DNA of 64,000 bases from Branchiostoma floridae (Eukaryota; Chordata; Leptocardii; Amphioxiformes; Branchiostomatidae): the NCBI RefSeq assembly GCF_000003815.2, contig NC_049989.1:2710342-2774341 (forward strand). Direction: 5' to 3'. The notes under the pieces were generated by a model. That model did not search any database. It had not been told where the DNA came from and worked only from the letters and a program-made list of their open reading frames with translations. Shown here one piece after another: positions 1-64,000 of the stretch (its first letter is position 1; every line of letters begins with the position of its first letter). A program made the position numbers and the translations under genes.

Positions 1-3000
1 ATCAGTGCTAACGTCCATAGCCTACGGGAGCCTGTCAGGGCGCGCAGAGATCGTGGATGACGTCACACTAAAGATCAAAGGCGTCGAACACAGCGATGCC
101 GCCACCTACGAGTGCGAGGTGTCGGACATGTCGGGGTCGGACTCCGGAGAATCGTCTGCATTTGTCGAAGTATCCGTCGTTGGTGAGTCAACTGTTTTTA
201 CTTTAGCATTTTTATTCAAAATGCCCAATTGTATGCATCAAGCAGCGACTCTAGCGTGTCTCCAAGCTGATCCTATGGTGGCACGGATAGCTAATGGACA
301 CTCCTTGACCGGCTACTCACCTTTCCTGCTTATTATACTATCTTAAACTTTCAAGTATGATACTATCTTATGCCACTGTAGGATATGCTTGGAGATTAGC
401 GTAACGTCGCGCGATAGCGCTGACCAGCCGTCAGCCAATTAGATGATCCCTCACCTGTTGCTGGGGAGAAAGTTACCAGCCAATACTTTGCCTAATGACC
501 ATAGGCGGGTATGTGATTGGTGGGTAACTTTTCCTCAGCAACAGGTGCAGGATCTGTCTATCTAAAATGTTACTTGTTGCCAATCATAAAGCAGCTGTAA
601 AATTAAGTTCAACATTTATTTTGCGTAACTTAAAATTGCCGAAATGGATACTAATGTCATAGAATGCCAAAGTGAAATTCCAACGTCAAAGAAGATGTGA
701 AAAAACAAAAATGAAAATGTAGTGTTGGTGTTTTTCACTCAGTCATTTGTTCAACCTTTCTGACTATTTATATTTCATACTGAAGGTAACTTTTTGCCAA
801 ACATTTTTATTTGCACAACAGCATCAGTTTTTGGAGTTCCCAGAGGATGTCATTCATATAATCAAATCAATATGGCCTTACTTACAGAGAACCCCAGTCC
901 CCCGGAATGCTCGGTGTCCTCAGACGACCTTGTAGCGGGGACGAAGGCGTCGTTATCCTGCAACTCCACCTCCGGCCGCCCTCCATCATCACTACAATGG
1001 TACCAGCAGCTCAGCAATGGCTCCCTCCTGGCAGTGGACAACAACATGGCGGATGGAACCAAGTTGACCTATGACCTCAACGTCACCAAACAGGATGACG
1101 GAGCCGTGTACGTTTGTCAAGAGGAACGTCCAGAACCTATCAAGCCTAGGAACTGTTCCGTCACACTGGAAATATCGTGTAAGTATCTTTTTGTGTCATC
1201 TCCAAATGATAAACGCAAAAACTCTACTCAGGAATATTCTCCTAGATCCTACTCAGTGATGTCGTCTGTTCAATCAAGGTGATCTTAGGAAAGGTACTTT
1301 AAGGCTTTCTTCATTTCACTCAGGTTAAAATGAGCACCTAACTGCATTTTGGGCTGAAGTTTCCACTTTTGTGGGCGCGACATCAAACAAGCTGTCAGCC
1401 TATCAGACAATCGAATATTTTAGTAAATGTTTTCTTTAGGAAAATTCTATACTCTGATGATTGGCTGACAACTGGTGAGAAGCCACGCCCACGAGCCAAA
1501 ATATGTTGTATAGGTCGCAAGCCAGGCTCTGCGTAAGAGAATGCTCATCAATAACATGGATTGCATTGTGGCTAGCTAGTATGTGAAGTTCGACAACCAA
1601 AACGTTGAGAACACATCGCACCTCCCTAACAATAAGCCTGTTCAATGTTTGAACTTCGCATGTGCTAGGTCAAAGTCGCTCCTAGCTTGCAAAATGGAAG
1701 TGCTTGATAAGACCATGCTTGCAAGCTTGATAACGATACCATCTCCAGACGTGTTTTGCATATTATATACCATGGGGCCTTTAACTTCGACATACTAGTA
1801 TTACCCACACCGAAATCGAATCCCAATTGCCCATGCGCAATTGAATTCGTTAACCAATACTGCAGTTTATTAGTTCAAATTAACGACTGTTGATTTTCCG
1901 TTCTACCTTATAGACCTGGACACACCAGTCATCAATGCCTCATCACCAGTGGCACTCCAAGATGGTGACCCACTGTTCCTGCAGTGTGACGTGGACAGCA
2001 AGCCTGCTGCTGACGTCATGTGGGTGTTACCATCCGGTCAGAGTCAGCACCGCGCAATCATCGATGTACCAGTCGTGGAGAGGAGCCATGAAGGCGTGTA
2101 CTCCTGTATAGCAAACGTAACCGTCGGAGGTGTGGGCCTGGTGGCCGGGGCGACCGTCGAGGTTACGGTGATAGGTAAGGGCATGATTAAAGTGACGATG
2201 GCTTTGTTTATAAAAGTTGTGACAACATGGTAAACCTAGATAACTTGTAGTCAGATAGATATGGCAAGTTGTATAACAGTACGTATCTATGCTTGTCGAT
2301 AGGTATCGTGCTCTCAGTTTTGTTTGTCTCACTTTACAATTTAAAATTCACAAGAATTCTCACCCAATTCAAATTTAGCTTCTCGTCGCTGTCATGAGAA
2401 TAAACATCTGCCGCTAATATCGTTTATGTGCGTAGGCATTACATATATGATAAGAACATAGTGATATAACTGTATCAATCAAAATATGTCCCTTGTGTTA
2501 ACTCGGTTAACGTAATAACTCAATCTCCGTGCCATTTCCAAATTTAGGCCTTGCGATGCCCTCTTTTACTCTTTAAAACTACCCACATGACCAGAACGTT
2601 CAAGTACTGACAAACTTCAACTTCTAATTGTGACAAAAATTACGAAATGTGCTCATTAACTTCCTGATCTACTAAACTATCTCATAACCATCCCCCATAT
2701 GTAAGTCAACAACTATAATCAAGCTGACCCTAACAAGGATGAATCAATGCTTTATGAACCACGTAGGTTTGGCATCATCGACGCCACTCCCAAAGAGCGC
2801 CCCAACAAAACAAGCTTACACAAGAAGTAAAGTTTCCTCAACGTTTCTACCAGATACATGGTCGGATCCGGGCAAAATTGTCACTGGGACGCCTGTAACA
2901 TCGGAACAATACGAGGTCAAAGAACAAACGGTCAGAAGAACTTCGGATAGACCAAATACAGTGAAGTCTGTGTTAGAAACACAGAAGGGTCTACCTACAC

Positions 3001-6000
3001 AAAAAGAGACACCGTCCGAGAACAGTACAACTCCTTCAGACACGTCACAAGAAACATTGTCAACGGCTAGAGCTGACTGGGCTGTATCTGCTCAGACACG
3101 AGCAACGACCACTGACACAGGCACATCAACCCAGTCGTCAACAATAGCTGCTGACCTAGACGAGTTAACAAAGGCACCAACAACAACACCAACGATGACT
3201 CGTCATGACGTTGACACTATAAAGGCGTCCCCTAGTGATGTTGAAGCGCAAACGCAGACAAGGGCCGTAACAACTGGCGCGGACGCTTCCTTGAAAAACT
3301 CTACGATCACACCCGCGCCGGGCACATTGAGACAAACAGCCAACACTAGTACTGACTTGGGCACATCAACAAAAGCACCTGATATACCATCTGATTTGGG
3401 CACAGAAACACAGACACAGGCGATGACTACAATAAAACATACACTGACTATGGCTAGCACTGACTCGGCAACGCGGATACGAGCTGTGACTACTGACACA
3501 TTAAAACCAGCGACAGAAGCCATGACAGAAGCCATGGCTTCTGCTACAGACACGCTAACACAAGCATCAACTATTGGCTTAGACACATTGTCACAGACCC
3601 ACCCCATAACATCTGGCTTAGAGTCGTCGACACAGGCAAAGGCCAACACCAGTGCAGTCTTGGAAAAATCAAGACAGCCGCCTTCCATGACTTCTACCTC
3701 AGACAAACCTCCACAAACATTGCTCATGAGTACTGTCCGCTTAACACCATCGACGCCAGGGAGCAAATTGGTTAAAACTGCCGAAGATTCATCAACATCG
3801 GTAACATCTACAACACAAGCAATGTCCGTCCCCCCTCAGACGGTATCGCAGACGACATTGTCCGTGACGAAATCCGGTCCAAGCCATCCAATCTCACAGA
3901 CAGAAACTGCCGCGGACGTATCCAAGGGAAGAGAAAAGGGATTTTGGAACATGACCACAACCTCACCAAAGTTGCTACAGGATACAGCAACACAGCTTGC
4001 CGAGAAGGACACAGCAGAGAGATACAGTACTGTCTCACCTGTGACCACCCTGACGAAAATGGTTGCTTCACAAACGTCCCGAAGCCCTCAATCATTTACG
4101 GACACGGAAGACGAAGGTGATCTGAACATCCACGAGATGGTCTGGACATCTACAAGTCAGGACAGGACAAGCTCTTTGTCCACACCTCCTTCGGATAGGT
4201 TTAGAACGTCTCTAGATGATCTAGAAATAAACGCCACTAGTACACCAAGATTCATAGCAGATACGACCGTATATTCCAAACCTGAACGGACAACTGTACT
4301 AGATACAGCAAGCGTTAGGTCCTCAACAACAACATCAGACAGCGATTACAGGACAGTTGAGGGGATCTTCCCAACGGACGGATCATCGGAAAGGTCTGCG
4401 GCAAAAACAGCCGTGCCACCCATCCCCTCAGTGGGACACTCCGACGCATCAGAGCTCGGACCTAGAACTGACAGTACGCCGACGTTTCCTCCCGTCACCA
4501 CAAAGAAAATTCACAACGAAACTGAAGAAAACACAACTCCGTCACTGACTTCTACATCTCCGTCATTGGCGTCAACCCCCGGTAGGTACCGAAAAGAACC
4601 ATTCTAACTAACAAGGTCTAGACTACGGCAGGTTAGACATCCAGGTACATGTAATAAGATGCTTAATGTGACAGTCACACAAGCGACTGGATAAACTTTG
4701 GAAATGATCAAACGTTTCAGATAGCACTTGCCGTCTTTCGTCAATGATTATGTCATTGAGAGCTCGAGAAAGCTTGCCAGTGTTGTTCTATCAGTGACGG
4801 ACGAACGTCGAACCGTTTCACAATTTTATCCAGTTGCTTGAGTAGCTGCTACCTAACGTGTAAAGCAGTTATAGTCCTTTAAACCCCATGTAGTGGCATA
4901 GCTGATATGGAATGTAGAAATGGGCTACGTTTTAGTACTTTCCCAATCCTTCAATCTTCCTCCCAATACCTCGCAACCAACCGACCAAGACCTCCCAGCA
5001 AGTAGCTTCTACTAACAGCATCCTACAAGGCGGAACATCTCACAATCCCCTTCCTGTAGAAGTCCTCTCGGCGACACATCTTCCTCCGGACTTGTCTCTA
5101 ACAGATGATCGTCTCTCACTTCAAAGGCGACAAATGTCTGAAAGACTATGTCCTACACGACGGAAGTTGCTTCAAGGCGTTTCCGAAAGCCGTAACGTAC
5201 AGTGAGGCCGAGGCGACCTGCGCAGCTGAAGGAGGCTTCGTGGCTCCCACCAAGACGGAAGAACTTCTCAGACTCATCCGGAAACTCATCTACTCCGTGA
5301 AACCGCTGGCTAACTTCTGGATCGGGCTGGACGATCGGCAGACGGAGGGCGTGTGGCGCTGGTCGGACGGGACGGTGCTGGGAGCCGAGGACTTCCAGAC
5401 CTGGGTCCCAAGAGAACCGAACAACTACCAGGGCACGCAGCACTGCGGGAGGTACTGGGCCTCCATGGAGCAATGGGACGATGTCGTCTGTTACGTTCGC
5501 TACCTATTCGTTTGTCAAATAGGTAAGGACTTTATGTGGCCTGAACATTGATAACGAATAGTACAGGTTCATTCCCAAATAGGTCGATATACGGTCCGAA
5601 CACAGCAAACGATAGTACATGTTCGATTCCCAAATAGGTAAGAGCTGTACATGTCCTGGTCATTGTTGAAGATAATTATCTTTTTTTTCTTCGTAATGTA
5701 TTTTACCAACTCAGATAAATCTTCATCCAAGGTCTATCTGCTTTTTAGTCTAGGTCGATCACGTTCAACACAGATCAGCTTGCATGCTCAAAGTCTTTCT
5801 GTTTGTTCGTCTATCTAACAGGACATACGACTACAAAAACACAGAGCTACACACCAGCTAACGTGGTACAAACGAGTGCAGTGCGCATCACTCGCTCGCC
5901 AAACAGGGGCGCCACTCGGTCCACACCGCTGCAGGACGATGGGCAGCAAAGAGAAGCGCAGAAGGGAGGAATCACCATGGCCAACTCCAGTTATGTGCAC

Positions 6001-7090
6001 AACAGTAAGCATGCGCTGACTCCACGACTTGAACTGCGCATGCAGTTCTTGTGTAAATCACACTTGATACGTTTTCGGACGTGCTTTGTTTCTGTCTCAG
6101 GAGCTTTCAACTTTGACAAATTACCCACAATACATCACTGAGCGAATGCGCAATTCAGACCTTGACGCACCTCATTGCATAATCCACATGTCCCTGGGGT
6201 GTAGACAAAAATGTCTTAAAATTAGAAAATGACACTTGCCTCTTGTCCATCTCAACATTGACTGGTGTGTTCTTTCTTCTACAGAAACGACCTTGAAGTT
6301 GAACCAGGTCAGCAGACCAAGTGTGAAGGAATCACTTCCGGGGTGGAAGGTCGGCCTCATCATCATCTTCACCATAGTGGGACTCGCGATCCTATCACTG
6401 CTGGTCGTCTTTTCCATCCGCAGCAAATTCTTCAGGTGGGATCTTTTTTTGGTACAACTACTCTTAGATATACATTTGTGACTGAAGTTGTGTTTGTTAA
6501 CGGATCCTTCAAGGGCTCAACAATGCCCCTATAATATCTGGTATTTTTTCTGATAGCTCACCTTAAAACAGTAAGATTTTCAAGTTGCATGTTGTTTATC
6601 AGAGCACTAGAGCAGGTTAAAAAGTTTTGGTATGTATTCCTCAGACCCTACCTGATCGTGCAACGTGCACATGATCTTTTCTTCCGTGAGTTTACGTATC
6701 TACTTATGCATTTATTTCGTTCACCTGCTGTGCAGAGAGACGACTGGGTTTCCCTCATTTGTGAGAATAAGACGACTCACGGCCCGCGCGGATTAAACTG
6801 CGCAGGCACAGCGAGATGCATTGTGGGTAATTTGTCAAAGGTGAAGTCCCCCGAGACCTAAACAAAACACGCCTGGACATGTATAAACTATAAGCCATAA
6901 GTGTTTTACTAGATGGGGGCCTTTATCTTCGAGATGTTACCCGAATCTTACTGCTCACGCGCATCTTGAATCATAAACTGGCTTATTACTCTCTTCCCCC
7001 CTTTGTTCCAGGATGAAGAGAAGCATCATGCCCGTCACAGGACCGCCATCTACCCAGGAATACGGCAGCAAAACTAAACTCGACCCGTGA
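1..7090 (+). CDS. Ig / mucin-like / C-type lectin transmembrane receptor (5' end outside window)
   Basis: Partial gene; the 5' exons lie left of the window. Exons: 1-182 (end of a V-type Ig fold, with ATYEC), 888-1178 (Ig domain, C..W..YVC), 1914-2174 (Ig domain, QCD..MWV..YSC), 2767-4581 (about 605 residues rich in Thr, Ser and Pro, mucin-like), 5127-5522 (C-type lectin domain with WIGL, EPN and a terminal VCYVRYLFVC), 5822-6004 (Thr/Ser/Arg linker), 6285-6435 (transmembrane segment VGLIIIFTIVGLAILSLLVV), 7012-7090 (short basic tail, stop TGA 7088-7090). Junctions up to 6004 are all phase 1 and the last is phase 2, so the frame stays open for about 1,118 visible residues. This predicts a type I membrane protein that binds a glycan or other ligand. 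The acceptor at 2767 has a weak pyrimidine tract; I chose it because it keeps frame. The family is not recognised as a named vertebrate gene. Confidence 0.8.
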
Positions 7091-7528
7091 TTCAGGAGTT
7101 GGAACTTTAATCTTATAGTAACCAGTCAGTCTTGGTATTTTATCAAATAGCACCATGACCGGGCACGTTTTTGTTTGTTTATGTCATGTTCACCATTTTC
7201 GGATGGGACAAATTCTTTTTTATTTCGAAATCAGGCTAAAATTAATGAGGGTGCAGTGTCATCCATAAAAGTTACTTACTGTAGCCTCATTTTTCCGATT
7301 AATGTTATAAATTGTAATGTACTTATAGTTAACACTGTGTTCGACCGACATTTTGTTTTCGTTTGTAGATACTTAAGAAACGGGCCGTGTCTGAAGACGT
7401 TCTAAATTGTATATATTACTACGGAATTATTGATCTTATGGTTGATTCATATAGCAATTTGTCACCGTCTAATCTAACAAAAGAGCACAGAACAAGTTGA
7501 AGCACTTCAAACTTTACTACAATGTACA

Positions 7529-7534
7529 AATAAA
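7529..7534 (+). terminator. Candidate polyadenylation signal AATAAA for the Ig/mucin/lectin gene
   Basis: Canonical AATAAA on the + strand about 440 bases after the stop codon of the receptor gene, with no open frame between. It is the first good match downstream. Cleavage site not determined. Confidence 0.45.
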
Positions 7535-8492
7535 GTCTCCTTGCAAACACTTGAAGATTGTATGAAATCAAAGTACACGATTACCTGATTATGTTCAACA
7601 ACACTGACAGTATATCATTTATCAGCTAACACACACGTATGTATCTGTACTAAATATCCATTCTCCTGTTATGGAACATTGCCATCAAAATATAATTCTA
7701 TAGAGTAGAGATAATTCTTCAGACTAGAATTTTTTGGTAATCTAATTATGAACAGACTGAAAATGCCGTACTTTTCCTTCATACGATCTTTAAATCTAAT
7801 AATATGATTTGATATCGTTGTGTAGCTATGCTCACACAATTGGCTAGTTCATGGTAACAAGGGCAAAGAAGAAGAACAAATAAGGTCCTCTCGAATAAGG
7901 TAAACAATGCAGCTGTAATGTAATATAAAGCACATTGTAAACGTTTAAGTTATTCTGACAAACTATTACTTAGCTACTTTTTCAGTTGTGCCTCCGTCTA
8001 TAAAGACATCGGAAATGTCTATCAAATTGACGATTCTGCATTCGCTATTGAGTTTCCTGTGAAGTGTTTTATGATATACATCCACAAAGTTGAATACATG
8101 ATTCGCACGTCAAACAATAAGAGTGAGGTAGAAGACCATCTCGGTGAATAAATAGGTAACGATAAATACATATTTCGTCTGTGTCATCAAGCAATCATTT
8201 ACACAGTTATCATTGTTATACACACTACAGTTCAGTGATACCTCATACCATATAATAAGACTAGAACAGACGCGTCAACAACAGACTCCTACACTTGTAT
8301 ATAATATATAGATATATAGATAATTATGTATTTCTTCACTCTATGTATATGTGTGCAAATAAACTAGGCAAATATGAAAGTTGCTTAGTGTTGGTAAACT
8401 GCAAAGTAAACAAAGTTATACAAGGTTGATGGAGTTCATCCGATGTTCAAACTAGGCAGATACTACCAGCCAATGTCAAACTAAATCCTACA
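7535..8492. other. AT-rich convergent intergenic / 3' UTR region
   Basis: About 960 bases between two convergent receptor genes. It presumably holds the 3' UTR of the minus-strand discoidin gene. I found no TTTATT (minus-strand AATAAA) close to that stop, and no gene-like frame or obvious repeat. Confidence 0.5.
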
Positions 8493-11400
8493 TCAGGCCT
8501 GATTCGCACGGGATCGACTGACGTCATATGATTGCAGATAGCCGGATTTGATGACTTTGCTGACGTCATAGGAGATGATTGACGGCTGAGGAGAGACGGG
8601 GCGTCCGTAAACTGTGGTCATCTGGTACTGCAGGCGGAGGTACCTGGGGGTGGGGCGGAGAAGATAGCCTATGTTTTAAATTTGTCTTGTTTCGCGGAAT
8701 TTTCTCTGACATGTAGAAATATGCAAATGTTATTCATACTTATTTTGTATGAATCCCATACACATGTCTTCTTCTATTATAAAAAAATACGTAATTTTTT
8801 TAATCATTAATGATATACAGTTTCTGGACAATTGCTCTTTAATAAAGGGACTATATTTCCTACATTTAAAATTGCCACAGAAATGCAAGCCAAACAAACC
8901 TCGAATAATAATACAAACATTTTGTTTGGAAAACAAAGACGTTTCCAGATGTGTGATAAATCATGCTTAAGGTCTTTTTCATTATGATATTTAAAGCATC
9001 AAACAGACATGCACAGTAAGGGTTCACATTAACCGTAATAAAAGATAATCATGGAGCTTCTAGAACCGTTTCACCAAAAATCTTTGATGTATAATGGACT
9101 GTATTTACTGTCACCATTACAATGTAACATTCGGAATTGTTGAATAAAGGGAAGTGCATTGTCTTTTTTTGCTTTTGCTGGTCGTTGTTTGGTGCGGCGA
9201 TGATGACGACGATATTGATGACGGTTACCACGGTGCTGATGGCGATGATGATGATGATGTTGATGACCATGATGTCGATGAAACAAAAAATGTTAACTAG
9301 AGTACCTTTAGTAATAGCTCACCTCTGTGTCAGAAAGGTGAGCACCACTGCCAGGGCCGCTAGGGGGCATATGGTGAAGATGACGATCAGCGCTCGTTCC
9401 CAGGGTTGCAAGCCGCTGGCGCACGACTTGGCGGCGGTCGTCATGATTTCTGTCGTAAAATACACAGTTTTATGGTTATAATAAAATTGTTTTCGTTATT
9501 CTTGCTGTCATTTTGTTGGATGGTTCCCCATCTTTCTTTGTTTTTGTTTATTTGAAAACCCAATAAAAAACATTTCGTGTTGATTTCTGCCGTAAAATAC
9601 ACAGCATCTGTCAAATTTGAGAGGCGAACATTTTCGTTCAGAATCTTTACCGGAGCGTGTTGAAATTAGATATGATATTACAAGGGGGCTCTAAGGGTAC
9701 GAATATAAATGCATAGGCTGTTTGAATTTGCTGAACTGCCCCAAATACACTTCGGCGCATTGATATAGAACTGCGATGTGCACATCCATTACCGCTTCAT
9801 TGTAGAATACGTCTGTGAAAGTTTGAAAAGTAAGGGAAACTTAAAATCTACAGCTTATCTCAACCAGTTTCGCACCTGTAGACGAAGGTTGATACTCAGA
9901 CGAAGGCATTGTTCCGGTACCGCAGTAATCTGAAAACAAAAATACATAATTGATATATGGTTGAAACGATTAAAGGTTAAGGATCCTTTCTACAAATCGA
10001 AAGTGTGGAAATACACAAACTGAAAGACCAAAAACGCAATCTCATCTCAAGGAGGTAAAGTAACTTCAGATGCGCTGGTGTAAATAAGATCAGTTATGGG
10101 CTATAAAGATATATAAAGATATTTGGAAAAGGTGCGATATCTTCGCATAACAGTTATCTAATCAACTAGATATCATATCCAGCTGCTTGAGTAACTGCTA
10201 ATTGGCATATCTTATTACCTGGATGTCAAACCTTCATCGACACACGATACCTGCCATGTACTGTGGTAGCTTACCTAACTGACAGTTCTTCCCCTGCATA
10301 CAGTCCGGGGTACAGTGGCACTCGTAGTCGTCCACCAGGTCCTCACACACGGCCGGGGCGATACAGGGGCTGTCCGCGTCACACCAGGCTGGGAATGTAA
10401 GGCGTGCTGGCGTTATTTCAGTCATAGCTTGGTCACATTTATACATCACATTACACGTCAAGCCGTCCATATCTTTTTTGGTAAATTATTTCGTTTTGGG
10501 GAAATTTCCTACAAGTTCAAATTGCTTGCAAAATTTGGCGCAGTTCAGTTTATACTGCAATGCCGAATTTTACTCGATAAACTCGGTCATGATTTTACTA
10601 GATACTTTAAAACGACCTATACAAGGCAATACCACATTGTTTGAACTGTTATCATTTTTGTCATTTTTGTCTCTTATTTTACATTGGCATGCAAATTCCA
10701 TTCTTATTTCATTCCACTTATGCTTTCATGTCACATTATGTTGATATAATTACACCCTTGATTTACTTATTTTGTAACAAACTCTCATGTATCTCTTATT
10801 CCTAAGCAACATGTGTGCCCTGGTTAAATAAAACAAACAAACAAACAAACAAACAAATGAACGAACAAACCCACCACAGCCAAGAATTTCCAGTCGCAGA
10901 GCAAAGTTCCCGCCACCGTAGGTCAGCGGAAGGATACGGATGTAACGGGCAGTGATGGGTCCTTGGTCGAAGTACTGCGTCACCGTTCCGACGTCATCGG
11001 TGTTACCATCAAAGACCTGAGAACGCGACCAGTTCGACTTTACATTCATGAATTTAACATGAGGTAATGATAAACTTGAGTGTTACTTAAGAGGGTTGGA
11101 CAAGTCCACTAGCCTTATTGTCCAGGGCAAATGAAAGTGCTGATTGGACAAGTGCATGACCTACCAGACTTGCCCGATCGGGCAAGTAAGATTTTTCCAT
11201 TCAGTAAGATTTTGATATACAAAGAATGGTCAACATAGAAAAATAGAAGCAATAATAAGAATTCAATTGTTGAAAATGCATATAAAAGTTACATTTGCAT
11301 TTTGGGCAAGTGAATAATTGGTTCCGGCAAATAATTTCTTTTATTTGCTTGCCAATTATTTGCTTGCCCGTTAGGACAAGTGAATTAAAAAAAATTGTCC

Positions 11401-13026
11401 AACCCTGACTTAACCATAAACATCGTTAAGTTCGTGTTCATATTCCAGAATATACTCTATCAAACACACAATAATTATATCAAAAAAGCGCTGACGCTAA
11501 TTCCCTAGTAAACCTACCTTAGTAGTCGCGTCTTCGTCCTGATACATACTCCACCTCTGTCCGTCCATACTATAGACAAGCTGGTAACTTGCGGTATACA
11601 TCCCATTCTGACCCTGTGTCATCAGGCCAGAGACGTTCCGGACTTTTAGAAAGTCGACCTGAAATGTGATGTAACAAGAGGTACATGTCACGAACAAAAC
11701 CACTACCACAGCATGTCCAGAGGCCAGGTAGAAGCCAAAGCCTTATTATTCTATTGCAACATAAAAAGCCACTAGGGGGGGCTAAGACTAAGCAGCCCAA
11801 CTTAGGCTAAGGTCACATTTCCAAAGCGGGACCAGGCCGGGCAGCTTTTGGGAGCGAAAAGAATGATATAAAAGACAGCAAAATACACAAAATATCAAAA
11901 TAAAATTTATGGGCATGATTTGTGTATATCTTAAGATATACAATTTGATTTTTCGTTTCTTAAAACGTCCCGGCCTGGCCCCGGTTCGGAAATGTGACCA
12001 AAGCCTTAAACGGAGTCGTCTCGAAATCACGATGCACTGTTTTAATATCGGATGAAGGAGAATTCTTGTTACGCAACCAGTGGGTACTTACATAGCTTAC
12101 GTTTCGATGTCTCTCAGACAACTTCGTCAGAGCTTCTAACTGGAGTTCTGCTTCTCACCGCTATATGTAGCCGATGAAGGTGGCGCTTTTGCGGTGAGAA
12201 CCAACTGGTTGTGTAACAAGAATTCTCCTTCATCCTATATTCTACCAACCTGATGAAACTACTTTCGGAAATGTTTTAATACCTGTAGAAAGAGTCCTGT
12301 TCGGTTCGCGTCGCAGGCCACCCATGCGCCAGAGGTTGCTTCCGAGGACGCGTTGTTGAGCCTGGCCTGGAACGCCCAGGCGTACAGCGGGGAGGTGGCG
12401 ATACACCGGGCGGACAGCTGCGCGTCCCTCACCGCACCCGACTGCAGACCCATCGGGCGGCGACACTCGTCTGGAACGTCGATAAAACTCAACATTTTTC
12501 TCTACGATCTAGACACCAACAATTCGATTTTATACCTGCGTATTCACAAAATGAGGTCCCATAATGACACACTTTCGAATGAACTATCGTTGAGTGGAAT
12601 TTGTCATTACTAAGTACAGTAGAGGCATCTTCCCTGGATAGTTTTAAAGAACGCTTGCAAATAGATGTGCAAAATTTAGGTGTGATGGGTCGTTCGGTGT
12701 AATATCAACAATTTGATGACGTTAGCTATGCTGTGCCACACACCAAGGTTGTTACCAAATCCTTAAGTTAACGAGAAATGCTATCTGAACTTTTGCACTT
12801 CTAATTTTGATTTAGAAGCATGTTGTGTAGCGAAAATGAATGTTTTTCATTAATCGCATGATTGCTGCTAATGCACAGTGAACCAAGTCAACGACAAAGG
12901 GACTTTACTAGTAGTTTCCTTTTCACTGTAGGGAAAAAAGGACACCAACTTACCGCCCACGATGGAGTCAAACATAAGAATCATGCAGCATGTCAGCAGG
13001 AAAAGACATTCATGTTGAACCTTCAT
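8493..13026 (-). CDS. Discoidin (F5/8 type C) + EGF-like single-pass transmembrane receptor, 329 aa
   Basis: Eight exons, read right to left: 13026-12954, 12470-12283, 11658-11518, 11016-10875, 10388-10275, 9929-9876, 9449-9323, 8643-8493. They sum to 990 nt with matching phases. Residues 1-24 form a hydrophobic signal peptide (MKVQHECLFLLTCCMILM...). Residues 27-181, starting CRRPMGLQSGAV and ending LEILGC, form one F5/8 type C domain bounded by cysteines. Residues 184-217 (CDADSPC...CHC...C) are an EGF-like domain, with an extra Cys211 and Cys222. The transmembrane helix is about 257-277. The 50-residue cytoplasmic tail has six tyrosines and SYDVS twice (304-308 and 318-322). Discoidin domains bind phospholipid, collagen or glycans, so this is probably a surface adhesion or recognition protein; the ligand is unknown. 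There is no kinase or CUB domain, so it is neither DDR nor neuropilin. The product name is inferred from domains only. Confidence 0.85.
10829..10857. repeat. (AAAC)n microsatellite
   Basis: About six uninterrupted AAAC units directly downstream of exon 4 of the discoidin gene, inside an intron. Confidence 0.8.
11091..11407. mobile_element. MITE, family with GGGTTGGACAA ends (copy 1)
   Basis: Left end GAGGGTTGGACAAGTCCAC; right end the inverted TTGTCCAACCCTG. A 6-base direct repeat ACTTAA lies flush on both sides (11085-11090 and 11408-11413), as expected for a target-site duplication. The interior repeats GGACAAGT and GGGCAAGT on both strands. It sits in intron 3 of the discoidin gene and has no coding capacity. 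A second copy lies at 62601-62917. Confidence 0.75.
11802..12008. mobile_element. MITE with TAAGGTCACATTTCC ends (copy 1)
   Basis: Inverted ends: the left reads GGTCACATTTCCAAAGCGGG with CCAGGCCGGG, and the right is its complement with few changes. The AT-rich interior contains GGGCATGATTTGTGTATATC. A recognisable second copy lies at 38294-38490. It is in intron 2 of the discoidin gene and non-coding. Confidence 0.7.
12048..12266. repeat. Inverted-repeat element carrying the TCTCAGACA / CTTCTAACTGGAG module (copy 1)
   Basis: The left arm from 12048 (GATGAAGGAGAATTCTTGTT) is matched inversely by the right arm ending near 12234. The interior contains GATGTCTCTCAGACAACTTC and CTTCTAACTGGAGTTCTGC. 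Related copies lie at 19827-20070 and, in opposite orientation, at 44285-44410. It ends about 15 bases from exon 2 of the discoidin gene. Confidence 0.65.
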
Positions 13027-14124
13027 GATCATCGTTGAATACTGCGAACGTTCTGTAGATGTACACCGCTCGATTGGTTCAGAGTGAAAAATATTCTTGA
13101 GAAATAGTCAGATTTGAATCATGCGATGACCGGATACTATCATGTATTTTCGAATTTCTTCCGTGTGATGAACTCGGACAAAAGTGGTCCTCCTGTTGCC
13201 ATGGATACTGGTGAGTAATGGCGGGAAACACCTGTTTCCTTGACAACCAGGTGTTGTGATGAGTTCGTGGTGAGACACGCCTAGCCGATCATCACGTGAA
13301 CACCTGGTATCCAACACATTATCGCCATTACAAGAATTTGGAGGGAACCGCCAAAAAATAAAGCATTCCTACATAATTCCTTGATGATGTTTTTTTCTTG
13401 GTTTCTCATGAGAATCAGACACAAACACACCTGGTTTGTACTTCTGTAACAGAATAGAATCAGTGAACATTAGTTGAGATTATTCATTGGTATCGCTATG
13501 TGTTATTTCCAAGAGTTCAAAACAACCGGTACACTTTGCAGTTGTACACTATCCCAACGTTAAGTATCCTATCTAGAGACAACTTAGATCGACTCTACTT
13601 CAATAGAAATTAAGGACACCCATTTTAGGGACAGTTTTAGCAACACTGGACAGCCGGACTTCAAGAAATACTCTTGAATGAATGAGACATTTTGACTTTC
13701 ATATACTAGTACAGTATCTGATTTGGATACATATATATTGTTCAAAAGCCAAAAATTATTAAAAAAGAACCCATCTCTCATCCTTATTGGGATTCATCTG
13801 GCATCCAGCCCTATTCAGTCATCCCTTCATCCCCTTCTATCCCTACAAGGGAATCCTGTTGATAAATAGTGATGTATAACAGGGTAAAGCAGTCATGTTT
13901 GAGTTTGACTGAGGTGAAGCATGATTCTTATTCTAGTAGCTGATGGTAGTGAAATGCCGCTTAATGACAGCTAGCGTAATTATCCAAGCACACTGGGTGA
14001 ACCCTACCCCCCCTACACACACTTATGAAATTTTCGCAGTTGTTCAGTGACCTCATAAGTAGCTAAAATTAAGTAACTGTTAACTAATTAAGAACACTGT
14101 AGTGCTTTGTCTTATTTTTATCAC
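13027..14124. other. Intergenic region upstream of the discoidin gene
   Basis: Contains the presumed promoter of the minus-strand discoidin gene. Around 13230-13310 there are several E-box-like CACCTG/CAGGTG and CACGTG motifs, including a partly palindromic ACACCTG..CAGGTGT pair. No TATA box is assignable with confidence. The rest is AT-rich with no gene seen. Confidence 0.4.
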
Positions 14125-14130
14125 TTTATT
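14125..14130 (-). terminator. Candidate polyadenylation signal for MRM3
   Basis: TTTATT on the + strand, so AATAAA on the minus strand, about 610 bases downstream of the MRM3 stop. Closer variant signals were not ruled out. Confidence 0.4.
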
Positions 14131-14491
14131 GCTGTTTCTGCAACATATAATGTATGAAAACATATTGTAAATACATATTTTTGCTGAAGTTAATATGCAA
14201 GCAGAGGTTTGTGCAAAGTCTGGTTAACAAAAAAACAATTCATACCCAAACATTGCTTATACCCTTGCAAAATTTTTGTTTATCTCAAGAAGGACATTTT
14301 TAGCCATTGATCACCCGGCATGCACACTAGACACTACTGCAGTTCTTGGGACAGGATTGTTGTCGACTATTGCTTGTACTTGTCAAAAAGAATAGGAGCA
14401 TTTCCCAGTACAATGAACCTGTAAAGACTGTACATAACATCGGTCACCCCCTTCACAACCAGACTTTTACTTTCATTTTTCACTTTCATTC

Positions 14492-14573
14492 CTCAGACTG
14501 AACCCCCCTCCTTGCTCTCCTCGCTGCCCCCTCTACCCTCCTGCTGGTCAGCTGTGCCAGGTGCTGTCTCTTA
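14492..14573 (-). pseudogene. Duplicated fragment of the MRM3 C-terminal coding end
   Basis: Near-identical to 14744-14829, the last coding bases of MRM3 (shared runs GCTGCCCCCTCTACCCTCC and GGTCAGCTGTGCCAGGTGCT). The flanking sequence is duplicated too (CTTGTACTTGTCAAAAA.. occurs at 14376 and 14602), so this is a tandem duplication of about 250 bases. The copy lies beyond the real stop codon, so it is 3' UTR or dead sequence. Confidence 0.75.
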
Positions 14574-14740
14574 GGATAGGATCGTAGTTGGACTATCCCT
14601 TGTACTTGTCAAAAAAACATAGGATAAGGAGCACTTGCCAGTACATAAACCTGAACATAGCATTTGTCATCTCTGTCACCAGCTGAAGAGTATCAACAGA
14701 ATCTAGACCACTTTTACTTTCACTTTCTTCACTTTCACTT

Positions 14741-17321
14741 TCATTCTTCAGGCTGAACACCTCTCCTTGCTGTTTTTGCTGCCCCCTCTACCCTCCCACT
14801 GGTCAGCTGTGCCAGGTGCTGTCTCTTAGCCTCGAACAGCACCACGCTGGCCGCCACAGCTGAGTTCAGGCTGTCCAGGTTCCTCAGCATGGGCACGAAC
14901 ACACGGCACCCTCCTGTCTTCTCACACAGAAGCAGGGACTCCAGACTCAGGCCCTCCGTCTCACCACCCACCACTAGTGCAGTGCTGCCCCCTACCCAGT
15001 GGGTGCTGTAGTACGGTACTGCAACTAGCTCCGGCAGGGAGGTGGGGAGGTCGTGTCTGAAATCCTCGTCCCCGCTTGTGTCCGGGTCTTCAGTCTGTCT
15101 CCGTCTTGCAGCGACGGATCGTCTAACATTGCTCAAGGGTGGGTGGAAGAGTGTGAACTTGTTGTTGACGTCCACGTTTGCGTCCGCGGGAAACACGACA
15201 GTGTCGGGTTCCAGGTAGTTTGGTATGAGGTCCCAGGTGAGGTCCTTGATAATGGGGAGGTGGAAGTGGGCACTGGCTCCTGCTCGGAGAACCTTGCTCT
15301 CCCAGACATCCACACAACCTGAAGGAGGAACATTCCATGAAAAACTTACATTAAAACAGATGCAATGCAATGTATAGAAATTCAGATTCAAGCTCTGAAG
15401 AGAGCCACATAAACTACTGGTCACCAAAGGTCAGTAGGATGATTCATCATCCTACCTCTCTTCAGCGCTTGAATCTGAATTTGTACAGCTTCAAAGTTCT
15501 AAACAAGTAATGCAAGAAAGGTTTTACAATTTTTATGCCACTTGAACGTTAATCATGACCTAACAGTAGCAAGGGTACAAAAGAACCTTTATCTATACAA
15601 ATATGCACCAATTTACTCAGTCAAAAATTAGGTGCACGACTCCAATTTGGGGCGCACAAAAATTCAATTGCACCCATGGCCAGTACTATGAAACCTTTAC
15701 AGGTAACAACCATTTGGACTGCCAGGCCACCATGACCACTTTATTTAGTGATCCCTTGAATAATTGTTCCCATCAGCACAAGCATTAAAATCCTGTCTAC
15801 ATATTGACCACCTCTCCACATAGACAAGATTTTATTGGTCCTGAGTGACTCTGGCCATTTTGAAATGACATGACATTCACATGAAGACAGAGAGTCTAAC
15901 CTTTTGTGACCAGGAGTTTCTGACAGCCGGCAGCAGCAGCTGACCTGATGATGGTACCCATGTTCCCCGGGTCACGGATGTTGTCACAGATCAGGGTCAG
16001 GGGCAGCAGCTCAGCATCAGCATACTCAGGGGTGTACAGTCTGTTCACATCCGGTCTGGTAAATATGGCTGAAGGTAAACGTGGGAATGGACATGTTTTT
16101 ATAAGTGTCTTGATAAATACGCCTGATTTATGTTATTGCTTAAAATTACATCCGGTCTGACAAAATGTCTGATAAACATGGCTGGAAGAACAAGTAGGAA
16201 TGGACACGATTGTATCTGTATCTGTAACCATACCTTGGTGTAACACACCAGCTTCGAAGACACGTGGTGCAGCAGCGGCTGGTTATATTACCCTGAATGA
16301 TTTGTCACACCAAATTTTTGCACATCTATCTGCAAGTATTCTTTAAAACTATCCAGCGATGATGCCTGTGACTAAGATACCAGCATGCTACTATTTCTGT
16401 TCTATCTCTTTCAACAGGAGATGTAATCTCTATGATTGTTACTTGGCTAATTATCCTGCAGAATTTTGCCGTGTGCAGAATTCAATGCAGAATTCAATGC
16501 AGAATATCTTATTTATGGCTTTAAGATGCTATGTATAAGGCAAAAGGAATAACAAATGGAGTAGTGAATTATTCTCTTTGACACAATAAATGAGATACTG
16601 TCAACTCCTGACCTCTTACCTATGACCTTCTGTGGGGTCACAGTGTCTGACCAGTCCAGGATGTCCTTGTGTTTGACCTTGTAGAGTTCTGCAGTTGTCT
16701 CCTGGAGAGGCAAACCTTCCAAATCCTCCACATGGCAGAAAAACAACGACTCCAGGATTCCTCCTGCTTTTATGGCATCCTGCAAATCGTAATGATGATA
16801 ACTAGGTAATAATTGCTACTTTCCAGTATGAAAAGCTTTGAACTTGATTTCTTCATATTAAATGAAGCAAAATCTTGAAAACATCCTTGTTATTTTACAT
16901 CTTTGACATCTTTGAAGTTGTTAAAGAAAGACGAAACAAAACAGACCGTAAATAGAAATAAACTGTCTGGGTCTGCCTAAACACCTCAAATGACCTCAAA
17001 CGGCTACCACACAAGGTTGTAGCCCCATATACAAGTGCATACTAAAGCCGTTTGACTTTGAGGTTGTTTGAGGTCATTTGAGGCCTTACCTTTATGAGTC
17101 TCTTTCCCTCTAGAAGTATAAGGCCCTCCTTGTCTCTTCTCTTTTTGGATTTGACAGTTGCAAGAAGCTTTCTGAAAAAAAATGTCATATATAAAACTTT
17201 GATAATGTTTCTTCAACAAGATATAATAATTAATTAATATGCTAACGTTCAGCAGTTATATCTATACGGAATGTAACTGTTATGGAGAATTAACAACACA
17301 CGTATAAATGTACACATACAT

Positions 17322-17356
<35 letters not shown>

Positions 17357-17814
17357 CACACTCACAAGCACACATACTCTATATACACAGTGACAAAACA
17401 AAGACACAAAAGTGACACACACATACTTCATGGTTGGCATAAATAAAGGAAGGCTATTTACCCTAATTTCTTGTCATTATCGTTGAGTTTCACATAAGTT
17501 TTCCCCTGAACAGAACCAGACGAAGCCCTGTCCAGTGGCGGCGGTACGTGAGGGTAGGATGCGGTATAAGAAGTCTTTTTGCTCGGTTGTGAACTTGGTG
17601 TCCTTTCATACCCCCCGTGGTCGTCTTCACTTTCGACTTTCTCCCCTTTCTGGTCTTTTCTGTATTCCTCTTGAGAATAAACGTTTACAGCACGTCTTCG
17701 TAACCACTGTCTCGATCCCCTCTGGAACGTCAGAACAGGGAAAGCTTGCTGTTTGGGGAAATCAAGCAAAGTTTTTCCCAGACAGACGAATTTTCTGCAC
17801 ATGTGGGCTGCCAT
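14741..17814 (-). CDS. MRM3: rRNA methyltransferase 3, mitochondrial (16S rRNA 2'-O-methyltransferase), 446 aa
   Basis: Five exons on the minus strand: 17814-17462, 17171-17090, 16779-16620, 16068-15901, 15318-14741. They sum to 1,341 nt in consistent phase. Residues 1-60 are basic and hydrophobic, consistent with a mitochondrial leader. The substrate-binding part includes LILLEGKRLIKDAIKAGG. The SpoU/TrmH SPOUT fold follows: motif 1 ICDNIRDPGNMGTIIRSAAA at about 226-244, then GCVDVWESKVLRAGASAHF, and the C-terminal knot signature DSLNSAVAASVVLFEAKRQ near 403-421. In the family this enzyme 2'-O-methylates a guanosine in the peptidyl-transferase loop of mitochondrial large-subunit rRNA, using SAM; that role is inferred by homology. 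Length is close to the human protein (about 420). A low-complexity insert of about 30 residues (near RRRQTEDPDTSGDED) lies before motif 2. It is transcribed divergently from GLOD4. Confidence 0.93.
15379..15482. repeat. Short palindromic element in MRM3 intron 4
   Basis: Arms AATTCAGATTCAAGCTCTGA at 15379 and the inverted copy ending at 15482, about 26 bases each with one insertion, around a roughly 50-base loop. It begins about 60 bases 5' (transcript sense) of the last-exon acceptor. A partial related arm occurs at 52235-52255. Confidence 0.65.
16984..17084. repeat. Inverted repeat abutting the MRM3 exon 2 donor
   Basis: Arms contain CCTCAAATGACCTCAAAC on the left, and its inverse plus an extra internal duplication on the right (17041-17084). 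The right arm ends within 6 bases of the exon boundary at 17090, so intronic donor bases read GTAAGGCCTCAAATG. Confidence 0.6.
17328..17352. repeat. (CA)n microsatellite
   Basis: About 12 CA units within a longer CA/CATA-rich stretch (17300-17420) in MRM3 intron 1. Confidence 0.85.
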
Positions 17815-17981
17815 CTTGGATATTACAAAGCATAGTGGGAAATACGGAGCTTTCCAGCCCTGTGATTGGTCGTTTGCCTTGACCTTTCAACTATAGGTCA
17901 CTGACCCGTAGAGGGATCTGGAGAAAGTAAAAGTAGAGGTTTAAACTGTTGTGAGCAACTTTACCTGTTTTAAGGGCTAGT
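17815..17981. promoter_or_regulatory. Bidirectional promoter between MRM3 and GLOD4
   Basis: Only 167 bases separate the two divergent start codons, so both 5' UTRs and promoters must overlap here. The MRM3 start context reads AAGATGGCAGC on the minus strand, which resembles a YY1 initiator site. No TATA box is evident. Transcription starts were not determined. Confidence 0.7.
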
Positions 17982-20900
17982 ATGGCGGGGCGACGGGCAC
18001 TTCACTTTGTTTTCAAAGTCGGAGACCGCAACACCACGGCAAAATTCTACAGAGACATACTGGGCATGAAGGTAAGTGAGCTTTTATGCATGTAGTTGTT
18101 GTAAGTTAATGTCTCTCCAAGGAGCTTTTAAAAAGTTTTATCAAGCTCCTTGCTTGCTCTAACCGCTTGATTCGTCGGCATATGGTTACTAGTACATGCA
18201 GATCTTCGGTTAAAAGATAATGAACCTTCTTGGAACTCATTACAGAACATAACAGCTGAGCAAGTAATTACTGTAACAAATTATATGCAATGCATCAATT
18301 GCAAATATGCAAGTCACTGTGATACAACAAACATTGGGGTCTGTCTTTAACTAAGATTTTTCTTTTATATTCTGATAACTCATGACTCATAGATCTATTA
18401 TCTATAAAAATACTTTTTTCAGGTTCTTAGGCATGAGGAGTTTGAAGAAGGTTGCAAGGCTTCCTGCAATGGGTGAGTACCTTGATAACATTAATGTTCT
18501 TAGTTGTAAACAGTCCTTTTGTAGACCATGTTTGATACTAAGTCCAGATATATTAAGTTCTTAACATTTGACCCTAACCCAATTTGTATAACACCCACAA
18601 TGTATCATACTGTGCCATGCTTAGGTCAAACTGTGAGCCAACTTATTAAGTAATGTTCAGATCAAGCAAAAGCTCCAGACAAGGCAAAATCCCAGGCTGA
18701 TTGCAAGACAGTCTTGTCTGATACCTCCAATTCCTCTGTTCCAGCCCGTACAAAGGCAGGTGGAGTAAGACTATGGTAGGGTATGGCCCACTAGTAGGCA
18801 CCAGTCTTAGAATATCCCGGATGTAAGCAAAAACAGCGATTGCTTTTATGAAGACAGGATCTATTTCTAATACAGTCCTGATATACTCACATCTATTCCA
18901 GCCCATATGACGGCAGGTGGAGTAAGACTATGGTTGGGTACGGTCCAGAGGACAACCACTTTGTGGTGGAGCTGACCTACAACTATGGTCTCAGCACCTA
19001 CAAACTGGGAAATGACTTTCTGGTTAGTACTATTAACCAACTGTTAGAAATGTGAAGGCATTGTAGATGTAAACAGTCAGGGCTAGATGTTGGGCGCTTC
19101 AGCCCTTATATAATATTACATGTATAACCAACTCAGCCCATGGCTAATCGTTTCAATCCTGCTCAATACAATACAAAACAATACCCTAACCTTAACCATA
19201 ACCAAAGTTGACTGGCATGTTGTACCATATCCACCAAGGTGTCGAGCCCATAGTTCACTGACCTGAGTTGGTAGTTATAAAGGACCATTAGGGCTTGCCA
19301 GTGCTAACTATACTGTTATATACAGTTATCGCTCACTCAATCTCACCCGGAACCCTCCCTTACTATACCTTTCCGACTTACTATGTTTTCTTTGAACCAA
19401 CCTTAATGGATAAATTTCTCCTCCCTGCTGTCTATCTGGTTTTGAATAAAAAATTGGTGCCAAATGGCTTATTTGTCTCATCTTGGTGAAAAGTTTTATA
19501 TTGGAAGTGTGTAGATCCACATCTTTAGACACATTTATTTACTATATTGTTTCAAAATGTCTATCTCCTCACATTATAGGGACTGACAATCAAGTCCAAA
19601 ACTGCGATAGAGAATGCCAAGAAGCACAACTGGCCAATCACAGAGGAGGAGACGGGTCGCTACATGACCCAGGCCCCAGGAGGGTACAAGTTTTACCTGC
19701 TGAACGAGGACCAGCCAAGTACAGGTACACACTCTTCATGGGGTTTTTGTTTTTTTATAAAAGCCTTGACAACACTGTGAGGATTTTCCTAATATAATAC
19801 TGCAAGGATGATGGACTCATTATTTTTTTACACAACCAGTTTACACTCACTCTTGCTTATGTTTTGATGTCTCTCAGATACCTTCCTCAGAGCTTCTAAC
19901 TGGAGTTCTGCTTCTTGCTGCTATATATAGCCGATGCACTTAGCACTTTTGCGGCAAGAACACAATCCCCAAAGTGTCTGAGAGACATCAAAACATAAGC
20001 AAGATTGAGTACAAACTGGTTGTGTAAAAAAATTCCCCTATATCCTATATTCTACCAACCTGATGAAATTATTTTTCAGATGATGGGTTCTGTTGTCAGT
20101 TTGATAGACAAGTCTGCATGTAAACACTGCAAGGATAAAGCCACATTATTGGGTTACACTTAAAACCTTAACTGTACCATAGGTGTTTGATCGTAGGTGT
20201 GTCCAAACAAAGGGTTGGGGTATTGGGACACAGAACTGTCCCCATTAATGTTTATTCAGAAACTGATGTTACCTGTACCTAGAATGTACTAGTACCTTGT
20301 ACCATTTTCTGAACATTCGATTCTGGCTTTTTGATATTTGCAAGTCTGATTTTGACACTTGAAATATTGATTCTGTTTGTTTTTTTTAAAATCAGACCCA
20401 GTGCAGAAAGTTACGCTAGCTTCTTCCGACTTACAGAAGTCTGTGGGTAAGTACAGTTTTGAAAGCTTAAAGGACTGTCACCTATGACAATTCCTTAAAG
20501 TAAGGCTAAAGCTTCCTTGATATAATTAATTAGAGTTTCTTCTATGTCTTGTTCAGTTCTGTTCCATTGATTGTACATTCTCATGTTTTTGCTGTGTTGT
20601 TAATTTGATCATCATATACATGTCATTGTGTCTGAATGTTACTTTTGTTCTTTCCAGACTACTGGTCCACACTGTGTGGTATGAAACTGTACAACAATGA
20701 TGGGAAGATGGCTACCTTAGGGTATGGTGACAGTCAGGTAAATGTTCAAATCCATTGACGAAATCACAGTGCTATATTACTTCACGTAATTACTGGCTCT
20801 AATTGTCACTAGCACCCCTGTTGTAGTTGTTTATACAGAATCTAGCTGCATATTCTTTTTGCTGTTCTGTACTTTATCATCACTAGCTTTATCAAAAATG

Positions 20901-22323
20901 GTTAATCGAAAAGATATTTTCAGGGATATCATATTGCTTGTAAATGATTCAACGGTTACCATAGTTTCTGATGAACACTACTGTTTTTCTCAGTGCAAAC
21001 TTGAACTCCAGGATGTTGCAGGAAAGGTGGACCATGCCACGGCATTCGGGAGGATAGCTTTCTCCTGTCCCCGGACACAGGTAATACTGATTTATTTTTA
21101 CTTCTTGAGAGCAGTGAACAAAACAAAAGAAATCATAAAATGGAAGATGCTAGAAATGCTTGGAAATTTTGCATCTGTACTTGGTTGTTGTCCATTGCAG
21201 TTTACACTCAGTTCTTATGCAAATGTAATAGAACTGATTAGGTAAATAAAAGGAGCATTTGAAAAAAAAAAGAGTAACATAAAATTTGTAAAGTTAAGAT
21301 AAAGGGCTACAAATCAAATCAATGCAAAACTTTTATTAAAGTGTTGTGTAAGATTTCTCTGTTGCATTCTTTTATTTAAGTGTTGTGTAAGATTTCTCTG
21401 TTGCAAACAGTTGTGATTACATTTTTATTTTTCCAGCTTCCCGAAATTGAGGGAAAGATAAAATCAGAGGGTCAGACCATCTTGACCCCACTGGTCAGTC
21501 TGGACACTCCAGGGAAAGCCACTGTGGAAGTGGTCATTCTGGCTGACCCAGTAAGTGGGCTACAACTTAATAACTCCTATTAGTCCTAATGTCAGTGTCA
21601 CTGATGAAAGTGTCTGTCAGGTGTCAGTTAAAGGCAACCATAGCATTATTAAGGTGTTGGAAATGAAAATGCTCTGGATAAGGCAGTCTGAATGATATTG
21701 ACATTTACTGCACCATATTAGTACAGTTACATCATTATTTCTTACTTTGAGCAGTTAGAAATGGCACAGAAGCAAGAGTATTGGACCCCCCCCCCCCAAA
21801 AAAAAAGAATTAAGCACACTTAAAGTAAAACATCTGTACATTAAGTTGGTCAATGATTATCATTAAGGAAAGGAAGGCATCTTTGTCATTCTCTGTGACA
21901 TGGAGATTTCTTGTGTGCTTGCAGGATGGCCATGAGATCTGTTTTGTTGGAGACGAGGCCTTCAGAGAACTGTCTCAGGTGGACCCTAAGTCTGACCAGC
22001 TCCTTACTGATGTATGTAACATCACAACAAATGTTCTACTTTTTTAAAAAGGAATAACAAATTTGGGGGCTATATAACTTATATTTTCTGTTTAGCATTT
22101 TTCTCCATGACAGCACTATGCACTGGTTTACATGAAAAACTGTTACAGTATCTATTGCTCATAGGCAGTTTTACATTCCTTTAGATAAAACAGTATTGAG
22201 TGTTCAGTCTACAATGATAGTTATTTTATGTTGCTCACATCTTGTCTTTTTTTACAGGCCATGGCAGCAGACAAAAGTGATGAATGGTTTGCAAAACACA
22301 ACAAACAAAAGGCTTCAGCATAA
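17982..22323 (+). CDS. GLOD4: Glyoxalase domain-containing protein 4, 296 aa
   Basis: Ten exons: 17982-18071, 18423-18472, 18902-19022, 19580-19724, 20396-20446, 20658-20737, 20994-21080, 21437-21550, 21925-22011, 22258-22323. The sum is 891 nt and every junction keeps frame. The protein begins [20 protein letters not shown], has the N-terminal vicinal-oxygen-chelate (VOC) module ([25 protein letters not shown]), a second VOC module ([25 protein letters not shown]) and a C-terminal block ([20 protein letters not shown]). Length matches vertebrate GLOD4 (about 298). The family belongs to the glyoxalase/bleomycin-resistance fold and is reported in mitochondria. Its substrate is unsettled, so no catalytic role is claimed. 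The start is supported by conserved N-terminal sequence. The gene lies head-to-head with MRM3 and converges with a hydroxyacid oxidase. Confidence 0.94.
18742..18795 (+). pseudogene. Vestigial duplicate of GLOD4 exon 3 start
   Basis: In intron 2, TTCCAG plus CCCGTACAAAGGCAGGTGG.. repeats the acceptor and first 45 or so bases of the true exon 3 (18896-18948), with shared GGCAGGTGGAGTAAGACTAT. Read in frame it gives [15 protein letters not shown], then diverges and reaches a stop without a donor. It keeps an acceptor, so cryptic inclusion is possible. Confidence 0.75.
19827..20070. repeat. Inverted-repeat element, TCTCAGATA / CTTCTAACTGGAG family (copy 2)
   Basis: Outer arms TTTTTTTACACAACCAGTTT and inverse. 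Inner arms GCTTATGTTTTGATGTCTCTC and inverse AGAGACATCAAAACATAAGC, flanking CTTCTAACTGGAGTTCTGC. Continues into CCTATATTCTACCAACCTGA as copy 1 does. Located in GLOD4 intron 4. Confidence 0.65.
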
Positions 22324-22835
22324 ACATTGGGGAGTGAAGCTCCATCTTCAGACTGAAGTTTTCCAAGCTTGTAAGAGTAATCTGATGATAAAGACGTATT
22401 TGTCAAGGCTGTGTATACTATGCATATTCTTAAGTCTTGGAGATGATGTTATAGAGTTAATGACCCGCCCTGAGGTGTATAAGGTGACATGATTCATGGC
22501 TAGTCCCGGCCTATAATAACTGAAGGAAGCGACCAAGTCTGCGTGGCATAAACAAGCCTTGGGCCTGGCATGCAAGAATGACAGCACTGTACATATTGAT
22601 CTGACTCTGAAAAATAGAACAAGCTTAAGGTTTTGTATCTCATGTACAAATGTATTTAATGCGGTGTTACCTTAACTTGTTTACTTTTACCTGACAGCTT
22701 TTCGATTAGGAGATCCTTACACATTCTGGGCAAGCAAAGAACACATAAGATTTAAGGTACGACTATCGAAAGAGTACCCCCGTTTGTGATCAGCCAGACA
22801 CATGAGACGATGGTGGGACGAATGTAACCACGCCA
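22324..22835. other. Convergent 3' region between GLOD4 and hydroxyacid oxidase A
   Basis: About 510 bases that must hold both 3' UTRs. There is no clear AATAAA on + before 22836. On the minus strand only a variant ATTAAA near 22653 is seen. AATAAA on + at 22955 lies beyond the opposing last exon and could give overlapping antisense 3' ends. Confidence 0.4.
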
Positions 22836-25800
22836 TTACATTCTGCTATACTGACTGGTGCGAACCACCATGGACGGAACAATATCTGCTAGTCTTGTAC
22901 AGCCTGTGTGGAAATAGATGGTGATGAAACAAATCATAAGTGGTAACGAAAGAAAATAAATCAAATGTACTATTAGTGTCAACTGCAAGAAATCCTGTCT
23001 TAAGCACACCTTAGAATGCGCAAAAATATTTTTCATGATTGTTTGTATGAACGCATACCTTTCCCATGCTTTCCGTGTGTTTGAAGATCAGACTTCGTGC
23101 ATTGTTTGTGTCTCGCTAAAAAGCGAGCTCTTGTTTTCTTTTAATACATTTACTACATAGATGATATACCTTTGACTAAGTAGATTAGTTCCATGAAATA
23201 CTTAGGCAATACAACTTTTTATAAAGCATACCCGACAGAGCCATGGCAAGACTGAGCTCCTCCTTAAGAATGCTGAGCACCTTTGTCGCGCCTTCTTCGC
23301 CCTGTACGTGTAGATAGACAATCATAACAAGGGTGCCTTTATAACTTTCTTTGGACTTTGGAGAAATATATAACGTAAATTGCACAAAAAAAGTTATTGA
23401 AAAACGGATTATAATCTGACCAGATAAATTTCATAATAAAGGCAACTTTTTTTGTCAAGGAGGCAGAAGACAGAACGAGATGGGCAAAGATCATCGTTGC
23501 CTGTAGTCGTGGAGCCCCTACGACCACTGTGGTCATGGGCCGTGGGTGAGTGAGTGAGTAAGTGAGTGAGAGAGTGAAACTAACATGGAAACCTTATAAT
23601 CACATAGTGGTATCAGACGATTTTACTTACGTCATAGCACAGCCCCCAAATCACAGGTCGGCCCACAAACACTGCCCTGGCGCCGAGAGCAAGAGCCTTG
23701 AGAACATCTGTTCCCGTCCGTACTCCACCATCCATGTACACCTCTAACTTATCACCAGCTGCCTGCACGATCTCAGGCAGGGCTTCTATCTGTAGATACA
23801 ACGTTAAAGGTACTAAAGTGAACACTGTACCGATCAATAGGTTCTATTTCAACAGGTCTGGCAATGAAACTATCATTGCCATGCCGACAACGGCCTCTAA
23901 CTAGAAGTGAACATGATATTAGACGACTCAAACCTAGAAAAGAATGGACTGTCAGTAAGCCCACCGTGATTGATGTCTACTTCTTCCCCTTGTTACTAAA
24001 CGCTCTGATGCTTCTGGAATGCGGCTGTCCCTTTTTCTAGAATATTATATCAAACCAAAATACAGATATACATCGCACAAGCACAAATATAAACTGAAAA
24101 ATAATAAATTCTACATTCTTACTCTTCAACTCCTTGAAGTCTTAGTCTGTTGACAAAGTGTGCAATACGGGAAGTCTGTAAGAGAATTTGCAGAAGTTGA
24201 AGAATAGCCGTACGACTGGAAGGTTACCGTTGCAGGCACGCCGTCCAGTTCTCTCCCTCCGTGGTTTGACACCAGGCTAATCCAAACCCAGAACCTTTGG
24301 CGTATAGGTGAACATCCATCCATCCATCCATCAGTCCCGTAGCTCAGGAGGTTATATACTCTCAAACAATGAACATGAAGGTGAACTAGAGCTACCGTAA
24401 CGCCGTCCAGCTGTCTGCCTCCGTGGTTGGACACTAGGATCGGATTGTACCCTGGCTATTCAAACCCAGAACCTTTGGCTTATAGGTGAACAGCAAAAGG
24501 TCACATATTTTCAAACAATGAAGGTGAACCAGACCCTACCGTTGCAGGAACACCGTCCAGTTGCCTGCCCCCGTGGTTGGACACCAGGATCCCGTCCACT
24601 CCGTGCTGTACGGCCAGCCGAGTGTCCTCAGCGGTCAGGATGCCCTTCAGGATGATGGGTAGACTACAGATGGACCTGAGCCAGGCGACGTCCTTCCAGC
24701 TTAAGGCGGGGTCGTGGCCGCGATTTTTGACGTGATCCTGTACATGCATGGAAACGGACATTTCAAGCATAGTTTCATGGCAATGAAACCATCACAATCA
24801 TCTGAAAACAAGTGCTATATTTTAGTAGCGCAATTTAAGCATCTGTTTATTTGCAGCTAGTGACAACGCTATGAGAGAGCGAAAGGCTGGTTGGTTGTGT
24901 TAACGTCGTTTTTCAAAGACATTACGACAAATGACGAATCTTCGTTATTATATGCGGATCAAAGACCATGCATAGAAACGAAATTCCAACTGCATCTTCC
25001 ATCAGCAATTCAATTATAAGCATTGACTGACCGTCTATAGCTAGTCAAATCGCTTTCTGATCAATCTCTGTGGGGCCAGGCTTTTTTTTTTTTATTATAT
25101 AGTACTTTTGTCTTGCTCCGCGGATCGCTGGTCAAATTGTAGAAATTGGACAAATTGAATAGTGTGCTAAGGGCCGGGGGTCCATATCACCGACAAGACT
25201 TCTTACCTGTACGACGTTCTGTCCGAGGTTGAGAGGCTTGAGGTGCGGAGGGAGCTTAAACCGATACCTGAGCTCCTGGTACCGTCTCCCCACATAGGAG
25301 GCGTCTACCGTCACCACTAAGGCCCTGTACCCGGCGCGCTCCACTCTCTGCACCATTGTCTTAGTCAACTCTCTATCCGGACGGATCTGAAGTTGGAACC
25401 ACTTCAGACCCTCGGGACTTGACGTCATAACGTCTTCAAGTGTTGAGTTAGAGGAGGTGGATGATATCATGCAGGTCTTAAAGCGAGCCGCGGCTATGAG
25501 GAATATAAGGATTATTTTTAAGGTGCAGTCACACTTTATTTTTTCATACGCAATCGTATGCACAATAAGCCTCTCATACGCATTTCAATCGTTTTGTACA
25601 ATCTTTAGGTATGCGTACTGGGCCGTACTATACGTATGCCTGCGTACGTGCATAAAACTGACACAAAACAATTAAGACGCATAGCCCTGTGTTGGAGGAT
25701 GACCTTATTTACGGTACGTGATTACTATATACACTGTTACGTTGTCGATTTTGTATTTCGAAACACTCATACTCAATAGTATCGTCAAAACGTAAGCAAA

Positions 25801-27214
25801 TCGTCTGAAACAAAAACCTGAATTTGGTCATGTCTAAGGAGTAAATACCGTGCCGTTGAAGAAGGAATGCAAACATTTGTAGAAGCTGTCAAAGCTGAAA
25901 AATCTGTCGTACCGTGGGACATTGCAGTTTATGTACTGAACTACTCAACGTAAAGTTGAAGACAGGTTTATACCTCTAGCTGCACAGAGGTCCCCGTTCG
26001 GGGCAAAGAGCCCGAGGGCGCCCATCGGACTCACTCCTATCGGCATGTCCACGGCACGGCCCAGCAGAGTGGTGGACAGGTCCCGTGCCGACACGTCACG
26101 GAGAAACCTCGGCCGGAGACGGAGTCTGGTGGGCGCCACAGATGGACATATTCACAAGGAACAAATGAATGAACTCAATTGCTCTTCAGTTGTACACGGT
26201 ATATACAACGTATAGCAACAATGTCAAAGCAACAGATAAAATGATACTGAGTCTATTTTATGTCTTAAGTCTATGACTACAGGAATATGGACGTAAATGG
26301 CGTATTGACATAATATACATTCAACTTAAACGTTTCAGTCTGCCGTACAATACGCTCTCTCTTTTATAAAGCGATTGTATATCATAATTACGGAATAATG
26401 AAATTTACAAAATCTCTGTATTTGTAATGGCTATATGAGGTCTTCCAACTCTTGTTTCTTGAAATATGGTACCTTCGTATAATTGTCACAAAACTTGTCC
26501 AAACATTGTGTTGTATGCAATAGTCGTTTATCTAGATTCTGGAGGATTCAGGTACATTGAAAAGCCTATGACTTGAAACTACTCGTAGTATGAACATTGA
26601 TCACTAAATGTTGCCTTACTCGCTAACCGCTGGCATTAAAACATGATGCAATACTAGTTTATAATAGATATAGGTCAAGTTTGCACAAGTGTCACCCCCG
26701 TCGCTGAAAGGTCTATGCGTCTGTTGTAACCCCCCTTATGCAAGATGCTTCAGTGTGAAGACATGAATTCAAAGCACACCCTCTAAGGCCAAGATTTATA
26801 ATCAAACACGCTTCCACAACGGCCTACAACAGAACATGATTCAAAACTGTATAAGCCAGTGACGTTTAATAGTCTTGAAACCTGCTTTTGGCCCAGATAT
26901 ACCAGGACGTCGTCAATACAAAAGGCCATAATTATAACGTCCAACAACACTGCGTTCGGCCTGGAATTTTCAGTTTTATATTAATATTTAACGTTAAAGT
27001 TGCACACACTGAAATTCAACACTGCATTACACTAGTGAAATGTCGACGCCCTGGAAGATATTTTCTTGTCTCACCTTTTGAACGCCGCTTCGTTTTCTAG
27101 AAGAGTTTGACACTCCCCGGCACCATTGCTTGAGTAACCGCGCTCATTCCTGCCCATACGATCCAAGGCGTACTGCTCAAGGTCCTTAATGCACACGATG
27201 GAGTTACCCGACAT
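22836..27214 (-). CDS. FMN-dependent 2-hydroxyacid oxidase A (HAO family), 357 aa, ends SRM
   Basis: Seven exons on the minus strand: 27214-27075, 26125-25974, 25493-25207, 24737-24540, 23789-23631, 23301-23232, 22903-22836. They sum to 1,074 nt. This is the alpha-hydroxyacid oxidase TIM barrel: [99 protein letters not shown], and C-terminus YSRM. Lys224, His248, Arg251 and Asp161 match catalytic or FMN-binding residues of glycolate oxidase, and Tyr27 matches spinach Tyr24. The position of spinach Tyr129 (FQLY) is Gln133. The family oxidises 2-hydroxy acids to 2-oxo acids with H2O2 release in peroxisomes. Substrate is not predictable here and activity may be altered. The N-terminus ([16 protein letters not shown]) aligns with paralogue B. 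Confidence 0.88.
24227..24440 (-). pseudogene. Two decayed copies of the HAO-A exon 4 3' end
   Basis: In intron 4, segments near 24227-24278 and 24392-24440 repeat the last coding bases of exon 4, encoding SNHGGR(Q/E)LDGV. The intron sequence that follows is repeated too (CAAACCCAGAACCTTTGGC). Together with the real exon end at 24540 this makes three tandem units of about 160 bases. Frames are broken relative to the gene. Confidence 0.75.
24306..24331. repeat. (CATC)n microsatellite
   Basis: About five CATC units inside the duplicated exon 4/intron 4 array of HAO-A. Confidence 0.7.
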
Positions 27215-28498
27215 CGTCTAAGCAATCTCCTTGGCCAAGCTTGGTCTAAGTATGTGTCCCACTGGCCGCTTTGCGATCAGACTGGGGGTAGACGTATCGT
27301 CTCCTAACACTCGTATGCCGACAGCAGTTCAAAAACTTAAACATGTATACCTGTAACACCAGTCACATCGATGTCCATAGCGACATGTCGCTAGCTGTTA
27401 TTCACAGTACGTTGAAAGGGGGGCGTTCCTACTCATACGACCTTCTGACACTCTGGGCAAGTTTACTGAACACACTAGAGTACTATGGAAACAATATTAC
27501 CAGAATTAGTTTATGGTAGTAGAAATCGTTTTACACATTGCAATGGAGAGAATACAGCTATATATTTACGGATGGCAAAGGATTTGAATTAATACACATA
27601 TTCATAGTAAACACAGAGAAGAGAATATTTTCAAATGGTGCTTTTCACTACCCGTTTTTCAATGGAATAGACCAATTGCTCTGTTTAATTAGGTGAAAGG
27701 TGAGAGAGGGCACACAGCGCACTGTTGGACTTTGAACATCTGTAGTAAAGTTTAAATACCTCAATGAAGAGTATTTGTGTTTCCAGATATTTGTATTAAA
27801 GCATGACTTTAGAACCTCTGGATGGATTGTAATAATATTTTGTCTGTGTATGGATGGGGTTGGGAATGTGATGGTCAATGTCGCTTTTAGGCCCACTGGT
27901 GTGTGACCTTGGTACTGCAGCAGCTTGCTCTGGAACTGCAGCAGCATTCGTTGTTCCTCTGTTCAGCTATCCTTGTAGAAAGATTTCATCAAAAAGCCCT
28001 TCAAATCTGAGAGGATAAAACACATTATGAAAAATTCAATATGAAAATGATAAAAGAGAGCTTTTGTCTTGTATGACATTTTGCAAATTTTAATGGGAGA
28101 TACAACGTTTTTGTATTGCAGTACATCTTAGATGCAGATATAATACCAGAATTAAAAACAAATTGCACATACATCTGTAGTACTTCATTGAGAACAGTAT
28201 TCTTCTGCTTTTAGTACGTTCCAGTACAATTCCATCACACTATTGTCTGAGGGTAAAAGAATGACAACTATACTGATAGTCAGATGAGCGGGTATGCAAT
28301 TTAAGCAGCTATATAGTCATTTAAAAGACAGATACAGAGACAGAGTTGTTGAAAGGACTGCAGGCCTAAAGGGTCAGGAGGCAGGGAGATAGTTAAGAGA
28401 CTATAATTACTATTACCGTTAACTGTACCAGCCAGTTACATCCTCAGTTTCTGACTTCATAATGCTAATGATAGATCATTGCAACAAACTACATTCTT
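27215..28498. other. Intergenic region between the two hydroxyacid oxidase genes
   Basis: Upstream sequence of paralogue A and downstream sequence of paralogue B. AT-rich, with no credible coding exon on either strand and no clear repeat. Promoter elements not recognisable. Confidence 0.5.
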
Positions 28499-28504
28499 TT
28501 TATT
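28499..28504 (-). terminator. Candidate polyadenylation signal for hydroxyacid oxidase B
   Basis: TTTATT on +, AATAAA on the minus strand, about 320 bases past the stop codon of paralogue B. Confidence 0.35.
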
Positions 28505-28824
28505 TCTTCTTATTCACATTTGGAAAGCAAGCTTCTCATGCTTATATGATTCCCTTCTAAGAATATACTAGTACTCTCTGTCTACAATTACTTTACTTCT
28601 ATTTTCCGATGTACAAGTACAATATGCATTATGCTTAACTGTACTGCAGAAACACTGCTAAAATCTCCTTTCCCAAATACTATATAAGCTCCTGCAAAAA
28701 TAGATGTATTCCACTGTACTTTGGATAAAAATGATGGCCCGCCTCAGGACATCTAGCTACTACTATTACATGTATATGCGATGACTTAATGATGATGATG
28801 ATATGTGTGACACAGAAGAAAACA

Positions 28825-31800
28825 TTAAAGTCGACTGTATCTACTGTCTCGGACGACAAGAGCTGGGGTAATATCTCGTAAACTTCTACAACCTGGAAGA
28901 CAAAAGGTGGCAATTTAAAACATTACCTTAATTTGCATAAAGTTAGCAGCCACAGCTCCAAACTACTACAAACTTAAATTCACAGTAACTGGGAAAGCAC
29001 CCTGAGTAGACATTTTTCTCACAAATAAACAGTGTCAATAAACATAATAATCATAAAGTAAAAACATACACAACATATTAGAGACAAGAAAGTCTTGGAC
29101 TTGAAAAGATAAGTTTTGATAAAATGACACACCTGACAAAGCCATGGCTAGACTGAATTCCTCTTTCAGGATACTGAGTACCTTGGCCACACCCTCTTGT
29201 CCCTACAGATGAATATACAAAATGTCATCAAGACAATATGGTCACCGGGGCACAGACTCACACTTCAGCAACATGTCTAGTGCCATCAAAGTATTCACAT
29301 TTGCCCTTGTTATATTGGAAAGATTGACATTACACTTAAGATAAACAAATACCCTCATACAGCCATATAGCCTTGTTTGGGCGACTGTTGGCTAAAGATG
29401 TAAACTTTCGATCAGATTTTTCTAATTAACCACAATGAACATAAAAATGTAGCATCCATTCCCCTGTAGTCTGTACCCCCTGCAATATCCACACCCCCTG
29501 TAGAGCCCTGTAGTGTAAGTACTGTTCGGTCTGTACCCCCTATAAAGTTTGTAACGTTACACCTGTAGTGTCAATACCACTGTGTTGTCCATACATCTGT
29601 AGTGTCCGTACCCTCTGCAGTGTCCATTCCCCCGAGGTGCCTACATTCCCTATAGTGTACATACTACCTGTTGTGTCTGTACTCCCTACATGTGCTAGGT
29701 GTACATACCCCCTGTAGTGACCTTACTCCTGAAGTGTCCAGAATCACACAGTAGTATCAGTACCTCCTGCAGTGTCCAAACCTCCTGTAGTGTCCTTCCT
29801 TAAAGGGTGGCAACTCACCTTATAACACAGGCCCCAAACTGCGGGACGTCCAATAAACACCGCCCTGGCGCCGAGAGCCAGTGCCTTGAGAACATCTGTT
29901 CCCGTCCGTACTCCCCCGTCCATGTACACCTCTAACTTATCACCTGCTGCCTGCACGATCTCTGGCAGGGCTTCTATCTGGGAACATAATATATCATTCT
30001 GAATCAGCACAAAGAGTATATCCTTCTAAGAACAAATATTAAGACTAGAGATACAAGACAAGAGATGTTACTGTAATCTTCATTGCTTCTATTGAAGAAT
30101 CTTGAAACATTTTTGTTTTGCATAATCAATTTACTGCTGCCTTTTGGTGTAAGTTTACAGACCAGTTTTGTACAGTGGGTACAGCTGCAGAAGTCCAGAC
30201 TGTAAGGTTTGGACCCCTACTCCTATCAATAAATGTGGTGGGATCTTGAACATGCTCTAGATGTGTCTCTCCCCAAACATTTCCCTAATGAAAATTTGGT
30301 GCTAGTTGCATGGGCACAGTCTTGATTTCTACTGAGGATTCAAACCCAGAACCTTTGGTACCCTGTCTGTTTGTTTATTTAGATCTCTATTAGGTCGACA
30401 ACTGAAGGTCATATTACCACATACTCAAGAAACGATGAACACACAAGTGAACTGCACTTCTCTGTTCTGTAATTGTTCACCATACCGTTGCAGGCACGCC
30501 GTCCAGTTGCCTGCCTCCGTGGTTGGACAACAGGATCCCGTCCACTCCGTGTTGTACGGCCAGCCGAGTGTCCTCAGCGGTCAGGATGCCCTTCAGGATG
30601 ATGGGTAGACTACAGATGGACCTCAGCCAGGCGACATCCTTCCAGGACAGGGATACATCCGAGGACTGGTCAGGTCCTCCCAGCCCGTAATCCAGAGCCC
30701 CACTTCTGTCTTTCTTGCTCTGTGTTGGTGGAAAAAGTTGACAGGAGAATCTTAAGTCACACGTACTGCACACATGTAATGTTAAGTCATTATTTTTGTG
30801 GGGACTTTACTGTACATGGGAAAAGGAGGTTTTCAAGAAATCTGTGGTTGAGACTAGACAATTCTGTAGTACAGAGGTAAAACATTAGAAATTAGTGTTG
30901 TGAATTTGCGATAAAGATTGTTAATAAGAAAACTGCAAAACTACAACAAATGCAAACAAATGGTACTGCATGGAAGTAGACCAATCATTGGGCTAATGGC
31001 TCAAGCCAAAATGTAATCTCGATAAACTTGCAAAACATAGGAATGGGAGCAGGATTACAAACTTTGGACCTGACTACAGCTGAATTATACAGTACCCGGG
31101 GTAAGCCTGACTTAGTTTGTTGTGTTGTCACCCTTGACTTCTGCAAACCTCACCTTGCTGAGATCGGCATTGCCCAAGTTGGCCACTCTGAGATGTCGAG
31201 GCATTGAGAAGCCGTGTCTCATGTCGGGGTACCTTCTACCTACAATAGGCAAGTCCACAGTGAGCACCAGAGCCTTGTAGCCCGCCTGCTCTGCTCTCCG
31301 GACCAGCCCCGCGGTGGTAGCTCTATCAGGACGCACGTACAATTGGAACCACTTGAGTCCATCAGGGCTGGAGTCCATGATGTTCTCCATGGTGAAGTTG
31401 GAGTAAGTGCTGCATATCATACAGGTCTGGAACTGTGCTGAAGCTGTGAGGTGGGGTAGATGAGATTTATATTACATAGTTTACTTTTCATAGCCTGGGT
31501 ACCATCTGATTTCTACTGGGGCTCCTTACACTTGCTACCCTAAAAAAATAGCGAGTGTAAGGAGCCCGGTAGAAATCGGATGGTACCCAGGCAAGGACCG
31601 AAAAATATATATAAAGAAGTAGTGCAATGCTGCTTTGAAAAGAGTTTGATATGGCTCACGTTTTTCACTAAGCAATCACTAGTAACCCAGGGTTTATGCT
31701 CCGCCCTAGAATGGGGAGGGGCCAATTATCTCCTGGCAGCATTTTGTAACTGGATAAGTGTGTTGTGTTTTTTTTTTTACGTGTAGAGGTCCTGTTGAAT

Positions 31801-33722
31801 CTGATATGCAATATATGATATGAGGTTTGAAATATGTAGACAACAGAACAAAAGACTAGATTTACATGTCCTCATTGAATTGATCATGATAATGTTGAGG
31901 GTCTGCATGCTCTTTTCCGTAAGGCGTAGGCAGGCCTTTTAATTTCCCGTAATTTGTAGGGAAGCTATTTTATTTCACGTAATTCGTAGTGAGGATGGAA
32001 AATTTACCGTAAAGCGTAGCCAGTGCATTTCACGTAATGCGTAATCTAGCCCAAAAATTTTACGTAAAACGTAATCTAGCCTAAAAATTACCCGTAAATC
32101 GTAGTCTGGCCTCCCAAATTTCGTAAGTCGAAGCGTAGTCTACCAGTAAATTTTAGCCCTCAAAACAAAGGAAATTGCGTTTCAAAGGATCAAGATTTCA
32201 AAATTTTGCCGGACCTCCCTTGCGACTATTCGGTCATCGACATGGTAAAAATTGTATCGGTGGCCTCGCCCTCAAAAACCTTTTTGCTAATAGAAATGTC
32301 ATTGAAGTTATAAATTAGCTTAGTCTGCCAGCAAAATTTGCCCATCAAAAATAAAATGCAGGAAATATCATTTTAGAGGGTCAAGATTTCAAAATTTTCA
32401 TGGTCCTCCCTTGCGCCGCCTCGCACCTTCGGCGCTCGAAATTCTGAAAATGATGTCGGGGGATGTGACGTGTCAAACTCAAACACCTTTTTGCTGATAG
32501 AAATGTCATTTAACTCAGCTTTATATGATAGCCAGAAAAACATAAGAAATCACGGTTCAGGGTGTCAAGATTTCACAACTTCCCTTGCGACGCCTCGCCC
32601 CTTCGGCGCTCGGCATGGTAAAAAATCTGTTGGGTGGCTTACACTGAACCCCTGGGAATCTTTAATAAGATATGCCATTTAACTTAGCTTTGTCTACCAG
32701 CGAAAATTTCCCCTCAAAATGCAGGAAATGGTGTTTCAGAGAGTCAAAATTTCAAAATCTTCCCGGCGGAGCATGAACCCGCCCTTGCCGAGTGTTGCCA
32801 GTCTTTCAGAATTTAGCGTAAACCGTTGCCGGCCTTTCTGAATTTAGCGTAAAGCATTGCCAGCCTTCAGAATTTAACGTAAAACGTAGTCGACCGTCCT
32901 GAATTTAGCGTAAAACGTTGTCAGGACCCCCCATGCAGACCCTCAATGTTGTGCCAATATTTGTTGATTTGTTGAGTATCTTTTGAACCCTACTAAGTAC
33001 AAAGCACTACATTTACACTCTACCTTTGGCTGTACCAATTTCCCCCTGAGGGGAGGCCAGGCCTTGGTTGGCTGTGGGGCTGATCCCGATGGGCATGTCT
33101 ACTCTGTGTCCCAGGAGAGTGGTGGACATGTCTCGTACTGACACGTCTCGCAGGAACCGTGGTCGGAGACGGAGTCTGAAAATAAGGCTGTTGCTGTCAA
33201 CGATGACAACTATTATACAGAGTGTAGAATGGCGCAAGTAGGTTTTTTAGATTACAGACGGTTGACGTCCACACCTGTGGACAAGATTGGGTGTTTGACA
33301 TTGAATAGCATTGTGCAATCATTTGTAGGTGCGGCTTTCAAAGATTTTCAAATTAAGCGGAGTTGAGCCTTTGCATCCAAAGTGTCAAGGTGTGTTTTTT
33401 CCATGTCCGTCCATAGGCTTCTTAGTTTCCCAATCCCCTGCAACAACCCGAACATAGGGAAACATTGGGAAGATCATTTATCTGGAACATATTATGATCC
33501 ATGGAAAAACCGCAATCCTGGATGGATCATAGACATTCCCTAGAACAAAGGAGTATTTCTTTCCTAGAAGACAGTTTAATACCTTCTGAAGGCTTCTTCA
33601 TTGTCCCTCAGTGTCTGACACCCCTCCGCTCCTGCAGAGAAGAACCCCCATGCGTTCCTGTTGAGGTGTTCCTTCGCGTACTTCTCAAAATCCTTCAAAC
33701 ACACCAGAGAATCGGACGACAT
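28825..33722 (-). CDS. FMN-dependent 2-hydroxyacid oxidase B (HAO family), 370 aa, peroxisomal SRL C-terminus
   Basis: Seven exons on the minus strand: 33722-33583, 33175-33024, 31443-31154, 30719-30486, 29977-29819, 29202-29133, 28892-28825. The sum is 1,113 nt. Length equals human HAO1 (370). Domain blocks: [99 protein letters not shown]. Lys237, His261, Arg264, Asp161 and Tyr133 match the glycolate oxidase active site, but the first active-site Tyr (spinach Tyr24) is Phe27, as I recall for long-chain HAO2. The C-terminus SRL is a type 1 peroxisomal targeting signal. It should oxidise 2-hydroxy acids and release H2O2. I start at 33722 because it aligns with paralogue A; an in-frame ATG at 33839 would add 39 residues that do not look like the family. 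A tandem duplicate of A. Confidence 0.9.
29460..29805. repeat. Degenerate minisatellite, about 19-base unit CCTGTAGTGTCCATACCCC
   Basis: At least a dozen diverged units resembling CCTGTAGTGTCCRTACCCC run through intron 5 of paralogue B, up to the exon 5 donor. Confidence 0.7.
31493..31592. repeat. Near-perfect 44-base-arm hairpin element
   Basis: GCCTGGGTACCATCTGATTT.. at 31493-31537 is inverted at 31549-31592 with a handful of changes and an 11-base loop. It lies about 50 bases upstream (transcript sense) of the exon 3 acceptor of hydroxyacid oxidase B. Confidence 0.85.
31897..32944. mobile_element. DNA-transposon-like element, GAGGGTCTGCATG ends, CGTAA..CGTAG subterminal arrays
   Basis: Left end GAGGGTCTGCATG and right end CATGCAGACCCTC are exact inverses (13 bases), flanked flush by a 6-base direct repeat AATGTT (31891-31896 and 32945-32950). 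The left third holds about eight tandem units of roughly 30 bases built on CGTAA(N)nCGTAG. The right end holds about four related units (TTTAGCGTAAAACGTTG). The centre has about four diverged copies of a roughly 180-base unit, with GTCAAGATTTCAAAATTTT and CTTTTTGCTRATAGAAATGTCAT. No open frame for a transposase. It sits in intron 2 of hydroxyacid oxidase B. Confidence 0.8.
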
Positions 33723-34251
33723 AATTTGCTGCTTCGTCCACTTACTATGAACCAAGTTGCACTGTAAACAAGTATTGTTCGCGTAAATTCGCTTGTCGTT
33801 TTCCGGAATGTGTAAGACTGGCCAAGGACGCTCAATCATTAGTCAATGAAAGTTGAAAGACCTTCCTTGAACTATAAACTTTGTAAGTGGTGACGCAATC
33901 TCTAACAGGAATATCGCATTAGATAAAGTGGTCATTCTTTTTTTTGTTATCTGTTTATTTTCATCAAATGAAATATTTACCATTAGATAGAAAGAAAAAA
34001 TAAGACCATATTTTAATCATCAGCTTGCTTTTTAGTAATTTGTAGAAATTTGTAGACACAATAAGTAATTCTTGATATTTCACATGTCATTTGCTTTGCA
34101 TAAACCCCTTTAGAATAAATGGGCTTTCCAAAATCGACTATATGACCTTTCACCCCAACATGGCGCCGCGGGAAAATTTGGAGCTTGCTGTTGCCGTCCG
34201 AAGCTAGCATTTTTACCGTAGTCTATGTTCCTGTCGTCGCCCCTACGGACA
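33723..34251. promoter_or_regulatory. Divergent intergenic region between hydroxyacid oxidase B and HTD2
   Basis: 530 bases between divergent start codons, so it must contain both promoters. A GC-rich CAACATGGCGCCGCGGG segment lies at 34156-34172. An in-frame ATG at 34225 could extend HTD2 by nine residues. No TATA assigned. Confidence 0.55.
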
Positions 34252-37200
34252 ATGTTCAGTCTTTTATACAGATCGTTAACAGCAAAACATTCCAAGGCCA
34301 TTCGAAGCATCGTTGCCTGCAGGGCGTACCATTTTAAGACTGGCGATTCTGCGGAACTGACGAAGACTTTCACTGCAGACGACGTTTTGACTTTCTCGTC
34401 GCTGTGTGGGGATAAGAACCCGCTTCATCTGGACGAGGAATACGCAAAAACAACCCGCTTTGGGCGCTGCATCGTCCATGGTGTTCTCATCAACGGGTGA
34501 TGTTTACCAATCACTCAGTTTTTTTTTTTTGACAAAACGGGGTGTTTTGTGTTAAGAGCGAGGCTATTGACACACTGAGTGTGTCGATAGCCTAACAGGC
34601 TATTGACACACTGAGTGTGTCGATAGCCTGTTTAGGCTATTGGCACACTGAGTGTGTCGATAGCCTGTTAGGCTATTGACACACCCAGTGATAGAAACCA
34701 CTAAAATGAGGAAATCTTACGATTATATTTGACAATCAACACTCTGAAAAATACAAATGGCATCATGTGTTCATTATCAACCCAAAATACGATCTTTTTC
34801 ACGTGTTTACGGCACAATTTTAAACATCGGAATCTGCTATCATATAGGGTGCTAGTTTTACTGTCACCGCATATGTGATCATGGCAGCCATGTTGGATCG
34901 GTTAGGAACACGTTTTCAGCTGTGTTTACCGACGAATTCCTGCCATATTGGAGAATTTTCGGCCTCAAAACTTATATCACTAAGGAAGCGAAGTTATAGT
35001 TGTTGTTTTACCTCCATTAATTTTAATGTGAAAGAAATATTCTTCCGAGTCGCTGCCGATAGCGCCGGAACCACACGGCCGAAAATTATGACATGTTTTG
35101 TGGTCAGTGTTATTTTTGGTTTATATTGTTAACAGAAACTTTAAAAGTTGTTTATATATAAAATATTCTTATATCAAATGGATGTTTAAAAAGGGACAAG
35201 AAAAATTGAAAAAAAAAAAAGTTAAAAAAACCCCGGCGCGGACTCGAACCGGGTCGGAGCTGGTATCATGAATTGCCGGGTCAACGCTTTACCCATTACG
35301 CCAAGTCGTTCATACACGATGACGGCGGTATTATTAGGCATCTAGATGTAGGGCATAACTTGAATACGTCCGTTCATTCCAAGATTCAAAGATTCCAATG
35401 TCTAATCTTCCGAACAATGTCTAATCAACTATTGCTTGTGTAAAATATTGCCGGAAAGGCATGTTACAAGCTCTGATTGGCTGACTGGCATCTCGGTGTG
35501 TCAATAGCCTGTTTGGCTATTGGCACACTGACTGAGTGTGTCAATAGCCACAGCGTTGTGTTAATCTTAGGATTTGAAGAATTTACTCTTTCGGTCATGA
35601 CACAATGACTGAAGAGCTTAAAACTTTTGATCAGATCTGAATGAAATCTTGCAGGAAATCGTGTATAATGTTTTACAGTAACATTACATCAGGCATAGAT
35701 ACATGTATTCTAAAGTTTCTACCTGTATGAAGATTTGTTGTACTTAAAGGCGTGTGTCTTTACTAGATTTCTTCCAGCCTCCTTGGCAGACTTGTAGGAG
35801 GGTCTGCATGCCTTTTTCCGTTAAGCGTTACGAGCCATTTTAATTCACCGTTAATCGTTACTGACCCGCTCTAATTCAACGTTAAGCGTTATCGGTATAT
35901 TCTTCGTGAAGCGTTAATGGTTGTTTTAATTCAACGTTAATCGTTATTTGTTATCCCGAATTCACTGTTAAGCTTTACCAAGAAATTCTTCGTAACCCGT
36001 ATTAAAGTTTAAACATACACACAAGGTCAAATGCCAGATAGAACCCCTAAAAATGCAGGAAATGGCGTAGGATCATCAACTCTTGCAACTGTCCCCCGGC
36101 ATTAGAGAACCTTTCCCATGTTGAAAATCGTGATGCAGCGCTTCTTCCTCAGATAATACCGGTGCTTCTAGAAGTCTTCAAAGGAGGTTTAACTAGTTTA
36201 TTTCATGAACTGAAAGTTGATTGCTTAAAGGAATATAGTTATATTCAGGGTTGGTTATTTTTCTATGGGGACATTTGGTTTCAAGTTTACTTTTAACATT
36301 ACTTGATATTTCTAAAATGGAATGCAGACAGTTTGATAGTCTTCTCAGCACTGACATTAATGTGGTTTTCTCAGGTTGATATCAGCTGTACTGGGGACCA
36401 AACTTCCAGGGCCAGGTGCAATATTCGTGTCTCAGGACATCAAGTTTCCTGCTCCATGTACGTTTCTAACATCTGTTACCTACTTACATGTATTTTCTGT
36501 TTTGCACTCTCCACACATGGAGTAACAATAACAAAATCAATTGAGAAGTAAGAGAAACACTTTACTTTCCATTAAGGGTCTGTATGGGGGGTTCTGACAA
36601 TCAAAATAGGCTGCCTATGCCTTATGGACAACAGCATGCAGGGCCTCTCCATTCAGTTGGTAATTGCCCTTATGGGACTAAATGATCTTTGGAAGCAAGA
36701 AGCATGTGCTTAGGAAAGTGTTGCAAAAATTATATTCATGGATGCTGTAATGAATGATACATGGATGCTGTACTAAAACATATACAAATGGTGAAATCTA
36801 AATCACTTATGCTCCTCTGCAGTGTATGTGAATGAGTCTGTAACAGCAGCAGTGGAGATCCTGGACATAAGGAAGAGTGTGGTGGTGTGTTCAACCATAT
36901 GTACAGCTACAGGCACCACTAAGGTCAGAGCATATGAAAACCTGTATTACACAGTATGATTTGGTTGTGAACATTGTTTTTGAATGCACCTACCTTCCTT
37001 CTGCATACTGTAACTTTTAAGGGTTCTCTCTGGGTGGTGTAATAGAATCTATGAAAATAAAAGTGATCATCAAACTAGACAAACTCACCAAAGAGCTAAT
37101 CTTCCACTAGTTGTCACATGGAAGACACACACTAAACTATGCACAGTATTTACAAGTTCATTGCAACCGCGAAATTCCCCTAGCCCTTATCAACAAGTAC

Positions 37201-37545
37201 AATGAACGGTGGACCCTGGCTTTAAGTCCCATCCTAGGCAGTGGGACCTACATGTATTTGAGTAGATAGCATGAAACTTGTATAAGAGACAACAGCTGGG
37301 ATTCAAACTCATGACCTCTTGTTCCAGAAGCAAGGTTACCAACTGCAGAACTATGCAGGATACCTAATGAAGATCACAGTTTCCAAGCCTATGGTGAGAG
37401 CTATGGCCTTCCATAATCATGTGTCAGCATGGTCATTATCAATTGTGACACATTTCATTTCTTTCCACAGGTGGTAATGTCAGGCAAAGTGTACCTGATG
37501 GTCCCCAAGGATGAGAATAAACCAACTACAGACAAAACCAGCTGA
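34252..37545 (+). CDS. HTD2: Hydroxyacyl-thioester dehydratase type 2 (mitochondrial 3-hydroxyacyl dehydratase), 167 aa
   Basis: Four exons: 34252-34496, 36375-36457, 36823-36923, 37471-37545. The sum is 504 nt in frame. Length equals vertebrate HTD2 (about 168). The first 28 residues are basic and Ser/Thr-rich, as expected for a mitochondrial leader. The hot-dog (MaoC-like) hydratase motif [14 protein letters not shown] gives the catalytic Asp54/His59 pair, followed by [16 protein letters not shown] and [20 protein letters not shown]. The protein should dehydrate (R)-3-hydroxyacyl-ACP in mitochondrial type II fatty-acid synthesis, which feeds lipoate production; this is homology-based. An upstream in-frame ATG at 34225 is an alternative start. 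Intron 1 (1.9 kb) is packed with repeats. In vertebrates HTD2 shares a bicistronic mRNA with RPP14; no RPP14-like frame is visible upstream here. Confidence 0.9.
34556..35555. mobile_element. Element bounded by arrays of GGCTATTGACACACTGAGTG palindromes
   Basis: At 34561-34690 a roughly 33-base palindrome (AGGCTATTGACACACTGAGT and its inverse) repeats about four times with a period near 36. At 35495-35550 the same palindromes recur. The enclosed 800 bases hold a tRNA-like module and no conserved frame. The whole looks like a non-autonomous transposon in HTD2 intron 1. Exact ends are uncertain. Confidence 0.6.
35224..35311 (-). other. tRNA-like Pol III module (degenerate tRNA or tRNA-derived SINE head)
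   Basis: On the minus strand an A box TGGCGTAATGG (35303-35293), a B box GGTTCGAGTCC (35250-35240) and a T7 run (35230-35224) follow at tRNA-like spacing. The A-box region resembles tRNA-Arg. However, the acceptor arm does not pair and the anticodon stem is poor, so a functional tRNA is unlikely. Confidence 0.45.
35798..36110. mobile_element. Second copy (left part) of the GAGGGTCTGCATG element family
   Basis: Starts GAGGGTCTGCATGCCTTTTT, then about six tandem units on CGTTAANCGTTA, then the internal AAAATGCAGGAAATGGCG also found in the first element. The right end is not seen; the element is truncated. It lies in HTD2 intron 1. Confidence 0.7.
36573..36600. mobile_element. Solo end of the GAGGGTCTGCATG family
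   Basis: AAGGGTCTGTATGGGGGGTT followed by CTGACAA matches, inverted, the right end of the element at 31897-32944. About 28 bases; HTD2 intron 2. Confidence 0.5.
37300..37350 (-). repeat. tRNA-derived SINE relic (B-box-like)
   Basis: The minus strand reads GAGGTCATGAGTTTGAATCC, a B-box-like GAGTTTGAATCCC typical of tRNA-derived SINEs. The A box is unclear. In HTD2 intron 3. Confidence 0.35.
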
Positions 37546-38012
37546 TGTCCCATCATTCCTACAAGATTCCTTACAGATATGGTCCTGTACATGCTCTGGA
37601 GATACATTCAAACAGATGAAACTAAAGGTATCATCTTCTGCCATAATAGAAGGCAGGCATTAGTGGAAAATTGGGGTTTGACTGAATTTAATGTACATGC
37701 ACTTCAGCCTCAGGAAGTTATGTTGGTTCTTTCACTTAAGTCAGAAATAGATCATTTTGCCTTGAGTGGGAGACTTTGTAATCTGTAGCTTGATGTAGAC
37801 ACATGTACACCCTTTAGCAGACTAGCAACACTTGCTACCTTCTTTAAATTGTACCTTGTTTCTATTGCATACCCAGTGAACTGCCTCATGGCAAAACACA
37901 TAATTTTTGTAACATGCTTGAGGTGTGACTGTCCTCAAACACAGGACCTCCTGAAACACAGGACCAGCCTATCAGAGTCGACTGACGAAATTGGTGCCTA
38001 TTCTAAGACCGC

Positions 38013-38095
38013 AACATAAGGACCTGTCAAGGATTCAAACTCTGTGCTCTAGGTTCCGAGTCAACAATCCCTACCACATGGCCACTGGTCTCTGA
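38013..38095 (-). repeat. tRNA-derived SINE relic with A- and B-box-like motifs
   Basis: The minus strand reads GGCCATGTGGTAGGGATTGT (A-box-like TGTGGTAGGG), then about 35 bases on AGAGTTTGAATCC (B-box-like). The arrangement resembles tRNA-headed SINEs. Diverged. Confidence 0.45.
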
Positions 38096-38293
38096 GTAGC
38101 AACTACCTTGTGATGTTGATGAAATGGTATCAGAGAGACAAATTGTTGTCGTTAATTTATTGCAGGAAGACACAATAGACAGGAAAACAGACACTAGCAG
38201 TAATTTACAATAGCAAGACTTTGTAGATGGTTGGTTACATATACAAACTTCAAGTATGCAACACTTTGTTGCTTTGTTATCTACCTAGCAAGT

Positions 38294-38490
38294 TTAGGCC
38301 TAAGTCACATTTCTATACTAGGGCCTGACCGGACAGCTTTCGGGAACAAAAAGTATGATATAAAATACATCAAAATAAAAAAAATAAGATTCATGGGCAT
38401 AATTTGTGTATATCTTTAGGTATACATTTTAATTTTTCGTTTCTTAAAACATTCCGGACGGGCCCCGGTTTGGAAATAGGGCCTAAGCCT
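38294..38490. mobile_element. MITE with TAAGTCACATTTC ends (copy 2)
   Basis: Same family as 11802-12008. Shared interior GGGCATAATTTGTGTATATC and TTTTTCGTTTCTTAAAAC; inverted ends TAGGCCTAAGTCACATTTC and GGAAATAGGGCCTAAGCC. Non-coding. Confidence 0.7.
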
Positions 38491-40097
38491 TACCAGTAGA
38501 ACTTAGCCCTAAGAAAATCAAAGTAAGTTTTTCTGAAGTCAACCTGCAGATTTGTCAGATTTTTTTGAACAGCAAAGATAAAATGTGACCAGAAAAAATT
38601 ATTGTGGTTAACAAGGAAAACATTGGTATCTGTAAGCCAACTGTGCTTGGCACATCCTCTGAATCAACAATAAAATCTTGCTGATACAAAAAGACCTCTT
38701 CATGTATTTCGTACATACATACATACACTGGTATATCTATACAGTCTGAAAGGTGGGTTACCATGCAAAAATTTCATTTAGGACCCAGAAAAATAGTGTG
38801 GTTGTGATGTAGTGCCAAGTTCATCTCTCTTTGACATATTTCACTTTTAAGGAAAGGGTTTTGAAGAAACAATACAATTGAACTTTTTTTCAGGAAAATG
38901 AAAATGATGGTGGCAAGAAAAATCCGGTTCATAAAGTAACACTTCTTTCAAATACCAATAATAGCTGATCTGTTCAGCATTTTCTGCACCAAAATGTTGT
39001 TTCTAACATACGATCCATTGGTACATTTCAGATCTTGCTGGCCTGGTTAAACATGTACAAATGTGGCACTTGAAGTACCGGTTAAGTTACATGCATAGCA
39101 AACAGGACAATATTCAGTGTCGACTTGACTGTAGAAATTTCTGCTTATTTTACAGTATTCCACCAAGAAAAAAAATGTTGTGAAGAAATGCTACCTTTCT
39201 GGGGTAGAGAGTACTTTTGTTTGAATCTGATACATGACAATGCTACGGCAGGGGGACTGTAGCACTTTTGTAGCACCTTGTACAATAAAAAATGGTGCTA
39301 TGAAACCTGACACTGAAAGGTCCGTAACAATAAACTCAGATGGACACACAATATATTCTCTCCTTGGAATGTCAGGAAAAACTATCTAATCAAAGAATGT
39401 ACAAATTCATTGTATAAATCTTCCGCTATGTACAAATAAAACTACTCTTGAGGTATGGACATCTTTGAGTCCTTTGTCTCATGGAGTTTCCACAGAGAAG
39501 AGCCAGCACAAGAGTTTACTTCACAGTTAAGGAACTAATACTATTGTACGTCTATTACATGTATTCAGTTTATCTACAGGAAAAAAAATGTACACAGGCA
39601 GAAGTCATCTAGCATATGCATGGGAAAGAGAATACTTGAAAAGTCAACACACACATCTACGGTGCATTCTTTTCCATAACTTACTAAGACCAGAAGTCAT
39701 TGCAAAAGAACTGCATTCCTTGCACTTGCAAATGTACAATAAACAAAATTATTAATTCCCTAAATATCATTTATATCCCTAAAATATTTGATGTTTTTCT
39801 CAAAATGAAATTACAGTATAATGGAATTTGAACCATTTCTTTAAAAAAACTGAGTTAACTGAGCAAATGCAGCTTGATCTTATTTGCAAAACTATGACTG
39901 CAAACTCAAAAAAAGAGTATGAATAAATACTTCTGGACAAGGCATCTTTTGTACAAGCATGAGTAGAGTACCTTTGAACAATGAATTTCACAGAGCTTTT
40001 GTGTAATTATCAATGTTTCTAATTTGCATCAATAGTTCAAAGAAGAACCACTTTTCATGTAACAAGAACACTGAAAAGTTAAAAGGGGTTGAATAAT

Positions 40098-40103
40098 TTT
40101 ATT
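40098..40103 (-). terminator. Candidate polyadenylation signal for SUDS3
   Basis: TTTATT on +, AATAAA on the minus strand, about 510 bases past the SUDS3 stop. Confidence 0.35.
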
Positions 40104-40614
40104 TCTAACCATATTTTGCATCCCTAAGTTCTTTCTTTGCCATGTTATTTTAATTCTTTGGAATGAGATGAATCCACTGTTACCGAACCTGAGACATATG
40201 GCTGAAGTAGAAATATGCTGTTCTGGAGTAAATGGAAAACATAACTCTGGAAGCTACTTAACAATTCAACATGCTAGACTGAACTGGTCTTGTCAGTAAC
40301 TGAGAAGTGTGCAGAAAACATGCTGATAGAAACATTATGTTATAATGCTGGCTCTATCTCATAGGAAACAGTTCACAATCCAGAATACCTCAAACAGTCC
40401 AAAAAGTTCCCCTATTCACCAACAAAGCAATCCATATCTGCAATATCTGCCAATTTGACAAACACATTTGTAACACTGTTAAGACAGAATTGCATTGGAT
40501 TGTTCCATTTCTTTTCCGTGGGGGAAACTAGGGCTTTTTTGAACAGCTTGAGGGTGGATTGTTGCAAATAGTGGTACCAAAAATAATTATGCTGGTTGAT
40601 GAAAAAATCCCAGG

Positions 40615-43600
40615 CTATGTTGCTCTCTTGCGGATGGAGTATTTTCCTTTCTGCAGTTGGCTGACATAGACTCGGAACTTGGAGTTGTCTGACAATCTTC
40701 TCACCCAAACCTGGAGAATCAAAACAAGGTATCGTTGAAGAGGTTCATCAGTCACGTTTGAGTAAGTTAATAGAATGATTCTTCAATCAAGAAAATTTGG
40801 AGGTATGTGTCTTACGTGTTTTCAAGAGTCACTGAAGAATTATTCTTTGAAAGCTATTGAATCTAAAAATGATAAAAGTACAGCTCCTGCTGCCTAGAGG
40901 CCACAGGTCAAGTGGTCATCAACTAGCACTGTCCAGTGTCCGGTATCAGAAGGTGGAGCCCAACTCTCTGATTCTACCGCCTTTCTCCTTGGATGAGCAG
41001 CTCAAACACTGACAGCCATTTTGAAAGTCAAGGTTCTCACCTCGTTCTGTCCGACTGAGCTGATTGTGCCGCTGGTTTTCCCGTTCTCTTTAGACTCCAC
41101 GTACACTGTCTGGCCTCTGTGGTACCTACAAGACAGGAAACACACCACAAATTTTACAATTCTTGTACACAGTCATAAATAATGTTTTAGACCTCCCACC
41201 ACTAGTATGCCTGCGTGGAGAAATCGTAGTCTGGAGGTAGGGACCGAAGTCAATACACATTGTTCTGTGTACGTATATGCGTGTTATTATCTCCCTGAGT
41301 AAAGAGGGATAAAGGCCAGGTAAACATTATGTGCATCTACACTATACTATCAAAAATAACAGCTCAAATTCAGTCCTTAGACTGTTCACTAATCATAATA
41401 TGTAAAAGGTAATATGTAAAAGGTAAAGGCCACTAACTTGTTAACAATTCTTGTCTTCACATGTCTAGATGTGTTTTGTTTTTTGTCCCGGGGTGGGGGT
41501 GTCTTGAATATTGACATATTATCCACAGTGCAAACTGTGAACTAACTCTGTCATTGAACTACAGTCAAACCTGTCCTGAGCAACCACTCAAGGGACCGAG
41601 CAAAAATGGTTGCCGAGGACAGGTGGTTGCTCCCGACAAGTTGGTCAGTTGGCGAACAAAAATAATAAATGATACGGTTCGCATGATATACACCTTTCAG
41701 TTAGTTCTCAGGAAACATATCTACAAGAGATGCACAGTTTTCAATCCCCATGCTGTTATGTAAACAAATTTCAAGAAACCATTGTTTAACAATCAGAGCT
41801 GGGTTTGTCTAACAATCAAACATGGTTTGTTTTGTAGTTGTCTGTTTCCTTGAACAGCCCAAACAAGTGCTTTCAATCTCTCTACCAGTATGTCAAAATT
41901 CTCACTGATAATCATTTTGCACGGTGCACATTGTCAATATGCTTGACTGATATTCCCTTACATAAAGAAAAGAAGTCCAGGGTAACTGTGCCTAGTACAT
42001 AATTCTTCATATAAAATGGCTGCTAGCTGCTGTCAATCAATTTTGGTTGGTTGGGGCAGGTTGACTGTCCTTTTGGGACTGTAAAAAAAGTGGTTGCCGG
42101 TTGGGGAAGACAGGTGGTTGCTTGGGAGGGGGTCTTAACTATGTAAAAATGGACGGGACTGTTTCAATGTGTCCTCTGATGGCAGGTGGTTGCCTGCGCC
42201 AGGTGGTTGCTCGGACAGGTTTCACTGTACCACACTTAGGATATTTTACAGCTTCCTTTAGATTGACTTAGCCTGAGAGTTGCAAATTTGTAATGAGGTT
42301 TTGGAGGTTTTCAACTTGGCATGAGATGGCCTGTTATCAACATTTCTAAACTCTATGCCTAAAAGACGTAGAGATCATTAAACTACAAGGACTGGCCAGC
42401 CTACCATTTCTTGTCATAGAAGAGTCTGCCTTCCTCAATCCGTGCATCAAAGCTGTTGACTGGTGGGGAGGGGGGGCTAACTGGAGGACTGAGGTCTGGA
42501 GATGCGAACGAAACCACAACAGATTAGAACTCTCATTCATACACTTAAGTACCAAAATACCCTTCCTTAAGCAGATGTCAAACTATCATTGACCGTTAGC
42601 TGAATATATTGATCGCTTGAAGGTAGTCAAATTTCAAAATCACAAAAGTCGGGCATATATTCACTAAAAATCTACTGCTATATTGCACTGTACCTCAATG
42701 ACTTGCTGTTTTCAGAACATAGCACAGTGATCAAGCATACTTTGGTTGTCTTCAGAACTATTCTGGCCAGAAAGGTCTTTAAGGCTTGCTTTTAGACTCC
42801 TTTTCCCCCACAGTGTTAAGCTGGTCTAATGAATTCCCAAACAACTATCTACGATACTACATTCTCCAGAAATCATAACAACTTGCAATCTTGGCAAGTC
42901 ATCTTCAGATACTACAAGTAATCTTCCTAGTACTTTTAAAATCTTCACTAGCAAAGCTAAGCCGATGACCTGGCAACACTATAACACTGAAATCTCTATA
43001 CAAGGGGTCAAGCAGAAATCTTTAAATCAATATTTGGTAAGGAAAACAATTCCAACTTACGTATTGATTTCTTTGATGAGACTTTCCCCTGGAGAAATAA
43101 CAGGAAGTAGGTGATGTTAGAACCGTTATAGCTAGTACCATAATGCTATTAATATCATTGAATTATATCATACCTAAACTTATTAACACATAAGCAACAT
43201 CAGCTATGATTCTCGTGATCATAAATTGCAATCTATCGTAGGAAAACAAGCTGTTGAGAAAACAATTTTTTTACTAACTTTGTTGACAATCCTGAGGTCT
43301 TCCAGCACGTCATCGTCAGACAACAACAAGTTCAGCTGCGGAGCACCTAGTGAGGCAACTGTTAAGGAAACTTACTATATCAAGAAAACAACTGATTAAA
43401 AAGATATCAAAACTGGAGCTTTTGCTGCAGTGCCATAGAAAGTCACTTTGTGGGCCAAAAATCTAATTAATTGTTTCTTTCTTTGATGAACCCTTACCAA
43501 TGTACCAAATATCATCAAGATCCATCCATGACTTTTCGAGTCATGCTATCCACAACCAGACAAAAGCACCTGAAAACATAACCTTCTTGCCTAAGGTAAA

Positions 43601-46600
43601 AACTCCAGTATCCAGAAATTGACTTTTCTTTGTGTTTGGATGACAGCAGCACCAGAACACAGTGGACTATTACTACTTGGGCTAAACATGTCTTTTAATG
43701 TGTGCAAAAGAACTGACACATTGCTAGGCAATATAGGGAATAGTGTGAATCTTGAAATTTTGGGTGGGTTCATTGTCGCACTTTTTGTGGAATTTCTCAA
43801 GTGCAAAATCATCATTCTGTGAATAAAGTTTTGAATGGGAACAAAACACACTGCAAAAAAAATGGCTGTTCATGTGTGTCATGAAATTAAATCCCTGCAA
43901 TAATAAACAAATTTACAGTAAATGGTGCATAAACTTGAAAGGATATCAGGAGAGGGTTTCCTTCTCTTGTCAGGGATGGGCAGGGGCTCGTTGGGTCTTC
44001 TCCTCAGCTTTCTGGTCAGCACTGGTTTGACCTCTGTAGAATCTGAAATCAACCATAATCCAATCAGGAATGTTCCATTGCAAACTCTCAAGAGGGGTGA
44101 TCAGACTGTTCTTTTCACATTATTTTCCCCTTTCATAATCATATCAACTCTAAAAGTGTTAGACAAAGACACATTAATATGTGAATCATTAATCCTTACA
44201 TGTTAGATAAGTGAAAATCATTTTCATGATATTCTTTAGAGCCAGTCTGGATAGAAAAGTCATCCCAGTGATGACCCGTGACAAAATTAGCCACATTTGG
44301 GATTGTGTTCTTGCTGCCTAAATTGGCTACATATAGCAGCAAGAAGTAGAACTTCAGTTAGAAGCTCTGAGGAAGATGTCTAACAGACATCGAAACGTCA
44401 GCAGGTAAGACACATTCTAGTTGCGAAAAAGAAATCTCCAATATCCGTTGACATTCTTTAGTACCACATATGTCTTAAGACAAGAAGAAGTATGCATTTG
44501 TACCTCCAGTCAGTTCCATAGTATTCCTCTCACTCTCAATCATTCTTTTTCTCTCCTCCAGCTCCTGAATCAGGCTTTCCTTCAGTTTTATCTTCTCTTC
44601 CTGAGGAGATAAAGGAAAAAAAAAATATCAATGCAACATAAATATATATGTCCTAATTGCATATAAACTTGATATTGTGTAATTGAAAAAAAAGAAATGT
44701 ACAACATGCATGAATAAACTCTTCCTATATGGTTAAAAGTGTTCTTATTCAGTTATTGACTAAGTTTCACACCCTTAGCACAGTACACTGTATAAGCATC
44801 CTTGTTGACTAAAAGTTAGAGGTTAAAGTATACTACAGTGGAAGCCAGCTATTTGCAATACGCTTAGTCGCAAAAATCGGTTAGTTGCAAAGAATTTTGA
44901 AATCCAAAACCATTTCCCATTGGCGCTATTGTTTACAGCACCCCATATTTGCAAAGCCCAAATCGGCTAATCGGGAAAAAAATTCAAGTTACAACCCCGA
45001 AATATGCCAAACAAATCACCAGAATCAGCAGGAATGAACCAAAATTTTCCCGTATAAAGATATCAGATCGCCAAAAGTATAAAAACTGTCTGTTTTGAGT
45101 CCGAAAAGGCCGCGATTTCTATTCAATTTACGTCGCTAGCGCGCGGCCCGGCGGATACCGCAGGGAATCATGGGATACTACACATGACGCCGCGTCCGCC
45201 ATCTTTGTTTTCGTGATGGAAATGTTTTGAAAATGACGCTGTCGACTGTGGCAAAATTTCAGTGTAATCTGTGGACATCGTAACTGGAAAATTTGTAGAT
45301 ATGAAGATTAACAGTTTATTTATGCGTTAGTCATGAGTATTTTCGCCTAGTACATAAAGTTTGTCTGAAAACCAAGAGCGTTTTCGTCCTACAACGTAGC
45401 GATGTTTTTCGTCTGTGTATCACATGTCGACAAATCTTACGTAGTAAGCGCGTGCACTGTACCCTTTATCAGTCCTCTATTAATCAAAACAATTGTTCAT
45501 TTGGCAAATTTAGAATACGTTTGCATATGTACCTCGTTTTTTTTCGGTAGCTTAACGTGTTTTAGCAGTGTTAATTTCTTTGTTTTCTTCAAGCCGATAC
45601 TACCGTATATTCTCGAATAAAGTACGCACCCCAATTAAAGTACGCACCCCTGCTTTTGGACAAGTCTTAGACAGATCTTTGGGACTGAAAGGTAAAATGG
45701 AAAAACTCAAATAAAGTACGCACCCCTTCTCCACCAGTTTTGAACAGACCTTTAACTAAATAAATTCGAATTTATGATGTTTTCCCCAGGTCATTTTGCA
45801 TAAAATAACCTGGGTTTACACTGTCATTGTCTCTATAAACTTGTGAATTGCCTGCTGCAAATTATAAAAATCACTGAGAACTGGTAGAAGAAATCAGGCA
45901 AAACCAGTTGTACAAGTCAAAGTCACTAACTCAAAAGGATTGTATGCAAATGCCACTGTTAATATGTAAATCATGTTAAGACAATTTCTTTGTTTCATGT
46001 TTAGACAACTTCAAGACAACAACAATGTGTATGTTTTGAAACATTACTAGAAGTGTAGCTCCACCTTGCTTTATTTTAGGCTTTTCTTACCATTTATCTG
46101 TGCAGTAACCTCAAATAAAGTACGCACCCCAACTTTGGCAACAACTTGTAGCACCTTTTCAATTTTGAAAAGTTAAAAAAGTGCGTACTTTATTCGAGAA
46201 TATACGGTATAGACGAAACGTAACAGATCTTTTGATGCATCGCGATTCGTTCTTCGACACTAAAATGTGATAACAAATTATATCACAAGTACCGATAAAA
46301 GATAAATTTGAAGCTGAAAGTGGCTAATAAGTATATTTGTGGAGTTTAATGAAATTATGGACTTGATTATTTGTGGTAGAAATGATTGTGTTGTATTCTT
46401 TGTGTCAATGCGTGCGATGCGTTCACCGATGCCCCCCTCCCCCATCCCACTCGGGTCATTTCGAGCAACATCTTTTAATCGGGAACGCCGGTTAGACGGG
46501 AAAATTTAGCTGGCAAATGGCCTTCCCTAATAAGCGACTTCTACTGTATATGACTTAAGTCTTTATCATGTTTCCATAAGTTATGCTGCAAGTATAAAGA

Positions 46601-49600
46601 AGAGAAACTCACATCAAATTCTCTGACAGCATCTTTCTTCTCCTTGATGTACTGCTTCTCAACTGTCTCTATCTGTAGCAGTAAAATGGAATAACACATT
46701 AACAGGAAAGACAGGTTGATTAATAAGCAAATCTTGGCTTTTCAATTTATCTAAGTTGCTGTCATTATTCAAACGAACACAAGAAACTGAACAATGCCTG
46801 ATAAAAAAAAATTATCTAAACATTTCTTAAGATTCTTAAACCCTGCTAGTAAAACAGTTGGATGAGTAATGCATTGAGTGGTTATAACTTTACACCGTCT
46901 ATGCTTTTTCCTCCTATACTATATCATGTAATGAATGATAAGCTAGTAGTAAAGAAAACTGTAAAGACATTTATTTTGCGGGTATTTACTTTTGTGGTTG
47001 CGGGAAAATGGAGTGTTTGCGGTAGTTTCAAGTTCGCGATAGCCCCATAGACTGCAGTCTCATGTTCGCTGGGGTTTTAAGTTCGCGGTGAAGTCGTCAC
47101 TGCGAAAACCGCAAACATAAAACCACCGCGAACATTTCTGCATTTACAGTTTGCCATCTACTTACTTCAAACTGTTGGATGATTTCTGCCATCCAAGTTC
47201 TCTCCTTGTTCTGGTTTTCCAGTCTCTTTAACCTCCGCATGTACTCAGGATGCGATGCTAACAAAACAACAAAATGTGGCATAAGCTCGAAGATTTAACC
47301 TTGTTTTCAAAAGGTCTTATCTAGAATATGCCTTGCTCCTGTTACTTAGTGTTAGCCATGTCTCTATAGGCTCTGTAACACTCTTTTCAAGCTACAAGCC
47401 ATGATGTATCATGGTAAGCGACTCTCTCTCTCTCTATCCGGTTTAGGGTCTGCTGTTCCTCGTCTTGCAAGGGTTGAGCATTGGGGGATGTTGCTCAGGT
47501 CTGATTGCTGACCTCCAAAGGATCAGGCAAAAACAACATCCTGACTCTTAAACTAAGGTTACAGGCTTACAGCATATAGGTTACTATCAAAACAGCAGTG
47601 AGAAGTGTAGAAAAATAGGCTGTACTCTTAAAGGTTATTCAGCACAACAACCACTTCACGACTGACTTGGATCCAGAATACTGAATAGTTTTAACTTAAA
47701 GCTCCCAGATATGCAATTCTGCTATTCACGCACTTGTATAAACAAGGTCTTTTGAAAACTTTTAAAACTTGAATCTCAATGTGCATTTTGCCATCCCTGA
47801 CAAAAAAATTGTGTTACATGAGTGGCAAATCTCCAGCTAACTGATTTATAATCATACCCATAGAACTTAAGTTAGCATTAATATTATAACAACATTATGT
47901 ACCATGCTGGTTGAGCTCCTCCAGTTGTTTCTTCAAGTGTGCCAGTTTTTCCTTGTAAACCCTGAAAAAAATCAGAACACAACACTTCAATGCACAAGAA
48001 ACCAGAGAAATATTAAAATTCTTTGAACATTTCTCCAAACATTGATGATTACTCCGAGTATGACAAGATTTTCATCTTTGGCAGCTGTTGCTGTTTTCCA
48101 TATACCTACTTGTAACCACATTCTGTTAAGCGCAACTTAATTTTCAACCCAGATAGCACAGTGCACAACTTGAAATTTTGCAGTTGGAACAGCTCTTTTC
48201 CCTCATCTATGTGCATAAGTTTTTGTATCTATCTTTTGATGACAAAAAAAAATGAGTAGTTACATGTAACTGGGAAGAAAAGACAAGTAGCTGATTTGAA
48301 GAAAGTAATGAGTCGGAAGTGGGGCAACCTAAAACGTTGATGCTGCAACCTGGCTCAGGTTGCCACCTGGGAAAAAGGATTTCAGCACTGTGTTGTGTAT
48401 TTACAGAATTTTACTCACTGTTCTTTCATCTCTGTGTGCTGCTCTTCCCTCTTGACCTGATCTGTCTCGCTGGCATCTTCCGTATCTGTGCAATAGGAAA
48501 CATCTTACTCGTGTCCATCTTCACATGTTTTGACATCATCTCATCATGACATTGACGTTCAAACCAACAAGTTTCATAGTAGACTTAGTAGGATAGTAAC
48601 TGAGATTTTAAGTTCATGATTTCAACTTAAGTATGCATGCGGCAAGGTCAAAGGTGAAGGCTCGACTTATAAACAGTTCTTGTATCCACCAAGCTTAAAA
48701 CATGTCCAGGTGTATATGGCCTCTTTTGCTTGGTTTCATGGAAGCAAGCAGTTTGTAATTGCATTCACAGCTAAATACAAGTGCATAAATAATATTATGA
48801 TTGAAAAGTAATTGTTTGTCATAAAGAAAGCAGCATGGACACAATAAGATACATGTTTTGTATTTTGTTGACTAATTCTGAGACATTTGACTAGTATTAG
48901 TAATACAGTAGTATTGCACAGGCTTCCATTCAATAGTTCAAATGCACTTCCCGTAACCAGAGTGTCCTGCTGTCAAATTTCAAACACCGGATTCAGACAT
49001 TTGAATTGCTCTTGTGACAATTCTTGCTTGATGACAGTCGTGATATACATGTATCTGAATCTGGCAAATTATGACATATCCGAAATATCATGTACTAATA
49101 ACTTCTATGCATTTGATTACATAATCATAAAACACACGTTTCTCACCTTTGGTAAATTATGTTTAACGTTAAGTCTTAAAGGTAGTGAAAATGATCATAA
49201 AGAAGCACACTAAAAATTAGTTATTCCAGACTCCCACTCAACAATACCGGAGGTATCACACGAATCAAAAGGGTTCTGGTAATTTGTTTGTCCTATTGTC
49301 CCATGTTTCTGGACAAATACATAACAATGTGAAGGTACAGGTATGATCTACGTATCTTTGTCAGACAAACACACCGCGGATCGTAACTTCTGGAGGACAG
49401 GTGCTGAATTCTACAGCTGAAAATCTATGTGGTGCGGATCTCTTGTTTTGATACAGGGCCATATGATTTTGGAACAAGAACTGGCAACCCTCTGTCTATG
49501 TAGACGCGTTTTCTACGAGTTTTGGTCCACAGGTAACAAAAATTTACTATCCACGACACAGGGACGTAAATGGCGGCTGTATCTAAGGTAACAAAGGCGA

Positions 49601-49858
49601 GAAATTGGTAAAATTTCTGTAAACACAGAGCGGAGGTACAAGGGCGCGTGTGCATGGCAGCACACAGGGCGCCAACCCGCCCCCAAAATTCTCGGTGGCC
49701 CTACGGCCTTACCCCCGAGAACTTCCCCACGTCCTACCTTCGTCGGACTCGTTGTCGAACTCCCTGTCCTCGTCGCCGTCTATCGTGCTCGAATCGTCGC
49801 TAAATCCGTCGTGAAACGACCGGGAATCCTCGCCGTAGTGGGGCAGAGATGCCGCCAT
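40615..49858 (-). CDS. SUDS3: Sin3 histone deacetylase corepressor complex component SDS3, 323 aa
   Basis: Twelve exons on the minus strand: 49858-49738, 48485-48419, 47961-47903, 47257-47166, 46672-46613, 44600-44504, 44042-43935, 43346-43279, 43088-43061, 42495-42405, 41125-41041, 40710-40615. They sum to 972 nt with every phase consistent. The protein has an acidic N-terminus with [14 protein letters not shown], a long coiled coil ([20 protein letters not shown] through [20 protein letters not shown]), [20 protein letters not shown], a Ser/Pro linker, and the C-terminal block [20 protein letters not shown]...[22 protein letters not shown]. These follow vertebrate SUDS3 (about 328 residues) end to end. 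In the family it bridges Sin3 and HDAC1 in nuclear corepressor complexes through the coiled coil. The donor of exon 7 (A|GTTTATG) is weak but required for frame. Introns are rich in MITEs. The gene is head-to-head with TAOK. Confidence 0.94.
41559..42229. mobile_element. pogo/Tc1-like MITE, TACAGTCAAACCTGTCC ends
   Basis: Left TACAGTCAAACCTGTCCTGA and right (inverse) TACAGTGAAACCTGTCCGAG, both followed by GCAACCAC. Bounded by TA, the usual Tc1/pogo target. The interior repeats GGTTGC and AGGTGGTTGC. No transposase. In SUDS3 intron 10. Confidence 0.75.
44285..44410. repeat. TCTGAGGAAGATGTCT repeat (copy 3, inverted relative to copies 1 and 2)
   Basis: Contains GTGTTCTTGCTGCC, ACATATAGCAGCAAGAAGTA and AGTTAGAAGCTCTGAGGAAG, matching 12048 and 19827 in reverse. 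In SUDS3 intron 6, about 90 bases from exon 6. Confidence 0.6.
44834..46548. mobile_element. Outer Tigger/pogo-like element interrupted by an inner MITE
   Basis: Ends TACAGTGGAAGCC (44834) and, inverted, TACAGTAGAAGTC (46548), with TA at both boundaries. The interior includes a GC-rich stretch (45120-45215) and no transposase frame. In SUDS3 intron 5. The full extent is inferred from the ends alone. Confidence 0.55.
45601..46209. mobile_element. MITE with perfect 29-base inverted ends, nested
   Basis: 45601-45629 and 46181-46209 are exact inverses, beginning TACCGTATATTCTCGAATAA. The unit AATAAAGTACGCACC also recurs internally (45636, 45713, 46114). TA dinucleotides sit at both ends. Inserted in the outer element. 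Confidence 0.85.
46958..47150. mobile_element. MITE with ACTGTAAA ends, GTTCGCGGT-rich, beside a splice donor
   Basis: Left ACTGTAAAGACATTTATTTT and right inverse ACTGTAAATGCAGAAATGTT. The interior has repeated TTCGCGGT and TTTGCGGT. Ends 15 bases from the SUDS3 exon 4 boundary (47166). Confidence 0.75.
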
Positions 49859-52800
49859 CGTCTCAAATATAATCGAAACAAAAAACGAAATGCCCAGAAA
49901 TCGCCACAGCGGAAGTCATTAGGTGCCTTGCATTTTCAAAATAGGGTGTGCGATGTTTACAGATAATATTGAAGTTCATCAAATCACATCAAAATTTGAA
50001 TAATATCTTAACATATAGAGTTTAATGCTCAGTTTTTGAATCTCACTATAAACGTAAATAATTCAATTATACAAAAATGGGACAAAATGGTAAATTTATA
50101 TGTGAATGTATGATCATTAACTTAACTGTGATCCCCATGCAATTTTAGAATTTGGTCTCGTCCAGGTTTCCGGTCTCGGCGGCTCACGGAACTTTTGTCT
50201 GAGACTTTACGAGACTTTGCCGTACTGGACACGAGCTCACAGTTCGTTATCCTGCCTAAAAACATGAGATTTTGGTTGAAATATGTGCAGACATGAGTGT
50301 TTCGAGATGTTTGCTCTACACGGAAGGTCATAAAAACGCACACATTTGTCAAGATTTCACCAATTGCGCCCAAAGACGTCTGCGCATGAGCAAGAGGCCG
50401 CCATCTTGAACGTGTAAATTTGGAAAAATTTGGGAGGAGTAGTGGCCAGCCTGGACAGGACGGATTCTGCAGCACAACCAGCCAATTTAACCCCACAACC
50501 AGCACCGTAGGTAACTTTCCTACCTCTAGATCGGTGATTCCTGTAGAATACCACCCGTTTCGGCACAGTATGCCGAATTTCTACTCTCATTATCATGCTT
50601 GGAACATCCGTCAAAGAAATGAGTCGTCGTCCACCCTTCTTGCATAAAACTCAAGCTGTGAGCGCTGGTAAAAAAAGAGAAATCCCCACCCATATGTAAG
50701 TTTGTGATCTGGGAGGGCGCTGAATTCTCCGGTGTTGTTGGCGGCGTTACGAGTGGGAATCGAGCGTGGGATGGGGAGTTTTTAGGGGGTTGGCTGAGCT
50801 TGGGGACAGCCGCAGGGGCAAGCGGCGGGGTTAGGGCGTGATGTCATCATATGGACCGTGTGCATGTTTCGGGAAAGCTTGCTTAGCGTTTCCTGATTTC
50901 CGTAGGGCAGGCCAAACCAACTCTGCCTTGTACAATCATTCCTCAGACACTGCTGCACCTAGGATAGGTCTGATCAGCTTGATCTCAGCCCTTCAGAAGA
51001 TGTGAGTTTTCCGTGATCTAGGCAGGGGGAACCCCAGTCAGGCAACTAGGGCGTTGCTAGAGCTTTGTTGTTCACATGTGTGTACCCAGAAGAAGGGTAC
51101 CGTCCATGTGTTGGACATACAAACCCTATATCTTATCATGGTCTGGGGGTCTGATGTCACCTGACTGGGACTGCAGATAGAAGGTCGCGGGCGCACCCCG
51201 CCGCGTTTTTCTTCATTTGCAACACTCGGTGTCAACGTAGCGGAATGTTGTGGTACAGGTCAAGGTGAAGACCACGCCTTCATTAATATAATCTACTTGT
51301 CAGCATGTAATAGTAAATTGGTGGACCTGGTAAGAGACTTCTTCGTGGATGAGTCATGGTGGTATTTCCCCGTTAAGTTGAGATACATACGTCTCAATCT
51401 CGGAAAGGTCGCTGATCATGACCTTCCATTGACAGGAGAGGCCTTGGAGGATTTGGTTATAGTTAATTTTGGCATTGACCCTGAGATACGGGCTTATGCA
51501 AATACAGTTTCAGCTCCTTTCACAATTTCGACAGATGTTTTTCAATATCATCGAAACCACTGGTCGTAGCCATGTTGTGGTAGATTTGATACATTTATTT
51601 TGAAATATGTTTACTAAATTGAATAGTTTCCTTCAACATCTTTTTTCAAATTCGAGATTTAATATTTGTTTAGTGCAGTGCTTGTCAGTGAAACATTGAA
51701 TGACTGATGTTGGTTTGTTAAAAAGTCCTTTGATGTGATGGAATTTGAGCTCAATACAGGCTACTATATTATGAAATGTACAGGAATGCGTGACTAAAAC
51801 TATATAGCCATTTTGATTTTAGAAAAACATCAAAGACATAATTAATAGACTGTTTGTATGATAAATATGAATCGATGATACGGATATGGTTTAGAAGTTG
51901 TTTGTGGATAATAGAATCTTCAAGTATATTTCAAAGAACTGAAGCAAGACGTTTTTCAAGGCTGAAAGAATTTGTTGCTGTAGGTAACCCGAACGCCTCA
52001 GATTCTGACCATTGACCTAGTTCTAGGACTAGACTGTGATCAGATATTTCTGTTGTATTGTATTACTATTGGAACGGCTTGAAATTCATTCTGAGGAAAA
52101 GGTGCACTGATGCACTTCACTCAAATTGAGGTGCACTGCAGAAATTTAAGGGGGTGCACAACATAGAATATGAGTAGAACTAGAACTGTAGAAGAATGTT
52201 AGCAAAAACTAATTACAAAGCTCACTGCCTCTCTCCAGAGCTTGAATCTGACATTCTATAGCTGACTATAACCTTAAACAATGGTGACACAGCAAGGGTT
52301 TTGTCATTTTTTCTGACACTTTAATGTAAAGAATTGTACTACTAGTAACAATGATACCAGGCTAACCTTAACACATGCAACCCCACACAAATATCAAGGT
52401 ATTGTGCACAGCTCAATATTGGGTGCACCCTGTATTTTGACCCCAAAACAACAACTGGAAGAAATCATTCTAGTAAATACATGTTCTGATGAAAAAGTGT
52501 TTGCTTGAGATTTTTTCGGATGTGCACATATTCCCACACTGAGATGTGAATGACTGTAACTTGTCCTGCTATTCCAGTTGGTTGGAACCGTTGGTGTGTG
52601 TGCATGCATCAATGTATGCAAAAGCCAACTGTCACTTTTTAGCAGGATATATTGTTCAAGCGCATACGCGTATGTAGCTGGCCAGTCATTGCCATTTTGG
52701 CATGTCATGGTATGTGGAAAAAATGTTTGTGTTTATAGAATTATGTCCTTTGTTTTGCAAAGGCATGATTTCAGTTTGTATGCCGACTTGGAGTGAATTG

Positions 52801-53023
52801 CATATCTTTTATCTTCAATTGAAGGGGAAATCCAAATCTGGAAGGGTTATGTTCTTTAATTAAACCTAAAATGCTTTTGTTTGTTTGGATAAAGCCATAG
52901 AAAACTGGATTAGAAATAAACAAAGGTTGATGATAATTTCTAATTACTTGTGATGTACAGAAAGAATTTTATTTTTCAAAAAGTTTTCAGGAGAGGATTG
53001 GTGAATAATATAGGGGACAAAAT

Positions 53024-53043
53024 CAATCAATCAATCAATCAAT
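53024..53043. repeat. (AATC)n microsatellite
   Basis: Five AATC units, intronic or upstream of TAOK. Confidence 0.8.
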
Positions 53044-55803
53044 GGTTTCCTAGCAGTAATATCAGTTACATAATCTATGGTATTACATAAATGGTCTTGA
53101 GTTTATCCAGATTGTGTGAAATGCACTGGTCATCCTTAGCTATTACATGTATAAACTACTGCACAGTCGCTAGGCTTGGTGTGTGATTTGGCATCGGCCT
53201 GTAACCGGCACCCTCCCAGTCTGCAAACAAGTCTGTGTGGCAACATCGATAACCTTTCACTCCTCAATAGAAATGTTTAAAAAACATTCAAAGTCCAAAG
53301 CTTTAGGGAAGAAAGCTGTACTCTGTGCTCTGTTTTTGTGACGTAGTGTTCCCTGCATTAGGTTGGTGATTGTTGAAGATATTTGCAAATACTGAAATAG
53401 GCAGTAGTTGCCCCCCTCCCCCATCAATGGGCATTGACCTCTTCTGACACAAACATGACGTCAGTATTTAATGCATTTGTCAACTGGACCCTAGCTTTGC
53501 GTTCCCCCTTGACGTTTCCAAGGACGAATACATATATTTGAAGCAATAGTCAAAGAAATGAATGGAAATTTTTTTATGTCAAAGTGTGCATCTTTTAAAA
53601 CAAGAAAGATCTTGTTGAAAACTTCAAACACTAGGAATTTGCAGGGATTACATTACTGTAAATCTTGAAATGTTTGTCATGGTGTGAGAAGCGACAATAG
53701 ATGTTAGGTCTAAAGTTACTAATATTTCATTGCAAGATATCAAAAACAGAAGTTCTGCTGCAGTACCAAGGAAATTCGCCAGTAGCCCAAAATCTAATAA
53801 TTTTTTTCGATGGGGTAAGAACCAATGACATTCAAATTTCATTACAATCCATCTTCAGCTTCTTGAGAAGTATACTATTAGTCTACATACATACAAACAT
53901 GCACACTCTATCAAAAGCATAACCTCTTTGGCCAAAGAGAAAGTGTCGCTTGTTGATCTTCTCTGCTAATTTATTCCCTCTAACAACTGTAATTACTGTT
54001 ACAGTTAACTGTGTGTTTTTAAAGCGGCAAGATTTACTATTTAAAGAAGCATTTAGGTTGATCCTGAAGGAATGATGGAAGCTCCTTGGTTGTACTGTCT
54101 TGTAGCTATGTGCCAGGTTGTATCTTCATTTGTGTACATGAACAGCTAAACATTGATGTTTTGCATATCCTTAGGAACTGTTACATTTTATAAGATAAAA
54201 GCATAGCAGAAAGTCCTATAGAGAATGCTCCTAAAGCAGTTGTGGAATGAAGTGCAGTTTGTCATTCTCTTTGTTTACTGTCTTCAAAGCAAAATTTTTT
54301 GTTTACATGGTGAAATTTTACCATTAGGAAATGATACACTGAAATTATTAAGATAGGAACTTCACGTTTATAACTGTCTCATGCAGTTCTTTGGGCTGGA
54401 ACCATACAAATGCAATGGCTAAATATTAACCTGTCAAAACCTTTCCGTTAGACAGAACCTTTAAATTTTGTACCATTGCGCCCTATTCCCAGTGGTAGAA
54501 AATAGGGCATATTTGCATAGTGTTGACTTGTGGCCGTTAAATCTGTACCCTAAACAATGGCAGTACCCTACCACCATACACACATACACACACCTTTGCC
54601 TTGTTGGCACCCATCAGATTAGTGAACAATCCAGACAAGGAACAATGTAAGGTGACAGCCTGCCATTCAGAGAAACGGTACTTATTCATTTGGTAAGATG
54701 CCACACCCTCCCCCTAGGGAACAAGCTCCTTCAATCTTGCATCTTAGGAACATAGCAACTCTATAAATCGATTACTCAGGACCATCGAGATGCAAATATT
54801 GTATTAAAGTAAGAGGTCGTATATTGAGTATTTTTCCCCAGGAAATGGAGTCTGTTTACATTGTATATCCCAATTTTATTTACTTTTATATATTAGCTCC
54901 CATTCTTGATCTAAGAACCTTTCTGAGTGAAATAGAGATAGCTGCAGAGGACGAATATGAGCAAATCTTTCTTACACTAGTTACAGAATGACAGTGATGT
55001 GATATTTTAAATATATGTCTACTGAAAATGTAGAATGGCATGGAAAATAGAAATATTAGAATTAACAGTTCTTGGCTGATGTTACATTGGCGTACCAAGT
55101 CCGTAGTGTGTTTTTTGGCACACATTTGACAGGTTAGCCAAAGAGGCTCTGTGGTCGTCATTCCACTGTAAGGGAAAGTCCTGTGAAGTGCCTTTCCCAA
55201 GGGCACAACGTTGGGACATGGTGGGTATCGAATGTGCCTATGATGGATCTTGGTGTAAATCTCAAAATCAAACCTCTAGATCTACACTTGAAAATGAAAG
55301 AACCCAGCACACTTTCTTGAATAGAGTAGGGTGTGATGACCCTTTGCACTTGTTTCAAAATGTGTACAGTGGCGAGGCTGCCGTGCAGTAGCACTAATAC
55401 TGGCCCTGAGATACTATCTGAGGTCACTTTCTCGGGATGTGGTTGTATTTCATTCATTTCATTAGTGATGGAAGTGATGTACAAAGTGATGGACTGATAT
55501 TCCTTCATTGTTCATCTTTTTTTTCCTCAACTTTTTCCCCACCAGTGTTGTCAAAAAGTCTGTTCAGAAATTACTTATTGTAGCCTTGGCAACATGAACC
55601 TTGATTTAGAAATTACATCATCGCCTAATGTATATGTAGCAGTTTAATATTGACATGACCATTTCAGGTGGTCATCTGATACGGAAGTATGAGGGTGTGG
55701 TCCATCTCTCAATTCTTAACTTAATGGGGTCAAACATGTCTATATAATTATAAATAATCTTTTGGCAGGGATATCATTTGTTTCACATGAAAGGTAGATA
55801 TCT

Positions 55804-56091
55804 CAGGGATTGAATACTTTTTGCTGCACTAGTGCAGGTAACCTTGAAAATTACCTGTACCAGCCAAATTTTACCTGCACCACTCTGAATTTAGGAAGTA
55901 TAGATCATACTGAAATTGTTCAGGAACCATGCAGCTAATAACAATCCACATACACCTACATCATATGACATTCATGTATAAAACCCAGTACATGGACCAG
56001 TGCAGGTTAGGTGCAGGTAGACATCAGAAATACCTGCACAGCTCCAATTATACCTGCACTCACCTGCATATGCAGGTGATATTTCGAGCCC
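55804..56091. mobile_element. MITE with CAGGG..TGAATA / TATTTCGAGCCCT ends (copy 1)
   Basis: Shares TAGGTGCAGGTAGAC and GGAAGTATAGATCATACTGA with 60542-60854. Ends CAGGGATTGAATAC and TATTTCGAGCCCTC are approximate inverses. The interior is rich in ACCTGCAC. Ends starting CAGGG suggest hAT type. Confidence 0.65.
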
Positions 56092-59000
56092 TCATGTCTA
56101 TAATCTTTTGGCAGGGATATCATATGTTTGGCATGAAAGGTAGATATCGTATGTAACACACAACATGTGCTTTACTAACGAAACTGTATATGTTGGCAAT
56201 ATTGTGGAATTGTAGTCTGTAATGATTATTAGGACATTGATATGCATACTGGCATGTAACAAAGTCTCCACTAGTTTGATTATCTAATGGCTGAACGTAA
56301 GGTCATAAAAATGTCAATAGGTAGATGGAGAGGTTGGCTTTACTATAGGTTACCTACTGTTTGGCAATTGAATGGATGAATTGTACTGGTACATATGTAC
56401 TGTACTTTGCACTAAACAGGTAAACCATGTATTTGTTTGGTTAACCTGTTTGTGGAAAATGTTTTTCCCATTGAGGCAGCTGCTAAACTGAAATGTCTGC
56501 AGATTTTTAGGCATTCGTAATGCAGGAAATAGTATCTATGAATTTGAATGATGATGAATTTAAAAATATTTAGGGAGAAGGTGCCCCCAGATCAAGCCTG
56601 CACTGTTTGCCATGTGGCTTTTCCGTGCTGAAATGGAAAACCTTTTCTATGCTGTGAGAAAAATCCTGTTGAGAAGCAAGACATAACCTTCTGGCAAAGG
56701 TAAAAACATTTTACAGGTAAAAAGGATGTACCTGCCAGGGACTCTGGGGTGAAAAGGTCACGACAGGAAGTGTAATTGACAGTTCCCCATCTTGATTACG
56801 AAAGATGAATGATTTGACATTTGACCAAAATGGGTCCCCTGTCAGAGTCACTTAGACGGATGGCTGATTGTCGTGTCTCATGGTTTCACCAACTATCGAT
56901 TCAGGAAGTAAAAAGGCATTAAATGTCTAATCCTAACTTATGGCCTTGTCCTGCCATCCTGTCCCCCCCTCAGGTGAGGTGACTATGGTACAGTCGGCTG
57001 GCAGCTTTCGTGTAACTGTCCTTCACTGTCTCAGTACTAGTATATCATAATTAAAGTATTCGTCCACCAGAACGTTGACCACTGTTAGATATGGTAATTA
57101 TTTTCTGTATGATGTGATGACGTCTGGTATCAAGTTTCAAGCTATGGGTGTGTATATATTTATGTATATGGTATTGCCGATACCATTATACATGTATCTT
57201 ACCAATGATGAATAACACATCTACCAGTATATCATTCTTGGGTCATATATAAATCATAGATATACTGTAACTGCTTTACATTTGTAAATTTAGTTGAACA
57301 TTTTAGGAAAAAGGCCAAGTTATATTTTAATATGACATAATTTCATAAATATATATGGTTGTTCATTATTAAGAAATTCAATTTATTTTGAGGGTATGTT
57401 CTTGAAAACCAGCAGAAATAAAAAAATCAAGGCTATTTCCCAATAAACTTCATTTGTTTCCTGCTTTGTAATGTAGTAGAGGTCAAAGGTCAGTCAGCAG
57501 ATGCCACACCCTTTTTCTGTCATGGAGCAGCTACCAACGTTTCTTCCGTCAAAGCACTGCCCGAAGACTGGGACATTCTGTCTGTGTGTCTACTGGAATT
57601 TTCAGCTGTGATCTTTTTCATTTTTTACGGCTGCAAAGTCTCCCTTCTTGGATCATTGACCACCTTGCTGTTAGAGGAATCAGGAATTGAGTGGATAGCG
57701 CTGGTCCGTTTGGGTGATTGACTTCCTGGGTGGAAGTGTCCCAGACCACTGGCAGGAATTGTTCTACTCAGACAGGTGTCTGCTGACTTGACAGGAAGAG
57801 GGATAGGCCGGCCTGCCCATATATAACTCCAGAATGTGGTCAGGTATTGCCATGGGGGAGACTTGCACTGGCTGCTCTGTACCTTAGAGGAAGATGATTC
57901 ATGTGCCACATCGCATTCAGGTTGGTTTGATGGGAAGTTTGGAGCTGATTTTTGCTCATATGTGGTGGTAGTTTTGCCAAGAGGTTTGTCAGGTATGTAT
58001 ATGCATAAGTTATAACACAAGAAGATGTTTGATTTTTTGGTAGATAGTAGTGATTGTACTGGAAAATTTTGTGTTTCTTACATCTAAATGTGCCCAGAGG
58101 ACGAACTGGTTATGTAAGTGATCGAATAAGGTCTTGCACATATATTTCCTTAGAACTGCAAGTCTGAACATGCCTTGACGTAGCATGGCTACATGTTGTA
58201 TATAATGATTTTGGTATTGTTTGCTATGCAAGATAGCTTTTAATACAAATTCTCCTTAATACAGCCATAGCTAATATTCTGATAACTTCAACCCAAAATG
58301 TAGAATTTTAAAAGATAGAAATACCGGTAAGTTCTTTTCTTTTGCAACAATAATTGTGTGCAAATTTTGTTGTTGCACTTGATGGGCATGAATATAAAAG
58401 GGATAGAAAAGGTTTTGTAGATACCTTTTATGTATAGAATGTTAACAGAAATACTTGGTCAAAGCATTAGCTTCAAGGTTTTCATCCTTACTGTTTACAT
58501 ATTCAAGGCTATTGTCAACTACTCTGTTTACTGTAGATTACAGGTGAACTGAGGTCATCTGGCATCCTGTTTTTGTGTTTGCCCTTTTACGTAAGGTATT
58601 TGGTAGGTGTATATGTACATTTGTAGGTGTCCATGATCTTTGGTTAATGGGTACTATGTACTCCTGTAAATTTTAGATTAGAGGTGTATATGCATGTGGA
58701 ATGTACATGTACCTTATGTCCTGTAGTCACTTATGTATTTTTTTAACCATCTCACTCACATTAAAGTATGTTAGAACTTAGAACGATGTCAAGAGATAAG
58801 TCTTCCACACCAAATACTTGACCTGTAACCCACATGTAACCCCATACTTTTAATTTGTGTAGGTTTTCTGGAAAGAAACATTTCTTTTTAGAATTAAAAA
58901 TATAGCATGTACACAATTTGTAGTATTGATATGTTTGTCCTCAGCCAATGGACCATGTCTGCATATGGTTACCCCATCCAGCCAATCCTGGGCCATCGCT

Positions 59001-59486
59001 TTCCAAGGTCACTCAAGGTCAAGCTAACGTTCCCACCAGTGATTATTGGTTTTGCCATCTCATAGTGGATTGTCCCTCTTAGTGTGCTGGGGTCAGGCAG
59101 GTAGATTCATAATCATATATCCTCAGCATATTGTCTCAAGATTGAACAGTTGTATTCATAACAGTGGTAGTATCGTTTGTATAGCAGAACATTTTTACAT
59201 GGTGTACCTAGAAGTATTTTTATGGGGAATGCAAGATGAATGTGATGGTCTATAGGTATGTGTATCTCCTGCTTTCACTAGCTAGAAGCTTGTTTTATAC
59301 ATTTGGGTGCATGTAGAGAAATCAAGTTCTTTCAATCTTTGTTGTGAAGCTTCTAGTGGTACCTTGGTATAAATACTATAATGATGTGATGGTACATTTA
59401 GTTTTTACCTATGCTTGATGTAATGCAGCTCTGTTTTAGTCATATACTGTATAATACTTGAATGCTGTCATAGTGATACATTATAG

Positions 59487-59650
59487 TCAGTGTTACATTT
59501 GGATGCTATCTTGGCTGGTAATACATTACCATCAGTGTTACATTTGGATGCTGTCCTTGCTGGTGATATGGTATATTGTTGTCAGTGTTACATTTGGATG
59601 CTGTCCTGGCTGGTGATATATTGTTGTCAGTGTTACATTTGGATGCTGCC
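59487..59650. repeat. Minisatellite, four units of 45-50 bases
   Basis: Each unit begins TCAGTGTTACATTTGGATGC and continues TGTCCTGGCTGGTGATA. Units start at 59487, 59532, 59582 and 59627. Confidence 0.85.
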
Positions 59651-60038
59651 CAGTCGGGTCAGTAGTGGTCAGTCTAATCAGGAAAGTTGTCCAGTTTTAC
59701 TGGAGAAAGCTCATTCTTGGTATCACGGGTGTCACCAAGAGGACGGATTAACTTTGTCTTGTAACTGCTCGGGTGCCAAAGTGCCGTATTGACTGGGATC
59801 ACCTTTCTTTCATCATCAGCAGGAGTATGATTGAATTTTTGCCCTCCCTAAACCTTACTTTTCAATATGCAAATGTACTTCTCTATGATATGAAGCAAGA
59901 AGTGTGAAGATATCGGCACTGATGTGCAGCTAGAATCAAAGTAAAACTATCTACTGTCTACATGTGATTGCAAGAATTGAATCAAAACAATATTGTGTCA
60001 TTATTCATTAATGATTCTTTTTTTTTTTCTTCTTCCAG

Positions 60039-60200
60039 AATGTGGACTATACCCTTTGTTCCAAAATAGCTACAAGTTAGGATAAGGATACGTAAGTGTG
60101 AATCAGAACGATATTGTGTCGTTGACGATCCTTTTCTTTTTTTCTTCTTCCAGAATGTGGACTATACCCTTTGTTCCGAGGTAGCTACATGGTAACGGTA
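60039..60200 (+). repeat. Tandem duplication of the splice acceptor of the TAOK first coding exon
   Basis: TTCTTCTTCCAG plus AATGTGGACTATACCCTTTG occurs at 60027-60058 and again at 60142-60173 (period 115). Each is preceded by a T-rich tract and ATATTGTGTC. Both acceptors look usable. The proximal copy lies directly in front of the 5' UTR and start codon. Confidence 0.85.
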
Positions 60201-60274
60201 CGTAAGTGGCGGGACAAAACGTATCCCGCCACCCTGGGGTGAGGCCCCCATCCCACGGTGTGCGTAACGGGAGC

Positions 60275-61414
60275 ATGCCTACATCCAAACCGCTCATGAA
60301 GCGTCACAGTAAGCATGCAGACCCAGAGGTGGCTGCCCTCTTCGCTCAGGACGACCCTGAAACCATCTTCACCGACCTTCGGGAGATCGGACACGGAAGC
60401 TTCGGTGCTGTCTACTATGTGAGTGTCACTTGAAGTCTTTAAACAATGTTTCCATTTTGAAGTGGATGAGAAAAATCGAGGGGAGGATGGGTTATAGCTT
60501 AGGATTTCTCCATGCTTTCTTAGGGTAAAAAAAAATGTCTGCAGGGCTCGAAATACTTTTTTTTCTACATACCTGCACAGGTGCAGTTAACATTGGAAAT
60601 TACCTGCACCACTCAGGATTTAGAAAGTATTGATCATACTAAAATCTGTTCAGACACCATAGTACCTTATAAGTGGTCAATGCAGTCAATGCAGCTAGTA
60701 AATGTCCACTTGATGAGCCTTGTACTAGTATATATATATATGAACCCAGTATGTGGACCTGTGCAGGTTAGGTGCAGGTAGACCTAAAAAATACCTACAC
60801 AGTTTAAATTCAACCTAAACTAATCTGCATTTGTAGGTGGTATTTCGAACACTGATCTGTAATACAAATGCCATCATTTTGGAGAACAAATGCATCTTCA
60901 TAAGTCATCAAATTGTTCTTGTGTGAATAGAAATAGATGCTTAACTTAACTGGGGCCCCAGATGCTCAACTTTGCCGGCAAGCACCCTGCTGTAATGTCA
61001 AAGCCACAAGTTTTGTGACCTCGAATTGACAAGGATTTCATAGCTAAGCCCAAGTAAAGAAAGACCTTGTTTGTGACGCGGTGGTGAAAGATCAAACATG
61101 TACTGCCATTGTTGTTGCACTCTACCAAATCAAAACTGATGAATTGTTCTTATTTAGGGTATACCGGGACTTGAAACACTACCTTGAAATTAAATGAGGA
61201 CCATTGCAGGATAAAGATATGCTTGTTTTTATTTTGCTTGGTACAATAGTTAACATATTGCATGAAACTTGCAAATGTATTTTTAACCCAACAAACTGAG
61301 ATTTGGAGCCTGAGTCTGACCATGTATGTCTGTGTATTCCAGGCCAGAAACACTCGGACATGTGAGGTGGTGGCCATTAAGAAGATGTCCTACAGTGGCA
61401 AGCAGCAGGAGGAG
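60275..61414 (+). CDS. TAOK: TAO-family Ser/Thr protein kinase (TAOK1/2/3 orthologue), first two coding exons
   Basis: Coding exons 60275-60418 and 61343-61414, 72 residues, both phase 0; the rest lies past the window. The protein starts [20 protein letters not shown]; the start is supported by alignment with MPS..DPEIAELF of vertebrate TAOKs. The glycine-rich ATP loop GHGSFGAVY is at 40-47, preceded by FTDLREI. The catalytic-lysine strand [13 protein letters not shown] has Lys61. This is the STE20-type kinase N-terminus. TAO kinases act as MAP3Ks upstream of p38/JNK and in Hippo and microtubule regulation, in the cytoplasm; those roles are from the family. The next exon (KWQDII..) was not found up to 64000. 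A single-copy ancestor of TAOK1, 2 and 3 is likely. Confidence 0.92.
60542..60854. mobile_element. MITE with CAGGGCTCGAAATA ends (copy 2)
   Basis: Ends CAGGGCTCGAAATAC and TATTTCGAACACTG are inverted. The interior matches 55804-56091 (TTACCTGCACCACTC, GTGCAGGTTAGGTGCAGGTA). In TAOK intron between the two coding exons. Confidence 0.7.
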
Positions 61415-61535
61415 GTGGGTGCTATTATCTATTCATTGATTTATCAAGAGACTTACCACATTTTTGGAAGGATTGACCTCACAGGTGACTTCTAGTATCA
61501 CCTTTCCATGAAGTCAACCAGAGGTTTGATCTGGA

Positions 61536-61694
61536 AAGGTGGTATCTCACTGCACTGCACTGGGTTCGAAAGATACTCAACAAAGTTCAGAGATAAAGAA
61601 CAAATTTATTTTGTTGTCTTCTAAGTCATACTTTTTACGTATTACACACTGACAGTGACACAAGCTTGACGCAAGTGCAGTGAGATACCACCTT
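61536..61694. mobile_element. MITE with AAGGTGGTATCTCACTGCACT ends
   Basis: The left end, which begins AAGGTGGTATCTCACTGCAC, is inverted exactly at 61674-61694. About 159 bases in all, AT-rich middle. TAOK intron. Confidence 0.75.
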
Positions 61695-61904
61695 AAGGTT
61701 TGGTCCATTCACACTGGGAGGTATCTTTCGATAAGTGTGTTGTTCTTTAACATGCTTTAAATTGGTGTGGGACCTCCATCTTTATGTGCCGTCCAAGGAT
61801 GCTCCTAGCCAAAGCTATGTACTCATTTTCACATGAGTCAAGTGAGGAAATAAACCTCATCCCCAAGCAAAACTTTACAAACGTGCCCTGGAAACTGTCT
61901 TTCC

Positions 61905-61985
61905 TAGGGGCGCAACATTTGAGCCTGCTAGGGACTTAAACCCAGGAACTTTAGAGTCTAAACCAGCAAAACTACTTTGCTACGT
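61905..61985 (-). repeat. tRNA-derived SINE relic
   Basis: The minus strand has AAAGTTCCTGGGTTTAAGTCC with B-box-like GGGTTTAAGTCCC, and upstream AGCAAAGTAGTTTTGCTGG resembling a worn D-arm. Diverged. Confidence 0.35.
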
Positions 61986-62600
61986 TGTCTCATTTTCCAC
62001 AATACTTTCATCTTCCTACTTAGCTTAAGTCCATCATGCCAGCAAGGAAGTGTAACTGTTCTTCTACCTAGGAGAACTTCACTATTCTTTGCAGGCCATT
62101 TTTCTTTATATTTAATCCTAAAAAAAAGACAACCTCTATCCCTTTTGCCTAAGAATATAGAAACTCCCCTGAATGATATTTTCGGCCAGTCAGATGACCT
62201 TGCCACAAACGTTTCACCAAATCCTGAGCATATCCCCACCAAGGTTAGTAATTAGTGCTATCAGATGAACTTACGCCACCCTGGATCTTAAAATGAAGCT
62301 GCTGGCTCAACTGAGGGATTAATCTTTTGTCATCTGTCCATCATGTAGGCAGCCATGTGATGATGTCATTGTACAAAGCATAGTATTGAAAAAATGAATT
62401 TGCCTATTGTATGAAACATTTGCCAGCAAACGCAGAATGATTTCTCTTCCCAAAGTGTTGTGTGTTAGGGAAGAATACCCTTCTTTTCTGGGCAAAAACT
62501 TAAACCTGATCCCCAAGCAAAACTTTATGAAACTGCAGCTGTTGTACAATCAAAAACTAATGGAGATTCAACTCCTTTTCAAGTGGGGAGGGTCGGTTGT

Positions 62601-62917
62601 CAGGGTTGGACAAGTTTTCTAAGATTTACTTGTCCTATCGGGCAAGTACACAAAAATCTACTTGTCCAAACCATCATTTCACTTGCCTGAAATTAAAGTG
62701 ACATTTTTTGGTATATTTTCACTGCCAGCAAAGGAGTTATTTTATATTGGCTCTACTTTTCTGTGTTGCCTTGAGGGTTAATGCCATGACTGAAAAATAA
62801 TATAAAAATTTTCGCTCATGGAAAAATCTTACTTGCAAGTGATGTAGGTCATGTGCTTGCCCGATCAGCACTTTCACTTGCCCTGGACAATCAGGCTAGT
62901 GGACTTGTCCAACCCTG
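62601..62917. mobile_element. MITE, family with CAGGGTTGGACAAG ends (copy 2)
   Basis: Ends CAGGGTTGGACAAG and CTTGTCCAACCCTG are exact inverses. The interior repeats CTTGTCC and GGGCAAGT as in 11091-11407. No clear target duplication here. Confidence 0.75.
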
Positions 62918-64000
62918 ACTTTATTCAGAGCCTTGTGTAGTCATACAAAGCAGACATGATCGTGATGTCATGAAAATGAAAGCCCACCAAAAGATTGAAG
63001 ATTTCCAGTAATAAGTTGTAACCCAAAACCCAGGCTCCCTATCTAATCATATCTTTAGCTGTACGAGAGTCTGAAAAAGGCACGCAGCCAGAATTTGCCC
63101 GGGGGCCAGTGTGATGTGGTCTTGTCACTCGCAGTAGATTATCGGGTTGAAATGTGGTAATAATGATTCAAATTAGGTCCATCATTCACCATGGTATGTG
63201 CTAGGCTGTCCAGCCTGTCAAAACTAGTGTACAGAAGTTTAAATTATGAGGTAGTCATTAAGTGCACAGGCCTGGAAACTTTTGTCTAATGTCTGTCTAA
63301 AAAGGTAGGGGTAGTTGGTATTTAAAAGAAAAGACCAACCAGCCATCCACCCTTTTGAATGTTCAGTGTTTTGTTTAGTAGTAAATAGAAGGCATCCAAC
63401 TTGACCAAAGCGCATTGTTTATCATCATGTGCTGCTTTGTGTATCTTTCTTTGTTCTGGGGCAACTGCTCTGTTTACCTTTCATTCTTTAGACACAAGTT
63501 GAGATTGTTGAAATATTTTGTTATGCACTTCACCTTCAAGCTGGTTACTGGTCCATAGTCACATACAAATTGAGAACTAAAACACCTTTGTGGGGAAAGA
63601 TTCAGTGTACAAAATAACGTGAGATAGCGGTACATGTCGCCTGACCGGCGTTTTTCAAAGATCCCTGGGGGGAAACCCTGTACATACATAACAATAAATG
63701 ATAACAGTATAAAATCAAATACATGGTGACTCAGCAAGAATCGGCAAATGATAACGCAATTTAACTAAGACAAAATAAGGCAAATCAATTGTACACATTA
63801 ATCCTAATACAACTCGAAATCATAAATGAAATCAAATAAGTAATGGGAATTTGCATACCAATGTGAACAGAAAAAAAAGACGTGACATCTTGGTGAGGAA
63901 AGATTCAGTGTACAAATAGCGTGAAATAGCTGACGTAGGAAATTTGAAGTCGTTCAGTCTGATTATGACCTCTATGGGAAAGGAGGTATTGTTTTCGATC

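What the first reader, a model, noticed from the sequence alone, without database searches (positions are those of the whole stretch)
31897..36110. Transposon-like family whose subterminal repeat motif differs in concert between copies
Element 1 (31897-32944) has exact 13-base ends GAGGGTCTGCATG, a flush 6-base AATGTT duplication, about eight left units of form CGTAA-N-CGTAG and about four right units. Element 2 (35798 on) has the same end, but every unit reads CGTTAA-N-CGTTA. All units within one copy carry the same change, so units are homogenised within an element (replication slippage or conversion), not simply inherited. Element 1 adds about four roughly 180-base internal repeats. Many subterminal repeats may be transposase binding sites. 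I do not recognise this family.
Basis: partly seen in the sequence, partly recalled or inferred. Interest (0 to 1): 0.7.

Follow-up and report, generated by a model that had tools for sequence, protein, structure and literature searches.

The report
Abundant non-coding transposon family, probably hAT6-like
The two look-alike stretches, and a third tiny one beside them, belong to an abundant family of small mobile DNA elements that carry no gene of their own and end in repeated motifs that probably bind the enzyme that moves them; in the copies studied the motif is inherited from copy to copy rather than evened out inside each copy.

Summary
Element 1 (31897-32944) is a 1,048-bp non-coding DNA transposon with exact 13-bp ends and a flush 6-bp duplication. 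The one genome search that was answered scored 40 copies. Of 38 whose ends I read, 36 have exact 6-bp duplications (34 of 36 distinct insertions). The window holds a third, 74-bp copy (36574-36647, minus strand) with its own exact duplication, TCCATT. Element 2 has the left end only. Insertion sites are palindromic, nTnnAn (T 23/34, A 23/34), the hAT nTnnnnAn preference less two bases; this and the 6-bp duplication point to hAT6. No transposase was found. 'Every unit changed' is wrong: unit 7 of element 2 keeps the element 1 form. Across 24 copies each unit is inherited by position; units inside a copy are no more alike than units of different copies (0.827 vs 0.827). Left unit cores vary less than spacers (0.024 vs 0.061), as binding sites should; right units do not clearly show this. 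Element 2's motif looks like a subfamily difference, partly spread by an 86-bp block duplication. Its relatives and the autonomous partner could not be collected.

The parts
31891..31896 (.). 6-bp target duplication AATGTT, left of element 1
31897..32944 (+). Element 1: 1,048-bp non-autonomous transposon, 13-bp TIRs; longest ATG/GTG/TTG ORF 70 aa
   Evidence: 40 copies scored in the genome, itself included
31897..31909 (+). left terminal inverted repeat GAGGGTCTGCATG
31918..32133 (+). left subterminal array, 8 units CGTAA-NN-CGTAR (unit 2 TGTAG, unit 8 CGAAG), steps 30,30,30,25,30,30,29
32162..32778 (+). four internal repeats, spacing 191, 184, 179 bp
   Evidence: family D1
32817..32920 (+). 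right subterminal array, 4 units CGTAA-NN-C(G/A)T(T/A)G, same direction as the left array
32932..32944 (-). right terminal inverted repeat
32945..32950 (.). 6-bp target duplication AATGTT, right of element 1
35798..36105 (+). Element 2: left end, array and a short remnant of an internal repeat (36044-36068); no right end found; its last base is my estimate
35819..36002 (+). Element 2 array, 7 units, 4 exactly CGTTAA-N-CGTTA, steps 30,31,25,30,31,25; units 1-3 and 4-6 form an 86-bp block duplication (61 of 86 identical)
36568..36573 (.). 6-bp target duplication TCCATT, left of element 3
36574..36647 (-). Element 3: 74-bp internally deleted copy, keeps one left unit (CATAAGGCATAG, CpG-decayed) and the right end
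   Evidence: (I2, I6)
36648..36653 (.). 6-bp target duplication TCCATT, right of element 3

Best explanation
Elements 1, 2 and 3 are non-autonomous copies of one cut-and-paste DNA transposon family in an animal genome (lancelet suspected). A transposase made elsewhere, most likely of the hAT superfamily and the 6-bp-duplication group hAT6, binds the 13-bp ends and the array of 12-bp subterminal units (two CGTWA half-sites 7 bp apart, units 25-31 bp apart, the first 21 bp from the left end in elements 1-3). It pairs the two unlike ends, cuts the element out and inserts it across a 6-bp site with the palindromic preference nTnnAn. Shown: ends, duplications, target preference, copy number, positional inheritance of units, lower variation of left unit cores. 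Inferred: transposase class, binding to the units, cut-and-paste. The element 1 / element 2 motif difference is a subfamily difference: W positions of the half-site changed while the element 2 array was founded and partly re-amplified (86-bp block duplication), then inherited unit by unit; it is not homogenisation inside individual copies. This last history is inferred from one truncated copy of element 2.
For: 40 scored copies, of which 38 were examined at both ends and 36 have an exact 6-bp duplication; three of these loci share their flanks, so 34 of 36 distinct insertions. nTnnAn: T 23/34 and A 23/34 against background 0.297, joint P 1.2e-10, the same shape as Hermes nTnnnnAn (PMC10368747, passage). 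hAT6 with 6-bp duplications is cited in PMC12730594 (passage). Positional inheritance: 0.968 vs 0.827 vs 0.827. Left cores vary less than spacers: 0.0242 vs 0.0607, 0 of 186 circular shifts reach the difference. First unit at offset 21 in elements 1 and 2 and in all 28 copies read whole, with base changes in L006 and L008. Element 2 block duplication 61/86.
Against: No transposase or autonomous copy was found, so hAT6 rests on duplication length and target pattern. The first base is G, not the Y of the recalled hAT end consensus. Right-array cores are not significantly less variable than spacers (0.0601 vs 0.0746; 42 of 103 shifts). Neither the element 1 nor the element 3 duplication fits nTnnAn. 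Two of 38 loci lack an exact duplication (L008, C18:904626). Relatives of element 2 were never collected.
Confidence: 0.6

Rival explanations
1. One reading: units are homogenised inside each copy by replication slippage or gene conversion, so each copy carries its own version.
For: The core-identity difference within minus between the left units of elements 1 and 2 is 0.157, label-shuffle P 0.001. Occasional gains and losses of units exist (L004, L007, L019), and there is an 86-bp block duplication in element 2.
Against: In 24 copies, units within a copy are no more alike than units of different copies (0.827 vs 0.827; spacers 0.425 vs 0.428). Element 2 unit 7 is unchanged. Left and right units of element 1 differ.
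Confidence: 0.1
2. The transposase of the element 2 lineage changed its DNA specificity and selection then changed every unit in parallel, making two address systems that do not cross-react.
For: The first unit and its flank are in the same place and alike (0.88 and 0.75 identity of the 16 bases before units 1 and 2) while the core differs. Both arrays contain 25-bp steps among 30-31-bp steps. Left cores look constrained.
Against: Units 4, 6 and 7 of element 2 do not have the full new form. Single E1-family units with T at the same place occur (for example CGTTAAGCGTAG in L008), suggesting A/T there may be tolerated. No transposase to compare.
Confidence: 0.15
3. Another superfamily with 6-bp duplications (IS3EU/GingerRoot, Dada, Polinton) or an undescribed one moves the family.
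For: 6-bp duplications alone fit these too (passages in PMC10045372, PMC12730594, PMC3706591).
Against: IS3EU ends in TA..TA or TAYGG..CCRTA; the Dada-U6 and Dada-U1 families described lack terminal inverted repeats and sit in RNA genes (same passages); neither fits GAGGG ends and dispersed AT-rich sites. The nTnnAn pattern resembles hAT.
Confidence: 0.25

Closest known systems
hAT6 group of hAT transposons (Repbase Reports 2007, known here only as reference 32 of PMC12730594)
   Same: 6-bp target duplications; target pattern nTnnAn is the hAT nTnnnnAn less two bases
   Different: transposase not seen; first base G instead of Y (recalled consensus); hAT6 sequences themselves were not available for comparison
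Hermes (hAT) subterminal repeats bound by BED zinc fingers (PMC10368747, passages read)
   Same: many short subterminal motifs at both ends, unlike arrangement at the two ends, position relative to the tip matters
   Different: 8-bp duplication; motif AAGT/AAGC, not a regular 25-31-bp array of double half-sites
Galileo (P superfamily) with THAP sites in tandem repeats (PMC3688188, passages read)
   Same: transposase-binding sites multiplied by tandem repeats near the ends
   Different: inverted repeats of about 1.2 kb, sites far apart (near 70, 561-577 and 701-718 bp), P-type transposase
IS3EU / GingerRoot
   Same: 6-bp target duplications
   Different: TA..TA type ends (PMC10045372, PMC12730594, passages read)
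LanceleTn MITEs of amphioxus (recalled; LanceletTn-2 is named in a passage of PMC5802833)
   Same: short non-autonomous elements in lancelets

Membership tests
non-autonomous cut-and-paste DNA transposon | terminal inverted repeats and a fixed-length target duplication in many copies | tested here: met
   36 of 38 loci exact, 34 of 36 distinct insertions; exceptions L008 (1 mismatch) and C18:904626
non-autonomous cut-and-paste DNA transposon | no transposase gene | tested here: met
   element 1 longest ORF 70 aa; the other copies were not translated
hAT6 | 6-bp target duplication | tested here: met
hAT6 | hAT-type target preference (T at second, A at second-last base) | tested here: met
   23/34 and 23/34; that hAT6 itself prefers this is not known to me
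hAT6 | hAT end consensus YARNG (recalled) | tested here: inconclusive
   GAGGG: bases 2-5 fit, base 1 does not
hAT6 | hAT transposase in an autonomous relative | not tested
   search for PF05699 asked twice, not answered
IS3EU | TA..TA or TAYGG..CCRTA termini | tested here: not met
   ends are GAGGG..CCCTC
Dada | no terminal inverted repeats; insertion in multicopy RNA genes | tested here: not met
   13-bp TIRs; no Rfam match at gathering score and no ARAGORN tRNA in the window; dispersed sites
Polinton | long TIRs, self-encoded polymerase and integrase in full copies (recalled) | not tested
   only short derivatives were seen

The most novel reading that the evidence does not exclude
The subterminal array is a replaceable address: CGTAA-type and CGTTAA-type arrays mark two subfamilies whose transposases no longer recognise each other, the whole array having been rewritten by block re-amplification at the birth of the subfamily while ends, first-unit position and unit spacing stayed fixed.
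Probability: 0.12. Interest if true: 0.55.

Novelty: new member of a known kind. Interest (0 to 1): 0.27.

Why it matters
The family is abundant and its arrays are easy to read, so it offers a natural series for asking how transposase-binding arrays grow, shrink and change specificity. The result here is a caution: two copies that differ in concert do not show homogenisation; the wider set of copies shows plain inheritance by position.

Tried and rejected
Viral contig scans with a left-end pattern and an internal-repeat pattern: 0 matches each. Paper searches: 'LanceleTn' gave 0 papers, but one paper spells such an element 'LanceletTn-2', so that zero means little. The 13-base end as text occurs in 2 of the 20 papers listed (57 held it or a 10-base part); from their titles they look unrelated and I did not open them. 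A search for amphioxus, MITE and target site duplication gave four papers, of which I read passages of one and saw no description of these ends. A search for amphioxus genome with DNA-transposon terms listed six papers, of which only that same one was opened. A search with hAT6 and lancelet terms gave 606 papers with two or more terms; none of the 10 listed holds hAT6. I therefore cannot say whether a repeat library or paper already names this family.

Idea that the array is homogenised copy by copy: rejected for the element 1 family. Idea that the whole array is one inherited 85-bp superperiod shared by elements 1 and 2: only partly true, because spacers agree well only before units 1 and 2 (0.88 and 0.75). 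Dada and IS3EU: rejected on ends.

A spaced sample of 20 stretches of 10 kb (200 kb) was scanned for relatives. One end pair with a near duplication (L046:2200-2396, 1 mismatch) and E1-like matches in L029, L035, L038 and L046 were found. L038 is an internal-repeat match only.
Full report
What is there. The window is a piece of a 513,431,437-bp assembly in 431 contigs. Its genes are animal-like: hydroxyacid oxidase, C-type lectin, immunoglobulin, F5/8C, and a MaoC / 3-hydroxyacyl-thioester dehydratase 2 type exon. The size fits the Florida lancelet, but that name is recalled, not tested. Element 1 (31897-32944) has exact 13-bp inverted ends GAGGGTCTGCATG and AATGTT on both sides. It has no ORF above 70 aa. 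It carries a left array of eight 12-bp units, four internal repeats about 180-190 bp apart, and a right array of four units. Element 2 starts at 35798 with the same end and has seven units and a remnant of an internal repeat; no right end was found. A third copy, not noticed before, lies at 36574-36647 on the minus strand. It is 74 bp long, has 2 mismatches in each end, and is flanked by TCCATT on both sides. Elements 2 and 3 lie downstream of an exon at 34321-34497 that matches a solved 3-hydroxyacyl-thioester dehydratase 2 (3ir3, E 1.4e-19). The next exons, which I read by eye at 36375-36457 and 36823-36923, gave no database match when searched alone (Pfam for both; solved structures for the second only), so their intronic position is likely but not proven.

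More than chance. CGTWANNCGTW occurs 14 times in the window, all in elements 1 and 2, against 0.6 expected. Within 2 mismatches the 13-bp end occurs 7 times against 1.06 expected; five of the seven belong to elements 1-3.

A family. The one answered genome search scored 40 of 3,169 first-look candidates and listed 58 match rows, which I read as 40 copies. Twenty-two rows cover the whole of element 1, at 82-100% identity (element 1 itself included). I fetched 28 copies whole and only the ends of 10 more; two copies without a full right end were not fetched. Exact 6-bp duplications flank 27 of the 28 and 9 of the 10, so 36 of 38. Three loci (L015, L016 and C5:28659197) have the same flanks and are probably one insertion in duplicated sequence, so 34 of 36 distinct insertions. 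A spaced sample of 200 kb held one end pair with a near duplication and a few more degenerate relatives, which suggests thousands of relatives genome-wide; that is a rough extrapolation.

Target preference. From 34 distinct exact duplications, oriented by the element, base 2 is T in 23 and base 5 is A in 23 (background 0.297 each; joint P 1.2e-10); 15 have both and 3 have neither. Hermes, a hAT element, prefers nTnnnnAn and makes 8-bp duplications (PMC10368747, passage). The pattern here is the same with two central bases fewer. hAT families with 6-bp duplications exist and are called hAT6 (PMC12730594, passage). IS3EU and Dada, also with 6-bp duplications, differ in their ends. I therefore prefer hAT6, by inference only: no transposase was found, and base 1 of the end is G where the recalled hAT consensus has Y. 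The two complete duplications in the window (elements 1 and 3) do not themselves fit nTnnAn.

The units. A unit is two CGTWA-like half-sites 7 bp apart. The first unit starts 21 bp from the left end in elements 1 and 2 and in all 28 copies read whole, with base changes in L006 and L008. Steps are 25-31 bp. Left and right arrays point the same way although the ends are inverted. In 27 copies (L016 dropped) the fixed positions of the left cores vary less than the spacers (mean pairwise difference 0.0242 vs 0.0607; none of 186 circular shifts of the mask reaches this). The right array shows no clear effect (0.0601 vs 0.0746; 42 of 103 shifts). This supports binding-site constraint on the left; binding itself is untested. 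CpG is enriched in the arrays (observed/expected 1.35-1.81 left and 1.00-1.69 right, against 0.83-1.07 inside; 28 copies).

Concerted change. Elements 1 and 2 do differ in most left units (within minus between identity 0.157, shuffle P 0.001). But unit 7 of element 2 has the element 1 form, units 4 and 6 deviate, and three of four right units of element 1 end in TTG rather than TAR. The decisive test uses the copies. Of 28, L016 (duplicate), L004 and L021 (unit changes) and L003 (a unit out of register) were dropped, which left 24. Same-numbered cores of different copies are 0.968 identical; different-numbered cores are 0.827 within a copy and 0.827 between copies; the 13-base spacers give 0.907, 0.425 and 0.428. 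There is thus no sign that a copy evens out its own units. Gains and losses are occasional: one 30-bp unit lost in L004, one 25-bp unit gained in L007, five right units in L019. Element 2 contains an 86-bp duplication of three units (61 of 86 identical), so array re-amplification at the founding of its subfamily may have spread a changed motif. T at the changed position also occurs in single E1-family units, for example L008 unit 4 and L006 and L007 unit 2, so A/T there may be interchangeable. Because the element 2 query did not complete, this history rests on one truncated copy.

Mechanism. Most likely a transposase supplied in trans binds the tip and the unit array, assembles the two unlike ends, cuts and inserts with a 6-bp stagger. 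In Hermes, BED fingers bind subterminal repeats precisely placed relative to the tip (PMC10368747, passages); in Galileo, THAP sites lie in tandem repeats (PMC3688188, passages). Both are analogies.

Verdict. A real, abundant, ordinary kind of element: a non-autonomous DNA transposon family, probably hAT6-like. The novelty claimed for concerted units is not supported.

Noticed in passing
window 34561-34690 and 35491-35549: Another palindromic repeat (AGGCTATTGACACACTGAGTGTGTCGATAGCCT), about 3.4 tandem copies and again 800 bp downstream; between them, near 35233-35310, a stretch that looks tRNA-related by eye, though ARAGORN and Rfam (gathering score) report nothing. Possibly a different mobile element.
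   Followed up: no
window 36574-36647: 74-bp third copy with its own exact duplication; it keeps both ends and one left unit.
   Followed up: yes
L003:413-674: 262-bp stretch with similar ends (GAGGGCCTGCGTG...CATGCAGATCCTC), flanks ACCTGA/ACCTGT, no CGTAA array: perhaps a distant relative without units.
   Followed up: no
L046:1401-1500: A lone exact end (CATGCAGACCCTC) next to sequence without recognisable units.
   Followed up: no
window 25132-25581 and 31112-31468, minus strand: Two hydroxyacid-oxidase-like exons about 6 kb apart (PF01070; the second also matched hydroxyacid oxidase structures), perhaps a tandem gene duplication.
   Followed up: partly
E1-family copies, left and right arrays: Arrays are CpG-rich (observed/expected 1.35-1.81 left) while the element 3 unit shows CA/TG where element 1 has CG.
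   Followed up: partly
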